Source: Rhodamnia argentea (taxonomy: Eukaryota; Streptophyta; Magnoliopsida; Myrtales; Myrtaceae). From it: 64,000 nucleotides of DNA. A model generated the notes under the pieces. The model worked only from the letters and a program-made list of their open reading frames with translations. It was not told the DNA's origin and searched no databases. Positions 1 to 64,000 of this stretch are shown one piece after another; positions within the stretch are counted from its first letter, which is position 1, and every line of letters begins with the position of its first letter. The stretch spans positions 27,658,934 to 27,722,933 of the forward strand of contig NC_063151.1 of NCBI RefSeq assembly GCF_020921035.1, read 5' to 3'. The position numbers were made by a program, and so were the translations under genes.

Positions 1-1323
1 CAGTTGAATTGGGAAAATTGTTTAATAGGTTCTACGCTTATTACACATTTCTGAATTCAATTTTAAATCTTTTAATTGTGTCGATTTTTTTTTTATCCGC
101 TTTATCAAAGTACAAGAGAGAAATATCGCAGTTCAATTGCAGGTAACTTTAAAACAAAGCGAGATCTGGGTAACAAGAGAAATCAACCGAATAAAATTAT
201 GGATTACATGCTCAAATAGCATATAAGTGAATTCTTTGCACAAAAATTGACAATCGATCACCGATTTCATCTTCAGTGATGAGCACACACTGAGATCTCA
301 ATCTATTATTATGGTTTTGCATTTCGATGGCGCGCATCTAGATCTGATGTCCGCAATACTATCCCGAAGTAGAGTAAAAAGGTTAATCGATAGTGTAAAG
401 TCCCTAACCATATCTAAAATTTATATAATGACTATAGACTTTAATTTATAGATTGCAAAATTTTTGTAATCATGTAATTTCTCCGATCTCATTCGAAATT
501 GGACTTGTTCACGGATGAAATCCAAGAAAAGAAAAATCCCGAAAACATAGATGCCGAAAACCTCAAATCTTAACTAGATCGGATAGAGATCTCCTCAAAA
601 CGGGAGAGAGAAACTTTTAGATGTAGACTAAAAGACCTAACTTAAACTTTCCCTTCTACGGAGGTTGATGAAGAAAGTGTGAGAACACAAGCGAGATCTA
701 TCCAGCAATTTTGGCCAAAAATCATTGCTCATTCAGAGTGAATAATTTTTAATGTTTTTATGTTTTATTACTTATTTAGTTTTTCACTTCTTCCTCTAGC
801 TGTTGCTAGGCCTTGGCCATGGCCAGCGATCGACCAAAGGCAGCTATTATTAGGGTCGTCCTCGCCGATATTTGGCTATTGGCGATCCCGCCAACTTCGG
901 GGGAGAGTTGACCTTGTCGGCCTTGGGCGAGACTTGATCTTAATGGATTTGGTGAGGCTAACCTTGTTGGTCGCAGCTTGTGGCCAGCCATAGCTGAGGC
1001 CCGGTGAACGGCAGAGGAAAAAAAAATAAAAGAAAAAGAAAAGAAAAAATAAAAATGAATAAAAATAAGAGATAAGAAAAATTATTAAAATTTATCTACA
1101 TCAACAACATAGCACGGTTGGCGATTTTCGCTAAAATGTCATGTGGACTTAATTGATAAAATATGAAAATGTTGATGACTTAATTGATACGATTAAAAGT
1201 CTTAAGATTGAATTGAGAAAAGAATAATAAATTTGGAAGTTTTTGGACAATTCCCAGGTTGGATTGGCCTGGGGAGGAAATGAAAGAGAAGTAGCAACTG
1301 CTCATGCTCTGAGAGCAACGTAG
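1..1323. other. Intergenic DNA upstream of the NADH kinase gene
   Basis: No gene is recognised. Positions 1 to about 700 are AT-rich without visible structure. From about 720 to 1215 the sequence resembles the GC-core repeats seen elsewhere in the window: a GC-rich piece with glycine/arginine-type codons at 790-1010, then an A/G-rich tract at 1015-1080, then an AT-rich stretch of the 'cttaattgat' type. The open frames in the GC part run through the repeat on both strands and are not taken as genes. The promoter of the kinase gene must lie in the last few hundred bases, but no clear TATA box stands out. Confidence 0.5.
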
Positions 1324-3192
1324 ATGGCGAGAAGGAAGCTTTTGGTTCTGTTGAAACCTTTTGATGTTTTCCCAGTCCGTACCTCCGACGCTTCTCGGAC
1401 CATCAATTCTCAAGTATAACCCAACTCCCTTCTCTCTCTCTCTCTCTCGGGGTTGGGGTAAACGAGGTTGCTTTGACTTTTGCGTTCAAGGTGTTTGATG
1501 CAATGTCCTACTAAGTTCTTTCTCCAGGGTTCCTTGGATGGGTTAGTAGTAGTATGCTGTTTTGATGGGTTCCCGCTGACATTTTGTCCTTCCCTCGAAG
1601 ACGTCGCAAATTCTAGAGTATCTGGACAACCGGCGAAAGGTGCACAAGGATGCCATAAGGTTATGTCAGAGTATACTGCAGCGAAAGCCTGTAGATTGGG
1701 AACCCGTGTTACGAAACGATCTGTCCCAGCCGATACAGAATGTGGATCTCGTTGTCACGATCGGGGGCGATGGCACTCTGTTGCAGGCCAGTCATTTTAT
1801 GGATGACTCGATTCCTGTTCTCGGGGTGAATTCCGACCCTACGCAAGCCAAGGAAGTCAGTTCAGCTGTTTTGTTGATGCCTGGCAATTCTTGTTGGCTT
1901 GTCTCGGCCGAGTTTATGGGGAGCTTCGTGTTTTCAGCAGTGCATTGTTTTCACTGTGTAGGTGGAAGACCTCAATGATGCGTTTGATGCCACACGAAGC
2001 ACGGGATACCTTTGTGCAGCTAATGTCAATAACTTTGAACAAGTAAGCATGCGCAATTACTTAGTTCAAAGCCAGTGGAATTACAAGTTTTTCTGGTTCA
2101 TTCTATGTTAATGATGAGTTCATGTTTTGCACAAACGTGAATACTTTTATGTTGAATCTTAGTGGTCAGCATAATTGCCGCAGCGTGAGCAAACCACTCA
2201 TGAAGCCTGATTTAGGGATGTAGAATTGACTTGTGCAGAGGTTAGTGTGGTCACGGTGATTTGACCAATGCAACTATTGATGACATCCAATTACTTGTCA
2301 AATGATTTTTACACAGCTTCATGAGCTCTTTTAGCATCAAGTATCAGAAAGTCATTCCAAGAATCTCTCGTCTTTAGCAGTCTTAGAGGAATTCACGATC
2401 TTGCTTGGCTCAATGTTTATCTTTCCCGCCTCACGTGGATTCCATAGCGGTTATGTGATAATTCCAAAAGTATTTGTTACTTTACATATTACATAGCCTT
2501 TCTCAGTCCTCCCTTTTCACACGTTGCTGAAAAATTAGCCTGGAAATATGGGGCCATGATCGCCTTAAGTTTCTTTCAGATGCTTGATGACATTCTGGAT
2601 GATAGATTAATTCCTTCAAAATTGACGAGGTTAGCAGTCCATGTGAACTCACACTTGATGCCAAAATATGCTCTTAATGATATTTTGGTTTCACATCCAT
2701 GTCCAGCGGCAGTTTCTCGTTTCTCATTCAGGTGAGAGTCTTAGCGGTAACATGCAGGAATTAGTTTTCTGTTGCCTTTTTTCTTGGCTGTTGCTCTGTA
2801 ACTCTTGAATGGTTCCTTCTGTTGGAAGAATTAGGAAACATGACCAGCCTTGCTCCCCATTAGTAAATTGCCGATCAAGCGGCCTCCGGGTTTCAACAGC
2901 TGCTGGATCAACGGCTGCTATGCTCTCCACAGGAGGATACCAAATGCCCATCTTGTCTCAAGATCTCCAGTACATAGTAAGAGAGCCTATATCACCCGGT
3001 GCAGCCTTTAGCCTGATGCGTGGAGTGGTGCAGTCAGATCAGCTTATGGATGCTGCATGGTTTTGTAAAGATGGTGTGATACATATCGACGGTTCCCATG
3101 TGCGTTGCTCTATCAAACATGGGGATAATATCGTGATATCTTCCAAGGCTCCGGTTTTGAGTGTTTATCTGCCTTCTTATGTATTGTCATAG
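1324..3192 (+). CDS. NADK3: NADH kinase (NADK3-type), five exons
   Basis: Phosphorylates NADH (and less well NAD+) to NADPH using ATP. The Arabidopsis NADK3 family is reported as peroxisomal or cytosolic; I see no classical PTS1 here. Exons: 1324-1413, 1601-1855, 1962-2042, 2580-2731 and 2829-3192, all with GT-AG introns and consistent phase, giving 313 aa against about 317 in Arabidopsis. Visible motifs are the NAD kinase GGDGTLLQASHF (exon 2), the ribose-binding-type VLGVNSDPTQA, STGYLCAANV (exon 3), the LNDILVSHPCPAAVSRFSF region (exon 4) and NCRSSGLRVSTAAGSTAAM (exon 5). Start chosen at MARRKLLVLLKPFD, which matches the family N-terminus. Exon 2 joins exon 1 through an acceptor at 1599-1600, adding TSQ before ILEYL. 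No lesion seen. A divergent or convergent partner is not evident; HEI10 converges on it about 1.1 kb away. Confidence 0.93.
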
Positions 3193-4333
3193 AAAAATGT
3201 CTCTGGTCTTGGGAAATTTTCTATAGAGAGGTTGCCAGGTTGCCTGCTATGAACTATTGCAGTTCCATCTGGTTGAGTTATGTATGAAGGGCTAGGGAAA
3301 AACCAAGAACTTTGACTGATCTTTTGACATCATCGGTGAAAGCCTTTAAGTATATGTGAGATCAAGAAAAATTCTGACTAGCAGGGAAAAACCATTCTTT
3401 GCAGTGTGAACTAGCTATACTTTGTATTGCCTTTGTTGATACAAACTCTAGTACTTGGGCCCATTTCCTGCCTGGTGTTCCTATCTGTAGCTAGTTATTA
3501 CATGAAAAGGGCAACACATTGGATCGTAAACTTGGGGTATGATGTCTCCTGCAAGTCTGCTGCCAAGGAATGTCAATAATCATGTGCGGAGACGTAAACA
3601 CCCGACCTTCTACTGTCAAGCGTCACTTTAGATGGCAACTTGGATACAAACTATAAGTTGCTCAAGGGCCAGCTTGAAGAGACAAATATTGGATTTGAAA
3701 GGCACTGTGAAATTAGCCACGAGACCTGTTGACCATCTAGTTTGACTACCAAAGCAGCACCCAACGAAAATTTAGTGAAAAAGCACCATGAAACCTTACA
3801 AGACTATCAATTCGTCCTTACAATACTATAAGTACGTACAAAAAGTTATTCCATTTTATGTTGCTCTGGTTGAAGAAACTGATTGAACACCATAAACCAC
3901 AGATAGACCTAAGCTTCACCCGCTGCTAGGGCTAACAGAAGAAACCCTAGATACCACAAACAAAAACGAAATTCTTTCAGCTATTCCAGCTATACACAAG
4001 CCATTGTGTCCGATGCTGTTCTATTTTTAGCATTTTACCAGTCACGATTGCCAATGTGCGCTCAAAATCCCGACTTCACAGTGCTGCCTAGCTACTCCAA
4101 AAATGCTAATAGATGAAGTGCTCTTTCCATCTCTGTACTTGTCACTAGCTGCCACTTCAACAACCCACAGTAATCTCATGTGAGTTCTTATTAACCCCTT
4201 TGGAATCCAATGATTAAGGTTTTTGCTTCTATAGGCTATAACCTGCGTAAATATGAAGTAAATGCATAAGGTAGAGGTAGTGATTCTCTCTTTTCCTAGC
4301 TCCTACCTCTTTCCATCTTTAAGAGTTTGTCGC
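3193..4333. other. Space between two convergent genes (3' UTRs)
   Basis: Contains the 3' flank of the NADH kinase gene and, on the other strand, that of HEI10. The first part is T-rich transcript-like sequence. No open frame of note, no RNA gene and no repeat were recognised. Confidence 0.5.
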
Positions 4334-6262
4334 TTACGTAAACATTTGAGTCCGATTGCGGGAGAGCTGAGGCCTCTTTATGGGGGAGAGTATGAGGTTC
4401 CTTAATGTCATTGAGGGGTTGGCAGTACCGCCTCCAAAAACAGGGTCCCCACCAACCCTTCTGCTGTTGGTGTCAACTGGAATGGTTGGGTGTTTTGCAG
4501 GTGAGCCCCCAGAGATATTAAAAGGACCAGAGGTTGAACTATTCTGCCTTGCTGGCCATACATCCTCTCTTTGCCCTGGAGTTGCAGGAGGAAAGATGGA
4601 CCAATCTGCAACATATAAGTCAACTGGTTTTGGAAGTATTTAAGCAGCAAAGAATGAGTTGAGCATTAAATCGGCAAATGGCCAATTCTTGAGGTCATTA
4701 CAGTCTAAAGAACTATAACCCAGCATTTGATCTCACACCTTCTACCATGTTTGTATTAAGAAGCCATGTGATGTCTTGTATCCTACTAAAGTACAAGGAA
4801 TTACCTTTACGCATGTGGTCAGGATCATTCATCATGTTAGTTGGGGCTGAAAACAAGTCAGGTTCACTTCTTGGATAAAAATTGCTTGCAGGTTGGATTG
4901 CAGATCGTTTCATCGACTCATACTCACTCCTTAGTCGATCATACATGTCATCTAGCTTTCTCTTTTGCCTACAATAAAAAGCGAATTGTGTTAGTATGGA
5001 AACCCTGTCACAAATTCAGCTTCCCATTTTGAATAAAATTGGCCCATCAAAGATTATTGAAAAATTTGGCCCCAGGAATATCATAACCTTGATTTCTCTG
5101 AGAACTTCTCTTGAAGCTCTTGCTTATCTTTGGAGAGGCTCTCAATCTCTTGTTCCATCATCTGACACCGCTTGGCCATTTTTTGATATGCAGCATGTAC
5201 TTGTTCCAGTTTTTCTGTGAATTTCTCTTGCATGACTTCACATTTCTGCCGGCACTGAGCCACTATTCTATTCATTTTAAACTGCATCTCCAATTCCTTT
5301 TGTCCGACAAAGAACATCACACTACGGTATGCACTCTTCATGACTAGCGATTTTTAAGGAATTTTCATGTGTATAAAAACAGATAAAGAGGTAAAATATA
5401 TGGGAAAATGGTCCACTCCCTATATTTATTAAATTCTGAAAAGTGCTAGAGTTGAAGAATGAAGAGAAGGGATACGTATCTGCGGAGACATTCCAGCCAT
5501 AGCCATCTGTAACAGTGGGAGTTCATTATTACGTGGCACCAATCTCAAACATTAAAATCATTACAAAGTAACATGAGAAGCAGACAAAGACTACGGTGTG
5601 TAAATAGTTACAATCTGAGATACTCTGACTGATACTTGGAGATGGAGGCATTTACTCACATTGATCCATTCATCATTCGGATTTATATCCACAGGTTTCA
5701 TGAGACTGAAAAGAAGAAAACAGAAGAAAGCTTAAAAGATTGATAGCATGAACTAAAAGCATTGATTTGTCATTCAGAGCACCCATCTACCGTCAACATA
5801 CAATCCTAAAAAGATGATGACAGACACATAATCGAGTGAAATGGCATTGTATTTCCATTGAGAAAAACATAAAAGCTACGAACATATATGATTGGGTGAC
5901 TTTTTATAGCTGATATAAAAGGAGAATACAGTTTCCTTCATTTTAAAGAGCCAGAAAAGGTTCAAAGGTTGCTTTCAGGAGCAAGTTTACCTCTTAGAGA
6001 GCACTTGGTCGCAAATGGGACATGCTGCATCATTGTTTAGAATCTTGGCAGCATCTTCATTGCCTTCGACAAGATTAAGGAAACCTTATTCTCATGCAGT
6101 AATTCACAGAAAGTTATACCAACAAGAGAGCAAAATGCTATTTGCAACAAGTAGTCTCCAACCGGAAAACAACTATGGTACAATCAGGATACACAAAAGG
6201 TGACCACAGGTGGTGGAAACAGCTCGTCCTTCCAATTCTCGCCAGCACGCGTTGCATCTCAT
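4334..6262 (-). CDS. HEI10: HEI10, RING-type E3 ligase of meiotic crossovers
   Basis: HEI10 (CCNB1IP1/ZIP3 family) marks and promotes class I crossovers on meiotic chromosomes; its dosage sets crossover number in Arabidopsis. Seven exons on the minus strand: 6193-6262, 5991-6063, 5660-5705, 5476-5506, 5088-5343, 4805-4968 and 4334-4605. They join in phase to 303 aa, against 304 in Arabidopsis. The N-terminal RING-like finger is visible (CNACWREL, TTCGHLLC, CPICDQVL), followed by MKPVDINPNDEWIN, the coiled coil around KMNRIVAQCRQKCE to KDKQELQEKFSEKSR (residues about 85-155), and a basic low-complexity tail ending LSPIKRPQLSRNRTQMFT. All introns are GT-AG. Exon 4 (31 nt) is a microexon, which many gene finders would miss. 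The gene looks intact. A GA microsatellite lies about 0.95 kb upstream of the ATG, possibly in a 5' leader. Confidence 0.95.
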
Positions 6263-7196
6263 TTCAGCAATCAGAAGATACCTTCAGCTACATGTTTCTA
6301 TCTCAACTTTGTAACCAAACATCTGAGAAGAGGATTTATGCAAGTTAATATCCTAAATTGAGAATTCCTCTGCACAAACCTCGACATTATACCCGGTAGT
6401 GGCCATGGCGGCGGTAACCACGTGTATGCATGGGAAACAGGTTATTTCAGATTCAGGATTTCAACACCACGAGGCCAACTTGCATTGTATAAAAGGAACA
6501 CACGGAGGCATATATATATATATATCAATTTAATTTTTGTTTCTTCCCTTGTTGAAGGAGACAGGAACAATTAGTTAATCAGAGAAGCCAAACGTAATCA
6601 CAATACACTAAGTTAACGCATATTTGCTATGTCAAGGTAATTCAAATCTCAGAACTTCCAAAAGATGCAGACTTACACATTTTATTTCCTATGAAGGTCA
6701 TAGGGCATTCCTCCAATGAAAAGCAAGCATAGGTAAAAAGAGTATCGGCTATTGTGAGAGGGTGAATCCGTTCATATAGGCAATTGGATCAGTTTATTTT
6801 CGAAGTCCACAACCACACTCATTTTCAGACATGGTTTGAAGCTGAGGTTCGAGCGAGAACAACATTCTAACCCCGGAAAGCACCGAGACCAAGAGCTGAG
6901 AACAAGTAAAAGAGTGAAAACAACAGGGAAGACAACCGACACCATAGCCGGTGAATTCAACATTCACCGAATCATCAATAGGAAAGCAGTAGATCCGGAA
7001 CAACATCAATTCCTCCTAATTCCATGCTCAGGACTCACAAATAAGGTCGAAAACTACCTGGAAAATTCATGCCAAACTCTACGTTTCCTCGAGAGTCGAT
7101 CTTCGCCAACTCACTTAGAAACTAGCGATCCCTAAAATGGAACTCCCAAACCAGAAATCCAATCAAACGTTGCAGATTCCAAAGCAACGGAATGCT

Positions 7197-7230
<34 letters not shown>

Positions 7231-8872
7231 GAACGAGAACCGAAACTCGGAAGTTCTCGCGAGGCAAACTGACGTCGGATAAGCTAAATCTGTTACGAAC
7301 GTCCTCACCTTGAAACGCCGCGTCGATCGAGCTGGCTGGGAGATGCGAGAGCTAACCAGGGCGGCCAATGATTCAAAGAGCGAGCGAATGCGACCGAGAG
7401 TCGCGAAGAAATCCGAACTCGAAGAACCCTTCTTTGGCTTGTGCGCTGCTGCGTGATGTCGTCACTGCGAATGACGCGGTGGGCGTATCTTGCGAAATAT
7501 GGCGGCAAAAGACGGATTCTGAAGAAGCGAGGGAGAGGGAGAAAATCACATTTTGCAATTCAGCCCCTGTTCTTTTACACAACTAGGAAAATTGCCCCTT
7601 CTTCTTTTGAAACCGCGCGAGCTCCTTTTCACGTAATTTGTTCCGTTAGGAAAATTGGTCGTTTTTTTTTTAAAATAAATCTTAAAATACGCAGTTTTGT
7701 ATAATGAAGGTGGTCTGAATAACAAGTACGTTGCACAGATTATGTACGACAAAGCTTCTTTTCAAGACGGATAATTTTAATCGGAACAAAATTTTATGAA
7801 AAAAGAACGGGAATTTTAGGCTCCGTTTATTTAACAAAAAATGTGATATTTCTATTTAATGTTTTATAGGGAGCCATCTTTCCAGGAAAAGGACAAAACT
7901 TTCCGATATTTGGCTGAAACTTGAAAACGAATTAGAAAATATTTTCCTTCGTTTGATACGAAAAACCTGATTTGATTTTTTTTGGAAAAAAATCTACCCA
8001 AAAATTTGATTTTTAATTTTCTTCCTTTCCTTTTATATATATATTTTTTATTTTCTTTGTGTAATTTCTTTATTTTTATTTTTCCTTCTTCTGCGGTTGG
8101 TGGCAGGGCCATAGGCAAGGAATGAGCTCGCCCAAGGCTGGCGAGGCTCGCTAGAGGTTGGCGACTCGTGTGAGGACAAGGTTGAAGAAACATTGGACCC
8201 CGTAAGCAACTCGTGTATTCTCTAGAAAAGAAGACCCATACTCTCTAGAAAAATATCAATTCGTGATATTATGAATCATATCGCAAGACAAAGGAAACGT
8301 ATTTCCCTGTATAAACAGTTTATGCTCAATAAATCTACAAGTGTTTTTGTGGTCTTTTGTGGATGAAGGCAGATCAAGATGTTCTCAATATAAGGAGACA
8401 GACACTGTGGTGGTTGCAAAAGTTGCATCCTTCTTGATGTACAATTCACTGCTATGTCATTTGGAATTTGCAATTTCGCCGGCTAGCGAAGTATTTAGAA
8501 GAGGACGACATGAAAAGTTGTGAAGGCGCAAAGTAGAAACATGGGAAACGTTCGGCTTCCGGCCGTTGGGTACCATTTGGTAGCTCCCGACGAGATTTGA
8601 TCGACTGTCATGGAGCCAAACTTGCACGAGTAAGCAAAGTAGGTAGATAGATCAACGAGAAGTTATTAGTAAGATATATGTCATGAGATTTTGTGCTTAT
8701 ATATTGGTGCCGATACTAAGGCAGGAAGAAAATGAACAAAAAACCGTAGGACAAATAACGAAAGAGAAGAATCGGTAGAAACTCCAGAACGACGCTGCGA
8801 CATCCTAAGATGACATATGGTCATTGATTGCCAAATGTTTGAGATGCCAAGTAATACACAAACTTTGCTGTG
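6263..8872. other. HEI10 upstream region and repeat remnants
   Basis: The part up to about 7450 is probably the HEI10 leader and promoter, possibly with a leader intron. It holds a short AT dinucleotide run near 6511-6526 and a GA microsatellite at 7201-7229. From about 7815 to 8190 lies a repeat end beginning GGCTCCGTTTATTTAAC, of the same family as the end at 13080-13276, followed by a short GC-rich piece at 8090-8170. The stretch 8200-8872 is the 3' flank of the TBL gene, with no recognised feature. Confidence 0.45.
7201..7229. repeat. (GA)n microsatellite
   Basis: An uninterrupted GA dinucleotide tract of about 29 bases upstream of HEI10. GA/CT tracts are common in plant 5' leaders and core promoters, where BBR/BPC factors can bind; whether this one is transcribed is not shown. 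Confidence 0.9.
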
Positions 8873-10897
8873 TCAGATCGTTCTTCTACCTCTATTGACG
8901 AGGATGGTGTAGAGCAATTGGTTCCAAGTATCGGGCACGCCGGCAAGACACCAGTGGCTGCAATCGTTCCCTCTCCAGCCTTCGAACCCGAAAGCTGACG
9001 GGTGTCCGTCTTTCCTAAGCTGCGATAGCTTAGTTATGTCGAGAAGAGTCACCTCTGTCGCCATCTTGCCGAGCACCTCGCTCACGACCGCCGCCGGTGG
9101 TGGTGGGCCTGCCGGGTACTCGGACCCTGAAACGGGCTCGGTTTGCCCGTCGCAGGTGGTCGTGCCTGACTCATTCCACTCCTTGCCGCTTAATCATTTC
9201 CAAAAACCATCTCAAATGATTAGCAAGGGGACGAGGTTGGTGGTTGATCATTTGGGAACGATCTAACGAACAAGAGGGTGGCTAAGCTAACTAAAATGAC
9301 TTACCTGTAATGAGTGGGAGAGATGCCTTGGAAGATCACAGTGGTGGTGGTAGGATCGATGTTAGAATCCACCCACTTGGACCATGTGGTGAGCCCCTCC
9401 TTGAAAGCAACCAAACGGTCCATGTCTTTGCGTATGGTCTCTCCTTGCTGAATATAATCCCATCTAATATCAAATTAACATGGCATTGTCATCATCCTCT
9501 CATCTTCTCAATCTTGTTGACTAGTTGGAGTTTTAATACAGCAAAAGAATGAAATTTGTGAGGTGAAAAACTAAAATCATGAATTAGGGTCTGTAATACT
9601 AGCACGTACGCCTGTTTTCTGCCTGTATGCAGCCACCAGTGCCAAGTGTTGAAGACAAGCATGTCGTACCCTTTCCACGCATCGCCATTGACGATGGAAT
9701 CAAGCTTCAGAACTCTCCCTATCTTCTCCTTCACCACGTCGACCAGAAACGCATTCCGAGATAACACCACGGAAACGCCATAGTCCTGCAGAAACATTCG
9801 AAAAACTTAAAGAAGACGAGGACAGCCGATGGATTTTTCAAAGTATGTTTATCTTCGAGCATGTTAACAAATTTTCGATCGATTGTCCAATCCATCGACA
9901 TCTCTTCATCGGGATTAGACCCTTCTCATTAAACAGAACATTGCTTAAGATTCCATTTTGTTTAATGAACAATGCCTTACATGTACGTCAAAGGTGGAGA
10001 CATCTCCTGTTCGAGCGAGAGTGTAGTTGGAGCGGGGAAGCGAAGCATGCAACATGCAAGTGAGGGATTGCCACTGGTTGAGGCTTAAAGAGTCCCCCAC
10101 GAACAGTATCTTCTTCCCTCTCATTCTTCTCACGAAATCTTCTCCACTGAAGCTGCACCACCATTTCACGCAATGAACACCCAAGTGCTTCACCTCAATA
10201 TTTGGCTAAGTGGAGCGAAAGAGAGTATTCTACGCCGACGATCCCACTGTTTTCGTCATCCGACAAGTCAATCGCTTTTTACCCGATTAGTATTTTCGTG
10301 TCCGTTGTCGAAAACATAGTTTTTTGGGAGAAATTGGAAAACTTCTCTGACTTGTCAAATGCCACCGAGACACTTCAGACAGATAGGTGCATGTGTAAAC
10401 GACAAGTGAAATAATAGGTTTTAACCTGTCCTTGTTTTGTCTCGATTCTTTCTTCATCTCGCCTCAAATTTCTGCCGACAATAGTTCTGTGCTCTAAAAT
10501 GTTATCAGAAGAAGGAAACCAAGAATGTGGCTGAGAGCAAAACGATGCGCAGTGCGAGAAGAGTACAAGGGTTACTAGAAGAAGAAGTTCATTCGATCGG
10601 TGCGTGCATGTTCTACCTCGGCAGTTCGCAGGCACTTGGCTTCCATTTGTATCCTAGGTAGAGCTGATCTTGACGTCCGTTCTTCCGGCAGTCGAACTCC
10701 GCCTCGATGAATGGGCACGTCGTGCTGTCGTAGGGAGGGCGATGACTACTGTTGTAAACCCAACTTCCTTGGAAGACGTTGCAACCGCTCACTTCTCGCG
10801 GCGCGACTTTGGCGTCAACCGCCGCTCTGTCGAGGCATGAAGCAAGGACAAGAGCAAGAGCAAATGAATACACGAAGCTAGGAGAGACAGGCCCCAT
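8873..10897 (-). CDS. TRICHOME BIREFRINGENCE-LIKE polysaccharide O-acetyltransferase
   Basis: TBL proteins (PC-esterase family) are Golgi enzymes that O-acetylate cell-wall polysaccharides such as xylan, pectin or mannan. Exons on the minus strand: 10617-10897, 9981-10152, 9610-9785, 9305-9463 and 8873-9188; they join in phase to 367 aa. A signal peptide or anchor starts [20 protein letters not shown]. The TBL domain begins [15 protein letters not shown], with [15 protein letters not shown] following. The catalytic serine motif is [12 protein letters not shown] and the C-terminal acid-histidine pair is in [15 protein letters not shown]. Typical family landmarks [12 protein letters not shown] and GISPTHY are present. 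An upstream in-frame ATG at 10954 would add 19 residues; I prefer 10897 because the hydrophobic segment then starts at the N-terminus. The layout resembles the TBL37/TBL38 clade, but I cannot assign the substrate. Confidence 0.9.
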
Positions 10898-13752
10898 TTG
10901 TCTTGAGAGAGAGAGGGGGGCGATTGGGATGGTTCTAAAAGGGCATTGCCGCATGTATGTGGGTGTGCGGTTGGATGGATTCGCTTCAAGACAAAGACAA
11001 GTTCAGCAGAAATAGATCCTTCCACCATCTCTTCTTTAGCTAAGTGGGGGGCGTTTGTGTGTTAGTTTTGCATGGACCCCTTAGTACAGTTTTGGCGTAA
11101 AAGGATGGTTTGTCATCATTTTCTTGGTTTCAATTCTGCTGCTTCTTTTTTCAGTTATACTAACTGATGCTTTCCTAACTGATGCTTCAAAGGAAAGCCT
11201 TTGCTCTTTTTATATGCACTTCGCCCGATCTGTGATATTTAAACATGATAGGTTTACAAACTATTTAGACCTAATCCAGCTCAATAACTCTTTCTTCACT
11301 CGATCTCGCACTTGCTCACACCACACTCTCAAGTTTAGGTATACATTTTCCTAAATTGGATTAAAATATGAAAGTATTTTAGGAATACAATAGACTTGCA
11401 TTGTATGACAATGTGTGAAAATGGGTTAAATGGTCTATTTGAGTCGGACCATTTTTTTTATCCGACTCACCCATTTGACAGATTTAATCTGTAATGAGGC
11501 TGAATGAAGGCTTTTGCAACCAGTAATTTTCTACCAAGTTAGGTAAATTTTACGGTCTAGTAATAATCTAGAAATTTTGCTACCATTCTATTTGCCACCT
11601 TAAAGACCCTAGGCTACAAAAAAGTTGCAAATTCTAAAGCATGCGAAAAGGATCTAGTACCTAGCGCCATGGATTGATTGAGCATCGTAGACCTCTAGAG
11701 CATGGCAAATGGCAAAGGAAGCCGCTAGCCCAATAGTTTGACAATACTATTACGGTTTTTCAATTAATGAATACTTTATATAAAACACACGGTGATGGTA
11801 TGTAGATTTATAGTCAGAAAAAACCGATAGCATAGTCGGACTGTCATGAAAACATTTTTCAATGACAAATGGGGATTGCCTTGTATAGTGATGTAACTTT
11901 CTTATAAAAATATAAGAAAAAATAGAAAGCAAAGAAAAAAGACATATCGTAAATGATCATTGCTCTCTTCGCGACTCTCTCACTCTCTTCACGTTTGCGA
12001 TCAAACACTAAAGCCAAAAGCTAGGAAGTGTGGATTTTTCAATACCCCTCATCCTAATTTGTCTCAATTGAAAGTAGAAAAAAGAAATCGACTACAGGAA
12101 GTCCTTCAAAAATGAATTTCGACCAACATCACGGAAATTCGCATAAATCCCTTGAAAAAAAGATAAAAAAGAGGACATATTTGTCACTAGGTACGGATTT
12201 ATGGGCCCCCCAGGAAATTGAAATCATGGACTACAAAGGCCCAAAAACTAAGCTAGCTAAAACCCATTTTCGAATGTTTATCCCCATCATTAATATATAG
12301 TAAATGACACGTGAAAATATAATTTATGAAGTACGAATTTGATTTTCGATCCCCAAAAAAAAAATTACGAATTTGATGCTTATTGCATAGGTTGTTTGAT
12401 GCAGTTAGATGAGGATAAGCGAACGTGTTTAAGACATAAATAAATATATTTTCATTATCTTGCCGACCCGCTCGTCAACGTCAACTACGTTGTAAAATTT
12501 CAACTTTTTTTTTTTTTCTTAAATTTTTCGTAAAATTTCTCTCACGAACTCCATGCAATATGGTGTAACAACAAGAAGACGACGATACCAAAACTGGGAA
12601 AAAGGATGTAAAGACGTCCTCAACAATCGTGAAGCGTTCACGTTATGGGACGCGGGATCTCGAAATGCGAGCCTCCTCATGCGCTCCACCTTGTACTTCA
12701 TGCACGGGAACTCCTCCCCGCCCTCTCCTTGCCGGTTCACGTCGTGCAGGACACGTGTGTCACCCCTCCCCCACCCGCCTCCTCGCCATCACCCGCGTGA
12801 ATATCGGCCCCATCCTCCCGTGCCTCCATGGCGAGTTGCCGCCAAGGTCCGCGTGGAGCACGGGAGTTCGCGAACGTCACGGCTCCGCTTCTCGCTATAA
12901 CTTTCCTTTCGAGGCCGGCCTTGGCCGCCCCGGTGTGGCCGGGATCGAGGAGAGAAGGAATATTAAAAAAATAAAAAAAAGACGAAAAAGGAAAAATAAA
13001 ATAAAGAAAGTAATTAAAAATAAATTTTATCCGAAAATAAAATTGAAAAAAGAAAAGAAAGTAAAAATAATTAAAAATAAAAAATAGTTGAAAGAGGAAG
13101 AATGAAAAGTGTGGAAAATGTTTCCTCTTCTCAAAATGAGGAATCATTTTCCTTAGTTTTGAGGTTTTTTGTTGCGGAAAATATTTTCCATTGACCGCTA
13201 ATTTTCCGCCCCCAAAACACCGGGAATTGGGAAAATGTTTTTCCGAAAATATTTTCCGTGAAACAAACGGAGCCTAAATGTATTTTCATTGTCGACGTAT
13301 GTTTGAAAGGAGGGTTGTTCCAAGTTTTGTCGTCAATTTATCGCCATCTCAAAGTAAACTAATTACTATGACTTTGCAACGAATCGGATATTACGATAGA
13401 ATCAAGACTTAATGTCGAAAGTAGATCACACAATCAAAAATTCAAAATCTGCTGCAGTTGCATGAGTCTCTACACCTACCTTAGAATATCCACTTGGCGG
13501 CATAAACCTTATACTGCACCATCCAATTCTCTGTCAAGTTATTGACTAAAACAAGAAAAACAGCACAAAACTCCAACCAGTCAATATCAAAGAAATTAGT
13601 AGAAACAATCGGACAAAATATTGAGTATTCTTGTATAGTTCAGGGATTAGCTTGAACACTTACCAGAAGTTCATGGATCATATTGAACAAATTAAAAGTT
13701 CAGAAAACACATTACACGCCATTTTTCACAAAAAAGTAAAAGGGGAAGCGAT
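10898..13752. other. Intergenic DNA with several repeat remnants
   Basis: No gene recognised. At 11180-11530 lies a repeat that also occurs at about 23160-23580 (shared phrase 'cctaaattggatta' and an 'actcgatctcgc' type segment). Positions 12540-12940 form a GC-rich island in AT-rich DNA with overlapping open frames on both strands and no recognisable protein; it may be a captured gene fragment. An A-rich tract (12960-13090) and a repeat end with inverted GGCTCCGTTTGTTTCAC (13080-13276) follow, suggesting one transposon whose left end I cannot place. The remainder, 13280-13752, is the 3' flank of the isomerase gene. Confidence 0.4.
13080..13276. repeat. Terminal part of a 'GGCTCCGTTTGTTTCAC' repeat
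   Basis: Read on the minus strand this begins GGCTCCGTTTGTTTCACGG and continues with several GGAAAAT/ATTTTCC alternations. A diverged relative in the opposite orientation begins near 7811. This type of end is widespread in plant non-autonomous DNA transposons. The class and the other end of the element were not determined. Confidence 0.5.
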
Positions 13753-15799
13753 TCACATTCTTGCATATCCAATTCCTCCATTTTCAAGCTCCTGCAGAGT
13801 GGTCTTGAACATCTCCATCTGCAAGTTTCAACGCCTATTAAAAGATAATCTTCCCTAACATCTTCCCTGCCAAGCACTGGAGTGAGAAAAAGAGCGCACC
13901 TTCAAGGCATGGTAGATCTCTCTGTTCCATCTCCTAGCTCTGTGCTCCAAAGCTATTTTATGTATCACAAATAGCAAGCCTTAATATCTAGGGATGAACC
14001 CGATCACGTGAAAAGACGAATCCCACGCGTAAAATATGAAAAACGATACAAGAAAATCGACCTTTCTTCATCCCTTCTTGCATAAGAGTTGTCCCTGGAC
14101 ACGTTGCTTGAACTATACCAGCTGCTGCCGTGCCTTTCCCGCTGTATCGCTCCCTGTGAAAATAGATTGATTTGTAACTTTACTGTTCGATCAGTCTTCC
14201 AAACAAATCGGGCTTCACCATGAGGTGAAGTTTTTATTTTTCTCAAAACAATCACACTAAAGCACGAACAGAAGTTACAGGTACCCTGCAAGTACTACTT
14301 ACTGGAAAGTTGATATGGGCAACTTCGTGCGAAGAACGGACATAATTCCAGGTGTCAACGACATTCCTAAATTAACCTGTTATGAAGTATCGAATATGTA
14401 AGTTGTGGGAAAAAAATTTTAGTCTTGATTCAACATGATAGCCTATGCACCGGACCAAAAACGAAAAGCTTGTTCATGAAATTTCTGCAGATCTTTTTCA
14501 ATACACTTGATTTACAGTTGGTGTTCCAAGACTCTCTTACAGGGACCACAGTTTAATGAATCTTCCACTTATTGATGGGATGATACTTACCCCATTCATG
14601 AAGATGTGACCGTGGTCAGAGCTCATAAGCCTGTAATCATGAGCCAGTGCAAAGATACAACCCGCTCCAACTGCATGACCTCTGCCATATGAAAAGCGCC
14701 GTGTCAAAATCGAAAGGAGACGATAATATTTAGCGGACACGTAAAATTAATCAGCAACCCATTTTCTGAACAAATCGATTTTAACTGTTTGAACCCTTTT
14801 CAGTGTACTTTTGCAAGGAACTTCACCTGATAACAGCCATAGTTGGAAGATGGAATGTCAACAGCTTGCCCACAAGCTTCTGAAACGACATCAGATACCC
14901 CTGCTCAGCACAGCTCATGGTTTTATTTGTATGAGCAAACTAGAAAACATAACTTGCATCGTGCATATTGATTATTCGGAAGCCTACTCACAATGGCGCT
15001 TTCTCTGTCTGTGCACCTTAAGTTGCTTACATCCATCCCATCCGAGAAGAACTTGCCCTTCATTCACACAAACCAAAGATGGTGCAAGTTACTTATGTGT
15101 TCTCTCTGATTATTATCTTCCAGCCACAGGATATGCAGCTCATGGATGTAGGTCTACATTTCCCACGCGGATACGCTAATAACCGCTACATACACTAGAG
15201 TTTTGCCTGATTTGTTGTGATCAACACATGTGCCTTTCATCCCTTGCGATCTGGAGTCAAACAGGAGCGACAGTTGCGAGTTATTTGTCTCAATTTATGG
15301 AATATCAATGCACTATGATTTTTTCTGGGAGATTATGACAAGCGAGATAGTCCTAGTTCATTTCCACAGTGATTTCAAAGTGCATATTGTGTAGCTACAA
15401 GGTCAGAAGTCACTTTCAGCATACTTCGGCAAAGACGTTGATAGAAAGGGAGAAAGAGAAACAGATTGATACCGCATTCTCTACTTCATATTTACTTCTG
15501 TGATGGGGTTGTACCACATTCTTTAAGTAGAAGACATACCTGGTCTAGGAGCTTGTCGATCAAACATATTGCCGCCTGAGAGAACCTGTGGAAATTGTTG
15601 CTGGTTATGAACAAATGAGCATTTTGAGAAGCAAAGGAATTAGAGGTGAAGAGTGAACTCCACTGTACCTGTGACGGGATTCTCCAATGAAACTCAGGAT
15701 ATAGACACCACCTCCGACCATGCCTAACTCGCAGAACCGGTCTTCTTTGTTTATCTCTGTGGATGTCAGTGGATTCCAGGCATGATCCTGTAGCTCCAT
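13753..15799 (-). CDS. Enoyl-CoA delta-isomerase-like protein, one frameshift
   Basis: Crotonase-fold protein related to plant peroxisomal enoyl-CoA delta-isomerases (ECI/IBR10 group), which move double bases in unsaturated acyl-CoAs during beta-oxidation. Proposed exons: 15669-15799, 15540-15585, 15207-15250, 14992-15057, 14827-14900, 14591-14681, 14303-14376, 14062-14153, 13900-13952 and 13753-13818. Landmarks are GKFFSDGMDV, the oxyanion-hole region GHAVGAGCIFALAHDYRLM, LGMSLTPGIMSVLRTKLP, GKGTAAAGIVQATCPG, and RRWNREIYHALK near the end. The encoded length, about 245 aa, fits the family. The C-terminus (GGIGYARM) has no SKL-type peroxisome signal. Exon 3 carries one missing base: the family-like stretch HVLITTN is out of frame with IARDE before it, and its donor would be GC rather than GT. 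The gene may be a young pseudogene, miscalled at one base, or spliced differently. Confidence 0.72.
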
Positions 15800-17764
15800 G
15801 GGGTGATACCGTAGCTATAGGTTGCAGAGAGCAAGTCCTCAAAGAAATGTTCAGACTTTAGAATGTGTCGTGCGTCATCCATTTGAGCAAACTCTGCGCT
15901 ATATATAACTGGTTAGATTCTTTGCCTACAGTGCTCGAGTCCGGAGACTTCAGTCAGTCAAGCAGGCTCTCTCGCAGATCTTACAATTGAAAGATTTTTG
16001 GACATAGGAGATCAAAGCCGGGGGCTATTTTAGTGAAACAAACAAACTAGGAGCGAGAATTTCGTTGGATGTCACGAAGGTGAACAAGTCTTTGTCATAT
16101 CCATCTCAAAATGTGACCTGGTAAAACTAGTACTGTGGCCATAATGCCTTGATCTACAGAATAAAATGACTTAGTATCAACACTTAGATTCCAACATCAG
16201 CCACCTGCGCATGCCGCTGTCAACTTTTCATACCTTACTCAAGTCCCTAAAAAGAAGACAGTAAGACAACCAATTCAGGTCGTAAGTTCTCATAAAGATT
16301 GCAAACTCGGCCTCCTGTTGACAGCTGGGTGTGACTTGCCGCTGTGATTCTGGGATGAGTAGTCCTCGGTACATCCAAAATGTGGGAATGAAAATTGCAG
16401 GATGAAGGGGGTCACATGGCGTTCATTGGCCAGCCTGCGAGAGACTAAGTAATTCCCATCTAAACAAATAGTCAGGAATTATCTGAAAGTGACTCTGATC
16501 GAAGACTTTCGATAATATGATGACAAGTTGCAGGAATGGCGAGTGATCCGCCTCTGTGATTCTGGGATGAGTATTCCTTGGTACATCCAAAATGTGGGAA
16601 TGAAATTGCAGGGTGAAGGGGGTCACATGCCGTTCATTGGCCGGCCTGCGAGAGACTAAGCAATTCTCATCTAAACAAATAGTCAGGAATCATTTGAAAG
16701 TGACCCTGATCGAGACTTCCGATAATATGATGACAAGCTGCAGGAATGGCGAGAAACTCCCAAGTTCACCTAAACAATGAAGCAACGAATGCTCCGTCCC
16801 ACCTTATCATGGTAATATTGAGCTTTTCGAGTTTCTCTCTCTCAAAAAGAGGCACCTCCGTTTGTCTGCATTGAGCTTGTTTTGGACCATGTGCCTTGGC
16901 TGATTGCCATGGAAACATTGGAAAGTCTGGCGCGAAGCCAGGACATGCCCTTTGGATTGACATAAAACAAATTGGCATGTAGCCATACAATGCGACAAAA
17001 AAGGCCGAGTACAAACATAGAGAGAGGCCAGAGGGAACCGGACAACCATTACAGTACGTCAGATTAAGCTAAACTTGCAGACCAGCCTTCGGACAAATTC
17101 CATTCATGTTCTTACAATCTTTAGTTTCTGACATTAGTCTTCGATCGAGAACATGGAGCCAAACTGTCAGACAAAAGCAAAATCTTAGAATATGTTAATC
17201 CCGGGCAATCACAGAAGTGAGCCCCGGGACACAAGCTGATATCTTCAATGAGATGGCATTACAGGACTGATCCGTGCAGCCACATGAGTTAGATCTCCTT
17301 GAGCGATTGTTGCGTAAAATTTGCAACTAAACAAGTTAATCACCATCCACGAAAAAATCTTCCCGATTCATGATGGAGAAATAGTATAAGCTTAGATCTA
17401 GACAAGATGGTATGATCTCCAAGGGAAAGAGAGGAAAACTTTGGGCCTATTAGAAGTTCTTGAAATAATCAGTGGCACACAACTGAATTCAGAAAATTCT
17501 TTCCAGTGGCGTGCCACAAAAATGAAGGCAGCCAATGTGTACATATGCAAAATCATCATTCATATCTGGTAACATAGATAAGAAACAGTACACAAGTAAA
17601 AGAACGCCGAAACTAATCCTACTGCTTAAAAAACATACAATGGAACATTTGGGAAAAAGAACAAGGAAAAGGAAAATGAGAATAAAAAAATAGGAGCATA
17701 ATTGGTGCTTTGCTTGACCGTTTGTCATACCAGCCCAAAGAGCATCTCCCAGTTGTACAACTTC
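15800..17764. other. Upstream region of the isomerase gene and 3' flank of the BES1/BZR1 gene
   Basis: Apart from the two-copy tandem repeat at 16342-16753, no feature was recognised. Small open frames on both strands overlap each other and look random. The BES1/BZR1 3' UTR is expected in about 17400-17764. Confidence 0.45.
16342..16753. repeat. Tandem direct repeat, two copies of about 211 bp
   Basis: Copy 1 starts CTGTGATTCTGGGATGAGTA at 16342 and copy 2 starts CTGTGATTCTGGGATGAGTA at 16553; both run to GCAGGAATGGCGAG (16543 and 16753). The copies differ at scattered positions and small indels, so the duplication is not brand new. It lies about 0.55 kb upstream of the isomerase start codon and could lie in its promoter. 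Confidence 0.9.
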
Positions 17765-19577
17765 TTACCTGCCATGCATAAGCCTCAAATTAGAGAATGT
17801 AGAAATCCAGAAGACAGACTCAACCTGCATATTAGTGTCAACGCACCTGCACTTTGAGCTACCAAGTGTGAGCTCTAAATCATCTGATCCAGGCTCGTCG
17901 TGAATTCTCTCTCCTTCCCACGGCTTCACAAGACCCTTCCCATTGACTCCAAATGCAAACTCATTTGAAATCACTTCTGACATAGGGATATCTCCAGTGT
18001 GATCAGAGGCAGCAGCAATGGCAGGAGAGCATGTTCCACTTTGCCCAGGTGTCCATGTACGAGATCCACCCCCAGCCAAAACCTCTTGCTTTGAGCCAAA
18101 ATGATTGGATGAGATGAGCGTAAATGTGGGAGACACTGGGCCTCCTTGGGGAATTTGAATCCTAGAAATCCATTCGGGGTCAGGAAGGATCCGATGGCCA
18201 GGGCTCGGTGGGTTGGAAGATGGCATGAAGGAGTAGCGCTCACCCCAGCCAAAGCGGGTGGATTGGTCATCCAAGTCAGTCTTAACTCTGGGGCTTCTAG
18301 CAGCTGGAGAGCTCAAATAAGGTGTGACAGGAGCACTGATTGAGCTTCCGGGAATATAGAGATGAGGGAGCTTTGAAGAGGAGGCTGATGATGAAGCAGA
18401 GGAGAAGTTCTTGAGCCATGGAATTAGGAAACTCCCATCTGCATTAGCATTGGCTGCGTAGAAGGATGAGGCAGGACTTGGAAAAGATGATGAGCCTGGG
18501 CTTGGGTTGTGGGTTGGGTAGTAAGAAGAAGATGGACTCACTGTTTCAGATCTAGCCACCATATCCACATGCTCTACAGGTTTGCAACCCTGTTTAAATT
18601 GCAGCAAAAAATCAGTAAAGTTTAGAGAATATGCTTAGGGATATATGTTTTAGTGTGTTTGTACTTTCGGAGATAGCCATAAAGAGAGCAGAACTTACCC
18701 CATATAGTCAACCGTCAAAGGAGTAATTAGTTAGCTAAAACTGAGTCATCTGCATAATGCAACTCTTTCATCCAATCCAAGTTCCTCCCTCCAACAATTT
18801 TAATACATCAGAGCTAACTATTTGAATGGGCAGTCCTACCTAATAGAGCCAGTCCTCTCACCAATTTGAACACGCAAAACTCTTCACTCAAAAACACTGT
18901 CATTTCTAGGTCTGTACTTCTCTACTAATGTTGACTGTCTATCTAGCAAAACATATGAGCTATTCTATTCAACTTCTCATCACGGCAACACATAGCAGGT
19001 CCCTGCAAACGTTGGTAAGGAAAATCCACGATGTGGAGAAGGTATGGATGGCAGCCAGTTGATTAGGAAAATCCACGAAATACAAACTAGGCTCTTAGTC
19101 TTGGATGTGTCACATGTGAATCTATGTGTAGCTAACCAGCCTGAACAGGTCATGATTAGTTCACACTGCGGGAATTGGTTCACAGAATTGTAGTGCTAGA
19201 TACCAAGCAGAGTTACCAATCCTTCAGCATGTTAACCCTAAAACCGCAACATTATTACTTATTCTAGCAATTTAAAACCTAAAACTAGCTTCAAGGCCAA
19301 GGCGAAAATTTGCAACCTTTGTTATTAACAACTATTCAGTCAAAACGTGGAGACATTTACCTTCCGATATGTGGTGCCGTCGGCTTCCACAATCCAACCA
19401 GCCTCATCACAGAGAGCCTTGAGGACTTCATTGTTGTCGCAGTGCTTCGGGAGCTTGTAGTTACCATACATCCTAAGCCCTGTGAAAAATTTTCGCAGCT
19501 ACGGCTCTCCTCCTCCTCTCTCTCCTCTTATTGTTCTCTCTCTCCCTCCATGTCGGCATTCGCGAGCCTGACGTCAT
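17765..19577 (-). CDS. BES1/BZR1 homolog (BEH3/BEH4-type), frameshift in exon 1
   Basis: Brassinosteroid-signalling transcription factor family; these nuclear proteins bind E-box/BRRE sites through an atypical bHLH-like domain and are controlled by GSK3 phosphorylation and 14-3-3 binding. Exon 1 (19361-19577) starts [19 protein letters not shown] and contains the DNA-binding domain; exon 2 (17765-18589) carries [11 protein letters not shown], a Ser-rich region with [14 protein letters not shown], the PEST-like part and the C-terminal [11 protein letters not shown]. In exon 1 the tract at about 19485-19489 has five T (minus strand) where the family frame needs four, so AAKIF is followed by a frameshift and stop. 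Downstream of it the frame is again perfect ([20 protein letters not shown]). The C-terminus runs 28 residues past the usual LELTLG end; a cryptic donor at 17845-17846 could shorten it. It is either a functional gene with a homopolymer error or a recent loss. Confidence 0.85.
18590..19360 (-). other. Intron of the BES1/BZR1 gene
   Basis: A phase-0 intron of about 770 bp between the DNA-binding exon (donor GTAAAT) and the regulatory exon (acceptor ACAG). The position matches the conserved single intron of the family (TYRK|GCK). No repeat or RNA gene was recognised inside it. Confidence 0.8.
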
Positions 19578-20587
19578 GTTCACCGAACTCACAGACTCCC
19601 TCTCTCCTCTCTCTCTCTCTCTCTCTCACTGTCTCTCAAACGATTTCGAGATCTTCCGACCTTTTCCCCAAAAATCAAATTCAAAGCACCTCCCCAAAAC
19701 CGAACCGACAGAGACTCAGACCAGAACTCTACTTCGGACGCACGAAATCAGAGCGGTTCCACACTGATGATTCTCCAAAACTAGGTTAAACAAATCGGTT
19801 ATATAAGCGGAACGCGCGGAATGAGAGAGGGCTTCCGCGACCAATTGACTACACAGCGAGCTCCAAGCAGATCAACAAAGCGTGAACGACTCGGATTTCG
19901 TCGAGGAAATTGCCGGAGACGACTTCGATCGAAGAGGAGAAAAATGTAGCGATGCGAAAGGCAATTACCCTCTCGTGATGGCGAGGTTCGAGATTTGGCT
20001 AACAGCGACGGGCCTTGACTCGGTCGGAGAAGACGGAATTTTGACTTTGATTCGTAGGAGGAGGAGGAGAAGCGATTCGAGACCAGATCTAGAACCTCAT
20101 TCGGGTTTCGAGGAAGAGACTGGAAATGCGTGCGTGTGCGCGTGCGTGGACGAGCAACGCGGGATTTCGCTGCTCGAGCCCGGGAAGCGAGACGCGGGTG
20201 TGAAAGAGAGAATCGGCGGAACAGAACGGGTCAGAGCATTTCGACTACTGACAGTGACAGTGAAGCTTGATGCTGACGCTTTATCACCCGCCACGTGGGC
20301 TTGGACTAACGAACATACCCGAATCCAGACCCGATGGAATCGGGCCGAAGCCCAAAAACAAAAGGACCCGAACTAGGCCCAACAATATATTTTTTTCGAA
20401 AGGCCCAATAGGGATTCATCAGTGCCGAATCCTCTCGGTCTGTCCGCAAATTTTTTTTTTTTTTTTTTGGGGGCCAGTGTTTGTCTGCATTTGAGGTTAC
20501 GAAATTGTACGCCATTTTGCATTTGATACCCGAATTCCACATATCCATGTTTAAACCACATCGCCAAGCAAGAACTTGGTTCAACTT
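19578..20587. promoter_or_regulatory. 5' leader and promoter region of the BES1/BZR1 gene
   Basis: Read on the minus strand, the region just before the ATG is rich in GA (19595-19635), usual for plant leaders. A palindromic G-box CACGTG lies at 20292-20297 and several GGCCCA/TGGGCC-type site II motifs lie at about 20340-20410. The 164-residue open frame on the plus strand (19882-20376) spans this leader and is not recognised as a protein; I treat it as chance coding in GC-richer leader DNA. Confidence 0.55.
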
Positions 20588-20731
20588 TAACCATGATTCT
20601 GTCAAACGATTTTTTCTTCGAAATATAATTTGCCCATCTAGGAGCAATCGACGACCTATCATTCCTATTTTTGAGATAAATTTTAAGAAAGAATCACAAA
20701 AAAAATTATAAATCTATTGCAATTAGAGGTG

Positions 20732-22130
20732 TGCAACCGTATTGGATTTACATGGAAATCGGATTGGACTATTTGAAAAACAGGTCCGAGAACCGGTTCC
20801 TGTTAAAATCGATACGAATACAAGTTCTAATTTTTGGGAATCGGTTGAACTAGTCTAATTCCCTATTTGAAGTGAAAACCCACCAGGAACCGAACCGGTT
20901 TTGGAATTAATTTTTAGCTATTGTGAACAAGAAAGAAAAGCTACTTTACTCTAGATCGAATGCGACTAGAGATTTGTCTTTCACAACTCTAAAGGGAGGG
21001 AAGTCAACAATCAAGAGGGGGTCTCAATTAACAAGAAAGTCATGAAAGAAAGAAGATGGTGCTATTCCCTTAGCTAGCTTTGACCAGGAAGAATGAATTT
21101 TCTCTAGAACCCTTGAAAGATTAGAAGATTTTCACACCATAGATGACTAGGCTGGGAGATTTGGAGATCCAAGTTAGAGGCTAATCCTTAATGGACTCAT
21201 TGGATGGAATGGACTAGCTCTACCATAAGGAGAGGAACATCTGGCTTGCGAGACTACGGCTCTAGGTTTGACTACTTGACTCACCAGCCTTCAAGTCTTC
21301 CTCCATTAGGTCATCTTCCAATAAATGGTGGCAGTAACTCTACCTGTCCTAAGGTAGCGAAATTTCTTGTCGCATAAGTAGCGACTTGCACGAATGGTGT
21401 AACAATTGCCACGTTGTCTTTGACATGGACCCGGTGAAATTGAATTCTTCGTGAAGATGTGGAGTACCAACGGCTAGATGGGAAAACCCCATGCACCTTA
21501 ACTATAGCTTTCATTATCTAAAATGAAGATCAACATTTCCCATCAAAAGATCATTCCAATAAGACCACTCGGTGGTCTACTTCAGATCCGGTATCAGTCC
21601 AATCCAATCTTAGTTTGCATCGATTCCTCACATCGAGAGCTCTATTAATATAGACTTTTGATCAAACGATTTTCATTTTTCTTTCTTTTGATCTCATTAC
21701 TAGTCTCGATTCAATGGGGGAATAAAGAATCCTTGGCCTTACTTTAGAATGAGGATGCTATTGAAAAAAAAGACCTAGTCTCGGTTGCCTTCCCTCATCT
21801 ATTTTTGGTGGATTGTAATTTCTATTGCTTATACTAAGGATTGTTGCTTTTGGCTAATAGCGAGTTTTATTATTCATCTTTTACATTGAATTGTTTCATT
21901 GCTACTCATATTATTTTGTTGGAAAAAATGAAATCAAAAAAAGAAACAAAAGAAAAACGGGTTCTCGGGTAGACCCTAAAATCGGACAAAAAAATATGGT
22001 AGGTTCAAAAATAGGTTTCAAGACAAAAAGATTAGGTTATAGGTTTTAAAAACTAAGAACCGGTTATAACAAGTAGTAGGTTTTGGGTTTTAGGTCTAGA
22101 ACCTACCCACCCGGACCATGCTCACCCATA
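20732..22130. mobile_element. Inner element with 'GGTGTGCAACC / GGGTGAGCATGG' ends
   Basis: The left end begins GAGGTGTGCAACCG, and the right end, read on the minus strand, GGGTGAGCATGGTCCGGG. Both ends contain repeated GAACCGGTT-like words. Relatives with the same style lie at about 40527-41330 and 44272-45065. The middle, about 20930-21920, is unlike the ends and contains mitochondrial rRNA sequence. A 7-bp GCAATTA flanks it. No transposase is visible, so it is non-autonomous; the superfamily is not assigned. Confidence 0.6.
21322..21512 (+). pseudogene. Nuclear copy of a mitochondrial 26S rRNA fragment (NUMT)
   Basis: The segment contains the almost invariant large-subunit rRNA words CCTAAGGTAGCGAAATT, TGCACGAATGGTGTAAC and GGTGAAATTGAATTC. 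The variant GTCGCATAAGTAGCGAC and the phrase AGTACCAACGGCTAGA are as I remember for plant mitochondrial 26S rRNA, rather than plastid 23S or cytosolic 25S. It corresponds to part of domains IV-V. Several positions read T or A where the rRNA has C or G, as expected for methylation-driven decay in the nucleus. It is a fragment in a transposon and cannot be a working rRNA gene. Flanking DNA (about 20930-21320 and 21513-21920) may also be mitochondrial, but I cannot confirm it. Confidence 0.88.
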
Positions 22131-22490
22131 ATCGCAATTATGCCAATTCAGTCCATTTAATTGGCCGATACTAACATGGACTTTTTAAAATAATGCTTTA
22201 AATATTGTATGTTTTTTTCTTTTAGTTTTTTCCCCCAACACTTGGGATTAGCGAGGGCCTGGATGCCCTCGCTTGGATTGGGTTAAGGTTGTGACACCCT
22301 CACCCGAAACCGGCGAGGGGCCGCACGCCCTCACCTATGGTTGGTGAGGTTTAGCTTGAGATCCTCGCCGACCCAAAGGGTTGGGAAAAAAACTAAAGAA
22401 AAGAAAAGAGAAAGGAAAAAAAAATAAAAAAATCATAAAAATTTTAAAAAATTTTATTTAAAAAAAAGTTCACTTCAACATTGACCGACC

Positions 22491-23110
22491 AACATTAACC
22501 ATGATTTTTTCAAATGATTTTTTCTTCGAAATATAATTTTCCCATCTAGGAGTGTTCGATCGCCTATCATTCCTATTTTCGAGGTAAATTTTAAGAGAGA
22601 ATTATTAAAAAAACCATAAATCTATCGTAATTATGCCAATTTAGTTCACTTTGCTGGCCGATGTTGACGTGACACTACCGCCGTTGACGTGGACTTTCTA
22701 AAATAATATTTTAAATTTTTATGTTATTTTTTTTTAGATTTTTTCTCTTCGTACTTAGGGCGGCCAACAAGGGCTAGGACGCCCTCACCCGGTTTGGGCG
22801 AAGGCCGTGACACCCTCGCCGGAGGTTGGTGACGAGCCGCATGCCCTCACCTGTGATCGGTGAGGGTCGGATGGAGACCCTCACCGACCCAAAGGGTTGG
22901 GAAAAAAAATAAAGAAAAGAAAAGAAAAAGAGAAAAACAGAAAATATCATAAAAATTTTAGAAAATTTTATTTTAAAAAAGGTTTACGTCAACACCGGCC
23001 GACTAAATTGATTGAATTGACACAATTGCAAAAGATTTAGGACTGAATTGGAAAAAAATTAGGACGGAAATGACACAATTACAATAACTTTATGACTTTT
23101 TGATAATTTT
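22491..23110. mobile_element. GC-core repeat, unbroken copy
   Basis: Directly follows the split copy and has the same order: AT-rich arm, GC-rich core with GAGGGC/GCCCTC words (22765-22890), A/G tract, AT-rich arm of the 'gacacaattgcaa' type. The two copies are in tandem. Arms are partly complementary, suggesting long terminal inverted repeats. No coding capacity. Confidence 0.6.
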
Positions 23111-24855
23111 GCCTAAATTTTAGTCTCGTTCACTACTCTTCACATTAGAATCATGTTAGTCAAATTTCATGCATAGGATTAGACCTGTCAAAATAGGTCA
23201 TAAACCCAATATGATAAATCGAAGTTGTTTTATGAATTAGTTATATTCAAGTGAGCCATAAGTCCATTTAGACTTAATATGAATATTTAATGAACCATAA
23301 TTAAATCATAAATGAATTTAAAACTTACACCTGTATGACCCTCTCTTCATTCTCTTTCGCATTCACTCAATCTCGCGCTCAATCACTTCACACTTTCATC
23401 TTACTTTGAGTATGAGTTTCCTAAATTGGATTACATATGACAATATTTTAGAAATATGAGTTAAGTCGAGTCCGGTATGAGTTGGATATGGATCGGATTA
23501 GATATGAATAACTAGATTTGCATTACAACAAAATGAATTATAAACGGATTAAATGTGTCTATTGGCTGGACTACATTCTATTTCTATATTTTTTTCTTCA
23601 ATATGAAGTGGATCGATGTCCATCTGCAAACGTGCATTTGCAAAACATAACTATAGTCAATCAAACTACTTATGTTTTGCCCCTCAAATCCAGAACCACA
23701 AACTGTCTGCTCGTTTGTTTGGGCCTGGTCATTCACATAAGCAGAGAAAACGCGAATTCCGTCATCCAAATCACAAGGAATCAGCACATAACGCGTGCCA
23801 GTATAGCAGAAGATCATCACAAAGTTAATCTCCACAGGAAAAACCAAACTCTAGCAATGAATGATCACGATAGCTGTAAATTTTGGTCCTCGCTAACAAT
23901 TCTTGCCATGCAGAACTTGGATGCTTTGTGGGGTCTCCAAGATCTGCAAATGGAGTGGCAATTTCATCAGCTAGGCGGGGATTTACTTGGGAAATTTGCA
24001 GCTCTGTCACATATTACGGTTTTCCGGTTACAGAAATTAGCTTGACCGGAAGAGAAAGCGAACAATACAAGGTCAAAAGTCACAGATGGTCATCCTTCTC
24101 CAGCCACGTTCCCAGAATGAAGCACGACTTGCAATAAGTAGTTTTATCTAAATGAAAACTTCATTTCACTGGTCTTTTCTCGAAAAAGCAATGTGACAAG
24201 TCATCAGGAGTCAAAAAAGTCAAACACTTACACCTTCAGTCTGGTGATGCACAGCGAGGTCATCTCCAATCTTGTAAAGTCATCCAGGCAAGACCACACA
24301 GCATGTTCTACTATTCATCTCCTCGCGTCGTTCTAACTTCAATTCCGTCATCAAGGAGAGACATTGGGTTCGCAAATACCCCATGTTCCAGCATGTGAAA
24401 GTTATATCAACAAGCTTTACTCATCCCGGATGGTGGTTTTGCATCTGCATGTGTAAGAGCAGTTAGAAGCATGCACAATGTACAGCGAATCCCATAACAA
24501 GAAAAGATTAAACATCACTCGTCCACCCATATATCATCTTCATTGCAAATAAAAGCATAAGATCCACCTGAAAGGTCCTGTATTTCTCATAATGTGAAAA
24601 AAAAAAAAAAAAAACAACAGGCATAACCAGGTGTGGATGGCGATTGTAGTGGAACTGGTTGCAGATATTAGCCACCTCAAGATTTCATCTCCTTAGTTTC
24701 ACATGTCTCTCGTGATGAATGAATTATATATGCTAGCCAAAACTAGTGTCTGAGTCAGATGATGATGTCGCCCTGTAAATAGACTTGGAAGTAGATATGA
24801 TGTAAAGACGTGTCATCCAAAACGAGAAGTACCTGAGAGTAGTTTAAGTCCTTCT
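23111..24855. other. Intergenic DNA with an old repeat
   Basis: At 23160-23580 lies a repeat related to 11180-11530. Positions 23585-24140 hold overlapping open frames on both strands (up to 175 residues on plus); none resembles a known protein. An A tract is at 24599-24614. The stretch 24640-24855 is the 3' flank of the next gene. Confidence 0.4.
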
Positions 24856-26327
24856 CTAGACTTGCAAAGTGGTTTGGCTCAATTTCAGAATGTCTCTCAA
24901 CATTCTACTCACAGAGTCCTTCAGCTCTTGAGTAATCTTCAACTGGGAAGGTACCAATTCCAGTGCATATAGAGTGATGACCTTCATCACAGTATCCAAC
25001 CTCAAGGCATTTGTTTCGCTGTTCCATACACTCTGGTTAACAAACTTGCACGATTCTCTCAAGACGCATTCTCTGCACACCTAAAAGACAAAATCGAAAG
25101 GAAAAAATAATAAGAGATAGACCATCATTGTTCACATTATAAAGACGTCGAATTCATTGAACAGAGAGGAAGCAACTTAAACAACTACTGCCTCACATTG
25201 TCCTCTTGTATACTGAAGAAACTCCGCAATCTTTTAGCAGCAAAGACATTCTTTTTTGCAGTGGAAGGGCAGCCAAACAAAGCTATCTTTTTCAAGTCGC
25301 TACCTGACAACCATCTGGACACAGAACACAAAAGTTCAGCATACTAGGTGGACAGAAGAAAACCAACATCAATGATTGATGCACGAGTACCAAACAAATT
25401 AAAATACAACTCAATAGAAGGATCAAGAATCACCAATTCCCCCTAAATTTACTCAAATACTGCTTCCTGGGTGTCATATGTGATATTGGCTCACAAGTCA
25501 TAACCTCTAAAGTTCTGAGAATCAATCATTCCAAGCTCATACCCTCCTCACAACAACCATGAAAAGTTGTATTTCAAAAGTTCCTCGGCTTCATTTATCT
25601 TAAGCCAATTTAACCTCATCTCTACTGCATATAACACTTCATATCGGCGGAAATGAATAATCCGACGAACTTGGCAAAACGCTTACTTGGCAATCTCTTG
25701 ATGGTCCTTGCCGAACTTCTCGGCCGCGAATTTCACGAAATCTCTGCTGTAACTGTCCTCGAAACGGCTCGCGTCCCATTTCCCATTCTTCTTCAAGAAA
25801 TTAGCCTCTCTAAAGTAACCTTCCTCGTGCAAATGAGACAAGAAAGCCTCCGCATACGGAGAGAGATCCTTTATAACAAGAACACCCTCGGGAGGCCTCT
25901 TAGGCTTTTCCCGCTTTCCATCCACGTAGAGATCGTACAAGCTCGCGGGCGGCGCCCTTTGATCCTGCTCAGGAACAGCCGCATCACTCTTCGGTCCGTC
26001 GTCCCTGCTCTCTAGAATCCTCACCTCCTCCTCCAACCGCTTCAGTTTCAAGCCCAACTCGCTTCTCGCACCATCGGATCCGCTTTCCCTGTCGCGTTCG
26101 TCTGTTTTCGGGGATAGTCCCACCGCTTCTTTGAAGAACACATCGAGCGGCTTCTTCTTGCAGTTGATGTTTTCCTCGGCGTGGGATCGAGTCGAGCTTT
26201 TAGATGCTGCGCCGGTGGCGAAACTGCAGTGAGGGTGAGGTGAGAGAGGTTTGCGGACGGCCGAATGGAGGAAATGAGGTTTAGGGCTTTGGCGTTTGAG
26301 AGAGGACAGGGTTTTGAGAAGACGCAT
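24856..26327 (-). CDS. Predicted organelle-targeted protein with C-terminal Cys cluster
   Basis: Three exons on the minus strand, 25687-26327, 25197-25314 and 24856-25080, join in phase to 327 aa. The N-terminus (MRLLKTLSSLKRQ, then Arg/Ser/His-rich to about residue 45) looks like a mitochondrial or plastid transit peptide. A charged coiled stretch (ELGLKLKRLEEEVRILESRD) follows, then a conserved-looking domain: LYDLYVDGKRE, HEEGYFREANFL, DWLSGSD-like KWLSGSDLKKIALFGCPS, and FFSIQED. The last exon has VCRECVLRESCKFVNQSVW, a C-x2-C-x5-C cluster. This end resembles the region I associate with plant VAR3/OZ-type RanBP2 zinc-finger organelle proteins, but no RanBP2 zinc finger is present. A GTG-initiated extension upstream is not needed; the ATG at about 26327 is preferred. 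Site II motifs upstream fit an organelle gene. Function unknown. Confidence 0.8.
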
Positions 26328-26407
26328 GATCGCCCCAGCACCGGAACTGGGAGCGACTGATCGATCGTGGCGACGCACACTGCCTTTGAGATGGAGAGGA
26401 CTCGAAG

Positions 26408-26476
26408 AAGAAGGCTCAACTTTGGGCCTGTTAAATGGGCCTGATCAGCCCAAACGTTCCTAAGGACCTGAAGCCC
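26408..26476 (-). promoter_or_regulatory. Cluster of site II (GGCCCA/AGCCCA) promoter motifs
   Basis: Four TGGGCC/AGCCCA-type words lie within about 70 bases, 80-150 bases upstream of the start codon of the organelle-protein gene. Such TCP-bound site II elements are typical of plant genes for mitochondrial and ribosomal proteins. Function here is inferred from position only. Confidence 0.5.
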
Positions 26477-26479
26477 AAA

Positions 26480-28118
26480 CGGACTATTTTGGAAAATTGA
26501 ATCAGCATTGTTATATTGGCCACGACTATTCTGGAGAGGACTCATATGAATATGTTTGGTTATGTAATTTTATTTTCCTATTTCTAGATTTAGAAGTAAC
26601 TTTGAAGTCACTTGAAGAAGTTAAAAAATAAAAAAACTGTTTCTCTTCAGAAGTAGAAAAATCGAAAATCAACTTCTGAGCGGAAGTCGATTTATAAAAC
26701 ATAAGTATTGTCATGTGCGCCTTTAATAATACTAAGTTATATCACCTGTGGCCTAAAAGTCAAAGGTTGTCGAGCCTATTATCGCAGCCTCGCTACACAC
26801 AAAGTTTAATACACACTTCTCCCAACAAGACTATCATGGGTCTAGTTATTACTTAAGATATGCCTGCTAAGATTTTGTCGTTCTTGAAAAAGGGAGGGTG
26901 AAATACGGATGATGACATAAGTTTTTCAGGTGTTTGATATTTAATCTCTAACAACGAACATCTCTTCATTCTTGTAAATGTCATATTGTAACGTGAAAAT
27001 ATCATGCTCTATTCATTTTAAGGCGTTCAAGTGACTCACTCATTCCAATTGCCGATTTTTCAGCAATCTAAGGGAGGTGAAATGCTTTTCTTCCCTCCTC
27101 CTTAGAGTTCTCATCTTTACACAACTTTCTTTTTCAACCTTCCAGAGAAGAGGGTTTGAACTAGTCCCTCCACTCCTTTTTCCTTTGGTTGATTTGGTTC
27201 TTTGTTTTTTTTTTTTATTACTTTCCTCCCAATTTGAAGAGCTTTTCTCTTTTGATCTAGAAGAGGTTTCTATCTCGATCTAGTCTAGATTTGGGGACGT
27301 CGAATCTAGGTGCGCAACGCTGAAAAACAAGGCACCAACGGAGATTTATATGTGTGCTCATTCGATAACCAACCACCGATTTTGATTCGAAGAAGTCATA
27401 GATATGCTTTTGGAGCGTGTGACCCCTAATCTTATTATGGTGATTTTATCTTTTTATTTGAAACTTGTTTTGTTTCAAAGTTGTGTGAGATTTGACTTGG
27501 TTTGTGGTTGGACTGCTTGATTTCTCCTTGGTACTTATGTGGAAATGAATGGAATATTATTTTGAAAAAAAAAAAAAAAGGTGTTGAAAGAGAAGTTCCA
27601 CGGTAGTTGGCATGAGCTCGAGCACATGGCAGGACCATTTTCTTTTTCTTTTGTTCTCCCCCCCAAGAATAGAATTTCCAGGGTCACCAAATTCAATCAT
27701 TTTAAAGCACAAGCACAAGAAACGAAATTGGAACTTTGGTTAGTGACTGGTGAGAACATTCCTCCACTACTTCGCACGACCTCAATATCATAATTCCGTG
27801 GAAAGCCAATGATAAAGCTCTTGTTAAGGCTTCAATCAAACCCAGAAAAAGAAAATATTATCAGCGAAATTATTGGCACGTGGCTGAGAGCATGTTCGGA
27901 GGCATCGATCCGGGGGATTGCACGTGCACGACGACCGTTTGTAAACCTTGCACTGCCCTTTATTCTCTCCGTGAATCGTGGGGTCGTTCGATTCTGGACT
28001 ACCCAAGGCCGCCTCTTAGACTTCCTCCTATGCCTTCGCATTGATATAGGCCGTGGAAGAGATTTTGGAGATTGGAGACATAATTCGTTGGATATGATCA
28101 ATCCTACGACAAAAAGAG
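26480..28118. other. Intergenic DNA, possible retroposed segment
   Basis: Mostly AT-rich with no recognised gene. At 27560-27579 a run of A follows a T/G-rich transcript-like stretch (27060-27560), as in a retroposed RNA copy with a 3' poly(A), but I cannot find a matching target duplication. Between 27580 and 28100 no feature is seen; the 123-residue frame at 27809-28180 has no recognisable content. Confidence 0.35.
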
Positions 28119-28772
28119 AGAGAAGGAAAAAGTATCAAAACATTCATAAACCTATTGCATTAGTGTCAATTCAATCCTAAACATTTCAATTGCGCCAATT
28201 TAATCCTAAACTTTTTGTATTGTACCGACTTAATCATAAACTTTTTAATTTTGTTGATTCAATCATAAATTTTCAATTGCGCCACTGAGTTGTCTTAGCT
28301 ATGTGGCTGAATCGCGTTGACGTGTTCATTTTTTAATAATTTTTTCAAATTGAATTCTTAATTATTTTGGCCGGCATGGACCGCCTTGTTCGTGGCCTCG
28401 CTAGATCTGGGCCGGGCGAGGGCCACCTCGTCGGCCATGAGTGACGCCGCAAAGGCCCTCGCCCGGATCTAGCGAGGACGCGGATAAGGCGGTCCTTGCC
28501 GATCAAACTTAAAGAACAAGACTTAAAGAGGAAAAAATTAATTAAACATTTAAGCTCTTTTTTAATTTTTTTGAAAAATATCCACATCGGTGCTAGTTAA
28601 GCCATATAGGCCGGCCGACATCCACGTTAGCTATTTTCGGCCAAAATTGATCAAAATGGACTCAATTGATATAAATGCAAAATGTTTATGACTGAATTGT
28701 CATAATTGAAAGGTTTAAATCTAAATTGGCACAAATGCAATATGTTTAGGTTTTGTTTGATATGTTTCCCCC
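28119..28772. mobile_element. Non-autonomous GC-core element with TIRs and 8-bp TSD
   Basis: The ends are inverted copies of about 150 bp: the left begins near AAAAAGTATCAAAACATTC and the right, on the minus strand, GGGGGAAACATATCAAAC; both continue with 'ttgcatt' and 'aaatt' words. AAAAAGAG flanks both sides (28111-28118 and 28773-28780). The core at 28365-28500 is GC-rich with GGCGAGGGCC and CGGATCTAGCGAGG words, itself partly palindromic. TSD length and long TIRs suggest the Mutator-like (MULE) group. No transposase. Confidence 0.7.
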
Positions 28773-28780
28773 AAAAAGAG

Positions 28781-29266
28781 TTTATCGAAGTACGTTCTTA
28801 CTAAGTTCAATCTAGTCTAATTTGTGATTGACGAGCCTGTTTATTTACTCTTAAGTTCACGAAACAAAATTTGGTTCTTTGCTTTACGGCAAGAATTTAA
28901 AATATCATCGAAACTTCAAAATTATATGTGAATCTACGTGTCGGCATTCATATATTCTAAAAGCTTCAGGTTTTTCGGGTCAAGAAAAATCAAAGTGTGC
29001 GTACGCAGCAAAATTTAGGCTTAACAACAAATAAAATGTCAAAGTCAATATGGACAAGCTTTGCTACGATAAAATGAGTTTTGGTGCTCTACAGAGCTCG
29101 GTACGATTGGTCGGCCTTGCGCGGTCCAGCATAGAAAGCACATAAAATACGTCTCCCCATGTTAATTCTAGAACGAGCCCGATAAAAGATTGGTTTGATA
29201 TCTCCATGAAAACCAGCTTAACAAACACATGAATCTCGTCTCTCTAAATTTTAGCTTAGTGCATTT
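28781..29266. other. AT-rich spacer left of the copia palindrome
   Basis: No gene, repeat or RNA recognised in this stretch. The five bases before the LTR (CATTT) do not match those beyond the other end of the palindrome. Confidence 0.5.
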
Positions 29267-29743
29267 TGTAACGACAGAAAAATAGGGGCTAACTGCCCAT
29301 GACACCCCTCCACTACTTTTGTGTGTGTAACCACCCCACGATTAGGAGAGAGAAGAGGGAAACATGTGTAAGTTTTTTTTAAGCTTTGGGAGTTTGTTGT
29401 CTGTATTCTGCTCTGCGTTTTGCATCAATGGTGTTTGGGGTCTCAGATCTCTTGTGAAGGGAATCTTGGGTGTGCAATATCTTGGGGTTGTGAGAGTTGT
29501 ATTGTAGAAAGGTTTGCTGTTCAGAGTGCGATCCACTGTTTGGTCTTTGTTGCGTTGAGAGGTGTGCGTTGTAATTTTTCCTGGTCATCAAAGAGAGTTC
29601 CGTGTGATTGCCCCGTGGATGTAGACAGGCCAACCTGTCGAATCACGTAATCTGTGTCTCTCCATCTTTACTTTGTTGCACTTGTCTTGTTTATCGTTTT
29701 ATCCAACGCAAGCATCAATTACATGTGAAGAATCATATCAACA
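29267..29743 (+). repeat. Left copia LTR (5' LTR orientation)
   Basis: Starts TGTAACGACAG and ends ATATCAACA, directly followed by AG and the primer-binding site. Length about 477 bp, against about 473 bp for the right one. It is the only LTR of the plus-strand arm. Confidence 0.85.
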
Positions 29744-29745
29744 AG

Positions 29746-29757
29746 TGGTATCAGAGC
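29746..29757 (+). other. Primer-binding site (initiator Met-tRNA type)
   Basis: TGGTATCAGAGC is the standard copia PBS, complementary to the 3' end of the initiator methionine tRNA, two bases after the LTR. Confidence 0.93.
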
Positions 29758-29821
29758 CGAAGGTTCGAGAAACCTGTGCCGCACGTGATAAACGTCAACA
29801 TACGTGTTTCAGCTTTGTGCG

Positions 29822-32275
29822 ATGGCCACGAGGACTTCTACAAAGTTCGAGGTGCCAAAATTCAATGGATCTAATTATCCATTGTGGAAGCTGAAAATGC
29901 AAGCGGTGTTGGTGAAAGACGGCAGTGTAGTTGCTCTTGCCGGCAAAGGTAAAAAGCTGGCAGAGATGAAAGATGAGGATTTTGTACGTAAAGATCAAAC
30001 GGCAATGGCGGATCTACTTACGGCATTAGATGATTCTGTCATCTTCAATGTCTCCGATCAAACTATTGCCAAAGGTTTGTGAGACAAATTGAAGAATCTC
30101 TAAGAAGGGAAAACAATGTCAAACAAAATTTTTCTTCATCGACAATTATACGGTTTAAAGATGAAGGAACGCTCCTCTTTCCAAGAGCACCCGAGCAGAT
30201 TCAACACCCTGTTAAGCAAATTGACTTCCATCGACGTCAAAATTGAGGATGACGAGAAGGTAACACTTCTTTTGTGTTCTATGCTCGATACATGGGATTC
30301 CTTGATCATGAATCTTAGTACTGGAGTGGATCTTGACATGGATTCTATTATTGCTACGTTGCTGACGGAAGAGTCTTGTAGAAAAACTCTCGAGAGCACT
30401 TCTAGTAATGCTATGATGGCTAGGGGAAGATCCATGGACAAAGGTTCTAGTGGGAGAAAGCAGTCAAGGTCCAAGTCAAAGAAGCGAACGTTGGGTCCTT
30501 GTTGAAAATGTGGACAGATGGGTCACATGCGTAAAGATTGTAAATCCAAGGAGAATTAGCGAAATTTCAAATCTGATTCTAAAAATGCATCATCATTGAC
30601 AAGTTCCCAAGGAAACATCATTGTCTATACAGACTTATCCGAAGATGGCGAGTTGATGTCCGCAGATTCAATAAAAAGAGTGCAATATCAATGGATTTTG
30701 GATTCGGGCGCTTCTTTCCGTATGACACCATATCGAGACTGGTTTCATACATATCAATCATGTGATGGAGGTACAATATACATGGGCAATGATAACTCAT
30801 GTCATGTTGTGGGATTGGAGATGTCCGTGTTACCATGTTTGATGGCATCGTGCATACAATATCGGGTGTACGACATGTACCGGATCTGCGGAAAAGTCTA
30901 CTATCGTTGGGAAAGTTTGATGAAAATGGCGATAAGATTACTTTGGAAAAGAGATGATTTAAGATCGTCAAAGGAGCACTTATCGCGGCGAAAGGAGAAT
31001 TGGTAGGTGGTTTATACGGGCTCATTGGAGAGACCATAGTTAGTGAGGCCATAGTTGCCAATGCTGTGATAGAGTCGGCAACTATCCGGCATAGGCGTTT
31101 GGGACACATGAGCATGTAGGGACTAAAGGTACTTCTTGATTGTGGTCTTCTTCATGGTTTAAAGATTATTAATTTAGACTTTTGTGAAGATTGCCTATTC
31201 GAAAAATTTCATAGAACTCCTTTTTGTCGTTCGAAAGCAAGAAGTCAGAATATTTTAGACTTGATACATTATGATACTTGGGAGTCTCTTGATGAGTCTT
31301 TGGGTGGTGCTAAATGTTTTATTTCATTTATTGACGATCTTTCCAGAAAATTTTGGGTTTACATCCTTAAAAAGAAAAGTGATGCTTTTGCTTCTTTTAA
31401 GAAGTTTAAAGCATTGGTAGAAAATAAAAAAGGAACAAAAATAAAGTGTTTGAGAACCGATAATGGAGGAGAATATATGTCGCAAGAATTCTTAAATTTT
31501 TGCAGCAAGCATGGCATTAAAAGACACTTCACGGTTCTAGAAACTCCACAGCAAAATGGAGTGGCTGAGCATATGAATCGTACGCTAATGGATCGTGTTC
31601 GAAGTATGTTGAGCTGTCTTGGTATGAATTAGAGTTTTTGGGTTGAAGTTGTATGTACAGCGTGTTACATAGTAAATCGTTCCCCAACAACGGCTCTTAA
31701 TGGACAGATTCCAGAAGAGGTATGGTTTGGAAAACCAGTTAACTATTCTTTCCTCCGTACTTTTGGTTGTAATACTTATATGTGGGTTCCAAAAGAGCAA
31801 AGGACTAAGCTTGAAGCAAGGTCCATAAAGTGTATTTTTCTTGGCTAAGCAGAAGGTGTAAAGGGGTACATATTGTGGGATCCTACTACTCGCAAATTTG
31901 TTATTAGCCGAGATATCGTCTTCAATAAACATTCATTGCGTAAAGACAAAGAGATGCCAAATGCTGAGCAACCACGGATATTTGAACTTGAATCATCAAG
32001 CGAAGTTCAAGATCAATCTGAAGAACATTTGACTGATACGGATGAAGCTACTGGGGATGAAACCGATAGAGAGCATATAAACAAAACTAGTATTGAAACT
32101 CGGTGTGACCAAGGACCTCCTAGGAGGACTACTAGACCTCCAATTTGGCTAAATGATTATGTGACTACTTATGCTTGCATCACTGAAGAGGGGGAGCCTT
32201 GTATATATCGGGAAGCTTGTGATTCCAGTGATGCTCCTCAATGGAGGGCATCTATGGAGGAGGAAATGTAGTCCC
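29822..32275 (+). pseudogene. Left-arm copia gag-protease-integrase, interrupted
   Basis: Gag starts MATRTSTKFEVPKFNGSNYP, then FVRKDQTAMADLL. Stops interrupt it after IAKGL and again before the zinc knuckle, where CxKCGQMGHMRKDC has a TGA at 30503-30505. The protease motif ILDSGASF is at about 30700. Integrase follows with WESLDESLGGAK, CLRTDNGGEYMSQEF and TPQQNGVAE, the catalytic DDE-type core, ending at a TAG (31630-31632) that the right arm shares. Then comes the linker region to SSDAPQWRASMEEEM and a stop; homology to the other arm ends at about 32301, before the RT domain. No working polyprotein can be made. Confidence 0.9.
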
Positions 32276-32335
32276 TACACAAAACCAAAACCTAGGATCT
32301 TGCATCACAGCTCCGATTTGCCCAATTGTCACCAA

Positions 32336-33790
32336 TCAACTAGTAACCGCAAGCCCAAGAGAATTTCTGCACCATATAAACTTCTCTCTCGCAATGGGCT
32401 TTGTCAACACATCTGCTACGTTGTCATTGGTGTGAATCTTCTGCAAAGAGATGACTCCATCTTCCACTACATCACGAATAAAATGGTACTTGACATCAAT
32501 GTGTTTTGTACGAGAGTGAAACATTGGATTAACAGCCAAATGTAACGCACTCTGACTATCACAACGAATAGTGATCACTTTTTGTTTGATTCTTAGCTCA
32601 TCAAGCAATCTCTTTAACCAAATGCCTTCCTTGCATGCATCTGTTACTACAATATACTCCGCTTTAGTAGTTGATAATGCAACCGCAGATTGTAATCTGG
32701 ACATCCAACTAATTGCTCCGTTGGCTAAAGAGAAACAATACCCAGTAGTAGATCTTCGTCTATCACGATTTCCTACATAGTCTGCATCTACATATCCAAC
32801 CAACTGTAGATTTTGACTACTATAATGAATAGCCATGTCAGCGATACCCTTCAAGTACCGAAGGATCCATTTCACCACGGTCCAATGATCTCGACCCGGA
32901 TTTGCCATGTGCCTGCCGATTGCTCCCATTGCTTGTGCAATGTCTGGTCTGGTGCGGACCATGGCAAACATAAGACTCCCAATTGCCGATGCATATGGTA
33001 CTCGAGCCATCTCTGTCTTCTCTGCTCCTGTGCTAGGATTCTGTTTAGAAGATAATTTACAACCAATAGGAAGTGGGGTATTAACCGGTTTGGCGTTCTG
33101 CATATTGAAGCGCCGCGTAACCTCTTCAACATAACTCTTTTGAGTTATCCGGATCTTCCTATTTTCACGATCTCTGAGTACGGTCATCCCAAGAATTCGG
33201 TTTACGGCTCCCAAATCTTTCATATCGAATTCCCTAGCCAAACGAGCTTTAAGGTTTGCAATACCTTCTTTCGAAGTACAGTAACTCAACATGTTGTCGA
33301 CATACAACAACAAGATTATAAAGTCACAATTACCATGATTGCAAACATAGGCACAATGATCCGCTTCACATCTTTTGAACCCCAAACTCACAATGAAAGA
33401 ATCAAATCGCTTGTACCAGCATCTTGGCGCCTGCTTCAAGCCATAAAGCGAATTGCTCAGCCGACAAACCAAACCCTTCTTGTTTTCTTCAATAAAGCCT
33501 TCAGGCTGAGTCATGTAAATTTCTTCATCAAGATTTCCATGCAAAAAGACTGTTTTAACATCCAACCGCTCAAGCTCTAAATCAAGCACAACACAATACG
33601 AATAGTAGTTAGGCGAACAATTGGGGAAAATATTTCATTGAAATCAATACCTGATTTCTAAGCATAGCCTTTCACCACTAAACGAGATTTGTATCGTTCA
33701 ATATTCCCGTTAGTGTCTCTTTTCAGCTTGTAAACCCACTTGCAACCGATAGCCTTTCGTCCTTCGGGTAACTTGACAAGATCCTAGGTT
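32336..33790 (-). pseudogene. Copia reverse transcriptase and RNase H (right-arm polyprotein)
   Basis: Reading leftward: KAIGCKWVYKLKRDTNG (RT start, about 33750), then a TAG and a frame break near 33590, then LDVKTVFLHGNLDEEIYM, GLKQAPRCWYKRFD and the polymerase motif LLLYVDNMLS, where the second catalytic Asp of the usual YVDDM is Asn. RNase H follows: GYVDADYVGNRDRRRSTTGY, TTKAEYI and ADVLTKPIAREKF, stopping at 32336. About 35 bases after the stop the sequence switches to the inverted left arm, so the 3' end of the element (polypurine tract, 3' LTR) is absent. Confidence 0.9.
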
Positions 33791-35991
33791 TTGTTTTTGT
33801 GTAGGGACTCCATTTCCTCCTCCATAGATGCCCTCCATTGAGGAGCATCGCTAGAATCACAAGCTTCCCGATATGAACAAGGCTGCCCCTCTTCAGTGAT
33901 GCAAGCATAAGTCGTCACATAATCATTTAGCCAAATTGGAGGTCTAGTAGTCCTCCTAGGAGGTCCTTGGTCACACCGAGTTTCAATATTAGTTTTGTCT
34001 ATATGCTCTCTATCAGTTTCATCTCCAGTAGCTTCATCTGTATAAGTCAAATGTTCTTTAGATTGATTTTGAACTTCGCTTGATGATTCAAGTTCAAATA
34101 TTTGTGGTTGCTCAACATTTGGCATCTCTTTGTCTTTCTACAATGAATCTTCATTGAAGAAGACATCTCGGCTAATAACGACTTTGCGGGTAGTAGGATC
34201 CCACAATCTGTACCCCTTTACACCTTCCGCATAGCCAAGAAAAATACCCTTTCTGGACCTTGCTTCAAGCTTAGTCCTTTGTTCTTTAGGAACCCACATA
34301 TAAGTATTACAACCAAAAGTACGGAGGAAAGAATAGTCAATTGGTTTTCCGGACCATATCTCTTCCGGAATCTGTCCATTAAGAGCCGTTGTTGGGGAAC
34401 GATTTACTATGTAACATGCCGTACATACAGCTTCAGCCCAAAAACTCTAATTCATACCAGCACAGCTCAACATACTTCGAACACAATCCATTAGCGTACG
34501 ATTCATACGCTTAGCCACTCCATTTTGCTGTGGAGTTCCGAGAACCGTGAAGTGTCTTTTAATGCCATGCTCGTTGCAAAAATCTAAGAATTCTTGCGAC
34601 ATATATTCTCCTCCATTATCGGTTCTCAAACACTTTATTTTTGTTCCTTTTTTATTTTCCACCAATGCTTTAAACTTCTTAAAAGAAGCAAAATCATCAC
34701 TTTTCTTTTTAAGGATGTAAATCCAAACTTTTATGGAAAGATCGTCAAGAAATGAAATAAAATATTTGGCACCACCCAAAGACTCATCAAGAGACTCCCA
34801 AGTATCAGAATGTATCAAGTCTAAAATATTCTGACTTCTTGCTTTCGAACGAACAAAAGGAGTTCTATGAAATTTTCCGAATAGGCAATCTTCACAAAAG
34901 TCTAAATTAATAGTCTTTAAACCAGGAAGAAGACCACGATCAAGAAGTACCTTTAGTCCCCGCATGCTCATGTGTCCCAAACGCCCGTGCTAGATAGTTG
35001 CCGACTCTGTCACAGCATTGGCGACTATGGCTTCACTAACTATGGTCACTCCAATGAGCCCGTATAAACCACCTACCAATTCTCCTTTCGCCATGATAAG
35101 TGCTCCTTTGACGATCTTAGATCGTCTCATTTCCAGAGTAATCTTATAGCCATTTTCATCAAACTTTCTCAACGATAGTAGACTTTTCCGCAGATCCGGT
35201 ACATGTCGTACACCCGATATTATATGCACGATGCCATCAAACATGGTAACACGAACATCTCCAATCCCCACAACATGACATGAGTTATCATTGCCCATGT
35301 ATACCGTACCTCCATCACATGATTGATATGTATGAAACCAGTCTCGATGTGGTGTCATATGGAAAAAAGCGCCCGAATCCAAAATCCATTGATATTACAC
35401 GCTCTTTATTGAATCTACGGACATCACCTCGCCATCTTCGGATAAGTCTGTATTTACAACGATGTTTCCTTGGGAACTTGTCAATGATGATGCATTTTTA
35501 GAATCGGATTTGAAATTTTGTTGATTCTCCTTGGATTTACAATCTTTACGCATGTGACCCATCTGTCCACATTTTCAACAAGGACCCAACGTTCGCCTCT
35601 TTGACTTGGACCTTAACTGCTTTCTCCCACTAGAACCTTTGTCCATGGATCTTCCCCTAGCCATCATAGCATTACCAGAAGTGCTCTCGAGAGTTTTTCT
35701 ACGAGACTCTTCCGTCAGCAATGTAGCAATAATCGAATCCATGTCAAGATCTACTCCAATACTAAGATTCATGATCAAGGAATCCCATGTATCGAGCATA
35801 GAACACGTAAGAAGTGTTACCTTCTCGTCATCCTCAATTTTGACGCCGATGGAAGTCAATTTGCTTAACAGGGTGTTGAATCTGTTCGTGTGCTCTTGGA
35901 AAGAGGAGCCTTCCTTCATCTTTAAGCTGTATAATTGTCGCCGAAGAAAAATTTTGTTTGACATTGTTTTCCCTTCGTAGAGATTCTTCAA
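33784..35991 (-). pseudogene. Right-arm copia gag C-terminus, protease and integrase
   Basis: From right to left: gag C-terminal half (MSNKIFLRRQLYSLK to SGRKQLRSKSK), the zinc knuckle with the same TGA as the left arm (35575-35577), protease (ILDSGAFFHMTPHRD), the GAG-pre-integrase GHMSMRGLKVLLDRG, the integrase with TDNGGEYMSQEF and TPQQNGVAKRMNR, the shared stop at 34447-34449, and the linker ending APQWRASMEEEMESLHKN. This arm has fewer stops than the left one and runs on into the RT segment. Confidence 0.9.
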
Positions 35992-36173
35992 TTTGTCCTA
36001 CAAACCTTTGGCAGTAGTTTGATCAGAGACATTGAAGAGGACAGAATCATCTAATGCCAGAAGTAGATCCGCCATTGCCGTTTGATCTTTCTGTACAAAA
36101 TACTCATCTTTCATCTTTGCCGGCAAGAGCAACTACACAGCCCTCTTTCACCAACATTGCTTGCATTTTCAGC

Positions 36174-36616
36174 GGCTAAAGTACACTAGAAGTGCCAAAA
36201 CTTGTGTACGGCGCTCACTTTAGTGACAAAACTTTCAAAATGATCACTTAAGTGCCAACTTTTTTAAAAAAACGATCACTTAAGTGCTAACTTCGTTTAA
36301 AAACGATCACTTCAGTGCCAACTTCAATTTGAGCCGACGTGGCTTGTTGAAAATCCGACATGTGCTATTTTTTTTATTAATATTTGAGCCGACGTGGCTC
36401 GGTGGAGTTGACATTGAAGTGATCGTTTTTTTAAAAAATTGGCACTTAAAGGATTGTTTTTAAAAAAAAAATTGACACTTAAGTGATCGTTTTGAAAGTT
36501 TTGGCACTAAAGTGATCGTTTTTCAAAAAATTTGGTACTTAAGTGATCGTTTTGAAAGTTTTGATACTAAAGTGAGCGCCATACACAAGTTTTGGCACTT
36601 GTAGTGTACTTAAGCC
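36174..36616. mobile_element. MULE-like non-autonomous element nested in copia gag
   Basis: Length 443 bp with long inverted ends: left GGCTAAAGTACACTAGAAGT, right on the minus strand GGGCTTAAGTACACTACAAG, matching for over 80 bases. The target duplication CATTTTCAGC is at 36164-36173 and 36617-36626; 9-10 bp is typical of Mutator-like elements. Inside are repeats of 'gatcacttaagtgcca'. The left copia arm (29888-29906) has the uninterrupted site. A relative lies at about 60653-61556. Confidence 0.88.
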
Positions 36617-36694
36617 CATTTTCAGCTTCCACAATGGATAATTGGATCCATTGAATTTTGGCACCTCGAACTTTGTAGAAGTCGACGTGGCCAT
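36617..36694 (-). pseudogene. Right-arm copia gag start
   Basis: The gag start codon is at 36692-36694 (MATST-type, cognate of the left arm's MATRTST), and the frame runs to the nested MULE-like element at 36616; the continuation lies on its other side from 36163 down to 35992, with stops. Confidence 0.75.
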
Positions 36695-36752
36695 CGCACA
36701 AAGCTGAAACACATATGTTGATCATGTGTGGCACAGGCTTCTCGAACCTTCA

Positions 36753-36764
36753 ACTCTGATACCA
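36753..36764 (-). other. Primer-binding site of the right copia arm
   Basis: On the minus strand TGGTATCAGAGT, one base different from the left PBS, two bases after the right LTR. Confidence 0.9.
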
Positions 36765-36766
36765 CT

Positions 36767-37239
36767 TGTTGATATAATTCTTCACACGTAATCAATGCTT
36801 GCGTTGGATAAAACGATAAACAAGACAAGTGCAACAAAGTAAAGATGGAGAGACACAGATTTACGTGATTCGACAAGTTGGCCTGTCTACATCCACGGGG
36901 CAATTACACGGAACTCTCTTTGATGACCAGGAAAAATTACAACGCACACCTCTTAACACGGCAAACATCAAACAGTGGGTCGCACTCTCAACAGCGAACC
37001 TTTCTATAGTACAACTCTCACAACCCAGAGATATTGCACACCCAAGATTCCCTTCACAAGAGATCCGAGACCAACAAACACCATTGACGCAAATCGCAGA
37101 GCAGAATACAGAGAAAAACTCCCAAAGCTAAAAAACTTACACATGTTTTCCTTTTCTCTCTCCTAAACGTGGGTGGTTACACACACAAAAGTAGTGGAGG
37201 GGTGTCATTGGCAGTAGCCCCTATTTTTCTGTTGTTACA
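36767..37239 (-). repeat. Right copia LTR (5' LTR orientation on the minus strand)
   Basis: On the minus strand it starts TGTAACAACAG at 37239 and ends TATATCAACA at 36767. It is collinear with the left LTR with scattered substitutions. It is the 5' LTR of the minus-strand arm, not a 3' LTR of the plus-strand one, as the adjacent PBS proves. Confidence 0.88.
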
Positions 37240-38694
37240 GTTAGGACAAAAATTATCGCCAAGTTGCTGGGGCGGGAACATGCATGATGTCCTATTATAT
37301 TTGCAACGGAAGCCTTCATCATCATCTTTTTAAGGAAAATTGCAATGGGAGGCTGAGTATTCTTGATTGAAAACTAGATACCAGAGGGTAGGTCTAACTA
37401 CTGCAATTTGTCTTCATTAGCACGGTGCATTTGCTTGACAATGCCAAAACACGATTGTGAATTTTTGCTTTACATGTACGTCAATATCACAAGATTTTCA
37501 GGTGACAGTTTCATGTATCCATGTTAAAACGCCCCTTAGGTAACTTTTTACAAGAGCTCGATTTGTGTTAATGAATTATCATAGTTAACTGGAGGTCGGT
37601 AATTTTGAGATTATGGATGGTCCGACAATTCAATTCCAAAGTAGCATGGACCACAAGTAAAATATTTGAACATTGTGTCCATGACTAACGATTCATAGAA
37701 ATAATTAAGAGATTGATTCACAAAGTACATTGTGATTGAATTCTTAAATATTTTTCATGTGACACTCAACTCGTTAAAACTTATATATAGGTTCTGATCA
37801 TGTGAACTTTACATATAAATCTACGTTCCCCATGAGAAGAAAAGGTCAATTCTCTTTCAACATTTTGTTGTTCCCGGGTACTACATCATCTACCGACAAT
37901 ACCAAACGTCGATCGCGTCTTCAGCTTCAATTTTCTAGTAATCTAAAAGATTCAATTGTGTAGCTCTTTACTAACCAACAATTGATTTAAGCACATGATG
38001 GAACACGAACACGATGAACGAAAAGCGCCCCTTGCTCTCTTTCACTTAAAAAGAAGAAGAAAGCAGCTTCGTGGACGTATAAATTTTTAGTCGACTGCAC
38101 AAAGTTTGGCAAGAATTGTACCGCAAGGGATAAAATATTATATAGTTGACATAGATCTAAATTGAACCAAAGAATATATAGCACTAGGTTCCAACTCCCG
38201 AATGACTCTCCCCCAAGTAATCGGCGAAGCACGTAACCAAATCATTACCCAATTTGCACATGCGACTTTGGAGGAATATTTCCAATGATGCCATGTGAAT
38301 TATTACCATTAGATGAACATAACATATATTAACCAGCTCTAGGAATATTTTATAAACAAATACTTTGCAGAGCATTCAACTGAAGAGAGAGAGTGCGACG
38401 AGAAAGTTCCAATTGAGAGCATGAAGTGGGACCATGGATCTTGTCTCAAATAGTAGTAGGAAATATTCAATAACTCTAATCATTCTCCATATCACTAATG
38501 TTATTCATTTGTGTTTGGACCCTACTAGCATAATAGTTTGACAAGTGGGATATTAGGCATAAGATTAGATATGGATTCCGTCAAGATTGCTAAATATTTT
38601 TTGACATTCATAACACTTGCGATTGATATTGCACCATTATACTGTTACATTGTTAGCTTTTCAAATCCCCTTATGTTTATAGGTAGTTATGTAC
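37240..38694. other. AT-rich spacer right of the copia palindrome
   Basis: No gene or repeat recognised. Small open frames (up to 81 residues) are of random type. Confidence 0.45.
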
Positions 38695-39200
38695 TCAATG
38701 TACAAACATTTCATCTGTGACCCACGCTAACTTGAAATGAATGGTTGCCCCGCCCATAATATCGAAATCCCGGACCTCCAATTAACTATGGTAATTCATT
38801 ATTAACAAATTGAGCTCTCGTAAAAAAACTACCCACGTCAAGAGGTATTTTAATATGAGAATGTGAAACAGTCACAAAAAATGTTGTAGTATTCCCATCT
38901 ATGGAGAACGAAAATTCACAAATGTCTTTTAGCATCACCAATAATTACAAACGGCTCAATACAGTGTAGCAATCAAGAAAAGCATAACCTTCTCGAACTT
39001 TATGTCCGGGTAACTTGTATGCTTGTTAGTATTATCTCTTCAAACTTAATCGAATATAACTGAAACCATATAAATTAAATTAAAAAAAAACATTTTTTTT
39101 AATGACCCTAGGAATTAGAAAATGTCCTCAAATGAAACTAACTAGCCGCTATGTATATCGTTATTAATTAGTGACTTGTGTGTAGTTGGTCTCCTTATCT
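38695..39200. repeat. Copy A of a duplicated segment (partner at about 42800-43360)
   Basis: Shares with 42800-43360 an ordered series of similar phrases, including 'ccaattaactatggtaattcatta', 'cggctcaatacagtgt', 'ggtaacttgt' and 'aggaattagaaaatgtcctcaaatgaaa' versions. Divergence and small indels are considerable, so it is an old duplication. Confidence 0.65.
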
Positions 39201-39739
39201 GCTATTGGGTTTACAGATAAATTATTAGTTGGGGGCACAAATCGGGGGTTCAGCCATGAGTTAATTCAACGAGTCAAGTTTAAGTTGACCTGTTTGCGTC
39301 CTTCTTTAAAAGAAATAGACATAATCAAAGCATGAATGTTGGTAATTAGTGCAATTCAAATTAATGAAGTCGATCTAGAATGACTTTTATTATTTAAGTA
39401 TCCGACTTTTGTAATTGGACTTCTATTTAGCCAAAAAAAATATATTTAACTTTTCAAACTATACAAATATAGACATGTAAAATCATACATGGTATTTTAA
39501 AATTTAATCTTTTAAAAATCTTGAATTTTGAAAGGAAAGTTAAATGTACGAAAAATTATCTTACATGCCCGTGACATTACAAGCTCTGTATGTACGTCAA
39601 TTAAAGTGTTTGCTGCACGTGCATTGTTTCTTTCCCTTACCTAGAACTCAATTTCCTTTTATTGTTTCATCAGAATAATATAAATGGCAAGTGGATCTTT
39701 CATGAAATATGAGTGATCACGAGTACTTCGTTATTGGGA

Positions 39740-39860
39740 GAAAAATGACGAGCGCTTAGTCATAGCATATCCCATTGTATAAAGTCTCAAAAACTGGCAT
39801 GGGTGTCTTCATGAACCAAAGTTCCGCCTCGACTCAGACAGAAACATTCATCAACAACTG
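39740..39860 (+). pseudogene. Relic of the DUF247 gene's 5' flank
   Basis: The stretch with TATAAAGTCTCAAAAACTGG, then 'gggtgtcttc' and 'tcgactcagacagaaac', matches the sequence just upstream of the DUF247 start codon (about 45680-45810). The coding part that should follow is absent. It is probably the remains of a second DUF247 copy. Confidence 0.6.
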
Positions 39861-40219
39861 TTTCCTGGAATGTTCAAGTCGATAATGACGTAAGGCAAGT
39901 ATGTCATATTTCCTCCAAGAATGACAATACATATGCTTGGAGGAAGCTTCTCGGGGCAAAATCTGTCCTTAAACCGCATGTCAGACGTATTACTGGAGAT
40001 GGACAGCATCTAATGGAATGATCCTTCGCATATAAGTTAGTACAAATGAGCTCAGTGATAAGTTAACGAAAGGGCGTTGCGAACATAAGAAGGTATGTTC
40101 AAATCAGAAGGAAATCCAATTACAATAGGTTCGAAGTAGGATGAGCAAAGAGGATTTGTTCAGTAACACAAGAAAAGATTTCTATGCTAACTCGAAGTTG
40201 AACGGTTGGACCACACATG

Positions 40220-41335
40220 GTATCAAGGGAAAATTACAAAAAAAGTCATAAACGTATTGTAATTGTGTCAATTTAGTTCTCAACTTTTTCTTCTTTTGCC
40301 AATATTTAGTCATGAACCTTTTGAATTGTGTTAATTCGATCCATTTTGTTGGCCGGCGCGGACGTGGATAATTTTTAACAATACTTTAATATATATTTTT
40401 TTCTCTCTTTTTTTCCTTCCTACTCCTACTGTCACAGGTGAGGGCTTCGCGGTCGTGGGTGAGGCCGCCTTGCCTTTGCCCATGGTCGGCGAGGCCTTCG
40501 CAGCCCTCATTTAGTGGCCGACGATAGGGGTGAGGGGTTCTCGGTCCGGTCCGGTCCGGTTCCCCTTAAGAACTGGAAACCGGAGAACTCGCAACCGGAC
40601 CGGTGGTCCCGGCTCCCGGGCCGTTCAATGAGACTAGTAATAAACCGTAGAATTTTCATTTTCTGACCTAAGTTGCAGCTCATTGCCACCATGGATGGAT
40701 CGTTGGATTTAAATCATAGCTAATAACACCCGCTCGAATGAGACCGTGATCACAGGACAATGAGATGCAAGTTGCATTTAAAGCCGAAGTTATCAACATA
40801 TTTTGCAACCGAGGTCAAGGAGGTTCCAAATTATCTAGCTTTGACAAAAAATCTGGCTATATAATTGATTTGGAGAAGGTTATATCCACTTGCATGATTT
40901 TTCATCAGTATAATGCGAGAAGAGAAGCAAAATGGGCGTAGTGAATCTAGAGTAGTAGAGTGGGAACAGAAACTCAGTGAAGAGAACATGGTAGTCAGCT
41001 CAGCAAAGCTACGCGTTGATTGACAGTAGAAAAAGATGACAACACAGTAGTGTCATCTCTCTCACGATCTACGTTACATTTAAAAATTAAAAAAATTAAA
41101 ATCGATCGGTCCGGTTTGGGGGGTCTGGTCCAATCCTGTACCCATGGAACCGGGAACTAGATCGCCCGAATACCGGTTCCATTTTTAAGAACCGGGAACT
41201 AGATCGCCCGAATACCGATTCCATTTTTAAGAACCGGGAATCAGACCACCAACCTCTAGAATTGGGAACCGGACCACTGGTCCAAGCGGTTCCCGGTCCG
41301 GGCAGTTCCTCGTTCTTCACCAACACTTTAGTGTC
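40220..41335. mobile_element. GC-core repeat half with an inner 'CCGGTTC' element
   Basis: The left part (40220-40520) is one arm and core of a GC-core element ('attgtaattgtgtcaattta', then GAGGCC words). At about 40527 it changes to an inner element whose left end has GTGAGGGGTTCTCGGTCCGG and whose right end (to about 41330) has GAACCGG/CCGGTTCC words, inverted to the left. The middle, 40640-41090, has no recognised feature. No coding capacity. Confidence 0.5.
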
Positions 41336-41390
41336 TTTATTCATAGAGATCTAGCACCCCCGTCTACTTCGCGGACCTTCCTCTCCAGAA

Positions 41391-41830
41391 TTGTTTTCTT
41401 CTAATCTCGATGAAGGTCCTTCTGGCGATAACACCTTGGCAACTTTTGACGTGGCTGCCCCATCCGCGGAGTCTGCACCATCGCACATTCTATCATCCTC
41501 AGTCTGCCGTTCCACCAGAATTAGTCAACTTTCTATTGAACTTCGTGATTACCATTCTTATTTTACTATTGTTTCCTTTCCTGGACCTCGCACATATAGG
41601 GAAATTAGTATTGGTCCCCCTTGGCAGAAAGGAATAACAGATGAGTTGAAGGCATTACACAAATCCCATACATGAGATTTGATTGATATGCCTCCTAGTA
41701 AGTCTGATGTAGGTTGTAAATGGGTATATAAGATTAAAACAAAGGCAAATGGTACCGTGGACCATTACAAAGCTCGGATAGTAGAGAAATGCTTTGCTCA
41801 AGTATACAGAATTAACTATGAATTAACAAA
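41391..41830 (+). pseudogene. Ty1/copia polyprotein fragment (integrase/RT junction)
   Basis: The frame reads SVCRSTRISQLSIELRDYH, the typical linker ahead of RT, then GPPWQKGITDELKALHKSHT, a stop, and GCKWVYKIKTKANGTVDHYK, the RT start, ending near CFAQVYRINYE. It belongs to a different copia family from the palindrome and is cut at both ends. Confidence 0.82.
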
Positions 41831-41839
41831 GACCTCTTT

Positions 41840-42200
41840 ATGTCTTGCAACGTAGCTTGAACACGAACTGGCACAGCCAAGATCACCATCTTAACAACTC
41901 GTGAAAGCTGAGGAGCAACATGATCATGTAAAACTGCATTCCTCTCTATCCAAATTTAGTAGATGGCACCATGCCACATGAGCTTCCATATGATTGACGG
42001 TAAAGATCTCCCTTTGGCAGCTGCATTAACTCTCAAAATCTGCATCCCAATCTCCAACATCCCTACAAACTCCAACCGACCCCAGCAGAGAGCTCGAGAC
42101 TACCTTTGAGAAAACACACTCAGGGACACATGTTTCTTCGACCCGGGAAGAGAAGGGCATAAAACCCACTTAGCATCAATGGAACACCACCTCTTCATCC
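41840..42200 (-). pseudogene. LINE (non-LTR) C-terminal fragment, zf-RVT type
   Basis: Read on the minus strand: AAAKGRSLPSIIWKLMWH, a stop, then IWIERNAVLHDHVAPQLSR. This is like the zinc-binding domain at the end of plant LINE reverse transcriptases (W.L.W..AIY.IW.ERN pattern). It abuts the copia fragment tail to tail. Confidence 0.65.
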
Positions 42201-42799
42201 TATCAAAGGTTCGTATAACCTGTTCAAGATAGGGAGCCAAGCCCTAAAGCTGAATTGAGGAAGGTTTTCATTAAAACATATGGCTGGATGCCAAGAGGAT
42301 TTAGATTTTTTATTCTTAACCAACTCTCAAGCATCAGCCTGAGTAAAGCGTGCAGATCAATTGCCCGTAAAAATAACTCTATCCTCAAAAGAGCAGCGCA
42401 CGGACGAGATGGTATCACGTATAGCTGCTGTTTGAATCTGCGCCAACAAACCGAAGCAGACCAAGTTTTGGATTATGGGTGGCCGCACCGGGTGATGACG
42501 GTCCAACAATGACGTATGCAGGTTACAATCGAGCTGAATACTCCACAAAACAATTGCTTACGATTAGTCCTACAGCTCGTTATACATGTTAAGTTAACCT
42601 GATGGCATTGATTAACATGGAACAGATGACATTATATTGTTTACTTCAAATGACTTGTTCACTTATAATAATTATCCATTTATTGTGTTTTTTTGAGTTA
42701 ACCTTGAATGATTAACATGGACTAGATTTGATTACTTGAATAAATCATTATATCAGTGATATTATTCCTTTCTGTCTATTGGTGGTCTTGGGGTCGATG
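42201..42799. other. Spacer without recognised genes
   Basis: May contain more of the LINE remnant at 42200-42540 (minus-strand frames), but nothing beyond that can be supported. Confidence 0.35.
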
Positions 42800-43360
42800 T
42801 ACAGATATTTTACCCGCAACCCTTGTTAATATAAATCATTATATTACTAAAAGTGGAACGGTCAGACCACACATAATGTCAAAAACCCCGACTTCTAATT
42901 AGCTATTGTAATCCATTGTTGAAAAGTTGAGTTCTTGTAAAAAGTTACCCAAGTCAAGTGGTATTTTAAAAAGGTACGTGAAACTACCACCAATACCATA
43001 TTTATCAGAATTCTCTAAAGTATTTTAGCATTATAAAGTCAACATGCGAATAAAACAAATTCGCGGTAGTTACAAGCGGCTCAATACAATGTCGCAACCA
43101 TTGACAAAAAAAAAACAAACAGTGTCGCAATCGAGAAAACCCTAACCTTCTAGCAAATATACATTAGTGGAACCTTTAATTTTTATTGACCATTATGTCC
43201 AGGTGACTTGTTCTCCCATCAAAATAAATCAAATTGAAGGGAAACGTTTATCGATGACCTACGTGTAAAATAAATTCCAATAAGAAAATAGCATCATGTT
43301 TTTAATTGACCATAGGAATTGAAAAAAGGTCTTCAAATGAAATCAATTGGCCTAATTACA
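42800..43360. repeat. Copy A' of the duplicated segment (partner at 38695-39200)
   Basis: Counterpart of copy A upstream. It lies 2.5-3 kb before the DUF247 gene; copy A lies in the same order before the DUF247 relic, so a whole block was once duplicated. The 570 bases that follow (43361-43930) include an A tract at 43499-43516 and no gene. Confidence 0.65.
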
Positions 43361-43929
43361 CTCCTTCTAGCTTCCAGGTCATACGAGACTAATGCTGATC
43401 ATTTGTGTAATGCGTGCGAATTTGGCCATGATTAGTTGTCTCCATCTTTAGCCCTAACTGGTCCTCTTTAGTGACACTATTGCAATAGATCATAACCAAA
43501 AAAAAAAAAAAAAAAAGCAAATTCCAAGTCCAACACGTTTTATAGAGGGATTTGAGAACTCGGTGCAGTTTACTAAAGGTATGATCTCAACCAGAAAAAG
43601 AGTCCATTCTTTTTACCATGTAAACCAAACCTGCATTTATATGTGGATGATTCCGCTTCTGTGTTTTCTAAAGAACAGGGTTTTTCTTTTCTTCCACACC
43701 GGTGGATTTCGGTAAGAGATGGTAAATGTCAAATAACGGCTGATAAAATGAATTATCGGTAATGTTATTCCCCGGTTGCTTATGCGTAACTTATCAGAAC
43801 TTTCATGAATTTACCAACTCCTTCGATAGTTTACTAATTATTGGGTTTTGTTATCTTCTACCATATTTTATTTACTTATCAAAGCCATAGATTGATTTAC
43901 GATTCTGCTCTTAAAAAACTTATCTACTT

Positions 43930-45400
43930 TTTTTGGGAAAATTGTCCAAAAAGATTTAGACTTATTGCATTCTTGATAATGCAGTCCTAAACATTTTCAC
44001 CTTTTACAAGTGGAATCATATTGGCCGGAAATCGCTAACGTGGACGCTGGCTGTCTAGCATCACCGACATCAACGTGGATAATTTTTAATGTTATTTTAA
44101 TATTTTTTTGAATTTTTTAATTATTTTTTCCTTTTTTTCTTGCCTTTTCTCATCGGCCGGCGAGGGTCGTGGGGTCCTCACGGCTAGGCGAGGCCTCCTA
44201 GCAAGAGAGGCAACACCTCGTCGGTTGTTGCGAGGGCAAGATGGTCGTGGCCCTCGTCCCCTCACCCCGACCTTTAGGATTGAGCATGGTCCGGCTAGGT
44301 GGTTCCCATCGTGGAACTAGGAACCGCCCATTAAGGCTCGGTTCTGAAAAATTACAACCGAGGCCATCCCGTTGGTTCCATAGATCCTTCCGGAACTAGA
44401 CCAAACCATCGGTCCAGTTTTTGGTGGATCCATGAAATCGGAACCCAATCCCTATAAAATTACATTCATTGATTGATATCATGGTGAACCTAGTTTTCTA
44501 TGTGTGTACTTCTTTGCAAGGAAAAATATAAGAATAATAAAGAAATCTGCATGAGAGTCTTACTTATCCAACACTAAATGATACTGTGATTTTAGGATGA
44601 GTCAACCAAAATAGAATATACGCATCAATGCTTAGTAGCTGTGACTGGATGTTCTAAGAGATGCATTTGTGAGCGAATGGCAAGAGGAATTTAGAAAAAT
44701 CAAGAACCAAGTAGGACATGTAACTCTCACGGAGACACTCATGAGGTGTGCAAGAAAGACTGTAGGGCAAATGGCAGCACCTTGATGTGTGTTCGATTTT
44801 GAGGAACATGAGATTCAAGTAGGACTGTAGGGGTAAAGTGCAAAATGCAAGCGAGAAAGACTCACTTTCACTAAAAGTGAGCTGGAATTTTTTTATATAT
44901 ATATCAATCCAATTTGGGTGGGCGGTTTCACACTTGGAATCGGGAACCGGACTAGTTCTCACCGGTTCTAGTAAATTGAAATCTGGAACCGGACCGGTTC
45001 CAATGGGAAATGCCGGTTCTAGGTTAGTATCGTCCAATTTCGGGCGGTTCCTTCACACAACCCCGTCGGTCGTAATGGCCTCCCTCACGGTTGGCAAGGC
45101 ATAGTGGCCCTTGTCAGCTGCCAGCGAGGGCCCAATGACCCTTGTTTGCCGCCGAGAAAAGAAAAACATAGAAAAAAGAAAGAAAGAAAAAGAAAATTAA
45201 CAAAAAAATTCAAAGATTATGAAAATATTATTAAAAATTATCCACGTTAACGTTGGTCATGCCACGTAGGATGGCCAATGTCCACTTTAGTGATTTTACA
45301 TCCAATATGACTCAATTGGCAAAAAGTAAAAATGTTTAAACTAAATTAGCAAACTAAAAAGTTTATGATTGAATTAGTAAAAGTGCATTAATTTTCTAAT
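43930..45400. mobile_element. GC-core element with TIRs and a nested 'GGTTCC' element
   Basis: The outer arms, 43930-44100 and 45230-45400, are inverted relatives ('cgtggataatttttaatgtt' against 'ttaaaaattatccacgttaac'). GC-rich cores lie at 44150-44270 and 45065-45150. Between them, about 44272-45065, sits a second element with GGTTCC/GAACCGG words at both ends and AT-rich DNA in the middle. No coding capacity. Confidence 0.65.
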
Positions 45401-45725
45401 TGATTTTAGTAACCAACCCTCATTTGAATCGGTTACAAATGTCTACTTATTCATTTTAAAATTAGAAATTTATTTGAAACAAAATTCATTTTGGACTTTT
45501 TTTTAATGATCGTCGTTTCAAGCCCTTATTTAAAATTTTCTTTAAATTATATATTTTCATGCACACACTCTCCTATTTTCATTTGTGGACAAAATTTTTG
45601 GTGGATGAAGTGAGCTCCCTCACATACGACAAAGACCTACTAGTTAGATTCTTCTTTTTTTTATGAAGACGTTTACTTTCATGAAATCTCAAGCTCAACT
45701 GCAATTCTCTGAAGCGGAAAATCTG

Positions 45726-45731
45726 TATAAA
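45726..45731 (+). promoter_or_regulatory. Likely TATA box of the DUF247 gene
   Basis: TATAAA about 100 bases upstream of the start codon, in a stretch also preserved in the relic at 39740-39860. The intervening leader of about 70 bases fits a plant transcript. Confidence 0.55.
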
Positions 45732-45830
45732 GTCTCAAAAACTTGTATGGGGTGTCTTCGTAAACCCAAGTTTCCATCTCGACTCAAACAGAGACCTTGA
45801 TTCCACCTGCAATATATCTGTTTTCCCACA

Positions 45831-47502
45831 ATGGGTCGAGGCAACAAGAGCAACAGTAAATCTGGGAAGGAACCCAGAACTGTGGGATCTCATCACAAGT
45901 GGCACTCAAGAAATGAAGAAGAAGAAGAAGGACAAGATCGGTGTTACAACGATCACTGGGTCATCGATATCATGATCTCCCTTGAGGAAGAGCACATTTA
46001 CGACGCAGGGAGGTCGTGGACCATCTACGGAATCCCTAACAACTTGTGTGAAGTTCAGAAGAATGCGTTCAAGCCCAAAATAATATCGGTCGGTCCCTTC
46101 CATTATCGTGGAAGAAAGGGCAGGCTGCAGGTCATGGAAGAGCACAAGATGCGGTTTCTAATGCGCCTTCTGGGGTGGAGGTTTGAGCAGCGGAAGAGCA
46201 ATGCAGATATGCTGGCGACGACCAAGGGGGGGCGAGAGTCCGATGACCGTGAATGTCCAGAAGACGACATTGATGGTGGGTTGGTGCAAGCCGAGTTCAT
46301 GGATGGCCTTGTGGAAGCCATGCAGATGTTGGAGGGGAAGCGAGGGCCTGTTATTCTGAGAGCTTTGCTGATATTGGTGGGGACGAGTTTGTGGAGATGA
46401 TGGTCATCGATGGTTGCTTCGTGGTCGAACTGTTGCGCCTTTACTACGACTATGTCGACCCAGAGGTAGAGCAGCCTTTAAATTTTAAACAACGCCCCTC
46501 ATATATTGATCTTGCTTCTCTTAGTGTTAGCCTAAATCATTGATCGTTTGTTGCTTGCAGTCCCCAAAACTGGCAAATGTGGACGATCCGATATTCACCA
46601 CCCCCTGGATGCTAAGAACCCTTCAACGCGATCTTCTGATGCTTGAGAACCAACTTCCTTTCTTCGTTCTCGAGAAACTCTTCGAGCTGATCAACAAGAA
46701 CAGAAACATCGATCGACAAGCTGGGTCGCTGGAAAAACTCGCAGTCACCTTCTTCAACCCATTGTTCCCCCGAAAGGATGCTGTCTCTAAGTTGAATACC
46801 AAAAGAACCTACGATCATCTGCTCGATGTTTTCCGCTCTACCTTCCTTCATTCAGTGAGAGAGAAACTTGACGAGAAGGGTCGAGTCAAGTCGAAGCCGA
46901 GTCCCAATGGCAGTACCAGCACCCTCGGCCAAGAAAGGCAATTAATACACTGCGTCTCGGAGCTCCAAGAGGCGGGGGTGCAATTCGAGAAGCTGGAGGG
47001 CCAAGACTTGCTGGACATCATCTTCGATGGCGGCACCCTACAGGTCCCTCCGTTGTCCATCGACGACAATACCGTCCCTCTCTTTTTGAACTTCGTTGCC
47101 TACGAACAGTGCCATGACCGCGCCAAGCCCTTCTTCACGAATTACTTCATGTTCTGGGACAGTTTGGTCAATAGCGCCGGGGACATTCAGATTCTCCACA
47201 AGCACGGAATCATCAATCACGTGTTGGGAAGCGATGGGAAGGTGGAAAATCTCTTGAACAATGTGTGTAGAGAGATCGTTTACGATCTCAATCAGTGCTA
47301 CTTGTACAACAAAATCGAGGAGCTGAATGAGTATTGCAAGCCATATGACGAGAGCAAGTGCCGCAAATGGTGGAGAAACCTCATCCGCGAACATTTCAAC
47401 AGTCCGTGGACATGCCTCTCTCTCTTTGCTGCCATTATCCTCTTGCTGCTTACCATCCTCCAGACCGTTTACACCGTGTACCCTTACTATCGGCCGAATT
47501 AA
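45831..47502 (+). CDS. DUF247 (UPF0481) membrane protein, one-base frameshift in exon 1
   Basis: Plant-specific DUF247 proteins are mostly uncharacterised; some members act in grass self-incompatibility. Exon 1 is 45831-46465 and exon 2 46561-47502, with a GT-AG intron in phase 0. Exon 1 has a charged, low-complexity N-terminus, then SWTIYGIPNNLCEVQKNAF, KPKIISVGPFHY and EEHKMRFLMRLL. Around 46338 one base is missing: MQMLEGK is followed in the wrong frame, whereas ARACYSESFADIGGDEFVEM and VIDGCFVVELLRLYY are in the next frame. Exon 2 is intact: TPWMLRTLQRDLLMLENQLP, LPFFVLEKLF, a TLQVPPLSIDDNTVPLFLN motif and a C-terminal membrane segment (LSLFAAIILLLLTILQTVY). With one base restored the protein would be about 526 aa, normal for the family. 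Frameshift or sequencing error cannot be told apart here. Confidence 0.88.
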
Positions 47503-47995
47503 ACTTTGTGCCTGTCATTCTAGGCCCAGATGTGTAGTTGGTTATGGCTTTTTAACATTTGATGTCCTGTATATATCTCTGTTTGCAGAGTGGCTTTGCA
47601 TGGTGGGAATTGTATCTGCTACATTTCAAAATTTGGATTGTTGTGGCGGCAACTCTGTGAATCTACTGACTAAAATATCTAATGCCCGAGCAACATAATA
47701 TGCTAGGACCATGTATTAAGCGCTTTATCCTTACGATGCAATCATCTCAATAAATAAGTGCAAGGCATGTCATGGGTACCATCCCTCCGCCGGCTCTTCT
47801 AGAGAACCATTTCTCTCCGGTTGGAAACTATGTCATCTTTACAAAGGCAAGGGCGCTCGTCATCGATGAATGCCATCTAACTTCCACTCGACACAATTTG
47901 ATGCTGCAGTAGGACTTCAGCATTCTTGGGATTCTATTGCACCTATCAAGAGGTCAAGAGCAATACAAAAGCTCTGCAATATTTACATTACAAGT
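47503..47995. other. Space between convergent DUF247 and KU70
   Basis: Probably holds both 3' UTRs. An AATAAA-like word at about 47748 on the plus strand (CAATAAATAAG) would suit DUF247 polyadenylation. Nothing else recognised. Confidence 0.45.
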
Positions 47996-50900
47996 TCACT
48001 TCCCCATGTGAGTCAATATCCTCTTGACCAAATCCTCCTTCTTGCCAGAGACGGGCAGATCGTGTGCGCTCAAGTAGAACTTTAACTCCACTACCGTCAA
48101 ATCCTTCAACTGCAGGGTGCACATCAACAAGAGGAAGGTCAGTGAATGCAGCCACTCTGTACTGATTTTCCGCCAAACTAAACGACATTAGCTTTCATCT
48201 ACATGATTGTCCTCATGCAAATCACCAAAAACCTCTAATTCGGATGCAAAAGACGCTTTCTTAACAAATAAACAGAACAATAATCTACACAATATGTCAG
48301 AGAACAGGGAAAACAACTTCGGCAGAAATCTTTTTAACTGGCTCGAGAAATAAATCTTGTCCAATAACGGCAGGCTATAATTGGATCGACAAGAATCAAA
48401 ATTTAAAAGAAACACGTACAGAGGAAACATGAGAGAGATCCTGTTTCACCTTGCCACTGTCAGCGAGCGCATCCCAATTATATTGTGCCGATTTCTGAAC
48501 AGCACCATCTGCAAGGGCTTTTCGTTTCTTGGATGCCTCACTCACCTTTTTATGGCCAGCATTATCACTTTCGTCATACTTATCCCCATAAACAGACAGC
48601 TTGAACTCTTCTATTGCCTTAACAACTCCTGGCCTGCAGGCAAGCATAAAAAGGCAGCCAAAGTTGATACCTGACATAAAAATAGGATGCAAACACTCTC
48701 AACAGGGGGAACCTTTGTCTTTACCTAGCCAGGCCTTCCTCATCAGGCACTGTTTCATCTTTGATTTCTGGCAAGTCATCTTCTTCGAGAGCAAGCGCCT
48801 GCAAAATTGCATAATGTCTCTGCAAACCTGCCAAATATGTCTCAGTTACATTGAAAATTTTAACAAGAGTCGCACTTTAGTAAAATCCTATGGTCCAGTT
48901 TTTAAAGACTATCAAAGTGCTTCCCAACAGTTCACCATCAAGGCAAATATACCGTATCTTGATGGTGCATTTAATATAAAAAAAAGTGATATATATCATA
49001 AGTACAAGGTACTGCAGACTTTATTCACTGAAACCAGCATACATGGCACCGTCGGACGTATACAAAGTGTAGGTTAACTAGCACGCCATAAGATTTGCTT
49101 CTTCAGGTAGAAGACAAGTTGTTGCATATGGAGGGGATTTTTTCTTTCCAAACAATTTCGTAGTCCTCACACCACAAGTGGTATTCACTCGTTTACCAAA
49201 GGCGAGTAACCAACAATCCAAACTTAGCACCATAAGCTAAACACAAATATCCATGAACAAGCACATTATCTTCATTTAATCCAATCACACATATATTGTA
49301 GGTATGATCATCTGCGAACATCAATTATGTCCATCCTGTAAATGGCTGCCAGATTAGCTTGTTAAAGTCTACGTCTATCGTTGGCTGTGACAACTTTACA
49401 ATCTAATGGACATACTTAAAAATAAACAACTTACAGATTACATAGGACTCGTCCTAAGAAAACTAGTATAAGTAAACCTTCTGCATGCACTACCAGGGGA
49501 AGAAAGAAAAATATTTACCAGGATTTGCAAACTGGTAGACTGAAAAGTCCTTCAAGTCAATACGCTTTATTAAAGCAGCAGCCTTCTTAATTTGATCCTC
49601 ATTTGCTCGAGGTATGGCTGCGTTTGTACCTGAGTGAAGCTGCCAAAATATCACCAAGATCTTTAAGCTACAGCATTTGTTTCTCTTAAAAGCAATAATA
49701 AAATCAGAATAAAAAAATGGCGAAATGAACAATTACAACAATGTTAGAATTAACAAATAATACCTCCTCAGCATGTCTGATGTCATCAGAATACGGAAGA
49801 CATATCATGTGCATTCCCGGTGGCTCAACCTGCCCTCCAGAATCAATAATTTCTTCCTGTGCCGTAGCCAAAGGCAAGCAAAACTTGTTAATGCTCTATT
49901 TTACCAAGCAGCACCCAAACTGGATAATCCATAAAAGTAGACTTGAATAATTGAGCTAATACAAGGCTGATAAAAGTCGAAAGTATCAGGTCCAGTAACA
50001 AGTGATTCTATTGTCTAGTTAGGGTACTTGAAATGAATAGACAACATAAGAATATTTAATATCAATACCAGCAACAGAACTAGATAAACACATCACTACC
50101 ATCGTACCAGTATATTGTACCATACGAATATCATAACAGCCAGACATTTGAGTGACATCTTACTTGAGCAACGAGGGCAACCAACTGGGAATGAGATGAA
50201 GTGCCATAGAATGCAACTGCAAAACTGGAAATGACAAAACAAAGTATTGGTGGAGCAAATTTTCACATAATTAATAGCATCAATAGCTCAGTACTGAATA
50301 TTTCCCAAGATCAACTGTTAGAGAAAGCAATTGAACTACCAGTTTTAGTCAGATTATCTAACGGCCAATAACACAAAATGCATCATCTCAGAACATGTGT
50401 TACCCTACCAAACCTTAAAAACTAACCTACAGTCAACAGAATCTCAAAAGCTCTGGCTACATTATTGCCCTACTAAATATAGCCACGTGTAGCGCAACGT
50501 CATAAATCAACTTCAACATCACAAGGCTAAATGTTCACCCAGATCAGGCTAAAACTAACAGAGAAGTGAATAGGCATCTCGCATGAAAATTCAAACTAAC
50601 CGGTTGAGCCGTATCATGGATCTGTGCAGAGCAATGAAAATTCGAGTGCTACCAATTACTTCCTGTTGAATAGTGAGAAAAGCAATTGCAAGTGAATTAG
50701 ACAAAGACAAATAAACTCGACGACACAAGAAAACTAAGGGAACAAGATGATGAGATTGGCAACCTACAATACAGATACTCATTGGTTCCGCAATGACAGT
50801 TAATTCAACCAATAGTTCTATGAATAAGCCATGAAGTTCTTACAAGAAAAGCAAGAAATAGACACAAGTATGCCTGCAAAGACCCATGCCAAGCCATAAC

Positions 50901-53900
50901 CTAAGAATAAGTCGATCAATCAACAGTGACACATTTATCTTGCAAAGACTGTTACAAAAAGTTTCCAACTTGAGAGCAAACCTTAGTATTAGGCCATAAA
51001 AATACGTGGCCGCTTGCTTATCTAACTGCATAAAACATGTATCTTCCATGTTGCAATGCAACTCATAAGAGAGGACAGTGCAAGGAAAACTAAAGAATTA
51101 TGTAAGTAGATAATGTCAATCTATATTAGGATAATAAATTTCAAGATAACTACTGGCATTTTGCCAAAAAGCGGAGAGAGCCCACTGACAAATACTCTTC
51201 ATATTAGTTTACTCTATAAGTTTCAACAGGAATGACGGACACAGAGACTAAAACCATAAACCCTAGACAGAACTTAGTTATAGAACCTCCAATACGTAAC
51301 ATGGTCAAGTTGACACACCAAATATTCATGCTTAACAAAGTATGTTAGGAGGGATTAGCATAAAAGTTTGAACTACTCCTGAACCAATAAATGCAGCAGA
51401 AAGTTGTAGAAATTTAAGAGAGGGATCATTGAAACTAAATGGCAACATTAGATAAATCATTCCAATTTAGAGCTGACCGATGCCAGTTTAGATATTTTTC
51501 AATTGATGCCCTTAATGGAGCACTGCCGAAGGCAAGAAAATAGCATGTCTTGCACATAAAAGATCTTTGGAATTTACCCAAGGCATCTAAAAGTGGTCTA
51601 TGATTCCTAAAAGAGGAATAAACTAGCAAAGACATATTTTGTGCTAAAAGACGATGAGAATGTTAGTTACCTCATCACTGGGGAAAATAAATGTAGAAGG
51701 CCGCAGGTTGTGATAATCTTTTAAGCAACTCAGTGGCTTAAACCCAAGAAGACGAAGCTGTCCGGTTGAGACTCTTTTTATCTCAGAAAGTTCCTCCACT
51801 GAGAACTTGACATTTTGACTAAAAAATGGTAGTCAGGCCAGATAGTAAAAGGCAAAAAGTTAGACCTCTTGTACTAAAGCATCTAAAAAGAGACAAGATG
51901 GAATAGCCAAAAACCATACTTCTTGTAAGTTTGAAAATGTTTTGGAGGTTCTTGCATCAGTGCACCAGTATCAGCACAGATGAACGATCTTTCAATCTGC
52001 ATAGTTTCAGGAAGACCCAAAATTGATTTAGAAGCACCTTCATATTTAAACATATCCAAAATAAAGTGAATATAGATTGGAAATTTCAGAAGCTACAGGT
52101 GATTGGCATCAAAAGCAAACAGGAAGCCCAGAAGCTAGAACTTTAAGTAGGCCAAAAATATCTCTTTCACAGATAATTTTTCAAACACATAAGTACACAG
52201 ATCCACCAAAGCACAAAAAAATGAGATAAGTTACTAAAAATGAGATAAGTTCCTGACTTCACAAGGCTAGTATAAAACCAATGGCATACAATACCCACTA
52301 CAAGGAACAACAAACACAGTAGTGCCTTGCTTTACCTTGATTGGTTGATTTGTGACTGAATCAAGCCAGGTTATTGACCCTGAAAAACAAAAGGTGACCG
52401 AGATAGGAATCAATTGCACTAGACCACAGCTACATCTATTGAGAAAATGATAACGATACTACCTAGAACTGTTGGACGGATAAAAGCATACGTATGCACT
52501 TCAATGGACACTCCATTGGCAACTGAAAATGTTAATTTCCTCACAATGCGCTTCTTGAACATACGTTTTCTCAGTTGATATTTCATATCTTCCATTCTGA
52601 ATTTGAAGAAGAGATAAATACATTAAGAACGGAGTCATATAAAGGGAAAAAGACATCAGCAACCCTGAGACAGCATCAGACAGTGAACAATACACTAAAT
52701 TATCATCACAAGCCGCCTGCCAGATATTTTTGCTGGCGAAGCAATGACAAGATATCCTAACATATCCATTATCAGCATTTGAATGCTGCTGATTGACCAT
52801 TCAAGCCTATATTTGTAAGTATATGCTTCACTGTAACCTTCGAGGATAGAACATCAAATAGGCATAGTTACATAAACAAAGGACAGTTGTCATAACATGG
52901 AGAGATAGCCCTCTACTATCATCTGAGAAAAACACATCTTTGACTGCATAGAGATTTAAACAGAACTTGAGATGTGGAGAATGTGAAATAGGGTGAGAAC
53001 ATTCAAAACCAGGTAACTTAAGCTCAACTTATATCGACCTAACCGTTGGCTATCATTTCCCCTTGTCTCATTATAATTTGAACCATAAAGCCACATTTGG
53101 TTGCATATGATCTCACTCATATTCAATAACGTTCTTCTTCATTTGCTATGATCTTGGCCAGTGTAGTTAAAATCGCATTTTGACTCGTGAAAACGAACTT
53201 TCACAAGTCAAAACCTTAGCACCTGGTCAGACAATGCTAAAAAGGATCGGGGTTAGAATCCAAGTCAACTCGCTAAACTCACTAAAACCACAAATCAGAT
53301 TGCACGCACTCATAAATCCTACACAATATTTTGCAGTGCAACTTCACGGGCTCCAAAAAGCCCAACAAGTAATTAGGCCCACATCATCGGTAAGACATGC
53401 GCCCAACTAAACCAGCTGAACTCCTTGAGACACCTTTGGTAATCCAGTACTCGCCCACTGTGTTCACAAATGCAAAGTGGGACAAAAGTGACATTCCAAA
53501 AAGGTGTGCCATTGTAAACCCTTGCTTTTATAGCGTCTCACTCACTAATTTCCCAATTGCATAATGTTCGACAAGCTCCTCCTTTTAGACTCGGCTCATG
53601 AAAAAACCAACATACATCTGCATAAGAAAATTTCTTCGAACATCCAAACATATTAAGCATTTTCAAAAAGTTAGTTTTAAAGAAAGATTTGAATTACAGA
53701 TTTCCTCCTTTCAATACTCAAAAGGATACTCAACTGACCAAGATTCCTCAATTTCCATTAAATCATAATAAACCAAACAATAGATACATAATTGGCATGT
53801 TCAATATCTCATTTAACACTTTCTAGTCCCCAAATTGATTTTCTTAAGTCATTAGAAGGTAAGGCACCAGTTCCAGATTCCATCAAAGGAAATGAGAAAT

Positions 53901-56315
53901 AGCCCCTACCACACGCTTATAAACTACGAGAAAGCAATGAAAAGATGACCTACCTCTCTCCAGCAGCAGGCACAAATTGAGCAAGATCCTCACCTTGCAA
54001 TCCAATCAAATCCTGAAATCCATAAGTTGTTTCCATTAATGTAAATGAAGATCGTTGATAACAACTTGAGAAATAAGAGGGTAGTGCAAGGGAATACAGC
54101 ATAGAAAAGCGAAACATTGAACTCCCTGTCTAGCTGACTCAAGGGAAGAAGTTCAATTGATATTCCAAGATCTTGTGCATCCTAGAAAAATCCAAATTGG
54201 ACATTAGCAAAATTCCTTATTAGGAACAGAAATGTCACATGAATAGCAGTCAATACTTTGACACGCTGCAAAGTGGTCCTAGTCATATCTGCTTTTGCCC
54301 CACCCTTGATGTTCCCAAAAGGATCATCCTCATCAGTAAAAATAAGTATACGTTTATCGGCTGTCTTTGCAGATCTGCAGCAGTTACATTCTAAATTACT
54401 ACCAGTGTCTAAAAACACTTCCCTGAGCAAATACAAAATGAATAAGATTCTTGCTTCACATTCTCTCAAGAAGTTTATGTAGAATAATACCCTTTACGTA
54501 AAAGAGCTTGTGCCACCCAAAGAGCATTGTAAAGTGAATTTTCTCGAGATCCAGACACAATGCCATGCTGACTGCCAATTTCTTTCACAAAGAACTCTGC
54601 AAGCTTTAAGTCAAGAATCAGGGGAAAACTTCACTTCCAAAATACGGAAGTTTCAGTCAAACACAAACCTATCTCGAGATGTCTAAGCAAGCAATATTCC
54701 CATTGCACCAATGCACTCAACTGTTACAGCAACATGTTCTTTACCATGCATAACAAACATAATTGATCCATCAGCACTTACCCTCTAAACGGGAAAGTTC
54801 CTTTATGAATTTAGCCGTTGGCCTGTCCAGGAACTCCCGATCAGCAACATTAAACACAAATACACTATTTAAATCCTGCAAGTTCTTCTTTTCTCTCTGC
54901 ATATTTGAAGAAAATAATCGTTGCTAAATGAGAACTGGCCATGAGTATCTACCACAACTCAAGCTATGAGCAGGAATTTAAAAATTAAGTCTACATTATG
55001 TGCAAGTTTTCCCTCTATTTCAATCTGAATCCATACATGAATGGCAATGCCACTCTATCATTGAAAGAGGCAAAAATGTGAAGAAGGGTCCTCCAATGGT
55101 ACCCAAAACACTTAAAAATATGTTGAAGTTCCCCAGATCAGCATTTACCGTGTTGAAAAAGCACACTGCAACTTCATCATATGATCTATTAATTATTTGA
55201 GTCTTCAATGACTCCAGTATACAGCTAATGGCAATCCGAAAGTGGCTTTCATCCTTCTGATCTTCCTGCTCATATTAACAAATATTAAACAGTTGAGTCA
55301 ACCAATCTTGAAAGTAATAATAAGGAGAAGGAACAAATCAACGAATTCAGAAGTCTAGACACTTGGTGCCCATAAGCTAATAATAGTAAAAAATAAAAAT
55401 AAAAAACATGACGTTACAAGGCTAGGAAGATTGAACGTTAGCAACTATTGCACATGGGAATGCTGCCAAAAAAAAACAATCTGTCTAGCATGTAGTAATA
55501 ATGCTTCGAGCAGATGGCAAAAAGGTGCTTGTTAAATGATACTAACTACAGTACACCACCTCCATCTAGAAGTCGGTCGGGAGCCACTACCTGACCTCGC
55601 TGACGAAAACAATTTCCCCACCAAAGTTTTGGGGCACATATTTAATATAGGCATACTACAAAAGAGTATAAACACCTTCAAAAGGAACAGGTGTATTTCC
55701 AGAAAAGGAAGAGCAACCTGGAAAATGTTCACATAACAAACAGCAAGAACTGGTGGGTGTATCTTAAGTTGATGTTCACTTCTCTTTCAAAGAAATTGAG
55801 TGGCCATTTCTTCTTGCAACCACAGTATGAGAGACTACCGAACGTTTACTACGTCAGGCAAATTCCAGCAACCCATCAGCTCTTGACTGAGAAAATAGAA
55901 ATAAGAGAGCAAATATCCCAAGAAGGATCAAAAGGATCATGACAAAAGAAACACGTGCGGAATCTACGCACTTAAAACCCACTTGAAATTTCGAAACGGG
56001 AGATGGCGAGAATCCACGAAGTCGTCCCCATCAAAAAAGAAGAAGAAGACGGTGAAAAAAATTCAAACCGGTAGCGAAGAAACTCACAGAAGGGCAATTG
56101 GTGGAGAACATTTTAGGGGAAGCGTCGACCAAGTACACCACAAGCTCTTTACTCGACGCTCTTTGCTGCAAACAAATCGACACATAAGCTCGCACATTCT
56201 CCAACACAGGCCGAAACAGAGTAAAAAAAGGGCAGAAAGAAAGCAGAACCCGAAGAGCTTCGTTCTCAGGATCGTCCTCGTCGTCCCTGAAAACATCATC
56301 TGGGTCCAACTCCAT
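47996..56315 (-). CDS. KU70: KU70, DNA end-binding subunit for NHEJ and telomeres
   Basis: KU70 pairs with KU80 as the ring that binds DNA ends in non-homologous end joining, and protects plant telomeres. Nineteen exons join in phase to 628 aa (Arabidopsis 621): 56250-56315, 56088-56165, 55149-55268, 54782-54896, 54491-54596, 54257-54374, 54098-54181, 53954-54012, 52463-52596, 52336-52379, 51920-51996, 51671-51818, 50601-50662, 50164-50224, 49764-49856, 49519-49639, 48725-48827, 48450-48633, 47996-48109. Start MELDPDDVFRDDEDDPENEA. The vWA-like domain has ELVVYLVDASPKMFS and KRILIFTDEDDPFG. The Ku core shows SIEVHTYAFIRPTVLGSITW, FSVEELSEIKRVSTGQLRLL and STRIFIALHRSMIRLN. An acidic/Lys linker and the SAP domain (LKDLTVVELKFYLSAHDLP) close the protein. 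All junctions are GT-AG; no lesion seen. Confidence 0.96.
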
Positions 56316-57640
56316 TGCCACCCTGAGAACCTCTAAAATCACAAACACGCGCACACAGAAAGCTTGGAATTGCGAAGCCTCTGGAGTGGACCCTGGTTTA
56401 TCGTTTATGGTTTTTCCCTCTTTGGTCACCAGCGACACTGTTAGCGCTCAAAAAGTTGGAACGCAGGTACAGGATTGTGTACCGTGCAACCTTTAGAGAA
56501 CCCGTTTCAGCTTCCGGGCCGCCCGAATCCAAGCGACCCGCCCATCATTAGGACGAGTCTCTTTCGGCTGATTACACTTTTAGCCCGTGAAAAATATTGA
56601 GTCTTGGCCCGGTTTAAGTGACTTGGACTGGAAAAAGATCTCCCATCTGGGGCACTGATCAGTGCAGTGGCCCGTCGCAGACTTGATCGAATCTTCATCA
56701 GATCGTAATTTTTCTAAGGATTAATACTACAGAAAATCTCAAATTAGTACATTTGTAATAAATTTACTTTAAATTTTATTTGTAACAGTGAAAAATTCCA
56801 AACGGATACACTTATAATAATTTTATCCCAAACCGATACATCTGTGACAAATTTACCCTCCGTTAGTTTTTGTTAAATCTAACAGTTAAAGTGCTAAGTT
56901 ATATGACATATGTCAATTAACGGGTGTATCGGTTTAGAATTTTTATTCTCTATTTATTACATGTGTATCATTTTGAAAATTTTCATGGTATCAAACCAAT
57001 TTAACAGATGGCAAATTTGTCACAAATATACCAATTTGGGGTTTTTCATGGTAAAAAAATCAGTTTAGGATAAATCTATCATAGATGTACTAGTTTAGGA
57101 CTTTCGAAAGTCCAAAAAATAGTTTGGGATAAATTTGCCACAATTCTAAGGGATTTGGGTTTTTCGTGATAAAAAAAAAATTTAGAATAAATTTATCACA
57201 AATGTACCAATTTGAATTTTTTATGGTATTAACCCTTTTTCTAATCACCGACAAGTTTGCACAAAAGGATTTCAGCGACATCAATCCCGACATGGCCAAT
57301 GAGCTCTGTTGTCCGGTGTATTTTCGTGGATCATTGATCATCTTCAATCTCATAGTAGCTCATTCTCTGCCACAACGATGAACGGAAAGAGTTACATTTC
57401 ACGCGAAGGTTTGATGAAATGGTTATTGCGCATGCTAGTTAGCTTGATCAATTCACGAGAGGATGCTTTTGTATTCTTTTTTATCTTGATGACTATTCCA
57501 CATTCTAGTAATATGAAAATCCCACGTCATTGGCATGATGGATTCTTTTACGTAGATATTTACGAAAAATAAAATTTGAGAAGAAAATCTACGTATTTAT
57601 TATCAATTGTTTGGGATAACTCCAAATATGAAATCATGGG
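55076..57640. repeat. KU70 5' end: original copy of a tandem duplication
   Basis: Covers KU70 exons 1-3, introns 1-2 and about 1.3 kb upstream, and matches 58305-60370 in the same orientation. Only this copy carries the 518-bp insertion at 56718-57235. Exon order and splice sites agree base for base at the exon ends. Confidence 0.88.
56718..57235. mobile_element. MULE-like MITE upstream of KU70, 9-bp TSD
   Basis: Inverted ends: left GGATTAATACTACAGAAAAT, right on the minus strand GGGTTAATACCATAAAAAAT, both continuing with 'gtacatttgt(g/a)ataaattta'. The 9-bp TTTTTCTAA is at 56709-56717 and 57236-57244. The duplicated KU70 flank (near 59930-59945) has no insertion at the matching place, so it arrived after the duplication or was absent from the copied version. 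Starts about 400 bases upstream of the KU70 start codon. No coding capacity. Confidence 0.85.
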
Positions 57641-57644
57641 ATAA

Positions 57645-57990
57645 TTGAAAAAAAAAATGTATAAAAAAAATCCTAAATATATTGTATTGATATCAATTCA
57701 CTTTCAAAACTTTTAATTGGACAAATTTAGTCTCCAAACTTTTTTGCATTACCAATTTAGTTTGTCCGGCTAATTAAGGCCGAAAACAGCTGACATGGAG
57801 GGCAACCTCTGTGTTGAAGGGGATAATTTTTTTATAATTTTTTTTATATATGTTTTGTATTTTCTTTTTATATTGTCCCTTTCTTATTTTTTTTTTCCCT
57901 TTTCTATTTGCCGATGGCCCGCAAGGGTTGGCCTTGCCTGGGAATGGGCGAGGGTCGCCCTCGTCGGGCCACTTAAGAATATTTACCAAC
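57645..57990. mobile_element. Half of a GC-core element between the KU70 copies
   Basis: AT-rich arm ('ttgatatcaattcactttc', 'ccaatttagtttgtccggc') followed by T-rich DNA and a short core with GGGCGAGGGTCGCCCTCG at about 57945-57965. The other arm is not visible. The rest, to 58300, is AT-rich without features. Confidence 0.5.
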
Positions 57991-58304
57991 ATTTTTTAGC
58001 ATTTTGAAACTTTTATTTGCTTTACTTACCAATTTTAAATATTTACCAAATAGTTTTGCTTATCAACCCTCATTTGAGTTGCTCACTGATCTTTACATTT
58101 TCCTTTGTAAATTTACAACGTGCATTTAGTTTTCTAATTACCGGCTTCTATTATTCCTACCAGAAAAATTCTCTCATCTCTTACAAATTTTTATTCATAT
58201 TTTTTTACCAACTATTATACAAAATTACTAACTTTTATTTGAGCTACTTGTCAACTATTTTTCCGATCAAGGAAATCATTTGAAAAGTCGATTAATTCTA
58301 GATG

Positions 58305-60370
58305 GGAAAAATGTGAGGAGGGTTCCTACAAAGGTACCGAAAACACTTAAAAACACGTTGAAGTTCCCCGGATCAGCATTTACAGTGTTGAAAAAGCATA
58401 CTGCTACTTCATTATATGATCTATTAATTATTTGAGTCTTCCATGACTCCAGTATACAGCTAATGGAAATTTGAAAGTGGCTTTCATCCTTCTGATCTTC
58501 CTGCTAGTATTAACAAATATTAAACAGTTGAGTCAACCACTCTTGAAAGCAATAATAAGGAGAATGATCAAATCGACGAATTCAAAAGTCTAGACACGTG
58601 ATGCCCATAAGCTAAAAAAACATAAAAAAAAAAACAAAAACCATGACGTTACAAGGCTAGGAAGATTGAACGTTAGCAACTATTGAACATGGGAATGCCC
58701 CAAAAAAATTTAAAAAAAAAAACTCTGTCTAGCATGTAGTAATAATGCTTTGAGCGGATGGCAAAAGGGCGATTGTTAAATGATACTACTAACTACAGGA
58801 CAACACCTCCATCTAGAAGTCGGGCGTGAGCCATAACCTGACCTCGCTGATGAAACACGACTTCCCCACCAAAGTTTTGGGGCACATATTTAATATCGAC
58901 ATACTACGAAAGAGTATGAACACCTTCAAAAGGAACAAGTATATTTCCGGAAAAGGGCGAGAAATCTGGAAAATGTTCACATAAGAAACCGCAAGAACTA
59001 GTGTATCTTAAGTTGATGGTCACTTCTCTTTTAAAGAAATTGAGTGGCCACTTCTTCTTGCAACCACAGTATGAGAGACTACCGAACGTCTACTACGTCA
59101 GGCAAGTTCCAGCAACCCATCAGCTCTTGACCGAGAAAATAGAACTACGAGAGCAAATATCCCAAGAAGGATCAAAAGGAACGTGACAAAAGAAACGCGT
59201 GGGGAATCTAGACACTTAAAAACCACTGGAAATTTCGAACGAAGTCGTCTCCATAAAAAAGGAAGAAGATGATGATGAAAAACTCAAATCGGAAGCGAAG
59301 AAACTCACAGAAGGGCATTTGGTGGAAAACATTTTAGGGGAAGCGTCGACCAAGTACACCACAAGCTCTTTACTCGACGCTCTTTGCTGCAAACAAAACG
59401 GCAAATAAACTCGCTCATTCCCCAACACGAGCCGAAACAGATAAAAGGGGCAGAAAGAAAGCAGAACCCGAAGAGCTTCGTTCTCAGGATCGTCATCGTC
59501 GTCCCTGAAAACATCATCTGGGTCCAACTCCATTGCCACCGCTTTAACTCTGCTTCCCTGGGAATCTCCAAAATGGCAAACGCACACGCACAGAAAGATT
59601 GGAATTGCGAAGCGGCTGGAGTGGACTCTGGCTTATGGTTTTTCCCTCTTTGGTCACCCGCGTTACTTTTAGCGCTCAGAAAGTTGGGATGGAATAGGAT
59701 TGAGTATCGTGCAAGCTTCAAAGAACCCGTTCAGCTGCCGGGCTGCCCCGACGGATCCAAATCCAAGAGACCCGCCCATCATTTGGACCGATTGCATTTT
59801 GGGTTTTTTTTTTTTTTTTCCGGTGAATAAATGTTTATCTTGGCCCAATTATAAGTGAGTTGGACTGGGAAAAGATCTCCCCTTCTTGGGCACTGGCCCG
59901 TCCAAACTCGATCAACTTTCATCAAATGGTATTTTTTCTGATCATTGGCAAGTTTTTTTTTTATATTTTTTTCCGAATATCATTCACTAGTTCGCGCAAA
60001 AGGTTTTTAGCAACACCGATCTCGACCTAGCTAGCCCGCGAGCTTAATTCTCGGGTGTATTCTCGCCGTCCATCTATCATTCTATTCTCAAATCTCATTT
60101 GTTGCGTACTTGTAATGATATACGGGAAAATGTTGCATTTTATATGAAGGTTTGATATAATGTTTGTAATCTAGTTAGCATGATCCATTCATGCTTTTCT
60201 TTCTTTTTGTATTGATAAGTACTTCACATCCTGCCATTAAATTCCCAGATAATCTGCGTGATGAATACTTTTATCAAGATATTTACGAAAAAAAAAATCG
60301 AGAAGAGAATGTACATACTAATTGTCACTTGCTGGTGGGATAACTTGAGATATGAAACTTTATGTGAAAT
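58305..60370. repeat. KU70 5' end: duplicated copy
   Basis: Homology begins at about 58305 ('aaatgtgaggagggt', matching 55073 onward), inside KU70 intron 3, and continues through exons 3, 2 and 1 and their upstream flank to about 60370. It therefore holds a KU70 start but not exons 4-19. Scattered substitutions and small indels show it is not very recent. Confidence 0.88.
58384..59533 (-). pseudogene. Truncated KU70 copy: exons 1-3 only
   Basis: Exon 1 59468-59533 (MELDPDDVFRDDDDDPENEA), exon 2 59309-59386 (KELVVYLVDASPKMFSTKCPS region) and exon 3 58384-58503. All three have the same lengths (66, 78, 120) as in KU70 and remain open, with splice sites kept except for changes such as Leu to Trp in ILESWKTQ. 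Exons 4-19 are missing; the duplicated DNA ends in intron 3. If transcribed it could yield only about 88 residues of the vWA-like domain plus intron-derived sequence, or a chimeric transcript running into the intact KU70 located downstream on the same strand. Confidence 0.9.
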
Positions 60371-60652
60371 ATCGGTATTTCACAAACTTTTACGGTATAT
60401 ATCTCCACGGGCTTCATTGCATGGCCATAATACACCATTTAACGCGCGTTTCTCTGTTCTCACGCATTAGACTAAGGCTTAGGTATGGATGAGACATAAA
60501 ACAAAGCCGCATGAGTCAAATCTAAACAAACCAAACTAATCGTCCACGGCTTATTCGTACGTTACCCGTAGAGAGATTTTCGTGGGGTGTGCCAGTTTAG
60601 TATTCTTGCTGGTGTCGTCTTCGGCATTCTCGATCGATGCCCCGAGAGTAGG

Positions 60653-61556
60653 GTAAGTACATCTAAAATGTCATAACTTTTATACAGCGTTCACTTAAGT
60701 GTCATAACTTTTTTTTTTTGCTCACTTGAGTGCCATAGTTTTTAAAAATCGATCACTTGAGTGCCATCGACTATTTGGCTTACCGAATATCCTAAGTGAA
60801 CACCAGAAAGTTTGATGTAGCATCGCCGACACAAGTTTTGAATTTTTAAATATTTTTTGGAATATCTTATTGTTTTTTATTTATTTTGATTTTTTTTATA
60901 TTCCGTTGTATTTCTTTTTCTTGTTTTTGACATTAGCCGGCGAGGGTCACCGATGACCCTCGCCGGCCACGAATCTGTCGCCGAGGGTGAGGGCACGAAG
61001 GCCCTAGCCGGATCTAGGCGAGGACCCTCGTGGCCCCGCCGGCCATGGTCGCGAAGGCCCTCGCGCCCCCCGGGGTTGCCGCCGAGGCGAGGGCAATCGC
61101 GGGCAAGGGCGTGATGGCCCTCGCTTGGTCCGGGAGAGGGCCTTCATGGCCATGGCCCGCGGGGCCACGAGGGCCCTCGCCCGCAGTTGGTGCAGCCATG
61201 ACGGCCCTAGCCCATGGCCGTCGCAACCCCGCCAACCGAGGGCAAGGCGGCCCTGGCCCCTCGGCGATGGATTCGTGGCCCGCGAGGGTCACCGGTGACC
61301 CTCTCCGGCCAATGTCAAAAAATCAGAAATAAAAAAAAAACAAAAGAAAAATAAAAAATAATATAAAATAACGATTAAAAAAATCCAATCGTGACATAAA
61401 AAAATCAATAAATTTTTTTTTTAAAATTATGTAGGACTATTTGTTGGAAGTGGCACTCAAATATTCGATTTTGCTTCGATTTAGTACTCAAGTAAGCGAA
61501 AATAAAGTTATGGTATTTAAGTGAGCACTGCACACAAATTATGATACTTGCGGTAT
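60653..61556. mobile_element. GC-core MULE-like element, relative of the one in copia gag
   Basis: The left end (GGTAAGTACATCTAAAATGT) and the right end on the minus strand (GGATACCGCAAGTATCATAA) are inverted relatives and share the 'gcgttcacttaagtg' style with the element at 36174. The core at 60935-61310 is extremely GC-rich, with many GGCCCTCGC/GCGAGGGC words that form inverted repeats (for example GGCGAGGGTCACC near 60940 and its complement near 61290). Long open frames in it are a result of the base composition. No clear TSD. Confidence 0.65.
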
Positions 61557-62100
61557 CCTTTCCCCGCTGCTCTCTTTTCACACTTCGTCTTCAAGCTGGG
61601 TTGGGTGCCGACTCTTGCGAAATATGTGAGCTTTTCTCATGGGTCTTTGTCCCCTCTTTATCTCCATCAAGCTAGATTGAAAAATGGGAGAGCTTCTCAT
61701 GGGCCCTTCTCGTCCCCTCTCCTCTCTCCATTAAAACTAGAGTTTAGCAATAATCGAAGTGTCTAGGGCATCCTTGACTACTTCATATTTGTCTGGTCAC
61801 CACCAATGGCCATAAAATGAAAAAATGGTTTCCATCTTTTCTATTTCTCCCTTATGCTTCACATAATGAGGTTACATCCCCATAAACATAGTGTCAAAAC
61901 ACAAAAAGCACTTGTGATAAGATGTTGCATCCTTATATGCGCTTGGCATGTACTTAACATGGTGTCTAATGACCTCCTTTCTTTCAGAATTCATTAAAAA
62001 ACAATAATAAACAGAAAAATTTAGCAGTGTGTCATACGTTAAAAATGCCATATGATTAAAGTATAATACTGGGTAACTGTTATGCTCATAATTTATTTTA
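61557..62100. other. Spacer
   Basis: AT-rich sequence with a small internal repetition ('cttctcatgggtctttgtcccctctttatctcca' type at 61632 and about 61690). No gene recognised. Confidence 0.4.
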
Positions 62101-62806
62101 GGGTGAGTCTAGTTCAGCGTTCCCAAAGTCACTTGGGAAAAATGTGAGGCGTTTACCCAAGAAACTTTCGGATGATAGTAAGTTGGGCTAGGATTTTTCT
62201 TCCAAAACTACCCTCACTTATTTTTTCAAGTTCCAATTTTGCCCCTAATCTTTTTTGTTATATTATTTTTTAAATTAAAAAAATCCAAACCCTAGGTTAT
62301 GGCCATCAACTAGCCGGATCCGGGGTGGCGGCCGTCGGCCGAGGGACCCAAGCGAAGGCCGTCGAGGGTCGTCCACCCCCGGCAACGGTCGCTTGAGGTC
62401 GTGCTACCTCGGGCCTTGTCGCCAGGATTGTGCAACCCCTAGTCACAAGCCTAGGCAAGGGTCGCGCGACCCCCGGTGACCCTCGCTTGGGCTCACGCGG
62501 CCCGGGCGATGGCCACCGATGGTCGCACAACCCTAGGTGGCCCTCACCGGGGTTTGCTCAACCCCGGACAACCTCGGCCCACGGCCGTTGACGGCCGTAA
62601 CCTAGGGTTTGAATTTTCTTTTTTTTATTTAAAAAGTAACTATGATAGAAAACTCTGCAAATTTATTTTGAGAAACACTAGTTAGTCCAAAGCTAGTTTT
62701 CATTTTTTTTTTTACCAAATGCCATTTTCATTTCCCCAAAACTCCTTAAGCTAAAGGTATTTGCATTTCCCTAAAACCCATTTTCAAAGTTGAACCAAAT
62801 CCACCT
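62101..62806. mobile_element. GC-core inverted-repeat element
   Basis: The left end GGGTGAGTCTAGTTCAGCG and the right end on the minus strand AAGGTGGATTTGGTTCAAC are similar. The inner arms AAACCCTAGGTTATGGCC (62288) and GGCCGTAACCTAGGGTTT (62592) are a clear inverted pair flanking a GC-rich core. No TSD and no coding capacity seen. Confidence 0.6.
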
Positions 62807-64000
62807 TAAAACCTATGATTCATAACATTTTGTTATTCTCAAAATCGCCCGAAAACTGTTGCGTTAGCGAAGTCCTAAATATTATACTCTTGTTCGTTGG
62901 ACATCACAGCTAAATTGGCAAGAGGTCAATAATTATCTAAATTGAGGGTATCTTGGAGAATCAACAGCTTACTCCGTGGTTACTGGTTCCCCATGGAATC
63001 AATCAGTCATCCATTGTTTAGTCTAATAAACAGAAAGAAGAAGAAGAAGACCAATTTCACTTCATGACAGCCGAGAGAAACAATGTCCATCCAGTTAACG
63101 AGCGATTGATTAATTGCTCTCGTTTGACAGGCCAATGGAATATGAACGCCAATAGAATTGCACCTACATGGCCTTTGTTTCTTCGAGTATTAAATCAATT
63201 TTATTTTCTTGTTGACCGTATAGGCGGGCGTCCTGATGGAATAATGATTGATTAAGCTTTGCCAGTGAGCATGGAAAGGGAAGAAAGTGAGAGATAGGGA
63301 GGTCAATAATGGGAGTTGATTACATTATAGTATTTTGGTGATTGTTGTACTAATAGTCTATTTTGGCTCACAACCTACTATTATTCTCACAGTCACCCAA
63401 AAATTGTTATACTAGCAAAGTCCATAAATAAATAGGATAAGAATCAAAATTTTTGAAAGAGAAACGTTTTTAAGTTTTATCCATCTTTTTCCTCCCATTT
63501 CTTAGTTTCCCCTCTCCTTATGTTTCGAAACACGAATTTTCTCCCTCAAAATTTCATGAAAAGCCCCTAAAAAGTTACATGGTATATTCACAAACGAGCA
63601 ACAAAAATTGCAATTGAAGATGCATCTAGTACTTCAAATTATAATTTCTTAAAACTCTAATACTTTCCAAACTTAAATTTCCAGCTTTTTCATATCTTTG
63701 ATCGGTTTGATCTTTCTTAACTCTCTCTTAATTCATTTCCTTAATCCTTTTTCCCCCCATGCATCTCTATTATCTCTTATGTTGTGTTTAGAGTATTTTT
63801 GTACTGTGGAGTGTTGTAACTTATATATTTACTAATACACGTTTTGAAATTGCAATATTTGAAAGTTCGGTGAGAATGCTTCCCAAAAGACTCTAGTTTT
63901 GAAGGTATTACAGCTATGAGATGTTTTACAAGCACCTTAAAAAAATGGCAGCACCCATTTTCGGAAAAATTACCAAAAAAAATCATTAACTTATTGCAAT
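62807..64000. other. AT-rich DNA to the end of the window
   Basis: The 63-residue frame at 63064-63255 is not recognised. Otherwise only T-rich and A-rich stretches are seen. The last bases ('attaacttattgcaat') resemble the arm of another GC-core element running out of the window. Confidence 0.4.

Follow-up and report, generated by a model that had tools for sequence, protein, structure and literature searches.

The inverted repeat at 29267-37239, about 8 kb in size, consists of the 5' halves of two Ty1/copia elements, hereafter A and B, that face each other tail to tail in the window (the whole 64-kb stretch of DNA analysed here). We think it probable that these halves stem from two tail-to-tail insertions of one old burst, whose facing tails were later removed by a deletion closed by end joining. 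The locus is ordinary in kind and its anatomy is well resolved; as inverted repeats that retrotransposons form naturally may act as triggers of silencing, it is useful to know by which route they arise, and tests based on target sites, private changes and junctions can help in telling a folded element apart from a pair joined by deletion.

Anatomy of the inverted repeat

A gapless search of the region 26000-41000 returned 14 inverted pairs, in the longest of which the arms measure 1,492, 858, 212, 145, and 105 nt, and the spacer between the inner arm ends measures 1,474 nt by the same type of repeat finder. The inverted repeat is far above chance expectation. When the two arms were compared by BLAST, their identity was 93.4% over 2,414 columns and 91.8% over another 635. 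At each outer end an LTR begins exactly (TGTAAC, at 29267 on the plus strand and at 37239 on the minus strand), and both starts face outward. Reading inward, arm A (29267-32302, +) has the order LTR-PBS-gag-PR-IN, and element B (37239 to 32303, −) the order LTR-PBS-gag-PR-IN-RT-RH; arm B (37239-33777) runs uninterrupted into RT/RNase H down to 32303, and the segment forming the loop is part of the minus-strand element B. A previous description of this DNA, made from its letters and referred to below as the sequence-only reading, had reported two facing arms of this composition, a single RT/RNase H segment between them and no 3' LTR; our analysis bears out all three, and assigns the joining segment to B. 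The features are collected in Table 1.

Table 1. Features of the tail-to-tail copia pair and of its immediate borders.
Feature	Coordinates	Strand	Remark
Element A 5' LTR	29267..29743	+	477 bp, TGTAAC...ATCAACA
Element A primer binding site	29746..29757	+	TGGTATCAGAGC
Element A gag-PR-IN	29822..32302	+	reading frames broken; ends at IN/RT border
Inner junction	32302..32303	.	IN/RT border of A joined to reversed 3' end of B; 1 bp common to both (alignment read by eye)
Element B RT/RNase H segment (loop)	32303..33776	-	cut ~30 nt short of 3' LTR
417-aa open frame within the loop	32336-33589	-	
Element B gag-PR-IN	33777..36173	-	inner portion of arm B
MITE in gag of arm B	36174..36616	-	443 nt including one copy of the direct repeat
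Element B primer binding site	36753..36764	-	TGGTATCAGAGT
Element B 5' LTR	36767..37239	-	473 bp
5-mer outside the LTR of A	29262..29266	+	CATTT
5-mer outside the LTR of B	37240..37244	+	GTTAG; 1/5 match to CATTT, so no target-site duplication

Pfam domains Retrotran_gag_2 and rve (the integrase core) were found in both arms, Pol_BBD in arm B (its counterpart in A lies outside the scan) and RVT_2 in the loop; the RNase H of B was recognised by eye in the translation. The Ty1/copia order gag-PR-IN-RT-RH, with a copia-type gag and an RVT_2 reverse transcriptase, can be followed along the whole of B, while the domains of A are gag and then IN only, in the order kept by copia elements. Each half starts with a TG...CA LTR and has, directly behind it, a tRNA primer binding site, which in A we take to be of the initiator-Met type. 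A 3' LTR preceded by a polypurine tract is absent from both halves, each being cut off before that point; tract and 3' LTR are kept in the relatives C7, C11:15.1M and C2:2.12M. These relatives enter their 3' LTR about 30 nt past the last base that matches B, and the intervening stretch includes a tract like AAGTGGGAGAA; B is thus a near-complete element that lacks its 3' LTR. Judged by these domains and ends, A and B are fragments of complete Ty1/copia elements.

Relatives of the two elements and divergence of the arms

We searched the genome (346.7 Mb, 74 contigs) with three parts of the element. The LTR gave 19 matches at about ten places, the window being one of them (16/16 candidates scored). 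The RT search gave 44 matches with 40 of 59 candidates scored, hence a lower bound: at least five places (the window, C7:9.78M, C11:15.14M, C11:13.63M, and C2:2.12M) reach 84% or more over stretches above 200 nt, one more match at 84% spans 62 nt, and the remaining ones among the matches listed are weaker. The integrase search, with 22/22 candidates scored, recovered A, B (94% to A), C11:15.1M (90%, over half the length), C7 (87%), and C11:13.6M (86%), and no further match above 75%; within their subfamily, the integrase region is kept in A and B only, the next matches standing at 86-90%. On these counts the copia family of A and B is a rare, low-copy one. The closest subfamily comprises A, B, a solo LTR on C3 and a rearranged element, C2:2.12M, in which an inverted RT piece lies between the LTRs with junctions sharing 3 and 5 bases; its rearrangement appears to predate its integration.

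In their internal part, the two arms appear to have changed to different extents. In the internal arm beyond the MITE, with changes polarised by C7, A carries 83 private changes over 2,156 sites and B 44 over 2,117 (p=0.0007); A exceeds B in 8 of 10 internal bins, and with two outgroups the counts are 47 and 25 (p=0.013). Private substitutions in the LTRs, gap columns left out, number 9 for A and 13 for B (p=0.52), a ratio that differs from the internal one (p=0.035); LTRs and internal part pooled give 92 against 57 (p=0.005). One has to remember, then, that the clock argument is not clean, since the LTRs do not share the internal excess of A.

The LTR distances are star-like (A-B 6.4%, A-C3 5.9%, B-C3 6.3%), and among the substitutions shared 2:3 between five LTRs, one pairs A with B, two pair A with C3 and two pair B with C3; A and B are therefore at least as distant from each other as from the C3 insertion, which lies on a different chromosome. 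For comparison, the LTR pair of C2:2.12M is 7.4% apart. The dN/dS ratio between A and B is 0.82, which does not depart from neutrality (p=0.58; 553 codons, 4 stop codons dropped), against 0.53 (arm) and 0.39 (loop) between B and C7, and 0.46 (arm) and 0.49 (loop) between B and C11. Because the A-B ratio is near neutral and the others are lower, the bulk of the divergence between A and B probably arose after insertion. Substitution rates are in the order of 0.7-1.3e-8 per site per year, at which a divergence of 6% would correspond to roughly 2-4.5 million years.

Origin of the tail-to-tail pair

The sequence-only reading had taken the locus for a single element folded into an 8-kb inverted repeat, a claim that is not supported by its borders or by its private changes, which are about twice as many in A as in B internally, although not in the LTRs. 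If a single palindromic cDNA had integrated, a 5-bp target-site duplication (TSD) would be expected at the outer ends of the 8-kb unit, where we found none (1/5 bases alike). In the five relatives compared, out of the about ten places of the LTR search, the flanking bases agree at 5/5 (C3, C10) or 4/5 positions (C7, C11:15.1M, C2:2.12M). Decay does not account for the loss, as the LTR pairs of C7 and C11 are 16.8% and 17.2% apart, hence much older elements, and these still keep 4/5.

The order of events that we infer is the following: A (+) and B (−), both of one low-copy Ty1/copia subfamily, would have inserted close together, with their tails facing, in a single old burst. Afterwards the RT/RH region and 3' LTR of A, the last ~30 nt and the 3' LTR of B, and anything between them would have been lost to a deletion closed by end joining at 1 bp of microhomology, leaving the 8-kb inverted repeat, into whose arm B a MITE would also have inserted. 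Two insertions are indicated by the missing TSD and, with the doubt raised by the LTRs, by the unequal internal changes, while the single burst is suggested by the star-like LTR distances together with the near-neutral A-B dN/dS; the single base shared at the inner junction favours this course further. No orphan RT-3'LTR tail of A was present among the 44 RT matches listed (40/59 candidates scored). Against two insertions, the chance adjacency of two rare copies is unlikely for this family taken by itself: as a rough estimate, which leaves out lost copies and the choice of this locus for its oddness, about 0.003 pairs would be expected within 10 kb for 11 insertions. The absence of an A excess in the LTRs also counts against it.

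The main rival, possible though clearly less probable, is the capture of cDNA at a double-strand break: either a break in or beside A received an incomplete cDNA of B by ligation, or a dimer of A and B cDNAs, end-joined tail to tail, was captured as such. The dimer version predicts exact LTR starts, a near-blunt inner junction and no TSD, and it needs no coincidence to account for the adjacency; what we observe is in keeping with capture: exact TG ends on both sides without a TSD, 1 bp of microhomology at the inner junction, and a rare family. In yeast, according to the sections of PMC10802722 on the subject, retrotransposon cDNA, including replication intermediates of Ty1, enters breaks by end joining. 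The likeness extends to incomplete cDNA, end joining and no expected TSD, but these sections stress short pieces, with a bias to insertions of ~45-300 bp (PMC10802722), whereas 5-8 kb would be needed here, for a putative capture in a plant. Moreover, the internal excess of private changes in A would demand that the two templates differed or that A was the older one.

Far less probable is the palindromic cDNA mentioned above, which reverse transcription would have produced and integrase would have inserted in one piece. It finds some echo in C2:2.12M, the subfamily copy with an inverted RT piece that apparently arose before integration; the A-B LTR divergence is close to that of the LTR pair of this copy, and the similar LTR private counts would fit one event. 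It has to contend with the missing TSD, the unequal internal changes and LTRs that do not pair A with B.

An assembly artefact, in which distant elements were mis-joined or a read folded back, is more improbable still: a junction of 1 bp would suit it, but 141 of 2,396 sites and the MITE distinguish the arms from each other, which would not be so in a fold-back read, and the locus lies within a 36.3-Mb contig, in a window without a single N.

Three further candidates were set aside. A nested insertion (B into A or A into B) is rejected, as the sequence beyond each outer LTR is not that of the other element; a genomic fold-back duplication is rejected as well, homology ending at the LTR ends; and an inversion with a breakpoint in A is disfavoured, the RT matches listed (40/59 scored) containing no orphan A tail with the 3' LTR of B. 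The flanks 26601-29266 and 37240-40000 have no common match longer than 20 nt. In a search for a paralogous empty site, the left flank had no second full-length match among 40 of 4,899 candidates scored, and its remaining matches are MITE-like stretches.

Hairpin potential and silencing

The sequence-only reading was right that the anatomy lends itself to a hairpin, with facing arms of ~3 kb around the 1,474-nt RT/RH loop; RNA transcribed from one LTR or the other could in principle adopt a long, imperfect hairpin structure and serve as a dicer substrate. It also saw in such RNA a source of small RNAs against the copia family, comparable in principle to Mu killer. Whether the locus is a working silencer in trans, with LTR-driven or read-through hairpin RNA giving 21-24-nt small RNAs that silence other copies, is a question of function that we judged separately from the origin, and we consider such a role unlikely. 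The stem would offer material for it, with at least 788 perfect 21-nt windows (at least 638 beyond the MITE and 150 in the LTR/leader part), and of the 3,016 21-mers of arm A, some have exact matches in every one of the five relatives checked: 280 in C7, 133 in C11, 133 in C2:2.12M, 129 in C3, and 84 in C10. The majority of these 21-mers, on the other hand, are absent from the other copies checked.

Among 97 transitions between A and B, 40 are at CG and 26 at CHG sites, and of the 127 private changes polarised in the arms, 39 are CG or CHG transitions, a point in favour of silencing; this suggests a trace of past methylation, which is usual for most plant transposable elements. Among the differences from C7=C11, CG and CHG transitions represent 22/74 in arm B, 27/98 in arm A, and 10/55 in the loop (arm B against loop, p=0.15, too few to tell). 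A footprint more marked in the arms than in the loop would have pointed to methylation directed by the hairpin; as the loop bears the footprint too, the latter does not single out an effect of the hairpin.

Among the 10 ORFs scanned outside the repeat we identified no gene reading into the locus: the nearest scanned ORF on the left (25683-26378) points away from it, and ORFs with DUF247 begin at 45.8 kb. An unassigned 123-aa ORF at 27809-28180 (+), additional to the 10 scanned, points towards the locus. We consider the 8-kb inverted repeat to be most likely an inert methylated relic. In a variant that we hold to be very improbable, two end-joined cDNAs captured together at a break during the last burst would have formed a self-targeting hairpin that helped to shut the family down; if true, this would explain why the family has few copies.

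The comparison with Mu killer of maize stands in its structural part and is weaker than claimed in its mechanistic one. As the sections of PMC3440606 on the locus describe it, Mu killer is likewise a rearranged element with the same end twice, a partial inverted duplication of coding sequence and a theoretical hairpin RNA, and an inverted duplication of element coding sequence is what we find here. The same sections report that silenced plants had short antisense transcripts driven by an internal promoter of the locus, and that there was sense RNA from flanking read-through in plants failing to silence (PMC3440606). Mu killer derives from the DNA transposon MuDR, has an inverted duplication of ~1.3 kb beside amy4 and is a genetically shown silencer (PMC3440606), whereas we deal with an LTR retrotransposon whose arms of ~3 kb are 6% diverged and beside which no gene reading in was identified among the ORFs scanned; we would keep the analogy as a structural one only.

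Another parallel is EVD of Arabidopsis, for which the part of PMC11624286 on LTR hairpins proposes head-to-head or tail-to-tail insertions as their source. In both cases two copies of one Copia element are in inverted arrangement; that proposal is a suggestion for new insertions (PMC11624286), while the pair described here is observed, old and decayed, with its inner ends deleted. Among the papers listed in our literature search, we recognised none on a tail-to-tail copia pair without 3' LTRs. Should small RNAs of the arms be found, the locus would offer a natural case in which to ask how a low-copy family might be silenced as a whole from one locus.

One feature of arm B was missing from the earlier description, namely the MITE in its gag. 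Its termini are GGCTTAAGTACACTA and GGCTAAAGTACACTA, and it is flanked by a 9-10-nt direct repeat, GCTGAAAAT[G]. From these ends and the direct repeat, the MITE is presumably of the Mutator type.

Rearranged and internally deleted relatives

Two relatives of the tail-to-tail copia elements A and B lie elsewhere in the same genome. The first, on C2, belongs to the A/B subfamily and carries between its LTRs a 248-nt inverted RT piece, which begins right behind the start of the primer binding site (PBS) and whose junctions have 3 and 5 bases common to both sides; a stretch of about 100 nt is repeated near the 3' end, and the target-site duplication is 4/5. The rearrangement seems to be older than the integration of the element, of the type expected from template switching. 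The second, on C10, has an LTR fragment, a gag-protease piece and an LTR fragment in contiguous order, with TTTAC on either side, and is a copia family member with an internal deletion.

Coordinates of the family relatives and of other features in the window
Feature	Location
Subfamily member of A/B, 1.7 kb	L010:2659-4331 (G000:C2:2.12M)
Internally deleted copia family member	L008:461-1827 (G000:C10:20.23M)
23S rRNA fragment	window:21282-21399
MITE-like sequence	window:28122-28774
DUF247 locus	window:45831-47502
Direct repeats, 1.6 kb each	window:55066-56657 and 58300-59895

Other features of the window

The genome contains very many sequences related to the MITE-like one left of the inverted repeat (40 of 4,899 first-look candidates were scored); this MITE-like sequence is possibly of one repeat type with the MITE in gag of element B. 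The rRNA fragment is of bacterial type, probably inserted organelle DNA. At the DUF247 locus, two ORFs share the DUF247 matches between them, perhaps as a pseudogene or an intron-containing gene. The direct repeats (85% identity, spacing 1.6 kb) may be long LTRs belonging to an element that is either old or non-autonomous.
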